DNA of 37,722 nucleotides from Deltaproteobacteria bacterium (lineage in GTDB: Bacteria; UBA10199; SBBF01). Below are positions 1-37,722 of the stretch, piece after piece; within the stretch, counting starts at the first letter, position 1, and every line of letters begins with the position of its first letter. The notes beneath the pieces are model-generated. The model saw only the letters and a list, made by a program, of their open reading frames with translations. It made no database searches and was not told the DNA's origin. The position numbers and the translations under genes were made by a program. The stretch covers positions 1 through 37,722 of the forward strand of contig JACPFC010000002.1 of assembly GCA_016183175.1 (NCBI GenBank). The letters run 5' to 3'.

Positions 1-164
1 GCCCCCACCAGGGCGATGTAAACCGCCATCATCCCGGTCGGCATGTCGAATTTTTCCCGCGCCGCGAAGTCGTAGATCATCAGCCCCAAATAAATCAGGG
101 TGTAGAGAGTCAGAAGGGGGGATAAGACCGACATCTCGTTGAATTTTTTCTTCAAATCGATCAT
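1..164 (-). CDS. Membrane protein of unknown function, N-terminal part
   Basis: The minus strand reads from an ATG at 164 without a stop for 54 codons to the window edge, so only the N terminus is present. After a short basic start (MIDLKKKFNEM) there is a hydrophobic stretch at about residues 12-30 and, after a polar loop with AAREKFD, the beginning of a second one at the edge. This suggests a small multi-helix inner-membrane protein. A weak GGAA-like ribosome site precedes the ATG. I do not recognise the family. It is on the same strand as the 56-residue gene behind it and could be co-transcribed, but about 180 bp separate them. Confidence 0.55.
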   Translation of the reverse strand, partial: MIDLKKKFNEMSVLSPLLTLYTLIYLGLMIYDFAAREKFDMPTGMMAVYIALVG

Positions 165-345
165 GGGTTCCACAAAAATTTCGGTCCGTTTTTCGAAAAC
201 CATCCGGTGCGGGGCATACGACAGAATTTATCGCCGTTTGGTGGAAAAAACCATTGAATTTTCCCGCGCACTCGCGCGCCAAACGGGGCCTGCCGCTTCG
301 TCACCCCCACCATCGGTTTCAGGCCGACGAAGGGAGGAGCGGCCT

Positions 346-516
346 TCAACCTCTGTTGGGGGGCCCACTCGCGTCACCCGCCAGAAGTTCATTCAAATGC
401 GGATAGGCCCGCCTAAACTCTCCTTCTTCAAACTCATCATAAAGTTTCAGCAGGTCCTCAAACAATTTCCTCATGTCGTCAAACGAGAAAACAAACTTGA
501 CCGGTGAATCGTCCAT
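346..516 (-). CDS. Small acidic protein (56 aa), unknown function
   Basis: This short gene reads from MDDSPVKFVFSFDDMRK to a TGA after LLAGDASGPPNRG. It is rich in Asp/Glu and Leu and should fold mainly as helix (residues 13-47, with LFEDLLKLYDEFEEGEF). An AGAGGGAG ribosome site lies 6-7 nt before the ATG. A well-formed sigma70 promoter (TTTACA, 18-nt spacer, TATAAT) lies just upstream, and its spacer is filled by a palindrome. It is divergent from a small XRE-type regulator, so it is probably that regulator's target. The family is unknown; an antitoxin-like or anti-repressor role is possible but unsupported by sequence alone. The 180 bp after it show nothing convincing. Confidence 0.6.
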   Translation of the reverse strand: MDDSPVKFVFSFDDMRKLFEDLLKLYDEFEEGEFRRAYPHLNELLAGDASGPPNRG

Positions 517-545
517 GAATCGACTCCCTCTTAAAGCGTTGAAAA

Positions 546-575
546 ATTATACCTCCTATCGGAGGTTTATGTAAA
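546..575 (-). promoter_or_regulatory. Sigma70 promoter of the 56-aa gene
   Basis: On the minus strand TTTACA (575-570) and a perfect TATAAT (551-546) are separated by 18 nt. The predicted start is about 539, roughly 20 nt before the ATG at 516. Almost the whole spacer is a CCTCC/GGAGG palindrome, a classical repressor position. Confidence 0.7.
551..566. promoter_or_regulatory. Candidate operator O1 (palindrome in promoter spacer)
   Basis: ACCTCC-TATC-GGAGGT is an inverted repeat with a 4-nt centre. Its right half extends to GGAGGTTT, identical to the half-site of the second copy 46 bp away (centre to centre). A protein bound here would block the sigma70 promoter of the 56-aa gene. The adjacent XRE-type protein is the obvious candidate ligand (inference). 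Confidence 0.6.
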
Positions 576-594
576 GGGCGATTCGTCTATCATC

Positions 595-614
595 AAACCT
601 CCAAAAGGAGGTTT
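595..614. promoter_or_regulatory. Candidate operator O2 overlapping the regulator's ribosome site
   Basis: AAACCTCC-AAAA-GGAGGTTT is a perfect palindrome with 8-bp arms. The right arm contains the GGAGG Shine-Dalgarno sequence of the regulator gene, 5 nt before its TTG start. The same sequence could therefore act as a DNA operator for autoregulation or, in RNA, as a hairpin hiding the ribosome site. Confidence 0.6.
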
Positions 615-616
615 TC

Positions 617-850
617 TTGCAAAAGGCCCAGTTGCTCAAAGAACTTGCCCGGCAGTTGGTCAAAGTCAGAACCCAGCGCGGGCTCAACCAAGACTTTGTC
701 GAGAATTTCGGCGTCAGCCTCAAGTACTACCAAAAGCTCGAATCCCCCAAGGTCCTCAAAAATCCCTCCCTGTGGGTCCTCCATTGCCTTGCCAAGGCCT
801 TTAAAACGAATATCATTATCACCCCCCGCGGCGTTCAAATCAAAGAATAG
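617..850 (+). CDS. Small XRE-type helix-turn-helix regulator (77 aa)
   Basis: The protein is a single small helix-turn-helix domain. QLVKVRTQRGLNQDFVENFG (residues 12-31) matches helix 2-turn-helix 3 of XRE/Cro-type repressors, and VSLKYYQKLESPKVLKNPSL continues the fold. The C terminus (LAKAFKTNIIITPRG) is typical of compact regulators of toxin-antitoxin or restriction loci. The start is TTG, chosen because a GGAGG site lies 5 nt upstream and no ATG or GTG precedes the domain. It is divergent from the 56-aa gene, with two copies of one palindrome between them, so it probably represses both transcripts. Recognition of the HTH is by pattern. Confidence 0.75.
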   Translation: MQKAQLLKELARQLVKVRTQRGLNQDFVENFGVSLKYYQKLESPKVLKNPSLWVLHCLAKAFKTNIIITPRGVQIKE

Positions 851-871
851 ACCGAAAATCGTCTCAAAATT

Positions 872-885
872 GGACGGTACCGTCC
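872..885. promoter_or_regulatory. Candidate sigma54 enhancer (UAS) palindrome, copy 1
   Basis: GGACGGTACCGTCC is a perfect 14-bp palindrome, flanked by further degenerate half-sites (ACCGAAAATCG before, CGAAAATAGGTCG after). Its centre is 130.5 bp before the -12 cytosine of the sigma54 promoter downstream. The same palindrome at the same distance precedes the only other sigma54 promoter found here. Enhancer-binding activators usually bind palindromes about 100-200 bp upstream. Confidence 0.6.
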
Positions 886-955
886 GAAAATAGGTCGATC
901 AGCCAACACAACCGGGAGCAATGAATCACTCGCCATCATTCTAACCCCTTGTTTT

Positions 956-989
956 CCCTACACCCTAAACTCTACACCCTAACCCTGCC
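956..989 (+). repeat. CCCTANN heptad array, copy 1
   Basis: Units are CCCTACA, CCCTAAA, CTCTACA, a 6-nt CCCTAA, and CCCTGCC. The complementary strand has several GGG runs with short loops, a possible G-quadruplex. The array ends 5 bp before the TGGCAC of the sigma54 promoter, as does the copy at 10693. Confidence 0.75.
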
Positions 990-994
990 GGAAA

Positions 995-1010
995 TGGCAC
1001 GAGAATTGCT
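995..1010 (+). promoter_or_regulatory. Sigma54 (RpoN) promoter
   Basis: TGGCAC-GAGAA-TTGCT matches the -24/-12 consensus, with GG and GC separated by exactly 10 nt. The predicted start is near 1021, giving a leader of only about 16 nt that begins with the GGAAGGAGG ribosome site. Confidence 0.85.
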
Positions 1011-1036
1011 TACTCAACAGGGAAGGAGGATTTTTT

Positions 1037-1528
1037 ATGTCCAACGAAATTTCTCAGCAGTCTTATCCTGTTTATCCCGATCCCCGGATGGACCCGTGGG
1101 ATTATCAAGCCGCACTCTCCGGCTTCAAAAACGGGGAAGAATTCAAGAAGGAATATTTTAACCAAGCCAAAAAAGCGGTCGTTTCGGGGGTTGCCGCCGG
1201 GACGGGGGTTTTTGCCGCCGGGTTTGGCCTCTCTGCGGGGGTAGTGAGTGGATTGGATATCTTCCCTGCGGCGGGAGGGTTTTTGATTCGCGCCGGCGTC
1301 GGTCTGTGCCGCGCCGCAAAAATTGTTGGCCTTGCCGCCTGGAATACGGCACAATCGGCCTGGTATTCGCTGGCAGGCGCGGCCTCAACACCGCAGGGGC
1401 AGGAGGTGATAAAAAGTGTTGCCGAATGCGTTGACGGTGCTACACCCGGATCGCCAGCACCCAGTACACCCTTTGCTGGTCTTTGTAATGCAACAAGCGA
1501 GTTCATCCAAAAAATCGAAAAAGAATAA
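1037..1528 (+). CDS. Gly/Ala-rich hydrophobic protein, unknown
   Basis: The 163-residue protein has a polar N terminus (about 1-46), then a long Gly/Ala/Val-rich hydrophobic region (about 47-105) that could form two or three membrane helices or hairpins. The C-terminal part is polar with Cys131 and Cys150; Cys91 lies in the hydrophobic region. There is no classical signal peptide. A strong GGAGG site lies 7 nt before the ATG, and a near-perfect sigma54 promoter directly precedes the gene. A small two-helix membrane protein follows 7 nt after the stop, so the two form an operon. The composition recalls small membrane-inserting proteins such as bacteriocin-like or holin-like ones, but I do not recognise the family and assign no function. 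Confidence 0.75.
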   Translation: MSNEISQQSYPVYPDPRMDPWDYQAALSGFKNGEEFKKEYFNQAKKAVVSGVAAGTGVFAAGFGLSAGVVSGLDIFPAAGGFLIRAGVGLCRAAKIVGLAAWNTAQSAWYSLAGAASTPQGQEVIKSVAECVDGATPGSPAPSTPFAGLCNATSEFIQKIEKE

Positions 1529-1535
1529 ATAGCCT

Positions 1536-1760
1536 ATGAGAAAAGTAGTCAATGGGTTGGTAAGCACGAGTATTGGTTTATTGACAATGGGTGTTGGGAT
1601 TTTCACTTTGATTGATAGGACTCTTCCCGCTCGTTTGGGAGAGGCGAGCATCCCACTTACAAGAAAAACTTCAATCTTTGTGGGTGTCGTTGTGGTTCTC
1701 TGTGGTCTCTGGTTTCTCTATTTTGGCATCAAAAATTTTCTCAAATCCCGCCGACCGTAG
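1536..1760 (+). CDS. Small two-helix membrane protein (74 aa), unknown
   Basis: Two hydrophobic helices are visible: VNGLVSTSIGLLTMGVGIFT (about residues 5-24) and IFVGVVVVLCGLWFLYFGI (about 47-65). A 20-residue loop with Arg and Glu lies between them, and the C-terminal tail is basic (KNFLKSRRP). It begins 7 nt after the preceding gene and has only a weak ribosome site, so translation is probably coupled. A small two-helix partner behind a hydrophobic Gly/Ala-rich protein would suit an immunity, chaperone or membrane-anchoring role; this is inference only. Confidence 0.65.
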   Translation: MRKVVNGLVSTSIGLLTMGVGIFTLIDRTLPARLGEASIPLTRKTSIFVGVVVVLCGLWFLYFGIKNFLKSRRP

Positions 1761-1877
1761 TTTTTTATTTTTTTAAGCAACTCCCACGGTTCGCCAGCCG
1801 AAAACCTTATCAGTCGTGTTGGGGGTAAATTTTTTAGCCCCGATCCTAAAGGACCACTTTGTGGAAGGGGTAATTTC

Positions 1878-2420
1878 ATGGGAGGGAATATGTCAGCTCA
1901 GGTCGCTCTTGTTGCGGAAGGTCAAATTGAACAAATCATCCTTTTAATCCGAGGCCAGAAGGTCATGATCGATGCCGATCTGGCCCATGTTTATGGCGTC
2001 ACTACCAAAAGGCTGAGGGAGCAGGTCCGGCGTAACAAGGTGCGGTTTCCAGCGGATTTCATGTTTCTCCTCACCAAAGAGGAGCATATGGAGGTCGCCG
2101 CAAATTGCGGCCACCTCGCCAGCCTCAAATTCTCACGGTCACTTTCCTACGCTTTTACCGAGTACGGTGCCATTATGCTGGCTAGCATTCTCAATAGTGA
2201 AGTAGCCGTCAGGGCCAGCGTCCAAGTTGTCCGGGCCTTTGTCCGTTTACGCCAGATCATCAACGCCAATAAAGACCTGGCCCAGAAGCTTGAAAAGATG
2301 GAGAAAAAATACGATCACCAATTCAAACTGGTTTTCCAAGTCATTAACCAGCTCATGGTACCGCCATCCCCGCATGGCGTGAAGTCGGAATTCACCAAGG
2401 TTAAAGGCTTTGGGCGATAA
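1878..2420 (+). CDS. ORF6N-domain DNA-binding protein
   Basis: Residues 17-105 match the ORF6N (KilA-N-related) domain of phage and mobile-element proteins: EQIILLIRGQKVMIDADLAH, VYGVTTKRLREQVRRN, RFPADFMFLLTKEE, and SYAFTEYGAIMLASILNSE. A helical, probably coiled-coil segment follows (about 118-155, KDLAQKLEKMEKKYDHQFK). These proteins are common in accessory regions and prophages and are thought to bind DNA. GGAAGGGG lies 7 nt before the ATG used here; an in-frame ATG four codons later also has a GGGAGGG site and is equally plausible. It stands alone. The next 220 bp hold only a repeat and a gene fragment. Confidence 0.85.
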   Translation: MGGNMSAQVALVAEGQIEQIILLIRGQKVMIDADLAHVYGVTTKRLREQVRRNKVRFPADFMFLLTKEEHMEVAANCGHLASLKFSRSLSYAFTEYGAIMLASILNSEVAVRASVQVVRAFVRLRQIINANKDLAQKLEKMEKKYDHQFKLVFQVINQLMVPPSPHGVKSEFTKVKGFGR

Positions 2421-2590
2421 TCCCCCATCCCCCCGACACGGGCAAAACGATTCTCCTTTGAGCATTGGATTAAAAATCATCCATCTGTCAGGGGTTATCT
2501 TCCTGATCCGAAAAAGGAAATTCCTTGATTAGTGAACGAGGGGGAGGGATAAATCATTTTTGTCGTATGGGGTGGACAGAGGAGGCTAGG

Positions 2591-2644
2591 TTGAGCATGC
2601 AAAAGTACAACTGGTCCGCTGTCAGAACCTGACCCCAGGGTTTT
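2591..2644. repeat. Island-flanking direct repeat, left copy
   Basis: This 54-bp segment, beginning TTGAGCATGCAA and ending with AACCTGACCCCAGGGTTTT, matches 4996-5049 at 47 of 54 positions in the same orientation. The copies are 2,405 bp apart and bracket the methyltransferase/HNH/toxin-like cluster. The complement (GGGGTCAGGTTCTGAC) resembles ends of dispersed REP-like elements I recall from environmental genomes. Confidence 0.75.
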
Positions 2645-2647
2645 TTT

Positions 2648-2770
2648 TTAGACTGCACCAGCCTCTTTCCAGCGTTGCATGGCCGGATCGAGATGGAATT
2701 TGAAGAAGTTCTCGAAAGTGATCACATTGGGGGCCTGCTTGTAGTTCGTCAAAAGGATGGTCGAGGACAA
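2648..2770 (-). pseudogene. C-terminal gene fragment
   Basis: On the minus strand 40 codons run from a TTG to a TAA and encode a natural-looking C terminus: LLTNYKQAPNVITFENFFKF and then LDPAMQRWKEAGAV. An in-frame stop lies just upstream and there is no ribosome site. It looks like the tail of a gene whose front was lost when the flanking repeat or island rearranged. I do not recognise the parent family. Confidence 0.35.
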
Positions 2771-2775
2771 TTACG

Positions 2776-2988
2776 TTACAAGGATTGTGCCAATGTTACT
2801 TCAAGCGGTGTTTTCTTTACAGTACTGACCTGCTGAACTGAAAAACCTAAGATGTGTCCTTTTTCATCCACTTTTTCCATGACTAGATCATTATCGGTTG
2901 CCCGAAAATACCCCACCTTATTTTCAAACATAACTTCTAAATAATCTCCTTCTTGGTCATACCAAACTTTTATGTCTTTGCGCTCCAT
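2776..2988 (-). CDS. DUF2283-family protein, probable antitoxin-like partner
   Basis: The 70-residue protein begins MERKDIKVWYDQEGDYLEVM and continues with a beta-strand pattern (DLVMEKVDEKGHILGFSV) typical of DUF2283, a small beta-rich family. AAGGGAG precedes the ATG. Its first 19 bases overlap the end of the upstream nuclease-like gene, so the two are translationally coupled. DUF2283 genes are often found next to small RelE-, BrnT- or barnase-like genes, and a toxin-antitoxin-like pair is the likeliest reading. That role is inferred from context; the family match is by pattern. Confidence 0.75.
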   Translation of the reverse strand: MERKDIKVWYDQEGDYLEVMFENKVGYFRATDNDLVMEKVDEKGHILGFSVQQVSTVKKTPLEVTLAQSL

Positions 2989-3284
2989 AGAATTTCTCCC
3001 TTCTTAATCTTATCAGTCAAATAAGCCGTCAAAATAAAAGCATCCACCTCTTTGGCCTTAACGACAACACACAGAAACTTTCCCCCAACTTGTGTCTTTG
3101 CATAATATCGGTAGTATAAATGAGTATCTTCACTGCTTTTAGATTGTATAACACATTCCGGTTTTAATAAAGCCTCAACAATAGCTTTTTCCATGGGCGC
3201 CATTTCCGGGTGTTCAAGGATATGGGCAAGCCGCTCATCGGTCAGGCGTATTGCTGTCCCTTGGTAATCTTTGAGGTATCGCAT
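2970..3284 (-). CDS. Small nuclease-fold (toxin-like) protein
   Basis: The 104 residues include RLTDERLAHILEHPEM (about 13-28), a central EAL/KPECVIQSKS, LYYRYYAKTQVGGKFLCVVV (about 56-75) and FILTAYLTDKIKKGE. This layout, an N-terminal His-containing helix followed by strands ending in a TAYLTD-type motif, is typical of a family of small proteins related to the barnase-EndoU-RelE-like (PBECR/DUF4258-type) nucleases. AAGGAGGG lies directly upstream of the ATG. It overlaps the DUF2283 gene downstream, the usual arrangement of a toxin-first pair. Catalysis is not shown, and the family assignment is from memory of sequence pattern. Confidence 0.65.
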   Translation of the reverse strand: MRYLKDYQGTAIRLTDERLAHILEHPEMAPMEKAIVEALLKPECVIQSKSSEDTHLYYRYYAKTQVGGKFLCVVVKAKEVDAFILTAYLTDKIKKGEILWSAKT

Positions 3285-3293
3285 TTTCCCTCC

Positions 3294-3671
3294 TTAGCCC
3301 GCCAAGTAATGCTCATAACAACGCTCCCAGGGAACAAAGACTTGCCATCCTTCCTTCTGCGCCCTTGTTATTTCATCAATGAAATCGCCGATGGTGCGAT
3401 GAAAGGGATCATTCACCTTCTCGTCTGTTGCTTCGGTTTTAGAAAATTCGTGGAAGCAGTGATCATCAGGATTGAGCGGTTCAGTGTTGTAAATAAAGAG
3501 TTCAGGAAGCCGAACCTGATCGGCAATAAAAAGATCATCGGGTATCATTTCTTTGATTTGATTGGAAACCGGGGCCGGGGTCAGTCCTTTAGGGTTCGAA
3601 AAAACAATACAACCCCACCTCTTAAAATTACTGGCGTCTCGATACAAATAGTGGAAGCAAATATTTTCCAT
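3294..3671 (-). CDS. Conserved protein of unknown function (125 aa)
   Basis: The sequence (MENICFHYLYRDASNFKRWG, VFSNPKGL, IADQVRLPELF, HCFHEFSKTEATDE) resembles a short, soluble family I have seen in accessory regions, with a strand-rich N terminus and an acidic middle. No catalytic motif is clear. It lies 7 nt after the HNH gene and 9 nt before the toxin-like gene, so all four downstream genes of the island probably share one transcript. GAGG precedes the ATG. No function is assigned. Confidence 0.7.
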   Translation of the reverse strand: MENICFHYLYRDASNFKRWGCIVFSNPKGLTPAPVSNQIKEMIPDDLFIADQVRLPELFIYNTEPLNPDDHCFHEFSKTEATDEKVNDPFHRTIGDFIDEITRAQKEGWQVFVPWERCYEHYLAG

Positions 3672-3678
3672 AGCTACC

Positions 3679-4446
3679 TCAATTTATAAAAATATGATCG
3701 TTGTGATGCTTAAGAAAAGTTGCGTCAGGCACAAAACGATTCGGCAGATTCATTTTTTGTCCCTTATAATCCAGAAAGAAATCTCGTGTCGCCTTGTCTG
3801 ATTTATCATGCAACAATACTTTTGACAAACGGATCTCAAACTCGGCAGTAATTGTCATCAAGCCCCTATCAAAAGCCCTGTCATGAAGCACATTGAGGCA
3901 AAGTCCATTACGGGGATTGACACGATTCTTTTCGTCAACCGACCAAGGCACGATATGACTTGCGTTAAGCAGATCGACAACGGGAAGACCCGTAATGCAA
4001 CATTTAAAATCATACGCCGATAAAACAGCCTTTCGAAAAAATTGCTGATTCACGCGTGCTCGGACAATGGTTTCTCGTTCTTTACCTTCACGAGGTAAAT
4101 CGTCCGTTTTAATATCAGTGACTTGTTCAATGGGTTTATGAAAAGCACCAGCCAAAAACCGCTCACTTTCAAAAGCTAATTTTTCCCAATTGTCATTAAA
4201 CTCCTCCCAAATTTCTTCCTCGCCTTTGGAACCATGAGAAGCTCCTTTGATATTCCTCTTCTTTAACGAGGGATCGAGTCTTGCAAAGTTCGCCAACTTC
4301 CATGAAACCGCCGAAGGGGTCCTGTCTATGGCTTTGGCAAGTTCAATAATTTGAGGATTACGGTTATGAATACTTCCAAAAGAAATTTTACAATAAAGGT
4401 TAAAGGCAAGTATCAGTTCCTCTCTGGTCCATTTGCTGTTACGCAT
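3679..4446 (-). CDS. HNH endonuclease, probable restriction enzyme
   Basis: The 255-residue protein ends in an intact HNH_2-type nuclease domain: CCITGLPVVDLLNASHIVPW (about 165-185), then NPRNGLCLNVLHDRAFDRG and LSKVLLHD. The catalytic His of HIVPW, the Asn of NGLCLN and the His of LHDRAFD are all present. The N terminus (KWTREELILAFNLYCKISFG) and the AVSWKLANFARLDPS segment are typical of HNH restriction endonucleases paired with cytosine methyltransferases. I chose the ATG at 4446 because it overlaps the methyltransferase stop by 8 nt. The partner methyltransferase is truncated, so an active enzyme here would have no protecting methylase in this window. Confidence 0.8.
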   Translation of the reverse strand: MRNSKWTREELILAFNLYCKISFGSIHNRNPQIIELAKAIDRTPSAVSWKLANFARLDPSLKKRNIKGASHGSKGEEEIWEEFNDNWEKLAFESERFLAGAFHKPIEQVTDIKTDDLPREGKERETIVRARVNQQFFRKAVLSAYDFKCCITGLPVVDLLNASHIVPWSVDEKNRVNPRNGLCLNVLHDRAFDRGLMTITAEFEIRLSKVLLHDKSDKATRDFFLDYKGQKMNLPNRFVPDATFLKHHNDHIFIN

Positions 4447-4873
4447 TTGAGATTGTCCAGAGAGTTCTGTCCTTCTCATGGCTGACAAGATTTTTGACAT
4501 TTTCCAGCAGGAAGGCATCCGGCCGTTTGTCTTTCAGGATCCTTTTGATTTCGAAAAAGAGGGTGCCCTGTGTCGGGTCGTCAAACCCGTGAGGTCTGCC
4601 AAGAGAATTTTTCTTTGATACTCCCGAAATGGAAAAGGGCTGACATGGAAAACCAGCCACCAGAATGTTGTGATCCGGTATTTTGGCACTTGCCATTTCC
4701 CTGATGTCACCTGCCGGCATTTCACCAAAGTTGGTTTGATAGGTAAGTTGGGCAAACTTGTTCCACTCAGATGAGAAAACGCAGGTCCCACCAGCCGCTT
4801 CAAACGCGATTCTCATGCCACCGATGCCGGCAAACAGGTCAATAAACTTGAAAGTGTGTAATTGAGGGGCCAT
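4439..4873 (-). pseudogene. DNA cytosine-5 methyltransferase, C-terminally truncated
   Basis: The 144 residues carry the N-terminal half of a Dcm-type methyltransferase: motif I FIDLFAGIGGMR (AdoMet binding, about 10-21), the motif IV catalytic loop GFPCQPFS (about 74-81, with the nucleophile Cys), and motif VI ENVKNL (about 124-129). After VSHEKDRT the frame runs into WTISNA and stops. Motifs VIII-X and the target-recognition domain, normally another 180-250 residues, are missing. The end fuses directly to the start of the HNH gene, which looks like an internal deletion. It is probably inactive. Misassembly is an alternative. Confidence 0.8.
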
Positions 4874-4995
4874 AGAGACAGGAAGGAGCCTTACTTGGAA
4901 TATAACTAGCAGATTATTTGTTTGTTTTGAATCATTATTTTAATTCCTTTTTGATTCCAGTTTGTAAATGGGGCGGGTCGTGACAGTGGACCAGA

Positions 4996-5049
4996 TTGAG
5001 CATGCAAGGACACAACTAGTCCGCTGTTAGAACCTGACCCCAAGGTTTT
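4996..5049. repeat. Island-flanking direct repeat, right copy
   Basis: Second copy of the 54-bp repeat, beginning TTGAGCATGCAAGG and ending AACCTGACCCCAAGGTTTT, 87% identical to the left copy. It lies in the 222-bp gap between the methyltransferase start and the next minus-strand operon. Confidence 0.75.
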
Positions 5050-5095
5050 CACCGTTGATGTAACTGTGTATCTCGTGATTCATATTTATTCGCGC

Positions 5096-5878
5096 CTACT
5101 CGTTTTGTCGTGACTTTATTATTTTCTCTTCAACTTCCTTAGACCCCAGCGGAGAAATATGAACCCGAAACTTTACTCGGTCGTGCTCAATAAGACGCGC
5201 CTTATGAAGAGGCTCCAAGACCCGAGTCCGGAACATACTCACGCTACTGTACTCGACCCAACTCGCCAGCTCTTTAACTGGTACCCATGCTGGCTCCTTA
5301 TGCAGGAACAAGAGTACCTGATCGCTATTTGACATTGCAGGATCGAGCACCCGTTTCATGTCACCAACTTCCCAGATTAGTGGGAGTTTACGCTCGATGA
5401 GTGCATCAACAGCTTCCTGTGCTTCCTTCGTTGATACACGATGAAATATACGTACCAGTTCGGCGAGGACCCAACTTGCCATTCCGTACACTGCGGTAGC
5501 ATCGAGAAAGTTTGGGTCTACGTCCCCTCCGACATGTCCGACACCTCGGTTATTTCTTATCTCATAAAGAGCCGGGAGAACCCGTGGAATAAGCACGCGA
5601 AGACTTCTGTCGCCAACGCGGCTGGGGTTTGCTGGCAAACCCTCGAGAGCACGGCAGGCTTTCACCATGTCTTTTAGCTTTGATGGCTTTGCAGCAAATT
5701 TTTCAGCGATGCTCCCCTCGATAACCGTATAAACTACCTCGCAGAATTTGCCGCCATTGAGTTCGGATGGCTCCCATCTATGTTCAGCGAAATTCGCCCC
5801 GATTTCCTGGTAACTTTTCAAGAGCGGATCCCGTAATCCCGATGGTAAACCAGCTAGTATCTTTGTCGCATCAATCAT
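5096..5878 (-). CDS. HEPN-like protein with C-terminal winged helix
   Basis: The 260-residue protein has two parts. Residues 1-150 are helical and contain YEIRNNRGVGH (105-115), an R-x6-H pattern like the catalytic motif of HEPN ribonucleases, followed by HVGGDVDPNFLDATAVYG. Residues about 185-255 form a typical winged helix (LLFLHKEPAWVPVKELASWV, then ISPLGSKEVEEKI). The ATG overlaps the stop of the preceding decayed paralogue (ATGA), and that fragment aligns with residues 20-130 of this protein. HEPN proteins often act in RNA-cleaving toxin or phage-defence systems, and that is my best reading. Family name unknown; function inferred. Confidence 0.65.
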   Translation of the reverse strand: MIDATKILAGLPSGLRDPLLKSYQEIGANFAEHRWEPSELNGGKFCEVVYTVIEGSIAEKFAAKPSKLKDMVKACRALEGLPANPSRVGDRSLRVLIPRVLPALYEIRNNRGVGHVGGDVDPNFLDATAVYGMASWVLAELVRIFHRVSTKEAQEAVDALIERKLPLIWEVGDMKRVLDPAMSNSDQVLLFLHKEPAWVPVKELASWVEYSSVSMFRTRVLEPLHKARLIEHDRVKFRVHISPLGSKEVEEKIIKSRQNE

Positions 5879-6193
5879 TGGCTTTGCTGTTCAGTTCCTT
5901 GATAAGAGTAGCCACACATCGCCTCAATTGAATTTGTATCTATCTCGTCAGGGTCATGCCTCGCACCCATATTGCTCGCGATGTCATAGATTACCCGACA
6001 AGCGCGGGGAATCAATAAGTGCAAAGAATCGTCGTATGAACCATCCGCGCGTTGCAACGGCCTTTAGAATCGCCTCTACGAACTTCCCCGTTTTTGCGAT
6101 GCCTTCCCAGTCTTGCTCCTGATATTTCAACAATGCATCTTGGTAGTGTTTTAAAAGAGAAGCTACATGTTTATTCGAAAAAACATGCTCCAA
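5875..6193 (-). pseudogene. Frameshifted, truncated paralogue of the HEPN-like gene
   Basis: Two overlapping frames encode parts of one protein: LLKHYQDALLKYQEQDWEGI and KFVEAILKAVATR in the first, then SLHLLIPRACRVIYDI and GARHDPDEIDTNSIEAMCGY in the second. They match, in order, residues 20-56 and 92-132 of the downstream HEPN-like protein, with a frameshift and a lost stretch near 6060. The region aligning with RNNRGVGH reads ASNMGARH, so the putative catalytic Arg is gone. The C-terminal winged helix is missing. The first frame has only TTG as a start. It sits 29 bp after the 121-aa gene. Confidence 0.65.
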
Positions 6194-6222
6194 AATATCT
6201 TTAGTATTTGCGGTCTACGGCT

Positions 6223-6588
6223 TTACCAATTTACCCATTGAAGCATTTCCCCTTTTTGTTTAGGTAGTCTTCTCAGTTTTTTTTCATGGCAAAAAAACTT
6301 GAGAGATAAGGTTAAATCTGCCGGTTTTAAATGATGGCTCCGGCTTTTTAATTCTTCCAACATGTTCTTCATAAATTTTGGTTGTTTGAAAAAACCCTCC
6401 TCGACAAGCTCGCGTAACCAGCCTCGTGGGCCTGTTGCTTTTGCTTTGTTTGATCGAGATTTTTCTTTTAGATTTGTTGGGACTCCTTTTTTAAGTCCAT
6501 GCAAAGAAAGGATATTTTTTATCTCCTCAATACTACCCTCTATATAAGCTTTTGTTCCATCTGGAAGATTAAGGGTTACCTTTGCCAT
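6223..6588 (-). CDS. Unknown protein with C-terminal winged-helix-like domain (121 aa)
   Basis: The N terminus (MAKVTLNLPDGTKAYIEGSI) looks like a small beta domain and is followed by a Lys-rich linker. From about residue 53 the pattern GPRGWLRELVEEGFFKQP, then MLEELKSRSHHLKPADLTLS and the basic KKLRRLPKQKG resembles a winged-helix domain. The ATG directly abuts the TAA of the upstream gene, and AAGGAGG in the end of that gene serves as ribosome site, so the two are a tight operon. The family is not recognised. With its neighbours it makes three consecutive proteins ending in winged-helix-like domains. Confidence 0.7.
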   Translation of the reverse strand: MAKVTLNLPDGTKAYIEGSIEEIKNILSLHGLKKGVPTNLKEKSRSNKAKATGPRGWLRELVEEGFFKQPKFMKNMLEELKSRSHHLKPADLTLSLKFFCHEKKLRRLPKQKGEMLQWVNW

Positions 6589-7119
6589 TTATTTTTCCTC
6601 CTTATTTAGATTTTTTAAATAGGTTTCACCATCAGGAGTAATGCACCAGTTTTCGGTGTCCGGTTCCCTGATTACCAAGCCATCTTTTACTTTTCTGCGA
6701 ATACCAAAAACGGTACTATACTTTGTTGTCCTGAATAATTTTTTGCTTAGAATATAAGCAATTTCATGGAGATTCAATCCGTCGATCTTATGGGTTTTCC
6801 CGTAAGCTAAAATCCAGAGGTAACCGTCTATTTTTGATTTACATTCCTTAAAGTTGGGAAGCCCTTTAAGGGTGCCTCCCACATTCATTTTTTTAATATC
6901 GTCACGAATCATGGATTCCGAATAATAAAGATTAGTCGACGATTTTTTCCCTTTAACACGTCTTGTCTTCACTTTTACCTTTGTCGGTGACATTTTACTG
7001 CTCAGTGTGGCAAATGTATGATCCAGTAATTTTTCAAAAGCCACTTTTCGAAGGGTGGCATCTTTAATAGATGAAACTTGAGATTCTAATTCTAGTAATT
7101 TCTGTTTAACGTCTTCCAT
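6589..7119 (-). CDS. Unknown protein with C-terminal winged-helix domain (176 aa)
   Basis: Residues 1-75 are helical and basic (MEDVKQKLLELESQVSSIKD; KVKVKTRRVKGKK). Residues about 100-170 look like a winged helix: LWILAYGKTHKIDGLNLHEI, AYILSKKLFRT and VKDGLVIREPDTENWCITPD, the last a wing-like hairpin, then GETYLKNL. The composition suggests nucleic-acid binding. GAGGGAGG lies upstream of the ATG. A sigma70-like promoter within 60 bp makes this the first gene of the operon that runs on through the 121-aa gene and the HEPN-like gene. Function unknown. Confidence 0.7.
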   Translation of the reverse strand: MEDVKQKLLELESQVSSIKDATLRKVAFEKLLDHTFATLSSKMSPTKVKVKTRRVKGKKSSTNLYYSESMIRDDIKKMNVGGTLKGLPNFKECKSKIDGYLWILAYGKTHKIDGLNLHEIAYILSKKLFRTTKYSTVFGIRRKVKDGLVIREPDTENWCITPDGETYLKNLNKEEK

Positions 7120-7150
7120 GGGATCCTCCCTCTAGGATTTGGATGGATTT

Positions 7151-7177
7151 ACTATAAAAAAATGAAAACTGAGTCAA
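7151..7177 (-). promoter_or_regulatory. Probable sigma70 promoter of the winged-helix operon
   Basis: On the minus strand TTGACT (7177-7172) and TATAGT (7156-7151) are separated by 15 nt, a little short. The gap is T-rich. Two direct repeats AAGAGGTA (7176-7183, 7203-7210, 27 bp apart) overlap or precede the -35 and could be operator half-sites. Confidence 0.5.
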
Positions 7178-7262
7178 GAGGTATTATTTATTTTACTTTT
7201 TTAAGAGGTAAAAGAAATAATATTATATTTAAAAGTTAATTTTAAATTAAATCCACATAGTT

Positions 7263-7793
7263 TCACTGCCTATGCCTGTATTGGCAAGGTAGCTCCACTT
7301 CGGTCTGCGACCAGATATTTTTTCCGAGTTTTCTGGCTTGTTTTTCCGCCTCCACGTAAATCGCGGGGTCATAATTGTATTTGTTCCCGTCTGCGGGATA
7401 ATCCCGGCAAGACGGCCTGTAATAGGTCGCCAAACCTTCCTGAATCATCAAAAGCGCCACATCCTCTTTCCCAACAAAGACCGCCCCCAGGACTCTCCCA
7501 TACCGGTCCTGCCCTTTGCCTATGGGATTAATGGTCACGTTTCCGGCCATGAGAATTTGTTTTAAACGGTAGGTGGCTATTTTGGAATAGGGCTGTCCCT
7601 TTTCGGTGGCGTCCATGGCGGCAATCCGCACGCGAAACGACACATTCCCGTCCGTGGCAATAAACGTATCCCCATCCGAGACGGAAACCACCTTGTAGGT
7701 GAAAACCGGCTTGCCGATCTCGGCCCAAAGCGGAAAATACCAGAACAAAAGCAGGCCAAAAACAAAACCAAGCGCCCTAATTTTCGTGATCAT
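7263..7793 (-). CDS. Secreted thermonuclease (staphylococcal nuclease family)
   Basis: The 176-residue protein starts with a signal peptide (MITKIRALGFVFGLLLFWYF, likely cleaved after PLWA). An SNase domain follows: VVSVSDGDTFIATDG (about 35-49, calcium-binding Asp), VRIAAMDATEKGQPYS (Arg and Glu of the active site) and GQDRYGRVLGAVFV (the second active-site Arg). The enzyme should be exported and cleave DNA or RNA outside the cytoplasm. A Cys pair (SCRDYPADG and LPCQYRHRQ) may form a disulfide. Its start overlaps the end of the PD-(D/E)XK gene by 17 nt, so they are co-transcribed. Confidence 0.9.
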   Translation of the reverse strand: MITKIRALGFVFGLLLFWYFPLWAEIGKPVFTYKVVSVSDGDTFIATDGNVSFRVRIAAMDATEKGQPYSKIATYRLKQILMAGNVTINPIGKGQDRYGRVLGAVFVGKEDVALLMIQEGLATYYRPSCRDYPADGNKYNYDPAIYVEAEKQARKLGKNIWSQTEVELPCQYRHRQ

Positions 7794-8538
7794 GTATCAA
7801 TTTCCGATAGGTACAAAACTCGCATTCATCCCGACACGCCGGCATCGTGTTGGATGCCAAGCATGCCCACGCGTCCTTCACCGCCTTTTCAACCCACGAC
7901 GAATCCGCCGTGTACGGAATCAACTGCATGTAAAAGGCCAGGTTGCCGTCAAAGGTCGGAAGATCCTTCCGGCCGTTGGCATACACAAAATACCCGGTAT
8001 CCTGCACCTCAAACCCCATGCCGCGTAGGATCCATTGATAAATTTCCATCTGCCGCTTGTAGCTTTCCTTCCATTCGTCATCGAGGGTAATTTCTCCCTC
8101 CTTGCTGGTGGCCTTGTAATCGACGACGATCAGTTTCTTATCGGGCGTGACCCATACGTCGTCAATGGCACCGGAGATGATAAAGTTGGTGGATTTGTGA
8201 TGATACTCAAGCCCCTTGAAATTCTCGCGCCAGATATTGAGGTCGGGGTGGCTAAACGGAATGGCCTTTACCCCATGTTCCTTCATCAGCGGGTGCGGTT
8301 CTTTTTTGGCCCGGTAGATATCGAACTCTTTTTTCAGGAGAGCGTCCACGGCAGTGTTAAGGGTAAAACCGGGCATTGAGGGCCGATCAATGCCCAAGCG
8401 ACGGTCGAGGTAAAAACAACGGGGGCATTTGACGAAATTTTCCAGCTTGGAGCGGCTGAGTTTGAAGGGCTCCTTCGATTGCGGATCGTACAGATTTCGT
8501 TTTCTCTGCTTTAACGGCACGCCATAACTGTACCACAA
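7777..8538 (-). CDS. PD-(D/E)XK nuclease-family protein, RecB/Cas4-like
   Basis: The 253-residue protein has the RecB/Cas4-type layout: LSRSKLENFVKCPRCFYLDR (about 27-46, two Cys), FIISGAIDDVWVTPDKKL and IVVDYKATSK (about 119-145, the D...DxK catalytic core), QMEIYQWIL (motif Q/Y) and a C-terminal CRDECEFCTYRK. The four cysteines could hold an iron-sulfur cluster, as in Cas4 and AddB. No CRISPR array or cas gene is nearby, so this is a stand-alone member whose role, perhaps DNA repair, is unknown. The start is uncertain. TTG at 8538 is used; the frame is open to a stop near 8590 without ATG, and an in-frame GTG lies 6 codons later. Confidence 0.8.
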   Translation of the reverse strand: MWYSYGVPLKQRKRNLYDPQSKEPFKLSRSKLENFVKCPRCFYLDRRLGIDRPSMPGFTLNTAVDALLKKEFDIYRAKKEPHPLMKEHGVKAIPFSHPDLNIWRENFKGLEYHHKSTNFIISGAIDDVWVTPDKKLIVVDYKATSKEGEITLDDEWKESYKRQMEIYQWILRGMGFEVQDTGYFVYANGRKDLPTFDGNLAFYMQLIPYTADSSWVEKAVKDAWACLASNTMPACRDECEFCTYRKLIHDHEN

Positions 8539-8571
8539 TTCTTGAGCCGGTTGGAACGAACAATGCGGGGC

Positions 8572-8640
8572 GCCTGGGCCATTTATTTTATCGGGGTCAA
8601 AGGTACGCCCAGGCTTGTCCTGAACGAAGTTGAAGGGCCA
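8572..8640. repeat. Palindromic/REP-like intergenic segment
   Basis: GCCTGGGC (8572-8579) and GCCCAGGC (8607-8614) form a perfect inverted repeat around 27 bp. Immediately after it, CTTGTCCTGAACGAAGTTGA resembles a REP-like sequence I have seen dispersed in many environmental genomes (usually with GAGCGAAGTCGA). The 256-bp gap to tRNA-Leu holds this and a tRNA fragment, with no gene. Confidence 0.5.
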
Positions 8641-8671
8641 CGAGTGACCTCAAGCAAAGCTGTCGGGGGCC

Positions 8672-8688
8672 TGCCCGGGGCCGGAATC
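8672..8688 (-). repeat. Duplicate of the tRNA-Leu 3' end
   Basis: TGCCCGGGGCCGGAATC (plus strand) is identical to the last 17 bases of tRNA-Leu, including the discriminator base, and lies 123 bp beyond it in the same orientation. Such a 3'-end copy is what tRNA-targeting integrative elements leave, but only 106 bp remain between the copies. Confidence 0.6.
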
Positions 8689-8794
8689 CCCTCCGGGTAC
8701 TGCGGCTAGGCCGTCCCAGGATAGGGCTTCGCCATCGAACCGCGCCTGTGCCGGTTCGCTTCCGGGAAGTTGGGACAAATCTGCAAGGTGAGTG

Positions 8795-8882
8795 TGCCCG
8801 GGGCCGGAATCGAACCGGCACGTCCCATTGCTGGAACTCAGGATTTTAAGTCCTGTGTGTCTACCAATTCCACCACCCGGGC
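8795..8882 (-). tRNA. tRNA-Leu(UAA)
   Basis: The 88-nt minus-strand gene folds as a class II tRNA. The acceptor GCCCGGG pairs with CCCGGGC, the D loop contains the GG pair (AATTGGTAGAC), the anticodon loop is CTTAAAA with anticodon TAA, a long variable arm follows, and the T arm is GCCGG-TTCGATT-CCGGC. The discriminator is A, as usual for Leu. CCA is not encoded. Confidence 0.95.
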
Positions 8883-8888
8883 ATTAAC

Positions 8889-8923
8889 GGCAGGGACTAG
8901 GGCTTAGGGCGTAGGGTTTAGGG
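8889..8923 (-). repeat. CCCTANN heptad array, copy 3 (inverted)
   Basis: Five exact heptads, GGCAGGG-ACTAGGG-CTTAGGG-CGTAGGG-TTTAGGG on the plus strand. Read on the minus strand the array ends CCCTGCCGTTAATG, directly before tRNA-Leu; the two sigma54 copies continue CCCTGCCGKAAATG, so the tail is conserved too. Together with the opposed copy at 8962 it can form a long hairpin. Confidence 0.8.
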
Positions 8924-8961
8924 TAAAACGAAAATGGTGAATGAAGGAAAAATGTTAAAGA

Positions 8962-8996
8962 CCCTATGCCCTAAACCCTATACCCTAAACCCTGCA
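8962..8996 (+). repeat. CCCTANN heptad array, copy 4
   Basis: Five exact heptads: CCCTATG, CCCTAAA, CCCTATA, CCCTAAA, CCCTGCA. It is in opposite orientation to copy 3, with 38 bp between them, and lies 7 bp from the 3' end of tRNA-Cys. Confidence 0.8.
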
Positions 8997-9003
8997 CTTG
9001 ATG

Positions 9004-9075
9004 AGGCGCGGGTCGGAATTGAACCGACGTATAAAGGTTTTGCAGACCTTTGCCTTACCACTTGGCTACCGCGCC
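9004..9075 (-). tRNA. tRNA-Cys(GCA)
   Basis: The 72-nt minus-strand gene has acceptor GGCGCGG pairing with CCGCGCC, a D arm with AAGTGGTAA, an anticodon stem AAGGT/ACCTT around CTGCAAA (anticodon GCA), and the T arm GTCGG-TTCAATT-CCGAC. The discriminator is U, the identity base of cysteine tRNA. CCA is not encoded. Confidence 0.95.
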
Positions 9076-9083
9076 ATTATATC

Positions 9084-9107
9084 GGGGGCTTTGCCTCAGG
9101 CGCCCCC
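9084..9107. other. GC-rich hairpin between MBL gene and tRNA-Cys
   Basis: GGGGGC and GCCCCC flank an inner GCC-TCA-GGC, forming a stable stem. On the minus strand it follows the MBL lipoprotein gene by about 120 nt but has no U-tract, so it is at best a weak terminator or another palindromic repeat. Confidence 0.35.
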
Positions 9108-9224
9108 GTACCCCCCTCGCTCGCCGCGGAGCAAGTCCGTCGGCTCGCTTTCTCATAGCCGAAGCGAATATAGGAACCTATCTTTGGAGTGTCAAACGAA
9201 AAGGGCCGGCGATTTTCAATCCGT

Positions 9225-10283
9225 TCAATTGGAATTAGAGCGTTTTGACTCATAGGGATCTCCGTTCACTGTATAACCTCCATTAGCCTCAACATAGATG
9301 AATATGGAATCGTCAATAATATGCGCCTCGGGCAAAAGACCTCCGGCGCCTGCTTCCGTCTGGTAGATCTCCGTGCCGATCGCAGACAGCCGGGAGAGGA
9401 CTTCGGAATGGGGGTGGCCGTAGGTGTTGTTATCCCCCACGGAGATAATCGAGATGGTCGGCCGAAGTGTCTCAAGGAAATATTCTGAACTGCTCGTCTT
9501 GCTTCCGTGATGATTGACATGAAGCAGGTCCACTTCGCCGACAAGCGGGGCGACAAGGCCTTCGGCATCGACGGTGGTTTCGGCTCCGGATTGTCCCCCG
9601 CCGGGCAAGTCACCTGCCGTAAAATACTGAAAATCTCCGTAGGTAATTAAAAGCCCCATGCTCGCGCCGTTGTCATCGTCCTCGACGGGGAGCGATCTGC
9701 CGTCGGCCGTCACCCCGTTATTAATGAGGCAGTCAATGACAACGCCGTCGCCGATATCAATTTCATCCCCCGGCAAGAGGGTTTGCCGGGATGAGGCGAC
9801 GGCGGTTGCGTAGTGATCAAAGACGACCGACGCATCCGACGGCGTGCCGCTGTTGTCATAGGTGATGGACGGAAGAATGTCGTCTTTTGTTTCCAATTCT
9901 CCGTCATTTCCTGCAACTACCTCATAAATGCCGCCGATATGGTCGGCATCGTAGTGGGAGACGAAGAGATAATCCAAATGGGTGACGCCAAGATGGGAAA
10001 AGAGGGGGAGGATATCTTCAATCCCGTCCTCAATTCCACCCCCATCTATTAATATAGTTTGTCCAGAAGGGGTGATGAGAAGCGTGGCATCCCCTTGGCC
10101 GACGTCGATGGCGATGATGGTCAAAATACCGCTGATGGTTTCCGGTTCGTCAATTGAAGGAGAGGAGTCATAGGATTGATCTGATTTAAGATTTAAAGAT
10201 CCGCCGCAATGAATCAAACACAGCAATAGGGCCGAAATAAAAAACCCGCCGGCCGACGCCCGCGGGTTTTTCAGATAGCTCAT
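9225..10283 (-). CDS. ComEC-type metallo-beta-lactamase-fold lipoprotein
   Basis: The 352-residue protein has an N-terminal signal (GGFFISALLLCLIHCGGS) with Cys26 as probable lipid site, though His at -1 is unusual. The MBL domain matches the extracellular hydrolase part of ComEC/Rec2: AIDVGQGDATLLITPSGQT (58-76), VSHYDADHIGG (108-118, metal ligands), VNHHGSKTSSS and NTYGHPHSEVL. ComEC-type domains are thought to degrade one strand of incoming DNA; here the domain is a free-standing surface lipoprotein without the channel. The ATG at 10283 was chosen for its AGGGGTGG ribosome site and because it starts the signal peptide. It is divergent from the sigma54-driven lamin-tail operon. Confidence 0.85.
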   Translation of the reverse strand: MSYLKNPRASAGGFFISALLLCLIHCGGSLNLKSDQSYDSSPSIDEPETISGILTIIAIDVGQGDATLLITPSGQTILIDGGGIEDGIEDILPLFSHLGVTHLDYLFVSHYDADHIGGIYEVVAGNDGELETKDDILPSITYDNSGTPSDASVVFDHYATAVASSRQTLLPGDEIDIGDGVVIDCLINNGVTADGRSLPVEDDDNGASMGLLITYGDFQYFTAGDLPGGGQSGAETTVDAEGLVAPLVGEVDLLHVNHHGSKTSSSEYFLETLRPTISIISVGDNNTYGHPHSEVLSRLSAIGTEIYQTEAGAGGLLPEAHIIDDSIFIYVEANGGYTVNGDPYESKRSNSN

Positions 10284-10313
10284 TAAGAGCCACCCCTGAC
10301 TAAGGTAATTCCA

Positions 10314-10341
10314 AGTATAGAGCATCCTCATAAAAAGTCAA
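10314..10341 (-). promoter_or_regulatory. Sigma70 promoter of the MBL lipoprotein
   Basis: On the minus strand TTGACT (10341-10336) and TATACT (10319-10314) have a 16-nt spacer. The predicted start is about 10307, some 24 nt before the ATG. Confidence 0.65.
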
Positions 10342-10390
10342 TTATATGATTAAAAGGAGCCCTCTGATTTAAGCCCACTCCCTTTGCAGG

Positions 10391-10505
10391 CGTCCCGGCT
10401 AGGAATCGAACCTAGGACCGTACCTTAGTCAGAGGTAGGCTCTATCCACTGCCCGCCACACTGCGTGGCGGGTCCGCCAAGTTTTTTGGCGGAAGCTACC
10501 GGGGC
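10391..10505 (-). tRNA. tRNA with 42-bp insertion in the D arm (anticodon GAC; possible pseudogene)
   Basis: Without the insertion (10452-10493) the minus strand folds into a standard 73-nt tRNA. The acceptor is GCCCCGG/CCGGGAC (one C-A mismatch), the D stem GCTC/GAGC with loop AGTGGATA, the anticodon stem TACCT/AGGTA with loop CTGACTA, the variable loop CGGTC and the T arm CTAGG-TTCGATT-CCTAG. The anticodon would be GAC (Val), but position 37 is U, which is unusual, and the D loop resembles tRNA-Arg. With the insertion the D arm is extended by two hairpins. It is either a pseudogene or a tRNA needing removal of the insert. Confidence 0.7.
10452..10493. repeat. Double-hairpin REP-like insertion inside the tRNA
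   Basis: It consists of two 21-nt palindromes head to tail. On the minus strand they are TCCGCC-AAAAAACTT-GGCGGA and CCCGCCAC-GCAGT-GTGGCGGG. Removing exactly these 42 nt restores the D stem and a 73-nt tRNA. A related TCCGCC/GGCGGA element with an inner CCCGC stem lies just before xerC (27437-27473). Confidence 0.75.
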
Positions 10506-10594
10506 ACCAAGTCGATCTCCAAGCAAATTTCATGCCACTTTTTTTCTCCTTCATCTGCGAATTAAACGCATTTGAAGCTCCTCTCCAAAAACCA

Positions 10595-10636
10595 ACCGTC
10601 CGATTTTCGGACGGTACCGTCCGAATTTCGGTCGGT
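10595..10636. promoter_or_regulatory. Candidate sigma54 enhancer (UAS) cluster, copy 2
   Basis: The centre is a perfect 20-bp palindrome (10606-10625) containing GGACGGTACCGTCC. Flanking half-sites ACCGTCCGA (10595-10603) and CGGTCGGT (10629-10636) make four half-sites in alternating orientation. Its centre is 131.5 bp before the -12 cytosine of the sigma54 promoter, within 1 bp of the spacing at the other locus. Confidence 0.65.
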
Positions 10637-10641
10637 TTTGT

Positions 10642-10669
10642 TCGTGGATCGTGGATCGTGAATCGTGGG
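10642..10669 (+). repeat. TCGTGGA tandem heptamer (4 units)
   Basis: Units are TCGTGGA, TCGTGGA, TCGTGAA and TCGTGGG, followed by a decayed TCGTATG. It lies between the enhancer-like palindromes and the CCCTANN array and is absent from the other sigma54 locus. It may be slippage-prone spacer DNA. Confidence 0.7.
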
Positions 10670-10692
10670 TCGTATGTATAACTCTCTGTTTT

Positions 10693-10727
10693 CCCTAAAC
10701 CCTACACCCCAAACCCTACACCCTGCC
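10693..10727 (+). repeat. CCCTANN heptad array, copy 2
   Basis: Five exact heptads: CCCTAAA, CCCTACA, CCCCAAA, CCCTACA, CCCTGCC. As in copy 1 it ends 5 bp before the TGGCAC of a sigma54 promoter. The G-rich strand has five G-runs with 4-nt loops. Confidence 0.8.
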
Positions 10728-10732
10728 GTAAA

Positions 10733-10748
10733 TGGCACGCAATTTGCT
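10733..10748 (+). promoter_or_regulatory. Sigma54 (RpoN) promoter
   Basis: TGGCAC-GCAAT-TTGCT matches the consensus with exact GG-N10-GC spacing. The predicted start is about 10759, giving a 52-nt leader to the ATG at 10811. Confidence 0.85.
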
Positions 10749-10810
10749 TTCCGAAATCGGCGCCGATGCGATTTGTGCATCGGACAGTGCACGGCAAAGG
10801 GGGCCAGGCG

Positions 10811-11455
10811 ATGCGAACCTTCTTAATGGTTTGGGGATTCATTCTCTCATTCACGATAGCGCCGGCCCCCTTTGCCTATTCCCTCCAAAAGGCCGAAACC
10901 GAAATGGCCCGCATCCGCAAGAGTGAGCCGGCCTTTTCGGAAATTGCGCAAGAGGCCTTCAGGAGGGAAAAACTCGATCTGGGGCAGATTCAGGAATGGA
11001 AAAAGAAGATGAAGGCGGCGCCCTGGCTCCCCACCCTTTATGCCGGTTACGACCGGGCGTTGAGAAAAACCTCCGGCATCAGCATCAGCGACAATGTCTC
11101 GGTCTCGACAAGCGGCGTTGCTGTCGGCCCCGACGAAACCGATCAGGACGAAACGCTTTTTAACGGGGACACGCTCCGTTTTCGCGCCGTCTGGCAGTTG
11201 GACGAGGTGGTCTTTCATCGATCCACACTCGCCGCCAGCCAGGAGGCGCGGGATATTTCCAAAAGCCGTCTGGCTCTAAGCGACTATCTCTTCAAAATCT
11301 ACTCGGAACGGCGCGAGGCTCAAGCCAAGTATTATCTCTTCAAGGGGAGTGGAGGCGCCAAATCGCTTCTGTTACGCGAAAAAATCGAGGCGTTAACGGA
11401 CCAGCTCGATCTGTTCACGGAGGGGCGATTTTCCGACCGGTGGAGGAGGGAATGA
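10811..11455 (+). CDS. Secreted periplasmic protein of unknown function (214 aa)
   Basis: A signal peptide (MRTFLMVWGFILSFTIAPAP, cleavage near FAYS) precedes a helical, charged protein. Residues about 65-150 (PWLPTLYAGYDRALRKTSGI, then RFRAVWQLDEVVFHRSTLA) and the helix LSDYLFKIYSERREAQAKYY resemble the N-terminal strand-helix pattern of TolC-like outer-membrane factors. The protein is far too short to be one. An upstream in-frame ATG at 10766 has no ribosome site and lies 7 nt after the predicted start, so 10811, with AAGGGGGCC before it, is used. It is followed by the lamin-tail lipoprotein with an ATGA overlap, both under the sigma54 promoter. Family unknown. Confidence 0.75.
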   Translation: MRTFLMVWGFILSFTIAPAPFAYSLQKAETEMARIRKSEPAFSEIAQEAFRREKLDLGQIQEWKKKMKAAPWLPTLYAGYDRALRKTSGISISDNVSVSTSGVAVGPDETDQDETLFNGDTLRFRAVWQLDEVVFHRSTLAASQEARDISKSRLALSDYLFKIYSERREAQAKYYLFKGSGGAKSLLLREKIEALTDQLDLFTEGRFSDRWRRE

Positions 11456-12699
11456 AATCCGCCGGCCTTGCAATTTTTTGCCTGTTTGTCCTCATGGCGT
11501 CGTGCGGCAGAGATCTTTCGCTCCATGCGGATGACAGTGGGTGGGACAGTTCAGATGAGCCTGGAGACAGTTCGGACGATGGCGGCGACGGTTCAACCGG
11601 GACGTCGGACGAATCGGTTTCATCAACATTTTCCCCTGAATCTCTGGTTATCAACGAAATCTACTATGACGATGACGAGTCCGACACTGATGGAAATGTT
11701 TTTGTCGAACTGTATGGAACGCCGGGGGGCGATCTGTCGGGGTATCTGCTTCGTCTCGTCAACGGGGCGGATGGCCAAATAACGGATGAGATTGTGTTCC
11801 CCGCGGAGACGGCGGTTCCAGAGGATGGTTTTTTTGTCGTGGCCGACTCGAAGACCGGCAGTACGTCCGAGACCAATGTTGACAATGCCGATCTGATTGA
11901 CAATTTCGATCCGCAGAACGGACCCGACAGTATTCAACTCGTTGACCCTTCGGGAGACATTATGGATGTCGTCGGTTATGGCGAAGATCTGCCCCTATCC
12001 GATTTCGACGGCAACCCTCTTTATGAGGGGAGCCCGGCGACAACGGCCGGCGCGGGACAAAGTCTGGGCCGTATCGAGGGCGCCGATACCGGAAACAACG
12101 CCGTCGATTTTGTTGTCAATGAAACTCCGTCGCCGGGGAGCGGGGAGGTCAGTCAAACTCTTGCCACACCATCGGAAGAGTCAACGGACGAAGAATCAAC
12201 AGCCGATATTTCAGAAGTCATTGAATCGGGCGATGTCCATTTTACCGAGGTGGTCACCGATCCCCGGCAGGACTGGAACGACTCATCCGGCGGCGACGGT
12301 TTTTTGTTCAATTCCATGCCCGGCACTGGGACCGTCGGTTCGACGGATGAATGGATCGAAATCCAAAACGGCCGCGAGGAATCGGTCGATCTGACCGGCT
12401 GGCGGCTGGAGATGAACGATGGAACTGATGCGACTGAATTATTTTCATCGCCATCGGCCTCTCTCAACTTTTTCGCCGGGGGTGATGTCGATAATTTTCA
12501 GCCGGACGAATTTCTGGTGATCGGCAACCCCGCCGGCGACATGAAAAACACCATTACCCTGGAACTTTTCAACGATTCCGACGAAGAGATCGACTCCTTG
12601 ACGATTGACGATGCCAACGCCACCGGAATTTCGGATGAATCCTACCAATTGATGGATGACGGAAACTGGGGAATGGGCGAGGCGACGATCGGGTTTTGA
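11452..12699 (+). CDS. Lamin-tail-domain (LTD) lipoprotein
   Basis: The 415-residue protein has a lipoprotein signal (CLFVLMASC, Cys18), then an acidic Asp/Ser-rich linker (about 20-62) that would hold the domains off the membrane. A first LTD-like domain (about 66-210) shows LVINEIYYDDD, NVFVELYGTP, LSGYLLRLVN and DGFFVVADS. A second (about 230-415) shows VHFTEVVTDP, TDEWIEIQNG, VDLTGWRLEMNDG and DEFLVIGNPAG. The W-I-E-I-x-N and L-x-G-W-x-L motifs are the LTD hallmarks. Bacterial LTDs are known to accompany ComEC-type hydrolases and secreted nucleases, both encoded nearby. The ATG at 11452 overlaps the upstream TGA and follows GGAGGAGGG. Expression should be sigma54-dependent. Confidence 0.8.
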   Translation: MKSAGLAIFCLFVLMASCGRDLSLHADDSGWDSSDEPGDSSDDGGDGSTGTSDESVSSTFSPESLVINEIYYDDDESDTDGNVFVELYGTPGGDLSGYLLRLVNGADGQITDEIVFPAETAVPEDGFFVVADSKTGSTSETNVDNADLIDNFDPQNGPDSIQLVDPSGDIMDVVGYGEDLPLSDFDGNPLYEGSPATTAGAGQSLGRIEGADTGNNAVDFVVNETPSPGSGEVSQTLATPSEESTDEESTADISEVIESGDVHFTEVVTDPRQDWNDSSGGDGFLFNSMPGTGTVGSTDEWIEIQNGREESVDLTGWRLEMNDGTDATELFSSPSASLNFFAGGDVDNFQPDEFLVIGNPAGDMKNTITLELFNDSDEEIDSLTIDDANATGISDESYQLMDDGNWGMGEATIGF

Positions 12700-12704
12700 G
12701 CGGC

Positions 12705-12732
12705 TTGACTTCTCCCTTCCATGTGTTAGAAA
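12705..12732 (+). promoter_or_regulatory. Possible sigma70 promoter of the ser-pur cluster
   Basis: TTGACT (12705-12710), a 16-nt spacer and TAGAAA (12727-12732) lie in the 83-bp gap after the LTD gene. The -10 is only a 4/6 match. Confidence 0.4.
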
Positions 12733-12782
12733 TTCCGCGTTTTCTCTTTCTCATAACCACTCTTTAACACAAGGTAATCGTT

Positions 12783-13912
12783 ATGAAATACCGCCTCTAT
12801 GCCCCCGGTCCCACTCCCGTTCCCGAAGAGGTCTTGACCGAAATGGCCAAGCCAATCTTGCACCATCGCACCCCGGCGTTCGAAAAGGTGATTGCGGAGG
12901 TTCGCGAGGGGTTGAAATGGCTTTTTCAGACCAAGGAGGAAGTCATCATCTTTGCCGCCAGCGGTTCCGGCGCGATGGAGGCCTCCATCGTCAACACCTT
13001 TTCTATGGGAGACCGGGCGCTGGTGGTGGACGGCGGAAAATTCGGCGAGCGGTGGTGGAAGATCTGCAAAGCCTACGGCATCGCACACGATGTCATTAAA
13101 GTGGAGTGGGGTCATGCGGTGAATGCCGCGGAGATTGAAAAAAAATTGAAAGAAAAAGAATACCGCGCGGTGTTTATTCAGGCTTCAGAAACATCAACCG
13201 GTGTTATGCATCCCATCCAAGAAATCGCCCAGATCGTTAAAAAATTCGACAAAACCCTTCTGGTGGTTGATGGAATCACCGCCGTCGGTGTTTTTTCTCT
13301 GCCGATGGACGAATGGGGAATCGACGTTCTGGTTTCCGGATCCCAGAAGGCGCTCCAGCTTCCGCCGGGGCTTGCCTTTGCGGCGGTGAGTCAAAAGGCA
13401 TGGGCCTTTGTCGAAAAAAGCAATCTGCCGAAATTTTATTTCAGTTTCAAAACCGAAAAGAAAAATCTCGAGGCCAATACAACCGCCTGGACCCCGGCGG
13501 TTTCACTCATTCAGGGTCTGCGCGTTGTTCTGAAAAACATGCAAGCCGAAGGGTTGGAGAAAATATTTGCCCGTCACGACAAAATGGCGCGGATGGTTCG
13601 CGAAGCGGCAAAGGCGATAGGATTGAAATTATTTGCGCCGGAGGCACCGTCGAATGCCATTACCGCCATTTATGGCCCCGATGGGATGGATTCCGGCAAG
13701 GTTGTCAAATTTCTCCGCGATGATTTGAACATGACGATCGCGGGCGGTCAGGATGCGGCGAAGGGAAAAATTTTCCGCATCGGGCATCTCGGCTATTACG
13801 ACGAAATGGACATGATCACCGTCTGGTCCGGCATCGAAATGGCGTTGACCAAAATGGCGTACAAATTTGAAAAAGGGAAGGGCGTTGCCAAAGCCATGGA
13901 GGTATTTGCATC

Positions 13913-13916
<4 letters not shown>
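12783..13916 (+). CDS. Class V PLP aminotransferase, likely serine/phosphoserine branch
   Basis: The 377-residue enzyme belongs to the alanine-glyoxylate/serine-pyruvate group of class V (fold type I) aminotransferases. Visible are YAPGPTPVPEEVL and ILHHRTPAFEK at the N terminus, ASGSGAMEASIVN (PLP phosphate, about 59-71), ETSTGVMHPIQEI, VVDGITAVG (Asp contacting the pyridine N) and SGSQKALQLPPG, whose Lys forms the Schiff base. The stop overlaps the start of serA (ATGA), so it probably supplies the phosphohydroxypyruvate aminotransferase step in place of a classical SerC (inference from context). AAGG precedes the ATG. Cytoplasmic. Confidence 0.85.
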
Positions 13917-17558
<3,642 letters not shown>

Positions 17559-17619
17559 AAGGTGTATTAACTGTTGTAAGATACGAGGAATTTCCGTATA
17601 AAAGCAAGTATTCTGTGTA

Positions 17620-17677
17620 ATTCTGCGAGGCCTTGGTGTCTGAATGGCATGCGACACGTGGTGTTACGTCGCAGAAT
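17620..17677. promoter_or_regulatory. Inverted repeats in the MBL/alr divergent gap
   Basis: ATTCTGCGA (17620-17628) and TCGCAGAAT (17669-17677) are a perfect 9-bp inverted pair 40 bp apart. Inside lies GCGAC...GTCGC around CACGTG. The right arm is 15 bp before the alr ATG. They may be operator sites or a hairpin; no consensus promoter is clear. Confidence 0.35.
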
Positions 17678-17692
17678 AAAACATACAAAGTA

Positions 17693-18820
17693 ATGCCGAT
17701 CCAATATCGTCCCACAACCGCCGAAATCGACCTCAACGCCCTCCGTCATAATGCGCGGGAAATCCGGAAGCGAGTCCCCAAAGAACGATCCATTATGGCC
17801 ATCGTCAAGGCCAACGCCTATGGCCATGGGGCCCTTTTTTGCACCCGTGCACTCGAAGGATGCGGTATACACGACTTCGGCGTGGCGACGGTGGAAGAGG
17901 GGATCGAGCTTCGAGGCGGCGGCAGTCGCGCCAATATTTTTGTTTTGGGGGGGTTGCTGACCTCCTCCCCGGACGAATTTCTCCGGCATCGCCTGCGTCC
18001 CGTTCTCCATCAGCTGGATGAAGTGCGCCGGTTTGCCGTCTATCTGAAGGAAACCAACCGGGAATGTCAGGCCCATATCAAGCTTGATACCGGCATGGGT
18101 CGGCTCGGTATTTTTCCATCCGAAATTGAAATGCTTGTTTCTATTTTGAAAGCCAATCCCCTCCTGAAGGTGGAGGGTGTTCTCACGCATCTCGCCCGGG
18201 CGGACGAAACGGAGCCGGAGCCTTCCGAGAGACAGTTCACCATTTTTTGCGAACTCAAAAGAATTTTAAGTGAAAAAGGGGTTAACGCCCCGATCTTTCA
18301 CATCGCCAATTCAGCCGCGATTATCGACGAAAGATTAAACGGCTTCGAAATGGTCCGGCCGGGAATCATCCTCTATGGGGCCTATCCGCACGAACGACAC
18401 AGGACTAAAATCAATCTTAAGCCGGTCCTAATGCTCAAATCACGGGTGATCAGCCTGAAACGCTTCGGTCCCGGTTCTCCCATCAGCTACGGCGGCACTT
18501 TTGTCACGAAACGGGAGAGCCTCATTGCTACTTTGCCCATTGGATACGCCGATGGCTACCCGCGCCTGGTTTCAAATAAGGCTTCCGTTCTCGTCCGCGG
18601 CAAGAGGGCTCCCGTTGTCGGCCGGGTCTGCATGGATTTGACGATGGTCGATGTCACCGATGTCCCCGGCGCCACCCTCGGAGACGAAGCGGTGCTCATC
18701 GGTTTGCAGGGGGCCGAGCAGATCCGGGCCTGCGATTTGGCCCAATGGGCCGATACGATTTCTTACGAGATTTTTTGCGGCATCTCGTCGCGCGTGCCGA
18801 GGGTGTATTTGGGGATGTAA
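17693..18820 (+). CDS. alr: Alanine racemase
   Basis: The 375-residue PLP enzyme interconverts L- and D-alanine for peptidoglycan. The PLP lysine lies in AIVKANAYGHGA (about 35-46). HIKLDTGMGRLGI, HIANSAAII, MVRPGIILYGAYP and SPISYGGTF (the catalytic Tyr that acts as second base) follow in order, and CMDLTMVDVTDVP is near the C terminus. The ATG at 17693 places TTAEIDLNALRHN at the expected position; an in-frame upstream start would add 20 unconserved residues. The stop directly abuts the mlaE ATG (TAAATG), so alr leads the transport operon. Confidence 0.95.
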   Translation: MPIQYRPTTAEIDLNALRHNAREIRKRVPKERSIMAIVKANAYGHGALFCTRALEGCGIHDFGVATVEEGIELRGGGSRANIFVLGGLLTSSPDEFLRHRLRPVLHQLDEVRRFAVYLKETNRECQAHIKLDTGMGRLGIFPSEIEMLVSILKANPLLKVEGVLTHLARADETEPEPSERQFTIFCELKRILSEKGVNAPIFHIANSAAIIDERLNGFEMVRPGIILYGAYPHERHRTKINLKPVLMLKSRVISLKRFGPGSPISYGGTFVTKRESLIATLPIGYADGYPRLVSNKASVLVRGKRAPVVGRVCMDLTMVDVTDVPGATLGDEAVLIGLQGAEQIRACDLAQWADTISYEIFCGISSRVPRVYLGM

Positions 18821-19603
18821 ATGCCTTTTTTTATCAGACTCAATTCCATTGCCATCCATACTATCGAGGAACTGGGCGCCCTCTCCAAATTCGGCGCCAC
18901 TTTTTTCCGCTGGATCGGCCAAAAACCTTTTCGCTGGAAAAATCTGATCGACCAGATGAACGTCATCGGCGTCGATTCGACCCCTATTATCCTGCTCGTC
19001 AGCCTTTTTACCGGCGCCGTTTTCGCCCTTCAAACCGGCTACGCCTTTCGCCTCTTTAATGCCGAGACGCTGGTTGGCTCCACCGTCGGCCTTTCGCTCA
19101 CCCGCGAGATTGCGCCGGTCTTTGCGGCGCTGATGGTGACCGCCCGGGTCGGGTCGGCGATGGCGGCGGAACTGGGAACCATGCGGGTGACCGAGCAGAT
19201 CGATGCCCTCGAGTCGATGGCGGTCAATCCGTTTCACTATCTGGTCATTCCGCGGATTGTCGGCGCGACCGTCATGGTCCCGCTCCTTACCGGGCTTTTT
19301 AATTTTGTCGGCTTCATGGGGGCTTACATGGTGGGAGTCGGGCTTTTGGGGATCCCCGAGGGGCCTTTTGTCTCGCGGGCGGAATACTATGTGGACAACG
19401 AGGACCTCTTCGGCGGCCTCTTTAAGGCGGCGGTGTTTGGTTTTCTTCTGGCGTTGATCAGTTGTTATCAGGGCTACAAGGCCAAAGGAGGGGCGGCAGG
19501 GGTCGGCCGGGCCACAACAAGGGCGGTTGTTGTTTCATCGGTGACAATCCTGGTTGTCGATTATTTCCTGACCCAATGGATTTTGGAGCTGATTGAAAAA
19601 TGA
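18821..19603 (+). CDS. mlaE: MlaE-family ABC permease
   Basis: The 260-residue inner-membrane protein has the MlaE signature: LVSLFTGAVFALQTGYAF, GLSLTREIAPVFAALMVTAR, VGSAMAAELGTMRVTEQIDA (the coupling region that contacts the ATPase), MAVNPFHYLVIPRI and a C-terminal helix. About five or six membrane segments are evident. With MlaF and the MCE protein it forms the inner-membrane complex that moves phospholipids between the membranes of diderm bacteria. It lies between alr and mlaF, 10 nt before a tiny leader frame. Confidence 0.95.
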   Translation: MPFFIRLNSIAIHTIEELGALSKFGATFFRWIGQKPFRWKNLIDQMNVIGVDSTPIILLVSLFTGAVFALQTGYAFRLFNAETLVGSTVGLSLTREIAPVFAALMVTARVGSAMAAELGTMRVTEQIDALESMAVNPFHYLVIPRIVGATVMVPLLTGLFNFVGFMGAYMVGVGLLGIPEGPFVSRAEYYVDNEDLFGGLFKAAVFGFLLALISCYQGYKAKGGAAGVGRATTRAVVVSSVTILVVDYFLTQWILELIEK

Positions 19604-19613
19604 GGCAGGAAAC

Positions 19614-19631
19614 ATGAAGCAGGAAACATGA
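19614..19631 (+). other. Five-codon leader frame overlapping the mlaF start
   Basis: ATG AAG CAG GAA ACA TGA encodes MKQET, and its TGA overlaps the mlaF ATG as ATGA. The segment AGCAGGAAACATGA is a near-exact tandem copy of GGCAGGAAACATGA just before it, so both the ribosome site and the start codon are duplicated. It may be chance duplication or a coupling device. Confidence 0.4.
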
Positions 19632-20368
19632 TTGAACTCAAGAATATCCACAAATCATTCGGCGCCAACAAGGTCTTAAACGGCCTCAATCTGACGATTC
19701 CCGATGGAAAAATCACCGTTATTCTGGGGCGAAGCGGCGAGGGGAAAAGCGTCCTCTTGAAACACATCATCGGCCTGTTGCGCCCCGACAAGGGACATGT
19801 GGTTATTTATGGAACCGACCTTGCCCGGCTGGATGACTACGCGTTGAAGGAGTTCCGGAAAAAATTTGGGATGCTCTTTCAAAACGCCGCCCTGTTCGAC
19901 TCGCTGAATGTCTTCGACAACGTGGCCTTTCCGTTGAGAGAACATACCCAAATGACCGCCCACCAGGTGCACAACCGGGTGCACGAGGTCTTAAGCCTGG
20001 TCGGCCTCAAAAACATCGATGACAAAATGCCCTCCGAGCTTTCCGGCGGGATGAGAAAGAGGGTGGGGCTTGCCCGCGCCATCGCGCTTCTTCCGCAAAT
20101 TCTCCTCTACGACGAGCCGACCACCGGCCTGGACCCTATCATGACCGACGCCATCGATCAGCTGATCATCAACACGCAAAAGCAGTTGGGGATCACCTCG
20201 GTGGTCATCAGCCACGACATCGAGGCGAGCTTCCGGATCGCCGACAAAATCGCTATGATCCACGAAGGGGTTATTCTGGTTGAAGGAACAAAGGAGGCGT
20301 TCGAGAAATCGAAACATCCTTTCGTGAAACAATTTCTTGAAGGAAAAGCGACGGGGGAGGAGATGTAG
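19628..20368 (+). CDS. mlaF: MlaF-family ABC ATPase
   Basis: The 246-residue ATPase has Walker A GRSGEGKSVLLKHIIGL (about 38-54), the Q-loop MLFQNAALFDSL typical of MlaF, the signature ELSGGMRKRVGLARAIA, Walker B ILLYDEPTTGLDPI and the switch His in VISHD. It energises lipid transport by the MlaE permease. AGGAAAC precedes the ATG in two tandem copies. After the stop, 51 nt separate it from the MCE-domain gene, still on the same transcript. Confidence 0.95.
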   Translation: MIELKNIHKSFGANKVLNGLNLTIPDGKITVILGRSGEGKSVLLKHIIGLLRPDKGHVVIYGTDLARLDDYALKEFRKKFGMLFQNAALFDSLNVFDNVAFPLREHTQMTAHQVHNRVHEVLSLVGLKNIDDKMPSELSGGMRKRVGLARAIALLPQILLYDEPTTGLDPIMTDAIDQLIINTQKQLGITSVVISHDIEASFRIADKIAMIHEGVILVEGTKEAFEKSKHPFVKQFLEGKATGEEM

Positions 20369-20419
20369 GGGATTAAGTTTGTTGTCATTGATGTCAAAAT
20401 TCGGTAAGGGACAAACTCC

Positions 20420-21781
20420 ATGTCTTTTGAACTGACCCCCCAACGAAAAGCCGGTTTATTCGCCCTGATCGTTATTTTTATTCTCGGCTACATCACCATC
20501 CGGTTGAGCAAAACCTCGCTTTTCCCAGGCGGGTCGTACATCATTTACGCGGTTGTCGACGAGGCGACCGGCCTCACCAAAAAAACGCCGGTCCAGATCG
20601 CGGGGGTGCCGGTCGGTTTTTTGAACGATGTCGAACTGCTGAATGGAAACAAGGCACAGCTTTCTCTTGCCATCCAGCGGGGGGTGAGGGTGTCCAAAGA
20701 TGTGGAGGTGCGCATCCGCACCATCGGGTTTTTGGGGGATACATACATCGATCTCTACCAGCCGGGGGAAATCAGGGAGACTTTGAAGTCGAAGGATACT
20801 GTCGGTAAGGTGAGCTTTCAGGGGGATATCAGTTCGCTGACCGGCCAGCTATCCGACATTGCCGCCGATGTGAAGGCGATCACCGCCACGATGAGAACAC
20901 TCATGGCCGGCGAAGATTCGTCATTTGCCCGAAGCCTTCAAAATATCGAAAAGATCACCGATTCATTGAGCCGCCTGTCCACCCAAAACGAAGGAAACTT
21001 GAACGCCATCATCGCCAACATGAAGGCGGTTTCGGAAAATTTGAACGCCCTCGTGGCGCGCAATATGGGAAACGTGGACGCAACCCTCGACAACATCCAT
21101 GTCGCCACGGATAAAATCAACCGGGGGGAGGGGACCATCGGCAGACTCATCCACGACGACGAAACGGTCGAAAAGTTGAACGAGTCGCTCGACAATCTGA
21201 ACGGCCTTTTGGGGGGGGCCAACAAATTAAGCGTGGACGTCGGATACCATACCGAGTATCTGGGTGAAACCCAGGATTTCAAGCATTACGTCTCGCTGGC
21301 GTTGAAACCCAAGCCGGACAAATATTTCCTGCTTGAATTTGTGGACGACCCGGCGCCCGATTCGACACGGACGATCAAAGAGTCCACCATCACCTCCGGC
21401 GGCGTGACGACAACGGTCACCGAGGAGGTCAACAAGACCGAGTTCGACAAATTCCGTTTTTCCGCCCAGCTGGCGAAAAAATATTACGGCTTTACCTTCC
21501 GCGGCGGGTTGATCGAATCGAGCGGCGGCGTCGGCGTCGACTACGACTACGGGCCGGTGGGGGTCAAACTCGAAGCTTTCGATTTCGAGACAAAGCGGGG
21601 AGAACGGCCCCATTTGAAGGGGATGGGGACGGTCAATCTCACAAAAAGTTTTTACCTGCTTGGTGGGCTGGATGATTTTATCAGCAAAGAGCAGGACCCC
21701 GACTGGTTTTTCGGGGCGGGGGTGAGCATGACGGATGATGATCTGAAGTCGCTCATCGGATTGTTTAGCGCCAAACCATAA
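20420..21781 (+). CDS. MlaD-like MCE-domain protein with long C-terminal extension
   Basis: Residues about 9-30 are a membrane anchor (GLFALIVIFILGYITIRL). The MCE domain spans about 35-120 (YIIYAVVDEATGLTKKTPVQ, IAGVPVGFLNDVEL, RIRTIGFLGDTYIDLYQPG). A long helical stretch follows (about 140-275, repeats of N-x-x-A and L-x-x-L) and then a beta-rich region (about 275-453: HYVSLALKPKPDKYFLLEF, KKYYGFTFRGGLIESSGGVG, DWFFGAGVSM). At 453 residues it is far longer than E. coli MlaD (about 183). The alternating strands at the end look like an outer-membrane or barrel-like domain, which would let one protein bridge the periplasm; that is inference. Confidence 0.85.
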   Translation: MSFELTPQRKAGLFALIVIFILGYITIRLSKTSLFPGGSYIIYAVVDEATGLTKKTPVQIAGVPVGFLNDVELLNGNKAQLSLAIQRGVRVSKDVEVRIRTIGFLGDTYIDLYQPGEIRETLKSKDTVGKVSFQGDISSLTGQLSDIAADVKAITATMRTLMAGEDSSFARSLQNIEKITDSLSRLSTQNEGNLNAIIANMKAVSENLNALVARNMGNVDATLDNIHVATDKINRGEGTIGRLIHDDETVEKLNESLDNLNGLLGGANKLSVDVGYHTEYLGETQDFKHYVSLALKPKPDKYFLLEFVDDPAPDSTRTIKESTITSGGVTTTVTEEVNKTEFDKFRFSAQLAKKYYGFTFRGGLIESSGGVGVDYDYGPVGVKLEAFDFETKRGERPHLKGMGTVNLTKSFYLLGGLDDFISKEQDPDWFFGAGVSMTDDDLKSLIGLFSAKP

Positions 21782-21793
21782 TATGTCCAAAAT

Positions 21794-23353
21794 ATGTCCA
21801 AAATCCAGCGCGCCATTGTCAGCGTGACCGACAAAACAGGCCTGGTCGAATTCTGCAAAACTCTTTCAGCCTTCGGGATTGAAATCCTCTCCACCGGAGG
21901 GACAGCCAAACTTTTGCGGGAACATGGAATCAAAACGACGGATGTCGCCGCCTACACCGGCTCGCCGGAGGTGATGGACGGGCGGCTCAAGACCATTCAT
22001 CCCAAGATCGAAGGAGGAATCTTAAGCATCCGTAGCAACCCCAAACATCAAAGCGAGATGGAGGCGCTGGGGATTCTTCCCATCGATCTGGTGGTGGTCA
22101 ATCTCTATGCCTTTGAAAAGACGGCCGCCAAAGAGGGATGCACCCTCGATGAGGCGGTGGAAAACATCGATATCGGCGGGCCCACCATGCTTCGCGCCGC
22201 CGCAAAAAATCACCGGGATGTCACGGTCGTGGTCGATCCGGAAGATTACCCGCGACTTGCGGAGGAGTTGAAGACCGGTCGCGGGGTTATCAGTGAAAAG
22301 ACAAATTTTGAGTTGGCGGTCAAGGTTTTCCAGACCATGGCCCGCTACGATGGGGCGGTCAGCAATTATTTAAGCCGAAGGCTTAATGCCGAGGCCGGGG
22401 ATGTTTTTCCACAGAATTTAAGCCTGCAGTTTGAAAGGCTCCAGGGGCTCCGTTATGGCGAAAACCCGCATCAGAAGGCGGCCTATTACCGCGAACTCCC
22501 GCCCCGGGACGGGGTGATATCCCGCGCGCGGCAACTGCACGGGAAAGAGCTTTCGTTCAACAACATCATCGATCTTGAGGCGGCGCTGGAGTGTGTGCGT
22601 GAATTTGAAGATCCCGCCTGCGTGATCGTCAAACACACGAATCCCTGCGGCGTTGCCGTGGGGAAGGACCTTCGCGATGCGTTTGTCCGGGCCAGGGAAT
22701 GCGACCCGGCATCCAGTTTTGGGGGAATTATCGGGATGAACCGCCGGATCGACGCCAAAGCGGCGCAATCGATCTCCGAGACATTCTTTGAGTGTGTGAT
22801 CGCCCCCGGTTTTGAGGAGGATGCCTTTAAACTGCTGGAGGCGAAAAAAAACATTCGTTTGATGGTTCTCGATACCTTTGGGAACGGGAGGGGAGCCGAG
22901 TTTGACTATAAGCGGGTGGGAGGGGGTCTTCTGGTGCAGGAAAAAGATCGCGGCAGTGCCGATCTGAAAAAGTGTTCGGTTCCGACGAAAAGAAAACCGA
23001 CCGGCGAGGAATACGTTGAGCTCGATTTTGCCTGGAAGGTGGTGAAGCATGTGAAGTCCAACGCCATTGTTTTTACAAGGGGGGGGCAGACTCTGGGAAT
23101 CGGTGCCGGGCAGATGAGCCGGGTCGATTCGGTGAAAATTGCCGTGATGAAGGCAAACAAATCGCTCAAAGGATCGGTCCTGGCCTCAGACGCTTTTTTT
23201 CCGTTCCGCGACGGCATTGACGAGGCGGCAAAGAATAAGATCACGGCTATCCTCCAGCCGGGCGGTTCGGTCCGCGATGATGAGGTTGTCAAGGCGGCGG
23301 ATGAGCATGGCCTCGCCATGGTCTTTACCGGGATGCGGCATTTCAAACATTAA
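21794..23353 (+). CDS. purH: Bifunctional AICAR formyltransferase/IMP cyclohydrolase
   Basis: The 519-residue enzyme performs the last two steps of IMP synthesis. The N-terminal cyclohydrolase (1-190) has IVSVTDKTGLVEFC, STGGTAKLLREHG, EVMDGRLKTIHPKIEGG and NLYAFEKT. The formyltransferase part has GLRYGENPHQKAAYY, CVIVKHTNPCGVAV (the catalytic Lys-His-x-Asn-Pro motif), SFGGIIGMNR, SDAFFPFRDGIDEAA and QPGGSVRDDEV. The start region is duplicated: an out-of-frame ATG 11 nt earlier carries the same ATATGTCCAAA. GST follows after one nucleotide. Confidence 0.96.
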   Translation: MSKIQRAIVSVTDKTGLVEFCKTLSAFGIEILSTGGTAKLLREHGIKTTDVAAYTGSPEVMDGRLKTIHPKIEGGILSIRSNPKHQSEMEALGILPIDLVVVNLYAFEKTAAKEGCTLDEAVENIDIGGPTMLRAAAKNHRDVTVVVDPEDYPRLAEELKTGRGVISEKTNFELAVKVFQTMARYDGAVSNYLSRRLNAEAGDVFPQNLSLQFERLQGLRYGENPHQKAAYYRELPPRDGVISRARQLHGKELSFNNIIDLEAALECVREFEDPACVIVKHTNPCGVAVGKDLRDAFVRARECDPASSFGGIIGMNRRIDAKAAQSISETFFECVIAPGFEEDAFKLLEAKKNIRLMVLDTFGNGRGAEFDYKRVGGGLLVQEKDRGSADLKKCSVPTKRKPTGEEYVELDFAWKVVKHVKSNAIVFTRGGQTLGIGAGQMSRVDSVKIAVMKANKSLKGSVLASDAFFPFRDGIDEAAKNKITAILQPGGSVRDDEVVKAADEHGLAMVFTGMRHFKH

Positions 23354-23354
23354 T

Positions 23355-23960
23355 ATGTCCAAAATTATCCTCTACGATAATCTCCTTTCCCAAAACAGCT
23401 ACAAGGTTAAACTGGCCTTGTCCCAGTTGCAGGTCGATCACGAAGTCAGGCAGGTGGATCTTAAAGGGGGAGAGCAGAAGAAGGAGTGGTTTCTCAAGCT
23501 CAACCCGAACGGACAGGTGCCCACGCTGGTCGACGGCGATTACGCGATTTGGGAATCGAATTCAATTCTTCTTTATCTGGGCCGAAAGTTCGCGCCGAAC
23601 AATCTCATTCCGCAGGATCTGCAGACATTGGGAAAAATGCTTGAATGGATGATGTTTGAGGCCTGCAAGCTTTCCCGATACATTGGCGCCGCGCGATTTT
23701 TGACCCGGTTTATGCCGAAAGAAAAGGTTAATCAGGACGAACTGTCGCGGACGCGAAAATCGGCGGGTGGAAATTTGGCCGTTCTCAACGGCCATCTCGC
23801 CAAAAACGACTATCTGGCCGGTTCATACACTCTTGCCGATATTGCCTGCTACGGGCAGATTTGTGTCGCCCAAGAGGGGGCACTTGACCTGTCGGCGTAT
23901 CCCGCGATCGTCAACTGGATGAAGCGAGTGGAATCCACTCCGAATTTTATCAAGATTTAG
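23355..23960 (+). CDS. Glutathione S-transferase family protein
   Basis: The 201-residue protein has a thioredoxin-like N-terminal domain ([40 protein letters not shown] with the cis-Pro and the ES motif that binds glutathione) and an all-helical C-terminal domain (about 90-201) ending [10 protein letters not shown], a typical GST N-capping region. The substrate cannot be told. I use the ATG one base after the purH stop; it repeats the ATGTCCAAAAT seen at the start of purH. It overlaps the convergent zinc-ribbon gene by 11 nt. Confidence 0.88.
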
Positions 23961-24279
23961 CGGCGGCAGAAGCCGCAGATCCGGAACCGCCGGACGGCTT
24001 CGCGGCTGTTTCGCCGGATGGCTTTAAGGATGTTTTTTCTGAGGCGGCCGGCTTTTTTTCCTCTTTCTTTTCTTCCTTCTTCTCTTCTTTTTTGGCCGGT
24101 TTGGGGGCATAGTCGGTTTTATACCACCCGGTTCCTTTTAGCGCGAACGAAGTGGCCGACATCAACTTTTCCAACTTTCCCCCGCACTCAGGGCATTTCT
24201 TTTTGGGGGTCTCGGAGATCTTCTGCACGATTTCCAGATTTTTTCCGCATGACTTGCAATGGTATTCGTAGATAGGCAT
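23950..24279 (-). CDS. FmdB-type zinc-ribbon protein
   Basis: The 109-residue protein has the FmdB-like zinc ribbon at its N terminus: [20 protein letters not shown] with C8 and C11, and [14 protein letters not shown] with C29 and C32. Residues 45-60 hold the [13 protein letters not shown] motif shared by this family. The rest is a low-complexity tail of KKEE repeats and Ala/Ser/Gly. The family is thought to act as regulators, but its role is undefined. The ATG at 24279 starts exactly at the conserved MPIYEY. Confidence 0.92.
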
Positions 24280-24313
24280 GGCAATTATTTTTATAATTTC
24301 AGTTTGCGGTACG

Positions 24314-24805
24314 TCAAGGGGCTGATTTTTTTTTCTGAAGGGCCAGCAGAGTCTGTTCCAAAACATAAAAGACCGCCTGATCCTTGGGACGATTGGCTGA
24401 TTTTTTACTGGCCAGAACCCGTTCAAGTGGAAGGACTCTCAATAGCAAGCTGTCGATCAAAACCGTTTTGGTATTTTTATATTCTTCGTCAAAAGAAACA
24501 AGCCCACTCGCGTTTGTGACGATATCAAAAACATCCAACCCTGCTCCGGCAAATTGGGGAGGGTTCATGATTGTGGGAATGGTGGGAACATAGGCGCCGC
24601 CGGCTTTTTGAGCGGCTTTCATTATATTGGGGTCATCGAGTTTCTTGAACCACAAATCGATGTCCTTTGTTACCGACGGGGTTCCCTGCAAAATGGCGGC
24701 GGACATCCCCACGATCATAAAAGAAACCTTATCCTTTAGCAGGGTTTCAAGAAACTTTCTCTCTGTCGGGGTAAGGTGAAATTTTTCCTGTTCGAAATAG
24801 GGCAT
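24314..24805 (-). CDS. Nucleotidyltransferase-like protein
   Basis: The 163-residue protein has a minimal nucleotidyltransferase pattern: [20 protein letters not shown] and [13 protein letters not shown] (about 29-60), resembling the G-x-x-A...T-x-D-I-D motif of the AbiEii/MNT-like family, then a second acidic strand (LDVFDIVT) and [20 protein letters not shown], where the K-x-x-x-x-R-x-K/D-x-x-D pattern is also family-typical. The first 59 bases overlap the end of the small gene upstream, in another frame. An alternative ATG lies 5 codons earlier (24820). Such proteins are often toxin-like; here the substrate is unknown. Confidence 0.75.
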
Positions 24806-24971
24806 AGCCAAGATTAACATCCGGCGGATGTTTGAGACAGCGCAGAATTTGTACGATCATTTCCCGATCGGCATTCGGATTTTGGGCGCATATTTCATCC
24901 GCCTGCCGATAGACCTCGGTCAGTTCATCAAGCAAATCTTGAGGTATCGTTTGTCCTGCGGTGTTTAACAT
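24747..24971 (-). CDS. Small helical protein paired with the nucleotidyltransferase (74 aa)
   Basis: The protein (LDELTEVYRQADEICAQNPN, then REMIVQILRCLKHPPDVNLG) is mostly helical with a Pro-rich end. It overlaps the acyl-CoA dehydrogenase stop by 7 nt and the nucleotidyltransferase start by 59 nt. That is a large out-of-frame overlap, suggesting the pair is inherited as a unit. An antitoxin-like role is possible. The ATG lies in GGATGTTAA at the end of the upstream gene. I do not know the family. Confidence 0.6.
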   Translation of the reverse strand: MLNTAGQTIPQDLLDELTEVYRQADEICAQNPNADREMIVQILRCLKHPPDVNLGYALFRTGKISPYPDREKVS

Positions 24972-26116
24972 CCCAAATACCTTGATATCACAATCCGCTG
25001 GATTTCGGAAGTCCCTTCACCGATCTCGAGCAGTTTCTGGTCCCGGTAAAATTTGGCCGCCGGATATTCTTCCATGAGGCCATATCCACCATGGAGTTGA
25101 ACACAATGGTTGGCCACGCGGTAAAAAACTTCGGAACAATAAAGTTTTGCCATTGCCGCCTCCTTGCCGAACGGCCGTCCCTGGTCTTTAAGCCAGCAGG
25201 CCTTGTAGAGGAGGTTTCGCGCCGCCTCAATCTCCATGGCGCAATCGGCCAGCTTGAAGGCGTTGACCTGGAATTTTGAAATCGGCTGACCAAAGGCCTT
25301 TCGTTGTTTTGAATATTCCAGCGCCGCCTCAAATGCCCCTTGGGAGCCTCCCAAACCCATCGCCGCAATTCCAAGACGACCAGAGTCGAGGGTGGCCAGC
25401 ATTTGCTGGAAGCCACCTCCCTTTTTACCCAGCAGATTGGATTCGGGAACGGTGACGTTGTCAAAATAAAGTTCGCCCGTATTCGAGGAGCGCCAGGTCA
25501 TTTTTTTGTGCATTTCCCTGGCGGTAAAGCCGGGGGTTCCCTGTTCCACTATAATACAGCTGATTTCCTTTTTTCCTTCCCCTTTCACACCGGTAAATGC
25601 CTGCACGGTAACGCCCGCGGTGATTTTGGTTGCCGAGTTGGTGATGAAAATTTTTGAGCCGTTGATGACCCATTTGCCGTTTTTCAATTCCGCCCGCGTT
25701 TTGGAATTGCCGGCGTCCGATCCGGCATCGGCCTCGGTCAGTCCAAAGCCCCAGAGTTTTTTTCCGGAGCAGAGATCGGGGAGATATTTTTTCTTTTGCT
25801 CCTCGTTTCCGTAATTGTAGATCGGCCCGATGCCGAGCGAATTCTCCGCCGCAACCGTAGCCGCCTGACAGCCATCGACGCGGGCCAGTTCTTCAACCGC
25901 GATGACATAAGAAAGGGTCTCCATCCCGCCGCCGCCGTAGTTGGGGGAAATGGTCATTCCAAAAAGACCAAGTTCCCCCATTTTTTTCGTGAGGTCGTAG
26001 GAGAATTCCTCCTTTTCATCCAGTTGTTGGCGAACCGGCTTGATTTCCTTTTCCGCAAAATCGCGGATGGTTTTCCGGAGCATTTCCTGTTCTTGCGTGA
26101 GATCGTAGTTTGGCAT
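24965..26116 (-). CDS. Acyl-CoA dehydrogenase
   Basis: The 383-residue flavoenzyme oxidises acyl-CoA to enoyl-CoA. Family motifs are FGLTEADAGSDAGNSKTRAE (FAD/substrate loop), WVINGSKIFITNSATK, RLGIAAMGLGGSQGAFEAAL, KFQVNAFKLADCAMEIEAAR and, near the C terminus, QLHGGYGLMEEYPAAKFYRD and IGEGTSEIQRIVISRYL. The Glu in the GYGLMEEYP region is at the position of the catalytic base of short- and medium-chain enzymes. ATG at 26116 matches the usual N terminus (DLTQEQEMLRKTIRDFAEKE); no ribosome site is clear. Confidence 0.93.
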   Translation of the reverse strand: MPNYDLTQEQEMLRKTIRDFAEKEIKPVRQQLDEKEEFSYDLTKKMGELGLFGMTISPNYGGGGMETLSYVIAVEELARVDGCQAATVAAENSLGIGPIYNYGNEEQKKKYLPDLCSGKKLWGFGLTEADAGSDAGNSKTRAELKNGKWVINGSKIFITNSATKITAGVTVQAFTGVKGEGKKEISCIIVEQGTPGFTAREMHKKMTWRSSNTGELYFDNVTVPESNLLGKKGGGFQQMLATLDSGRLGIAAMGLGGSQGAFEAALEYSKQRKAFGQPISKFQVNAFKLADCAMEIEAARNLLYKACWLKDQGRPFGKEAAMAKLYCSEVFYRVANHCVQLHGGYGLMEEYPAAKFYRDQKLLEIGEGTSEIQRIVISRYLGC

Positions 26117-26239
26117 AGAGGGTGAAAATAACAGGTCGTGGGAAGAAATCAAATTTTTTTAACGCACCGCGGCTTGGATTGAAAAAAAACACGCAACATT
26201 TCAGGAATTCCGCCGATAAATAAGCTATGAGAGGCGGCC

Positions 26240-27352
26240 ATGGCAAACACCAGACAGAAAAATACTAACTATCTGAAATTACTCGTATTTGTTTCCTTTC
26301 CCTTTTTATTGTCAACATGCGGGGGGGACAGCCAATTTACCAAAAAGCTGGTCGCCTCTCCTTTTTACGCCGAGCTTTACGGGTCGGCGACAAAAACAAT
26401 TGCCCTGACGGCCGATGAGGGGAGCCACATTGCCTGGATGGGGCTGGAATGGGTGGAGGATTACAAATATTTTCAGATTGCCCAAGTGAGCATCAACGGT
26501 GAGGCGATCACCCCGGAGTCAGCCAGCTCGCAGGCAATCCTGGAAGATATATCGGTAAGCTCCTCTGAAAGCGCCTCCTCCGGTACGATCGCCGATTCAA
26601 CGTCGGGGAAGATGCTGATCAGTTTGACCTATAGCCCCTCTGTCGCCATCGATAAGGAGGACGATCCGCACAAGGCCTATCTTTTGATTGTTTACGATGA
26701 GCCAAAAATGGGCACCGTGCGCGTTGAACTCGACGGCTATACCCGGGGGATTGCGGAAAATAAATGCGCTGGTGTGACCTCGGCAGACCAGGTTTCTTAT
26801 ACTTTCAAAGAGGGGACGTTTGATTTTTACCTTTGCGCCGACAGCGATTTCGTGGTCGAAAACGATCCGGCAGGGAGGGATCATGTTAATTACGCCTCGG
26901 TGCCGGTAGAGGGGAATTTTATTTTTTATCAACCGGATTCCGAGACCTTGTGTATTTTAGGGGCCGCTGATGGAGTCGATTCGTCGATCCCGGATTTTGA
27001 CGTTGACGTACCCGATGAGGTGGAGTCGCCGATCGATCCAATTGAAGTCAAACTGGCCGAGGATTCCCTGGGCACCTGCACGTTAAGCGACGGCCAGATC
27101 ACATGCGATGGGACCATCGAGGTCGATGTCGCCGGCATTGCAACGGTCGATCTGTCAATGACAACCGGGTCGGTTACACCCGAGTCCGATGCCTGTAATA
27201 CGTTTGGGAGTGTGTCAGGTTCGGGGAGTTTCGGGGAGGGTGATTTGACCCTCATTGTGTACGGTGATTTGGGGTCCAACACTCTCCTGGAGCCTTTCGG
27301 CATCGAATTTGCCGTGGTTGTCGCAGAGATTAATCTGGAACCAGCGGAATAG
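26240..27352 (+). CDS. Putative secreted lipoprotein of unknown function (370 aa)
   Basis: A basic N terminus and hydrophobic core (LKLLVFVSFPFLLSTCGGD) end in a lipobox-like LSTC, with Cys27 the likely lipid site; Thr at -1 is not ideal. The mature part is Ser/Asp/Glu-rich and beta-rich, with pairs of cysteines (NKCAG, LCADS, TLCIL, GTCTL, ITCDG, DACNT) that may form disulfides. No enzyme motif is seen. It stands alone with 123 bp to the divergent acyl-CoA dehydrogenase. Family not recognised. Confidence 0.75.
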   Translation: MANTRQKNTNYLKLLVFVSFPFLLSTCGGDSQFTKKLVASPFYAELYGSATKTIALTADEGSHIAWMGLEWVEDYKYFQIAQVSINGEAITPESASSQAILEDISVSSSESASSGTIADSTSGKMLISLTYSPSVAIDKEDDPHKAYLLIVYDEPKMGTVRVELDGYTRGIAENKCAGVTSADQVSYTFKEGTFDFYLCADSDFVVENDPAGRDHVNYASVPVEGNFIFYQPDSETLCILGAADGVDSSIPDFDVDVPDEVESPIDPIEVKLAEDSLGTCTLSDGQITCDGTIEVDVAGIATVDLSMTTGSVTPESDACNTFGSVSGSGSFGEGDLTLIVYGDLGSNTLLEPFGIEFAVVVAEINLEPAE

Positions 27353-27436
27353 TTCCTCCCCTCCAACATTATACGTCATTTTCCCGTTGATTTATCCCGC
27401 CGATCCAGTGTAATTACTCAATTTTTCCGGCAGGTT

Positions 27437-27473
27437 ATCCGCCTTCGTCCCGCGTTGCGGGACTTCGGCGGAT
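27437..27473. repeat. REP-like nested palindrome just before xerC
   Basis: ATCCGCC and GGCGGAT flank TCCCGC-GTT-GCGGGA, so the two inverted repeats nest with short TTCG/CTTC bulges. It ends 14 bp before the xerC ATG, where a ribosome site should be, and shares its TCCGCC/GGCGGA arms with the insertion in the tRNA at 10452. Confidence 0.75.
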
Positions 27474-27487
27474 TTCGCTGGCGCTAC

Positions 27488-28399
27488 ATGTCTATCGATC
27501 CGCTTATTACGGCCTTTGAGACCGCCTTGGTGCACGAAAAAAATGCCTCACCGCATACGGTGAAAAACTACGTCCACGATCTGGCCGAATTTCGGGCTTA
27601 TCTAACAGGGTGCCAGCCGGACTTGATCGAAGAGGGGGCGATGGCCATAAACCGGATTAATCCGTTGGTGATCCGGAGTTATTTGTCCATCCTGTTCCAG
27701 AAAAATTCTCCCGCCAGCGTCGCGCGGAAACTTTCTTCATTAAGGACTTTTTTTCAACACTGGCTGAAAAATGGAAAGATCAACCAAAACCCGGCACGGG
27801 CGATCCATTCGCCAAAAATTCCCAAGCGCCTTCCGCGGTTCTTGAATGTGGACGAGATCATAGCCATGCTCGACTCCCCTTCCGAGGACGATTTTGCAGG
27901 AAGGCGCGACAAGGCGATTCTGGAGCTTCTTTATTCGTGCGGCCTCCGGGTCTCCGAACTGGTGGGAGTCGATTTGGATCGACTTGACCTCGAAAATCGT
28001 TTAGTCCGTGTTCTGGGAAAAGGGGGGAAGGAGCGGATTGTCCCGGTGGGAAAAAAGGCGGTGGAGCGTGTGCGGCATTATCTGGAATTGCGCCCGACGG
28101 TTCTCAAGGCCGACAAGCCGACCGGCGCCCTTTTTTTGAACCGCTGGGGGCGGCGTCTCACCGTCCGGAGCGTCCAGCGGATGGTGGACGAGGCCAACCG
28201 AAGGTGCGGCCTCGACAAGGCGGTTTCGCCGCATGTCCTGCGCCATACATTCGCCACGCATCTGCTCAACGCGGGGGCCGACCTGCGGTCGATTCAGGAA
28301 CTTTTGGGGCACGCCAGTCTGTCGACGACGCAGAAATATACGCATGTGAATCTGGACCAGTTGATGAAGGTTTACGATAAAGCGCATCCGAAGGCATAA
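27488..28399 (+). CDS. xerC: Tyrosine recombinase XerC/XerD
   Basis: The 303-residue recombinase resolves chromosome dimers. The SAM-like N-terminal domain (about 1-95) contains [15 protein letters not shown]. The catalytic residues are complete: Arg in [12 protein letters not shown], Lys in [13 protein letters not shown], His and Arg in [14 protein letters not shown], His in [16 protein letters not shown] and the nucleophile Tyr within that last segment (QKYTHV). It is followed 10 nt later by hslV; the xerC-hslV-hslU order (codV-clpQ-clpY in Bacillus) supports XerC over XerD. The start is the ATG before [13 protein letters not shown]; no ribosome site is visible because a palindrome abuts it. 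Confidence 0.92.
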
Positions 28400-28409
28400 A
28401 GGAGATTTT

Positions 28410-28937
28410 ATGATTCATTCCACCACAATCATCGCGGTAAAGAAGGACAACAGGGTCGCTATCGCGGGCGACGGACAGGTGAGCGTCGGGCAGACGATTC
28501 TCAAGGCCAAGGCCAACAAGGTGAGAACCCTGCAGGACGGGAAGGTGCTGGCCGGCTTTGCCGGTTCGGCGGCCGACGCCTTCACGCTGTTTGAAAAATT
28601 CGAGTCGAAACTCTCCGAGTTTTCGGGCAACATCACCCGGGCGGCGGTGGAACTGGCGAAAGACTGGCGGACCGACCGGATTCTGCGCCGTCTGGAGGCC
28701 CTTTTGATCGTGGCCGACAGGGATCATCTTTTCACCCTCTCCGGCAACGGGGATGTCATCGAGCCGGACGACGGCATTGCCGCCATCGGATCGGGAGGGG
28801 CCTATGCCCTCGCCTCTGCGCGGGCAATGATGCGGAACACAAAACTTTCCGCCCGTGAAATTGTCGAACGGGCGATGAAAATCGCCTCGGAGATCTGCGT
28901 GTACACGAATGAAAACATCACCATTCAGGAGTTATAA
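28410..28937 (+). CDS. hslV: ATP-dependent protease subunit HslV
   Basis: The 175-residue peptidase is the proteolytic half of HslUV. It begins [20 protein letters not shown], so a four-residue propeptide would be removed to expose Thr5 as the nucleophile, as in CodW-like forms. [39 protein letters not shown] and [15 protein letters not shown] are typical. Length is standard. GGAG precedes the ATG, and the stop directly abuts the hslU ATG, so the two subunits are co-translated. Confidence 0.97.
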
Positions 28938-30344
28938 ATGTCTGAAGGGATAAAAAATTTCACTCCGCGCGAGATTGTTTCGGAACTCGACCGCTACATC
29001 ATCGGTCAGGACGACGCCAAGAGGGCGGTGGCCATCGCCATGCGCAACCGCTGGCGGCGCCAGCAGGTGCCGGAGGATCTGCGCGACGAAATCGCGCCGA
29101 AGAACATCATCATGATCGGCCCCACCGGCATCGGAAAGACCGAGATCGCCCGGCGGCTCTCCAAACTGGCCGAGGCGCCGTTTATCAAGGTGGAGGCCTC
29201 GAAGTTCACCGAGGTGGGTTATGTGGGGAAGGATGTCGAATCGATGATCCGCGAGCTGATGGACACCTCCGTCAACATGGTGAAGGCGGAGGAGGAATCG
29301 AAGGTTCAGGTAAAGGCCGAGGAAAACGCCGAGGAGCGTCTGCTGGATCTCCTCATTCCCCGAAAGCCGAGGGCGCCGCGCCCGATGGCCGGTCCTCTGG
29401 GAATGGGGGCCGAGCTTCCGGAGGAACCGCAGACCGCCTCTGCCGAAAAAGAGACCGCCGAGACGCGCGAGAAGATGCGCAAAATGCTCCGGGAGGGAAG
29501 GCTTGCCGGCCGTTTCGTGGAGCTGGACTTTTCGGGCCCCAGAGGCATGCCGATGGTCGAGGTGATTTCGGCCGGCGGAAGCCTCGATGACATCAGCCGG
29601 AATTTGAAGGACATGTTTTCGCAGTTCATGCCGCGGGGGAGAAAAAGAAGGAGGGTCAAAGTCCCAGACGCGCTGGAGATGTTGAAAGTGGAGGAGGCCC
29701 AAAAGCTTGTCGAAATGGAAGAGGTGGTGAAAAAGGCGGTCGAGCGAGTGGAACAGAACGGGATTGTCTTTATCGACGAGATCGACAAGATCGCCTCGCG
29801 CGAGAGGGGGGGGCACGGGCCGGAGGTGTCGCGGGAAGGGGTTCAGCGAGATATCCTTCCCATTGTCGAAGGGTCAAATGTCAGCACCAAATACGGCATG
29901 GTGCGGACCGACCATATTTTGTTTGTCGCCGCGGGGGCGTTTCATGTCTCCAAGCCGTCGGATCTGATTCCCGAATTGCAGGGGCGTTTTCCCATCCGGG
30001 TGGAATTGAAGTCGCTTACCAAGGGCGATTTTTTGCGGATTCTCAAGGAGCCGACCAATTCGCTGACCCGGCAGTACACGGCGCTGATGAAGACGGAAAA
30101 GATCGATCTGGTCATTTCGGACGAGGCCCTCGAGGAGATCGCCTCGTACGCGGCCCGGGTGAATGAGCAGATGGAAAATATCGGGGCGCGGCGTCTGCAC
30201 ACCATCATGGAAAAGGTGCTCGATGAAATTTCGTTTCTGGCCCCCGAGCGGTCGGGAAAACCGTTCAAGGTCGACGGGGCCTATGTGAAGAAATGCCTCG
30301 AGCCGATTGTGAAGGATCAGGATTTGAGTAGATACATTTTATAG
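28938..30344 (+). CDS. hslU: ATP-dependent protease ATPase HslU
   Basis: The 468-residue AAA+ unfoldase partners HslV. Visible are [20 protein letters not shown], Walker [16 protein letters not shown] (about 56-70), the pore loop [15 protein letters not shown], the variable intermediate domain (about 115-235, acidic and basic) and Walker [16 protein letters not shown]. The sensor regions follow ([34 protein letters not shown]), and the C terminus RYIL reaches into HslV. Length and order are standard. Confidence 0.97.
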
Positions 30345-30373
30345 GTCCTATACGACCTATAGACCTATTTTTT
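30341..30373 (+). terminator. AT-rich hairpin with U-tract between hslU and argB
   Basis: ATAGGTC (30341-30347) can pair with either of two tandem copies of GACCTAT (30354-30360, 30362-30368), and the second is followed by TTTTT right before the argB ATG. The stem is weak (7 bp, low GC). It may attenuate transcription into argB, or be one more repeat. Confidence 0.4.
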
Positions 30374-31258
30374 ATGGAAGACTTGATCAACAAGGCAAAA
30401 ATTCTCATGGAGGCGCTCCCGTACATCCAGAAATTCCGGGAGAAGCGGATCGTGGTGAAGTACGGCGGGCACGCCATGGAGGACGAAAATCTCAAAAGGA
30501 GCTTCACGCGGGATGTGATCCTCTTCAAGCTGATCGGCCTCCATCCGGTCATCGTCCATGGCGGCGGGCCGCAGATCGAGGAGGTGCTCAAGCGGATGGG
30601 CATCGAATCGAAGTTTCACGAAGGGGTGCGGATCACCGATGCCCCGACCATGGATGTGGTGGAAATGGTGCTGGTCGGCAAGGTCAACAAGGAAATTGTC
30701 GGGTGGATCAACCACAACGGCGGGCAGGCGATCGGTTTTTCCGGAAAGGACGGCCGGCTGATCCAGGCGGTGAAGATGGATCCGCAAAAGGTCAAAAAGA
30801 CCCGGCGGACCTCCGAGTTGATCGACATGGGACAGGTCGGCATCGTGAAAAAGATCAATCCCGAAGTGCTCACCAAGCTGGAAGACAGTCTTTTCATTCC
30901 GGTCATTGCGCCGGTTGGCGTGTCCGACATCGGTGAATCGCTCAATATCAATGCCGACTATGTGGCTGAATCGGTGGCGGGGGCCCTCAATGCGGAAAAA
31001 CTGATTTTAATGACCGACGTCGAGGGGGTGAGGGATCAGCAAGACAGGCTTTTAACCAACCTTTCGGAAAAGGATATTGAAAATCTGATTACCTCCGGTG
31101 TTGCGCATGGCGGCATGGTGCCGAAACTCAAGTGTGCCCTTCGGGCGCTTCAAGCGGGGGTTCATACGGTTCACATCATCGACGGCCGGGTCCAGCATGC
31201 GCTCCTGCTGGAGATTTTTACGGACAAAGGGGTGGGGACACTTATCCGCAAGGAGTAA
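30374..31258 (+). CDS. argB: Acetylglutamate kinase
   Basis: The 294-residue kinase phosphorylates N-acetylglutamate in arginine synthesis. Motifs are [11 protein letters not shown] (ATP-binding Lys/Gly), [50 protein letters not shown] (Asn/Asp), [10 protein letters not shown] and [16 protein letters not shown]. The N-terminal helix ([20 protein letters not shown]) is the type that, in arginine-inhibited hexameric enzymes, makes the feedback interface. No ribosome site is seen between the U-tract and the ATG. It opens the argB-D-F-G group. Confidence 0.96.
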
Positions 31259-31346
31259 ATTTCAAATTTCAAATGAAAAAACAAACAACAATGACAAATT
31301 TTGAAATTTGACATTTGACATTCCTTTGACATTTGAACTTTGACAT
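31259..31346 (+). repeat. TTTGACATT-type tandem repeats in the argB-argD gap
   Basis: The 88-bp AT-rich gap has CAAATTTCAAAT and CAAATTTTGAAATTTG, then ATTTGACA, ATTTGACATT, CTTTGACATT and CTTTGACATTTG in tandem. TTGACA happens to equal a -35 box, so promoter-like hits here are untrustworthy. It is probably slippage-expanded repeat DNA. Confidence 0.65.
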
Positions 31347-32551
31347 TTGGGTTTTAAAAAAGTGGTTTCATTTAAACAAAGAATCCACCGCAATAACACG
31401 GATAACATCTCTCTTCTCGACAGATATGTATTGCCCACCTACGCCCGCACAAAGGTCGCCCTTGTCCATGGCTTCGGTGCGTGGGTGTGGGATGCCGACG
31501 AGAAAAAGTATCTCGATTTTTTCGGCGGACTGGCCGTCGATGCCCTGGGGCATTCGCATCCGCGGATTCGAAAGGCCCTTGCCGATCAGGCGTCACACCT
31601 TCTGCACTGTTCCAACGTTTTTTATATTCAGGAACAGGCGGAGCTGGCCAAAGAACTGGTTTCTTTGTCCGGAATGTATCAGGCCTTTTTCTGCAATTCT
31701 TTGCCCGGCATACCGGCATTCGGAATTTTGGGGCGGATCATTACGAAATCATCGTCGCCGAAAATTCATTTCACGGCCGAACGCTTGGCGCCCTCTCGGC
31801 CACGATGCAGAAAAAATATCAGGAGGGGTTTGGACCTCTCGTTCCCGGTTTTAAGGCGGTTCCCTTCGGCGATATCGGGGCGGTCCAAAATGCCGTCGGC
31901 CCGAATACCTGCGCGGTTTTGGTCGAGCCGATCCAGGGAGAGGGGGGGGTGAATATCCCGCCGGACGACTATCTGCCGGGCTTGAGAAGAATTTGTGACG
32001 AGAAGAATTGTCTCCTTATCCTGGATGAGGTGCAGGTCGGCATGGGGCGGACAGGACGGCTTTTTGCCTTTCAGCACGCGGGGATCGCGCCTGATCTAAT
32101 GGCGTTGTCAAAAGCGCTCGGTTCCGGCTTTCCCATCGGCGCCTGTCTGGCGTCAAAAAAGGTTGCCCTTTCGGTCGGGCCGGGAATGCATGCCTCCACT
32201 TTTGGGGGCAACCCGCTGGCCTGTCGGGCGGCGCTTGAAACGCTGTCCGTCATCGCAAAAGATTCTTTTTTGAAAAAGGTTCGGGAGACGGGGGGTTATT
32301 TTGTTTTGCAGTTGAAAAAATTGCAAAAGAAGTACGACCTCATTAAAGAGGTGAGGGGGAAGGGCTTAATGATCGGTTGTGAGTTGAACCGGGAAGTGGG
32401 GACTCAAGTGGTGAGACAGTGTCTTGAAGAAGGGTTGTTGATCAATGCCATTCAGGGAAAAATTCTGCGGTTTGTCCCGCCGTTGATTATCACCAAGGGG
32501 GATGTCGATCGGGCGATAAGGATTTTGGATCGAGTATTGGCGGGCATCTGA
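31347..32551 (+). pseudogene. argD: Acetylornithine aminotransferase, frameshifted by a deletion
   Basis: Two frames together make ArgD. The first, to about 31693, gives LLDRYVLPTYARTKVALVHG, YLDFFGGLAVDALGHSHPRI and AFFCNS. The second continues ARHTGIRNFGADHYEII, ENSFHGRTLGALSATMQKKY, LILDEVQVGMGRTGRLFAFQ (Asp binding the PLP pyridine), LSKALGSGFPIGACLA (catalytic Lys) and STFGGNPLACRAALE. At the joint the conserved G-A/T-E-A-N-E-A-A-I-K segment after NS is missing, matching a deletion of about 31 nt. That segment binds the PLP phosphate, so the product is probably dead. The start (TTG at 31347 or GTG at 31362) is uncertain. Sequencing or assembly error is possible. Confidence 0.85.
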
Positions 32552-32554
32552 AGA

Positions 32555-32601
32555 AAATCCCCCCTTCCCCCCCCTTTGGCAAAGGGGGGCTGGGGGGATT
32601 T
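32555..32601. repeat. C/G-rich palindrome between argD and argF
   Basis: AAATCCCCCC (32555-32564) pairs with GGGGGGATTT (32592-32601), and inside CCCCCCTTTG pairs with CAAAGGGGGG. The whole gap is a long, near-perfect hairpin ending 7 bp before the argF ATG. It looks like a dispersed palindromic element and could also stop or stabilise transcripts. Confidence 0.75.
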
Positions 32602-32607
32602 ATCAAC

Positions 32608-33498
32608 ATGAAAAAAGACCTTCTTACATTGCAGGATTTAAGCGCCAAAGAGATTGAGGCGCTCATCAAACGGGCCCTCCCATTTAAGAAGACGAAAAAA
32701 TCCGGCAAAGTTCTGTCCGGAAAGATCCTCGGACTCGTTTTCGAGAAAGCCTCCACCCGGACGCGGGTTTCGTTTGAGGCGGCGATGATCCGCCTGGGGG
32801 GTCAGGCAATTTATCTCGATTGCGCGGCGACCCAGATCGCCCGCGGCGAAACAATCGCCGATACGGCGCGGGTCCTTTCCCGCTATCTCGACGGGATCGT
32901 GATGAGAACCTATGGGCAGTCCCGCCTGGAAGAGCTTGCAGGCAACGCCTCCGTTCCGGTGATTAACGGACTGACCGACCTGCATCATCCCTGCCAGATT
33001 CTCACCGATCTGATGACGGTCGTCGAATCGAAGGGGAAATATAAAAAGCTTAAAATCGCCTATGTCGGCGACGGAAACAACATCGCCAACAGCTGGATCG
33101 AGGCGGCCCTGGTTTTGGATTTTACTTTGCAGATTGCCTGTCCGAAAGGTTATTGGCCCGACGCCAATCTGCTCATGGCGGCCGAAGGGCGCAAAAATAT
33201 CCGTCTCACCGAAAATCCGGCGGAGGCGGTCAACGGATGTCATATCATCAATACGGATACATGGTTTTCGATGGGGCAGGAGGTGAACGATGCGAAGAAG
33301 GGTCTTTTTAAAGGCTATCAAGTGAATAGCGCCCTTCTTTCCCACGCCGATAAGAAGGCGATCGTTCTTCACTGCCTCCCCGCGCACCGGGGGGAGGAAA
33401 TCACCGACGAGGTCATGGATGGACCGCAATCGGCTGTTTTCGATCAGGCGGAAAACAGGATGTGGATGCAAATGGCGCTTTTGGAGAAAATTTTATGA
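32608..33498 (+). CDS. argF: Ornithine carbamoyltransferase
   Basis: The 296-residue enzyme makes citrulline from ornithine and carbamoyl phosphate. The carbamoyl-phosphate loop [16 protein letters not shown] (about 45-60), [28 protein letters not shown] (HPCQ motif), [29 protein letters not shown] (ornithine contacts) and [20 protein letters not shown] are all present. Length is slightly short but complete. Its TGA overlaps the argG ATG. The palindrome just upstream leaves little space for a ribosome site. Confidence 0.96.
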
Positions 33499-34697
33499 AA
33501 CAAAAAATCGACAAAGTCGTTTTGGCCTATTCTGGCGGGTTGGATACCTCCGTCATCGTCAAATGGCTGATTGAAAATTACTCCTGCGAGGTTGTCTGCT
33601 TTTCAGCCGACATCGGTCAAGGAGAGGAACTGGAACCCTTGAAAAAGAAGGCGATCGATACGGGGGCCTCGAGAATTTACATCGAAAATCTCAAGGAGGA
33701 ATTTGTCCGCGACTTTGTTTTTCCCATGCTCCGGGCCAATGCGGTCTATGAAGGGTCGTATCTTTTGGGCACCTCCATCGCCCGGCCGCTTATCGCCAAA
33801 AAACAGATCGAAATTGCTGAAAAGGAAAAGGCGTCCGCGGTCTCCCATGGCGCCACCGGGAAAGGCAACGACCAGGTCCGCTTCGAGCTTACCTATTACG
33901 CCCTCAAACCGGATATAAAAATCATCGCCCCCTGGAGGGAATGGAGTCTCGATTCGCGCGCCGCCCTCGTGGAATACGCCAAAAAGCACGGCATCGATGT
34001 GCCGGTCACCCCCAAAAAACCGTACAGCTCCGACCGGAATCTCTTTCACATCAGTTTTGAAGGGGGGATTCTGGAGGATCCGTGGTCTGCGCCTCCGGAG
34101 GATATGTTTGTTCTATCGGTCTCGCCCGAAAAAGCGCCTTCCAGTCCGACGGTTGTGGAGATCGATTATGAAAAAGGGAATCCGACCGCGGTGAACGGAA
34201 AAAAAATGACTCCGGCAGAATTGCTGGCCTCCCTCAACCGCCTGGGAGGACAAAATGGCGTGGGGCGCGTGGATCTTGTGGAGAACCGGTTTGTCGGGAT
34301 GAAAAGCAGGGGTGTTTACGAAACCCCCGGTGGGACAATCCTCCATGTCGCGCACCGGGCGCTCGAATCGATCACCCTCGACCGGGAGGTTCTCCATTTG
34401 AGGGACAGCATCATTCCCAAATATGCCGAGCTTGTCTATTATGGCTTCTGGTTCGCGCCGGAGAGGGAAATGCTTCAAAAAATGATCGACGAGTCACAGG
34501 TCCATGTATCGGGAACGGTAAAACTGAAACTTTACAAGGGAAATGTTTCGGTTTTGGGGCGAAAGGCGGTGAAGTCGCTCTACAACCCGGAGCTGGCCAC
34601 GTTTGAAAAAGAGACCATTTACCGTCAGGCCGATGCGGAGGGGTTCATCAAGTTGAATGCGTTGCGGCTTCGCATTCGAAAACAAATGGGCTTATAG
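33495..34697 (+). CDS. argG: Argininosuccinate synthase
   Basis: The 400-residue enzyme joins citrulline and aspartate with ATP. Motifs are [18 protein letters not shown] (pyrophosphate loop), [53 protein letters not shown] (aspartate/citrulline site), [17 protein letters not shown] and [17 protein letters not shown]. The ATG at 33495 overlaps the argF stop (ATGA) and gives the conserved N terminus; longer readings run into argF. It ends the arginine group; argC, argJ and argH are not in the window. Confidence 0.97.
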
Positions 34698-34702
34698 TTT
34701 CA

Positions 34703-34751
34703 CCCTCCCCCCGTCCCCCCTCCCCTCGAGGGAGGGGGCAGGGGGAGGGGG
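34703..34751. repeat. C/G-rich palindrome between argG and the TolC-family gene
   Basis: CCCTCCCCCCGTCCCCCC opposes GGGGGCAGGGGGAGGGGG around CCTCGAGG. It differs in sequence from the palindrome before argF but has the same C-tract/G-tract design. It lies between the argG stop and the signal peptide of the next gene and may act as a terminator-like hairpin. Confidence 0.7.
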
Positions 34752-34758
34752 CGATCGG

Positions 34759-36102
34759 ATGAAATATTTTTTTTTAATTTTTCTTCTGGCCTTTGAAACG
34801 CTTCTCTTGTCCCCCCTCGCCCTTGCAACCGACCGCTATCGCTTAAGCTTTGATGAATGCGTCCGGCTTGCCCTTAAAAACAACGACCAGATTCTCGCCG
34901 CAGGGTACGATATCGTCCTGTCGGAAAACAAGCTGAAGGAGGCCCGGCCGCGCGGCATCCCTGTAATCAAATACGAACACCGCATCGCACCGGTCCCGAG
35001 GGATGTTGACAACGCGGCGGATAGTTTTTTTGGCGGCGACATCACGGTCTTCAACAATTTCAAAATGGAGGTTGGAACTCCCCTCACGACATTCGGCAAA
35101 ATTCACACCGCCCAGGATCTGGCCCAGCTGGGAATCGATTCATCCTGGTTTCAGAGGCAAAAGACCACCGACGACGTGATCCTCAAGATCTATCAGATTT
35201 ACGAGGGGATCCTTCTGGCGCGCGAACTTTTGGGGCTGGCCAAGGAGGCGCAGGACGCCATTCAGGGGAAGATCGACGAGCTGGAAAAGGAGAAAATCAT
35301 CGATCAACTGGGCATTCTGAAAATGAGGGTTGCCCTCTTTGAGGTGCAGAGAAAGGTGGAGGAGGGGGAAAAGAAGCTTGCGCTGGGGCTGGCGGCGCTC
35401 AAAATCCAGACGGGGTTTGAAGACGATGTCGATCTGGACATCAGGGCTGGGGCGCTGACCCCTGTTCCGTACAACATAAGACCGTTTGAGGGTTATCTTG
35501 ACGATTTCAGGGACAATCGGGCCGAATATCAACTGCTCGACAAAGGAATTGCGGCGAAAGAAAAGCAGTTGAAGCTGGCCAAACTTGACCGGACGCCGAA
35601 TCTGGGGGTCGGCGGTTTTTTTGACATCGGCCGGGCGCCGGGGGTGATAGGGGAGGATCAGACGACATTCACCAACCCGTTTAATTTCACCAAGGCCGGA
35701 ATCGGCTTGCAACTGAAGGGGGAATTCGATTACGTAAAGACAAATGCGAAAATCAAACAGGCCAAGGCGGATCTCCTGAAGACCATCTACCAGAAAAGGG
35801 CCGCCGTTCACGGTTTGGAGCTTGACCTCAAGGAGTCGTATCTGGAAATCAGGGAGGCCAGAAATTTGATGGTAAAGTCCGAAGAGGAAAAAAAAGTGGC
35901 GCGTCAGATGGTTTTTTTGACCAAGAGCAATCTGGATATCGGCATCGGGGAGCGAAAAGATTATCTGGACGCGCTTCAGTCCTATCTTCTCTTTCAGGGG
36001 AGGCACTACGAGGCGGTTTATAATTACAATGTGGCTGTTTATGAGCTGAAGAAAAAAACCGGCGAGTTGTCGGAAATATGGGGGAGGGAAGGGGCGAGGT
36101 AG
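34759..36102 (+). CDS. TolC-family outer-membrane efflux protein
   Basis: A signal peptide (MKYFFLIFLLAFETLLLSPL, cleaved near ALA) precedes a 447-residue protein of the outer-membrane-factor type. YRLSFDECVRLALKNNDQIL (about 32-51) is the characteristic first helix, and alternating long helices (VILKIYQIYEGILLARELLG; QDAIQGKIDELEKEKIID) and short strands (PNLGVGGFFDIGR, GIGLQLKGEFDYV) repeat twice, ending in YNYNVAVYELKKKTGEL. Trimers of such proteins form channels for export pumps. No inner-membrane partner is encoded within the window; a lipoprotein follows 36 nt later. Confidence 0.88.
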   Translation: MKYFFLIFLLAFETLLLSPLALATDRYRLSFDECVRLALKNNDQILAAGYDIVLSENKLKEARPRGIPVIKYEHRIAPVPRDVDNAADSFFGGDITVFNNFKMEVGTPLTTFGKIHTAQDLAQLGIDSSWFQRQKTTDDVILKIYQIYEGILLARELLGLAKEAQDAIQGKIDELEKEKIIDQLGILKMRVALFEVQRKVEEGEKKLALGLAALKIQTGFEDDVDLDIRAGALTPVPYNIRPFEGYLDDFRDNRAEYQLLDKGIAAKEKQLKLAKLDRTPNLGVGGFFDIGRAPGVIGEDQTTFTNPFNFTKAGIGLQLKGEFDYVKTNAKIKQAKADLLKTIYQKRAAVHGLELDLKESYLEIREARNLMVKSEEEKKVARQMVFLTKSNLDIGIGERKDYLDALQSYLLFQGRHYEAVYNYNVAVYELKKKTGELSEIWGREGAR

Positions 36103-36138
36103 GCTTTGGTACAAAAAACTTTATCGAAGGGAGATCCA

Positions 36139-36861
36139 ATGAATGTTGTGAGGTTAATTCTGGCGGTGGCGCTGTCAGTATGTCTGACCGGGTGTCCGGT
36201 AAAAAAAGAGGAAGAAAAGCAAGCGGCGGCACCGGCGCCTCCGGCGGTGTTTTTGTCTCCGGTTGCCGAGGCTACACCGGCGGCGGAATCCATCCCGTCC
36301 TCCCAAGTACTGGGGCCTATGGAATCAATCAAGGAGCTGGACCGAAAAATTGAGTCATACCGGACCGGCTCAAACCTGACGCAGGAGGAGGTCGAGGCCA
36401 ACCGGAAACTTAAGCAGGAAATCATCCGGGGGACCTTTGATCTTTACGAACTCTGCAAGCTGGCGCTGGATATCCACTGGAACGAGATCGCCGACAAGGA
36501 TCAGCGCTATTTTACCGACCTGATGACCAGTCTATTGGAAAAAAAGGCCATTTTCTCGAAGGAGCAGGTGAAGGGGGAGGAAAAGGGCTATAAGGTTGTC
36601 TATAAGCAGGAAAAATTTATCGATGCAGAGAAGAAGAAGTCACAGGTCTCCACCAAAATTCTGGTTCCCTCAAAAAAAGTCGACCTCGACCTCAACTACA
36701 AGCTGACCCTGGCCCCCGCCGGCTGGAAGATCTTCGACGTGATTGTCGACGACGCCTCGCTGGTGGAAAACTACAAGTTCCAGTTTGACGCCATCATCAG
36801 GAAAAACGGTTATCCGGAACTGGTCAAAAGGATGGAAAACAAGTTGAAAGAGATGGATTGA
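36139..36861 (+). CDS. ABC-type toluene tolerance-like (MlaC-like) lipoprotein
   Basis: The N terminus has a clear lipobox: MNVVRLILAVALSVCLTGCP (LTGC, Cys19). After an Ala/Pro-rich linker (about 25-60), residues about 75-240 resemble the MlaC/Ttg2D fold: SYRTGSNLTQEEVEANRKLK, GTFDLYELCKLALDIHWNEI, QRYFTDLMTSLLEKKAIFSK, LNYKLTLAPAGWKIFDVIVD and DDASLVENYKFQFDAIIRKN, ending YPELVKRMENKL. The D-V-I-V-D-x-x-S-L-V-x-N-Y-x-x-x-F motif is typical of MlaC. It is probably the periplasmic lipid carrier for the MlaE/F/D complex encoded at 18.8-21.8 kb, here lipid-anchored. GGGAGA precedes the ATG; an upstream GTG reading adds 11 unlikely residues. Confidence 0.8.
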   Translation: MNVVRLILAVALSVCLTGCPVKKEEEKQAAAPAPPAVFLSPVAEATPAAESIPSSQVLGPMESIKELDRKIESYRTGSNLTQEEVEANRKLKQEIIRGTFDLYELCKLALDIHWNEIADKDQRYFTDLMTSLLEKKAIFSKEQVKGEEKGYKVVYKQEKFIDAEKKKSQVSTKILVPSKKVDLDLNYKLTLAPAGWKIFDVIVDDASLVENYKFQFDAIIRKNGYPELVKRMENKLKEMD

Positions 36862-36864
36862 GGT

Positions 36865-37722
36865 GTGATTCAAACGCCATTTAAACGCTGTATTGTTTTC
36901 CTGGTTGACGGCGCCCGGCCGGATGTCTTGAACGACGAGCTGAACAGGGGAAATCTTCCAAACGTCGCCCGTTATTTTGCCGAAGAGGGGACGCATCAGA
37001 CAATTCTCACGTCGTTTCCCTCAACCACCGGACCGGCCTACCTGCCGTTTCTGACCGGCTGTTATCCGGGCACCTGCAATATCCCGGGCATCCGGTGGTT
37101 TGACAAGGCCAACTACGCCAAATATGGCTGGTCGCTCAAAAGCTTCCGGAGTTACGTGGGGCTTGAGACTTTTTTGCTCAATCACGATATCCGCAAGGAT
37201 TTGAAAACCGCCTTTGAAATTTTCGACAATCCCCTGTCCATCATGAGCATGGTCAATAGGGGAAGCGCCCGGGGGAAAAACCTGACCAAATTTTCCCGCA
37301 TCTGGTATTTCTACTACGCGCATTTAACCGATCGCTGGGCGTTTGTGGACCGATCGGCGGCCGAAAAGCTTGTTGCCGGATTGAGGCGAAACCCCGATTT
37401 TACTTTTGTGGTTTTCCCTGCGGTGGATGAGTATTCACACCGCTCCAGTCCCTTCCATCTCCGAACGATTCAGGCCTATCGCGAGGTCGATCGCGATATC
37501 GGACAGGTTGTCGAGAAATTGAAGCGGAGAGGGGAATGGAACGAAACGCTCATGGTTATCGTCAGCGACCACGGCCTGTCCGAAACAAAAACCCATTTCG
37601 ATGTCGGCCCGTGGCTTGATTCCAAAGGGATCAAGGCCTTTTACTACACGCAAATTTTCAAGCGAAACTTCAAAGCCGCCTCGATGGTTTCGGGAAACGG
37701 AATGGCGCATCTTTATTTCAAG
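36865..37722 (+). CDS. Alkaline-phosphatase-superfamily phosphodiesterase, N-terminal part
   Basis: A GTG start 3 nt after the lipoprotein stop opens a frame of 286 codons that runs off the window. Type I phosphodiesterase/nucleotide pyrophosphatase motifs are visible: CIVFLVDGARPDVLN (metal-binding Asp, about 9-23), TSFPSTTGPAYLPFLTGCYP (nucleophile Thr), VVFPAVDEYSHRSSPFHLRT (Asp and His ligands), VIVSDHGLSETKTHFDV (Asp-His pair and the third His). The substrate could be a phospholipid head group or a nucleotide and cannot be told. There is no N-terminal signal peptide. The adjacency to the lipid-carrier lipoprotein suggests a link with envelope lipids (inference). Confidence 0.85.
   Translation, partial: MIQTPFKRCIVFLVDGARPDVLNDELNRGNLPNVARYFAEEGTHQTILTSFPSTTGPAYLPFLTGCYPGTCNIPGIRWFDKANYAKYGWSLKSFRSYVGLETFLLNHDIRKDLKTAFEIFDNPLSIMSMVNRGSARGKNLTKFSRIWYFYYAHLTDRWAFVDRSAAEKLVAGLRRNPDFTFVVFPAVDEYSHRSSPFHLRTIQAYREVDRDIGQVVEKLKRRGEWNETLMVIVSDHGLSETKTHFDVGPWLDSKGIKAFYYTQIFKRNFKAASMVSGNGMAHLYFK

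Follow-up and report, generated by a model that had tools for sequence, protein, structure and literature searches.

A probable sigma54-controlled set of antibacterial effector-immunity pairs linked to a T3SS*-like type III secretion system

A gene pair close to the beginning of the window, i.e., the entire stretch of 37,722 nucleotides analyzed here, probably belongs to a sigma54 regulon of antibacterial effector-immunity pairs that is tied to a type III secretion system (T3SS) resembling the T3SS* of myxobacteria. The features of the window that relate to this regulon are listed in Table 1. In the following, G000 denotes the own genome, C-numbers its contigs (C2 being the window), and L-numbers the sequence stretches examined; other G-numbers denote other genomes, among which G007 belongs to another family of the same order.

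RESULTS

Sigma54 promoter and upstream activator site

The earlier note on this DNA had claimed a sigma54 promoter with exact GG-N10-GC spacing 26 bp before an ATG. Our analysis confirmed this element at 995-1010: the GG (996-997) and the GC (1008-1009) of TGGCACGAGAATTGCT are separated by N10, and the element lies 26 bp 5' of the ATG at 1037. We infer that transcription starts from here; a start about 12 nt past the GC, near 1021, would result in a 16-nt leader that opens with GGGAAGGAGGA. Such a short leader is ordinary in the regulon, where the -12 element ends 24 to 30 nt before the start codon in the effector genes compared.

The probability that this match is due to chance is negligible. 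Although matches with two mismatches allowed occurred at the frequency expected, there were 2 perfect matches to TGGCACN5TTGCW in the window versus 0 in 100 shuffles, and 30 in the own genome versus 0 for the reversed motif. These counts rule out a chance promoter, and the distance between promoter and upstream activator site (UAS) is conserved as well. Further arguments against chance are the presence of rpoN in the own genome (E 1e-63), the absence of which would have refuted the claim according to the earlier note, of 13 clear sigma54-activator (EBP) domains, and of one perfect site among the 30 that is located 92 bp 5' of the gene for the ammonium transporter (AmtB, PF00909), a classical sigma54 target that was used as positive control. 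Conservation of the -24/-12 bases in relatives had also been named as a test of the claim, and these bases are kept before all copies of the gene with upstream sequence examined (C58, C133, L116, L117, and L119).

The alignment of both promoters of the window (at 995 and 10733) revealed a common upstream palindrome, the repeat unit of which is the 21-bp dyad ACCGTCCGAttttCGGACGGT, present in tandem copies at 858-899 and 10595-10636. The 42-bp double dyad at 858-899 (ATCGTCTCAAAATTGGACGGT followed by ACCGTCCGAAAATAGGTCGAT) had not been mentioned in the earlier note, although it lies within the region described there. It is situated 95 bp upstream of the promoter, a distance typical of sigma54 activator sites, which spans 58 to 129 bp across the set. 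Dyad and promoter occur together at about 18 loci of the own genome, and five perfect copies of the dyad center GGACGGTACCGTCC (872-885) exist genome-wide, all of which adjoin promoters of the regulon set. With at most two mismatches, the dyad was found 24 times in the own genome, 13 times in G005, twice in G006, and 9 times in G007, compared to 0 to 1 times for the reversed pattern. In ~465 kb of own DNA, a high-scoring -24/-12 element was found at a distance of 58 to 129 bp from 15 of the 17 dyad clusters, and four clusters are flanked by such elements on either side. These statistics stem from whole-genome pattern searches and from the ~465 kb of own stretches, which were picked partly for containing promoters, so that the null for the association of dyad and promoter is conservative. 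Additional dyad sites (on C28, C96, twice on C32, and in relatives) mostly fit the same layout.

A tandem dyad at such a distance from a promoter is the layout expected of an enhancer-binding-protein site, and the one at 858-899 is the likely activator site. Its conservation strengthens the earlier proposal that expression would be activator dependent. A candidate activator is the FHA-type EBP encoded at C7:21402-23033, which is the best full-length match to the FHA-EBP that adjoins the T3SS cluster in G001 and G007.

Repeats of the CCCTAAA/CCCTACA type are present on the same strand at six promoters, namely, in the window (956-984 and 10693-10720) and on C5, C32, C58, and C88; four further blocks of this type in the DNA examined are without promoter. 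The 229-aa ORF that follows the second promoter of the window (TGGCACGCAATTTGCT) matched no Pfam family. Next to this locus, a sigma54-like element, TGGCATGAAATTTGCT, at 10522-10537 on the minus strand points away from the UAS at 10595-10636 and toward an ORF (9225-10331) that was judged by eye to be MBL-fold-like.

Table 1. Features of the window related to the proposed regulon
Feature	Position	Strand	Basis
UAS dyad 1, ATCGTCTCAAAATTGGACGGT; candidate EBP site	858-878	.	Matches the 21-bp dyad common to about 18 own-genome promoters
UAS dyad 2, ACCGTCCGAAAATAGGTCGAT; tandem copy next to dyad 1	879-899	.	Alignment, genome pattern searches
CCCTACA/CCCTAAA-type repeat between UAS and -24 element	956-984	+	Immediately precedes the -24 element in six promoters of the set
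Sigma54 -24/-12 promoter TGGCAC-N5-TTGCT, TGGCACGAGAATTGCT	995-1010	+	Consensus match, shuffle and genome counts
Shine-Dalgarno GGGAAGGAGGA and predicted start of transcription (near 1021)	1021-1031	+	Sequence; start inferred from -12 spacing
Candidate effector/toxin, 163 aa; Gly/Ala-rich hydrophobic middle, no N-terminal signal peptide	1037-1528	+	Paralogues, hydropathy
Variable C-terminal stretch of candidate toxin (residues ~127-163)	1415-1525	+	Co-varies with partner; block-wise identity
74-aa candidate immunity protein with two hydrophobic helices (2-TM)	1536-1760	+	Short gap after toxin stop
Second tandem UAS	10595-10636	.	Pattern match, alignment with 858-899
Second sigma54 promoter of the set, TGGCACGCAATTTGCT	10733-10748	+	Perfect match; layout as at first promoter; absent from earlier note
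229-aa ORF after second promoter	10766-11455	+	Likely signal peptide from internal ATG

Type III secretion genes in the regulon

The sctV gene on C58, which encodes the T3SS export gate, scored 720.1 bits against TIGR01399 (cut-off, 692.25), whereas the FlhA model stayed below its cut-off. In G007, where sctV is also found behind a UAS and a promoter, the TIGR01399 score was 685.7, i.e., just below the cut-off, compared to 586.8 for FlhA. A flagellar identity of sctV was rejected on the basis of these NCBIfam scores; the true FlhA of G004, which served as control, scored the opposite way. A single UAS on C58 lies between sctV and a paralogue of the 163-aa protein gene, flanked by the diverging promoters TGGCATGGGAATTGCT (2758, plus strand) and TGGCACAGCTCTTGCA (2465, minus strand). 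An operon under a UAS on C5 encodes small coiled-coil proteins, one of which scored exactly at the cut-off of the SseC translocator model (30.2 versus 30.2). A similarly arranged operon follows a UAS of this kind in G007, with no SseC match among the members tested.

Neither SctR nor SctJ was matched in the own bin, and the type III machine is thus incomplete here; since sctV is located 300 bp from a contig end, the remaining T3SS genes are probably unbinned. FliP and FliF were not matched in G000 either. SctR/FliP was present in 7 of the 8 genomes of the order, and the T3SS cluster of G001 encodes SctR, SctN, SctJ-like, SctQ/FliM-like, SctL, and YscD/FHA-like proteins. G004 possesses effectors with the marker domain described below, and its only FliP match sits in a flagellar cluster. 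Delivery by a T6SS was rejected, as VipB was found in none of the 8 order genomes.

On C91 (L090), a sigma54-like promoter precedes the gene for a sigma-70-family factor (1007-1603), and this gene and that for a large EBP (1818-4559) are divergent; the sigma-70-family factor resembles one encoded in the T3SS cluster of G001. A UAS and a promoter are also present 5' of a ComM/YifB-like gene in G000 (C88, L088 4600-4760). A ComM/YifB-like protein is encoded beside sctV in G007 (L175), and a conserved link is possible.

Candidate effectors and their partners

The regulon includes scattered genes without signal peptides, several of which encode peptidoglycan-attacking enzymes. Domains above the cut-off were NlpC/P60 (C17), SLT (C109), YkuD (C32:22765), and the VgrG3-like PF21277 (C32:20417, 1.6e-50). 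The C125 effector matched YkuD/Tlde1 below the cut-off, and that at C32:15926 was judged by eye to be L,D-transpeptidase-like. Most of these enzyme genes are followed by a gene for a signal-peptide or membrane protein (identified by hydropathy or by eye), and the window pair has the same layout. The partner of the VgrG3-like protein is the lysozyme inhibitor LprI (PF07007, 1.1e-17), a domain already proposed to provide immunity to T6SS peptidoglycan hydrolases (PMC8867033, PMC12135965). The gene for the SLT-domain effector on C109 (15519-16250; L086), located behind a UAS and a perfect promoter, is frameshifted near its start, which may indicate either a pseudogene or an assembly error.

Five effectors have a common N-terminal domain, A6, which was used as marker, and differ in their C termini. 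Among the 46 genomes of the phylum searched, A6 was found only in G000, G005, G001, and G004, all of which belong to one order. In G001 and G004, the C-terminal parts joined to A6 are an SLT domain (25.5 bits against a cut-off of 21.3), a CHAP-like domain that scored below the cut-off, an L,D-transpeptidase-like domain (by eye), and, in two further proteins, C termini without recognized domain. Of these five G001 and G004 genes, four are followed by a signal-peptide or membrane ORF, four have a promoter-like element at most 50 bp from the start, and three have the dyad core GTCYSAAAATNGGAC 80 to 110 bp further 5', in one case as two copies that are 21 bp apart as in the window. No significant homology was detected between A6 and A7, another N-terminal domain of effectors. 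With regard to a possible N-terminal export signal, Ile is the fourth or fifth residue of 10 among 11 effectors compared to a background of 20%, a figure based on sequences that are not all independent. Gene starts were taken from a simple ORF caller. A calpain-like protease (PF00648, 3.6e-44) encoded in G005 (G005:C168; L118 1047-2228) begins with the marker domain also found at the N terminus of the cell-wall effectors, and its gene follows a sigma54 promoter, the UAS of which is also that of sctV.

The 163-aa protein and its 74-aa partner

The Gly/Ala-rich hydrophobic protein described in the earlier note is real, with paralogues at C58:2904 (58% identity) and C133:4671; outside the own genome, relatives were detected only in G005 among the genomes searched. 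The same applies to the two-helix partner, which travels with the 163-aa gene: a 71- to 78-aa protein of this type is encoded 3' of every copy of the toxin gene with downstream sequence examined, and both genes were found together in C58, C133, L116, L117, and L119, as the earlier note had suggested checking. The candidate toxin has neither A6 nor A7, and all it has in common with another effector is its MSNEI start, identical in the C32:15926 effector. No Pfam family matched the toxin above the cut-off, a PDB sequence search with the toxin and one effector returned nothing convincing, and AlphaFold2 (4 sequences) produced a toxin model with a pLDDT of 37 and no usable fold. Membrane damage is a guess, suggested by the glycine-rich hydrophobic stretch and the membrane-bound partner. 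A role in anti-phage defense was discarded, as no PADLOC model matched. Directly 3' of the pair is a gene for an ORF6N-domain (phage anti-repressor-like) protein (1878-2420), which is also present downstream in L116.

The strongest evidence on the function of the pair is the co-variation of the toxin C terminus with the partner. In the comparison of C2 with L117, identity amounted to 99% for the toxin body but to only 30% for the toxin C terminus and 52% for the partner; the corresponding values for C133 and L119 were 95%, 39%, and 44%, and those for C2 and L116 were 98%, 100%, and 100%. When the window was aligned with L117, the flanks were 98 to 99% identical, as compared to about 36 to 66% over roughly 1400-1700. 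This block corresponds to the last ~37 toxin residues and most of the partner gene, and identity recovers at the end of the partner. Tip and partner thus vary together while the remainder is 95 to 99% identical, which is the pattern expected of matched toxin and immunity proteins. The earlier note had referred to an unknown pair; the pairing stands, and the genes can now be described more closely as probably encoding a toxin and its immunity protein, within a regulon linked to a T3SS.

Several segments of G005 are 96 to 99.9% identical to G000, versus 78 to 84% for core genes, which points to recent transfer or misbinning. Toxin/T3SS segments with this level of identity are L182 versus L089, L118 versus L082, and L116 and L117 versus the window (two genera). 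Because of this transfer or misbinning, part of the G005 evidence is not independent, and safer independent evidence is provided by L119 (83%) and L181 (78 to 84%).

DISCUSSION

We propose that an EBP recognizes the tandem dyad (858-899) and stimulates the sigma54-RNA polymerase at the promoter (995-1010). The toxin and its protector would thus not be made unless the activator is on, and sctV, the SseC-like operon, and the scattered effector genes, most of which have an adjacent partner, would be turned on in the same way. The 163-aa protein is most likely a membrane-disrupting effector, and its delivery into neighboring bacteria would be the task of a T3SS akin to the needleless T3SS* of myxobacteria. 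The 74-aa protein would sit in the inner membrane of the producer, recognize the variable C-terminal ~37 residues of the toxin, and neutralize it. The presence of both peptidoglycan-attacking and putative membrane-active pairs under the T3SS switch suggests that the machine is aimed at other bacteria.

Three other explanations need to be weighed against this mechanism. It is unlikely that the toxin-immunity pair is part of the same regulon but leaves the cell by another route, such as flagellar export, vesicles, a T4SS, a Tad-like pilus, or an unknown system, with the T3SS genes merely being co-regulated. Such a route would fit the own bin, which lacks the T3SS core, and G004, which combines marker-domain effectors with a single FliP match that is flagellar. 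However, in G000 both sctV and the SseC operon lie behind this UAS, as do sctV and an operon of similar type in another family, and one UAS is common to sctV and a toxin paralogue; moreover, G000 has no FliP/FliF match, and a T6SS was not found in the 8 order genomes. Targeting of eukaryotes (protists) by T3SS substrates, with second genes that encode accessory rather than immunity proteins, appears quite improbable: several effectors are peptidoglycan enzymes, one of which is paired with a lysozyme inhibitor, and the partner co-varies with the toxin C terminus. The signal peptides of the partners also make it unlikely that they are cytoplasmic T3SS chaperones. Two points speak for eukaryotic targets: it is eukaryotic membranes that classical T3SSs and SseC translocators work on, and one G005 effector is a calpain-like protease.

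Highly improbable is the third possibility, in which 1037-1760 would encode a holin of the phage type or just a common membrane module of two genes, next to an incidental promoter. There is a weak match to the Pfam holin PF07332, and the phage-like ORF6N anti-repressor gene is located downstream, but promoter and UAS are kept in the paralogues, and this layout recurs in several operons for other toxins. A holin and a phage or plasmid origin were rejected, as no PHROG, phage, or plasmid match was found and the PF07332 match (11.8 bits) was below the cut-off of 28.4.

The preferred reading, a T3SS-linked regulon of antibacterial pairs, has parallels in several known systems. Prey lysis by Myxococcus xanthus depends on its T3SS*, the only T3SS for which a role in bacterial predation has been shown; the published reports describe its effectors as unknown and speculate on toxin-immunity pairs (PMC10433427, PMC12075869). 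This needleless system, which operates with Kil/Tad, resembles that of the order studied here in its non-flagellar SctV, SctR, SctN, and SctJ-type core, in the FHA and TPR proteins, and in its role, as an attack on bacteria is proposed here and prey lysis requires the system in Myxococcus. It differs in that our genome has candidate effectors and immunity genes under a common sigma54 UAS and in that an SseC-like protein is encoded here. In Desulfovibrio vulgaris, sigma54, the EBP DVUA0100, and a UAS control T3SS operons and a distant predicted effector gene, which in layout resembles the EBP, UAS, and sigma54 promoters over T3SS genes reported here; in contrast to the present regulon, no toxin-immunity pairs or peptidoglycan-hydrolase effectors are described in the available part of that report (PMC4641369). 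Antibacterial T6SS effector-immunity pairs include VgrG3, Tlde1, and LysM/LprI (PMC9927483, PMC8867033, PMC12135965). The likeness to these pairs consists of the toxin domains (PF21277 and YkuD/Tlde1), the signal-peptide partners, LprI, and the combination of a marker with swapped toxin domains, whereas the order has no T6SS match and the genes are regulated together with T3SS genes. Pore-forming colicins are hydrophobic toxins with a small inner-membrane immunity protein of matched specificity. The window pair is similar in its hydrophobic candidate toxin, small membrane partner, and probably matched specificity; however, no sequence similarity was found, regulation differs, and no export domain was recognized in the window toxin.

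T3SSs are known mainly as anti-eukaryote weapons, and our search of the open-access PMC literature found no description of antibacterial T3SS effector-immunity pairs. We consider it moderately probable that the T3SS deploys a polymorphic antibacterial arsenal of peptidoglycan hydrolases and a new family of membrane toxins, in which each effector has its immunity protein and a single sigma54 activator switches everything on together, and that the window pair founds this family of membrane toxins. In an uncultured groundwater bacterium, regulatory DNA alone yielded ~10 candidate effectors, most of which are accompanied by a candidate immunity gene. This list, together with the A6 marker, which was confined to one order among the 46 genomes searched, would make the cargo of a predation-type T3SS directly testable by means of cloned small gene pairs, and the co-varying toxin tip and partner may serve as a ready system for specificity studies.

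What the first reader, a model, noticed from the sequence alone, without database searches (positions are those of the whole stretch)
10391..10505. tRNA gene interrupted in the D arm by a 42-bp double hairpin
Removing exactly 42 nt (two 21-nt palindromes) restores a 73-nt tRNA. Palindromic elements inserted inside genes and RNA genes are known from Rickettsia (RPE family). An insertion in a bacterial tRNA D arm is unusual, and the anticodon GAC with U37 makes the identity odd as well.
Basis: partly seen in the sequence, partly recalled or inferred. Interest (0 to 1): 0.75.

Follow-up and report, generated by a model that had tools for sequence, protein, structure and literature searches.

The report
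tRNA gene broken by mobile hairpins
A tRNA gene in this uncultured bacterium is split by a 42-base pair of DNA hairpins; the same hairpins sit at the same spot of tRNA fragments in unrelated bacterial phyla, often beside a small cutting-enzyme gene, so the broken tRNA is probably a scar left by a little-known mobile element that uses tRNA genes as landing sites.

Summary
Minus strand 10505-10391 is a 73-nt tRNA split after nucleotide 12 by exactly 42 nt, two adjacent perfect 8-bp hairpins. ARAGORN and Rfam miss the gene as it stands; ARAGORN calls it when the flanks are joined.

The insert is not unique. Its genome holds 8 such double hairpins, one 41/42 identical elsewhere and one inside the tmRNA. 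Across 46 genomes of the class, 9 of 29 credible copies lie in tRNA D or T arms. A scan of 84,980 genomes finds the same D-arm insertion (AGCT^CAG) in Elusimicrobia, Nitrospirota, Omnitrophota, a CPR bacterium and Deltaproteobacteria.

There it usually marks a tRNA 5' fragment, followed by a spacer or a small GIY-YIG nuclease gene, then an intact tRNA with the same 5' end. tRNA-linked GIY-YIG proteins cluster in one lineage; in two supported clades, hairpin type and site go with the nuclease.

Best reading: homing-type GIY-YIG elements integrate into tRNA genes, rebuild the tRNA, and leave hairpins at the insertion point. The window copy is a solo hairpin or collapsed remnant that probably killed an Arg-type tRNA. 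Not shown: nuclease activity, hairpin movement, transcription of this tRNA.

The parts
10494..10505 (-). tRNA nucleotides 1-12 (GCCCCGGTAGCT): acceptor 5' strand, positions 8-9 and the first 3 nt of the D stem
   Evidence: 5' part matches tRNA-Arg genes of the class
10473..10493 (-). First hairpin (in tRNA sense) TCCGCCAAAAAACTTGGCGGA, 8-bp stem, 5-nt loop
   Evidence: the same hairpin occurs at G000:C66
10452..10472 (-). Second hairpin CCCGCCACGCAGTGTGGCGGG, 8-bp stem, 5-nt loop
   Evidence: one loop base differs from the C66 copy
10391..10451 (-). tRNA nucleotides 13-73 (rest of D arm, anticodon arm with loop CTGACTA, variable region, T arm, acceptor 3' strand, G73; no encoded CCA)
   Evidence: ARAGORN calls a tRNA only when this is joined to nt 1-12

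Best explanation
The 42 nt is one copy of a mobile double-hairpin element sitting at GTAGCT^CAG, the conserved D-arm sequence that serves as landing site for a family of small GIY-YIG nuclease elements. In its full form (seen in relatives, not in the window) the element reads: [tRNA 5' fragment]-hairpin(s)-[short continuation of the tRNA]-GIY-YIG ORF-[complete tRNA with identical 5' end]. So the insertion splits the tRNA gene but a complete tRNA is rebuilt; this is shown by anatomy. The likely mechanism (inferred) is that of a free-standing homing endonuclease: the nuclease cuts the D arm (or T arm) of ORF-less tRNA alleles, repair copies in the element with a duplicated tRNA end, and the hairpin at the old cut site stops re-cutting. 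In the window neither ORF nor rebuilt tRNA is present. It is either a hairpin-only insertion, or the product of recombination between the two copies of tRNA nt 13 onward, which would leave exactly tRNA(1-12)-hairpins-tRNA(13-73). The D stem is split, so this tRNA is most likely a pseudogene (inferred); the mismatch C2-A71 and U37 fit decay.
For: Same double hairpin at the same D-arm site in 4 of 46 class genomes, reversed-pattern control 0, and in 11 stretches of 84,980 genomes over several phyla. Most are a tRNA 5' fragment upstream of an intact tRNA with the identical 5' end. A GIY-YIG ORF lies between fragment and intact tRNA in G028, G009, G050 and, with related or other palindromes, in G048, G013, G047, G049, G053, G046, G034, G019, G045, G005. 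24 of 100 small GIY-YIG loci lie within 400 bp of a tRNA, about 2% expected. tRNA-adjacent GIY-YIGs cluster in one lineage (21 of 27 members; 1 of 71 others), and the four Asn elements with hairpins at GTAGCT^CAG form a clade, 99/92. The hairpin CCCGCCACGTAGTGTGGCGGG of the Omnitrophota element G050 is letter-identical, loop included, to one in the window's genome. 9 of 29 class double hairpins lie in tRNA D or T arms.
Against: The window locus has no GIY-YIG ORF and no rebuilt tRNA. None of the three small GIY-YIG genes of this genome groups with the Asn clade in the tree, as far as placed. Double hairpins also occur outside tRNAs, including the near-identical C66 copy and the tmRNA, so the hairpin can spread without the ORF. 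Cleavage and homing are inferred, not shown. Some GIY-YIG genomes were chosen because they carry the hairpins.
Confidence: 0.62

Rival explanations
1. Stand-alone palindromic element: the double hairpin is an independent miniature element that inserts into loops of structured sequences (tRNA D and T arms, tmRNA, other hairpins), perhaps through single-stranded DNA or RNA, and GIY-YIG genes merely share its tRNA targets.
For: 41/42 identical copy at C66 in unrelated flanks; a double hairpin at the same tmRNA position in two genomes of the order but with different sequences, and absent from five others; copies inside other intergenic palindromes; most ORF-less D-arm copies.
Against: Does not explain why tRNA copies come with a duplicated tRNA end and an ORF, nor why hairpin type and site go with GIY-YIG clade. 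No mobilising enzyme was found: Y1 transposases are in 38 of 46 genomes regardless of hairpins, and the window's genome has only a 70-aa remnant.
Confidence: 0.28
2. The split tRNA is functional: the D-arm hairpins protrude from, or are removed from, a working tRNA.
For: All other stems are intact and no intact copy is in the assembly; the genome's tmRNA carries a comparable insert in a loop and is otherwise complete.
Against: The insert lies within the D stem (12^13), not in the loop; anticodon loop with U37 and the C2-A71 mismatch suggest decay; in relatives the hairpin-bearing piece is a fragment and the working tRNA is a second copy; no Rfam intron match.
Confidence: 0.06
3. A REP-like palindrome moved by a Y1 (RAYT) transposase.
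For: Short palindromes in pairs; GTAG precedes the insert in the tRNA.
Against: GTAG here is host tRNA sequence and is absent at T-arm and tmRNA sites; Y1 genes show no link with the hairpins, and G018 has a hairpin pair but no Y1 match.
Confidence: 0.04
4. Assembly artefact.
For: The source is a metagenome assembly, and hairpins trouble assemblers.
Against: The same site and hairpin type recur in independent assemblies from several studies and phyla; the insert is clean and the flanks match a tRNA to the base.
Confidence: 0.02

Closest known systems
Free-standing GIY-YIG homing endonucleases acting on tRNA genes (phage T6 SegB; PMC13096335)
   Same: GIY-YIG domain, intronless gene next to tRNA genes; SegB cuts inside tRNA genes at RAWTSGAAC, which matches the T loop, where some of the hairpins here sit
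   Different: Here chromosomal, nested in the target tRNA with a duplicated tRNA end and hairpins; not found in viral contigs by the D-arm pattern; the window copy has no ORF
Endonuclease ORFs (mORFs) with a duplicated gene end in fungal mitochondria (Allomyces atp6, Glomus atp6/atp9/cox2/nad3; PMC3630166)
   Same: Endonuclease ORF splits a gene and a second copy of the gene end restores it
   Different: Target is a tRNA, mostly its 5' end, in bacteria; palindromes mark the broken copy
Double-hairpin elements of Allomyces mitochondria and repetitive hairpin elements of sponges (PMC2800124)
   Same: Short paired hairpins, mobile by inference, no target duplication
   Different: Bacterial, tied to tRNA arms and to GIY-YIG genes; no sequence comparison was made with them
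Rickettsia palindromic elements (RPE)
   Same: Palindromes inserted inside genes (general knowledge)
   Different: RPEs are longer, known from Rickettsia and for in-frame insertion in protein genes (general knowledge); this one is 42 bp, in an RNA gene, in other phyla

Membership tests
Free-standing GIY-YIG homing element in tRNA genes | GIY-YIG ORF at or next to the split target gene | tested here: not met
   Not met in the window. Met in at least twelve related loci
Free-standing GIY-YIG homing element in tRNA genes | Nuclease cuts the ORF-less allele | not testable with these tools
   Needs purified enzyme
Gene-splitting ORF with duplicated gene end (mORF type) | Broken gene end and a complete second copy flank the ORF | tested here: not met
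   Not met in the window: no second copy of the tRNA end. Met in relatives
Double-hairpin element (Allomyces type) | Two adjacent hairpins repeated at several places, no target duplication | tested here: met
   Structural likeness only; descent not tested
Rickettsia RPE | Found in Rickettsia, longer than this insert, known from protein genes (general knowledge) | tested here: not met
   42 bp in an RNA gene; relatives G028 and G009 are Deltaproteobacteria MAGs
REP/RAYT system | GTAG or CGTC foot and a Y1 transposase partner | tested here: not met
   No foot at T-arm and tmRNA sites; only a 70-aa Y1 remnant in this genome and no link in the class
Group I or II intron in tRNA | Catalytic intron core | tested here: not met
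   42 nt of two hairpins; no Rfam match other than two tRNAs in the window

The most novel reading that the evidence does not exclude
A so far undescribed family of GIY-YIG elements spreads across bacterial phyla by invading tRNA genes at the D arm (or T arm), rebuilding the tRNA from a carried or duplicated end, and sealing the old cut site with self-complementary hairpins; the hairpins can outlive or leave the element and invade other RNA genes such as tmRNA. The window tRNA is a solo scar of this process.
Probability: 0.5. Interest if true: 0.82.

Novelty: new variant of a known kind. Interest (0 to 1): 0.68.

Why it matters
tRNA genes are the classic landing sites of large integrating elements. 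Here a roughly 100-codon nuclease gene, or even 42 bp of hairpins, does something similar, and the target gene is usually rebuilt. If right, it gives a cross-phylum model of how a minimal selfish nuclease survives in essential genes, explains some tRNA fragments and pseudo-tRNAs in groundwater MAGs, warns that tRNA finders miss split genes, and links hairpin elements to a candidate mobilising enzyme that can be tested in vitro.

Tried and rejected
Orthologue of the window tRNA in the class: none; only Arg-type 5' halves and weak full-length matches to Ile, Arg and Met tRNAs. RAYT/Y1 mobilisation: no association. Viral origin: the D-arm pattern is absent from the viral contig collection. tRNA-Val(GAC) identity: the anticodon fits, body and G73 do not. 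An inventory argument (is this tRNA needed?): inconclusive, since Phe, Asp, Ile(GAT), Ala(TGC/GGC), Val(TAC/GAC) and Arg(TCT) were not found in the assembly, so gaps are likely. Literature: no description of tRNA-nested GIY-YIG elements with hairpins was found in open-access papers; subscription journals were not searchable. The minimum-energy fold of the joined tRNA is not a cloverleaf; I gave this little weight, since unmodified tRNAs are often mispredicted.

Full report
Observation. The minus strand at 10505-10391 reads GCCCCGGTAGCT-[TCCGCCAAAAAACTTGGCGGA][CCCGCCACGCAGTGTGGCGGG]-CAGTGGATAGAGCCTACCTCTGACTAAGGTACGGTCCTAGGTTCGATTCCTAGCCGGGACG. The bracketed 42 nt are two abutting 21-nt hairpins, each with an 8-bp perfect stem and a 5-nt loop. 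ARAGORN and Rfam see only tRNA-Leu and tRNA-Cys in the window. With the flanks joined, ARAGORN calls a tRNA with anticodon GAC. The insert lies between nt 12 and 13, inside the D stem. No target duplication is visible.

Identity of the tRNA. Nucleotides 1-25 are 96% identical to tRNA-Arg(CCG/CCT) 5' halves of the class, including one of this genome at C3:4537. A20 and G73 also fit Arg-type genes. The loop CTGACTA (GAC, U37) does not. No orthologue was found in 46 class genomes. The tRNA search of the genome gave 40 hits and no second copy. Several other tRNA species are also missing, so absence proves little.

The insert is a repeat. Eight double hairpins of this kind exist in the genome. C66:10049-10090 is 41/42 identical in unrelated flanks. 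C59:1864-1905 lies inside the genome's tmRNA gene. In an alignment of eleven tmRNAs, G002 of the same family has the clean empty site, while G005 of the same order has a different double hairpin (TCAGCC..GCTGA + TCCGCC..GGCGGA) at exactly the same position. One more copy follows tRNA-Leu(CAG) inside a T-arm-like sequence, GGGGTT^CAAGTCCCC.

Where such hairpins sit in relatives. The pattern for two abutting CCGCC..GGCGG hairpins matches 31 times in 12 of 46 class genomes. Two matches look like plain GC-rich coding sequence (my reading). Of the other 29, six lie in D arms of tRNA genes or fragments (G000, G009, G011, G028 twice, G033) and three in T arms of 3' fragments downstream of an intact tRNA (G005 twice, G000). 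tRNA genes make up well under 1% of these genomes, so this is strong enrichment (rough binomial P about 3e-16). Others sit inside further intergenic palindromes.

Across phyla. The D-arm form AGCT-[double hairpin]-CAG was found in 11 stretches of 84,980 genomes: Elusimicrobia, Nitrospirota, Kerfeldbacteria (CPR), Omnitrophota, an unnamed bacterium and two Deltaproteobacteria. The two Deltaproteobacteria contigs match G028 and G009 in length and content, so the window belongs to a class that holds MAGs of that label. In most of them the split piece is a 12-13-nt tRNA 5' fragment, followed after a spacer by a complete tRNA with the identical 5' end (Lys, Asn, Val, Thr, Ala). Exceptions: in L073 the fragment does not match the following tRNA-Ile, and L074 holds tandem tRNA-Thr copies without their 5' ends. 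In three loci the spacer is a GIY-YIG ORF.

GIY-YIG link. In G028 and G009 a GIY-YIG ORF lies between the hairpin-split tRNA-Asn fragment and an intact tRNA-Asn. Searching GIY-YIG genes without regard to hairpins found the same plan many times with different palindromes: Asn in G048 and G013; Ser in G047 and G005; Gln in G049; Arg in G053; Asp in G046; Met in G034 and G019; Asn and Gly in G045. A 3' mirror form (tRNA, then GIY-YIG, then 3' fragment) is seen with SeC in G047 and Ser in G049. In the Omnitrophota genome G050 the set is complete: 5' fragment with D-arm hairpins, GIY-YIG, intact tRNA-Met, then a further tRNA-Met copy with hairpins in both D and T arms. Its hairpin CCCGCCACGTAGTGTGGCGGG is letter-identical to the one at C66 of this genome, loop included.

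Statistics of the link. 24 of 100 small GIY-YIG loci have a tRNA within 400 bp, against about 2% expected. Some of these genomes were chosen because they carry the hairpins, so the figure is not unbiased; the class members were not chosen so. In a tree of 98 domains, 21 of 27 members of one lineage are tRNA-adjacent and only 1 of 71 others (6 label changes against 20.2 shuffled, 0 of 500). The four Asn elements with hairpins at GTAGCT^CAG form one clade (99/92), and an Arg and an Asn element with the CCTGCC..GGCAGG hairpin at TA^GAGC form another (98/91). Deep forks are poorly resolved. The tRNA-adjacent members keep the GIY-YIG motif and mostly the later arginine and glutamate (sequence).

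How it probably works. Read as an insertion, the full element is hairpin - tRNA(13..) - GIY-YIG - tRNA(1-12), placed between nt 12 and 13, so that a complete tRNA results on its right. This is the logic of endonuclease ORFs that bring a replacement gene end in fungal mitochondria (PMC3630166). The phage GIY-YIG enzyme SegB cuts inside tRNA genes at RAWTSGAAC, which matches T-loop sequence (PMC13096335). Hairpins at the old cut site would prevent re-cutting. Cutting, copying and protection are inferred. Recombination between the two tRNA(13..) copies would delete ORF and rebuilt tRNA and leave tRNA(1-12)-hairpins-tRNA(13-73), which is what the window shows. A direct insertion of the 42-bp unit gives the same result, and the C66 and tmRNA copies show that the unit can occur alone.

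Consequence for the window gene. The D stem is split and there is no rebuilt copy within the window, so this tRNA is most likely dead. The tmRNA, which carries a comparable insert in a loop, shows that stable RNAs may tolerate such hairpins, so function is not excluded.

Judgement. RPE is the wrong relative. The window item alone is a new member of palindrome-in-RNA-gene insertions. The system it points to, tRNA-nested GIY-YIG elements with hairpin-sealed fragments, was not found described in the open literature searched and is best called a new variant of free-standing homing elements.

Noticed in passing
L049 (G000:C59:1554-1973, minus) and L266 (G005:C27:21453-21839): Different double hairpins sit at exactly the same position (CTCGTT^AAACGAC) of the tmRNA in two genomes of one order; five relatives of the order or family lack them.
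   Followed up: yes
L273 (G005:C33:8134-8266, minus): A second, short tmRNA-like sequence with both tmRNA ends but no middle (65.5 bits).
   Followed up: no
L041 (G000:C40:25786-25863): A 3' copy of tRNA-Lys(CTT), identical from the anticodon arm on, lies about 85 bp downstream of the intact gene, with a hairpin in place of its 5' half.
   Followed up: partly
L044 (G000:C38:9577-9650): A near-identical copy of tRNA-His in which the acceptor 5' strand is replaced, about 2.4 kb from the intact gene.
   Followed up: partly
L090 (G001:C39:32599-32623 region): A tRNA of the same family with an 8-nt anticodon loop, called Arg/Ala (tcgc) by ARAGORN; a second 5'-half match lies at G001:C15:32526.
   Followed up: no
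window 10296-10307 (+): CTGACTAAGGTA is an inverted 12-nt copy of tRNA nt 32-43, some 115 bp from the anticodon loop; it could be chance (E 0.12) or the template of the odd anticodon.
   Followed up: no
L274 (G050:C44:55700-56691): Omnitrophota locus with D-arm hairpins, GIY-YIG, intact tRNA-Met and a further tRNA-Met copy with hairpins in both D and T arms.
   Followed up: yes
L046, L047, L048, L140 (G000:C8, C6, C3, C54): Four copies of a longer repeat (GGGGCTCGCGTCGCC-[double hairpin]-CCCTCC) hold one and the same double hairpin.
   Followed up: no
window 10590-10740 and L064 (G000:C32, near 15.9 kb): A composite intergenic repeat (CGGACGGT palindromes plus CCCTAAACCCTACACCC and CCGTAAATGGCAC stretches) occurs next to the split tRNA and next to a GIY-YIG gene elsewhere.
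   Followed up: no
window 3679-4873 (-): A C-5 DNA methylase cut to its first 128 profile positions overlaps an HNH nuclease gene, possibly a decayed restriction-modification locus.
   Followed up: no
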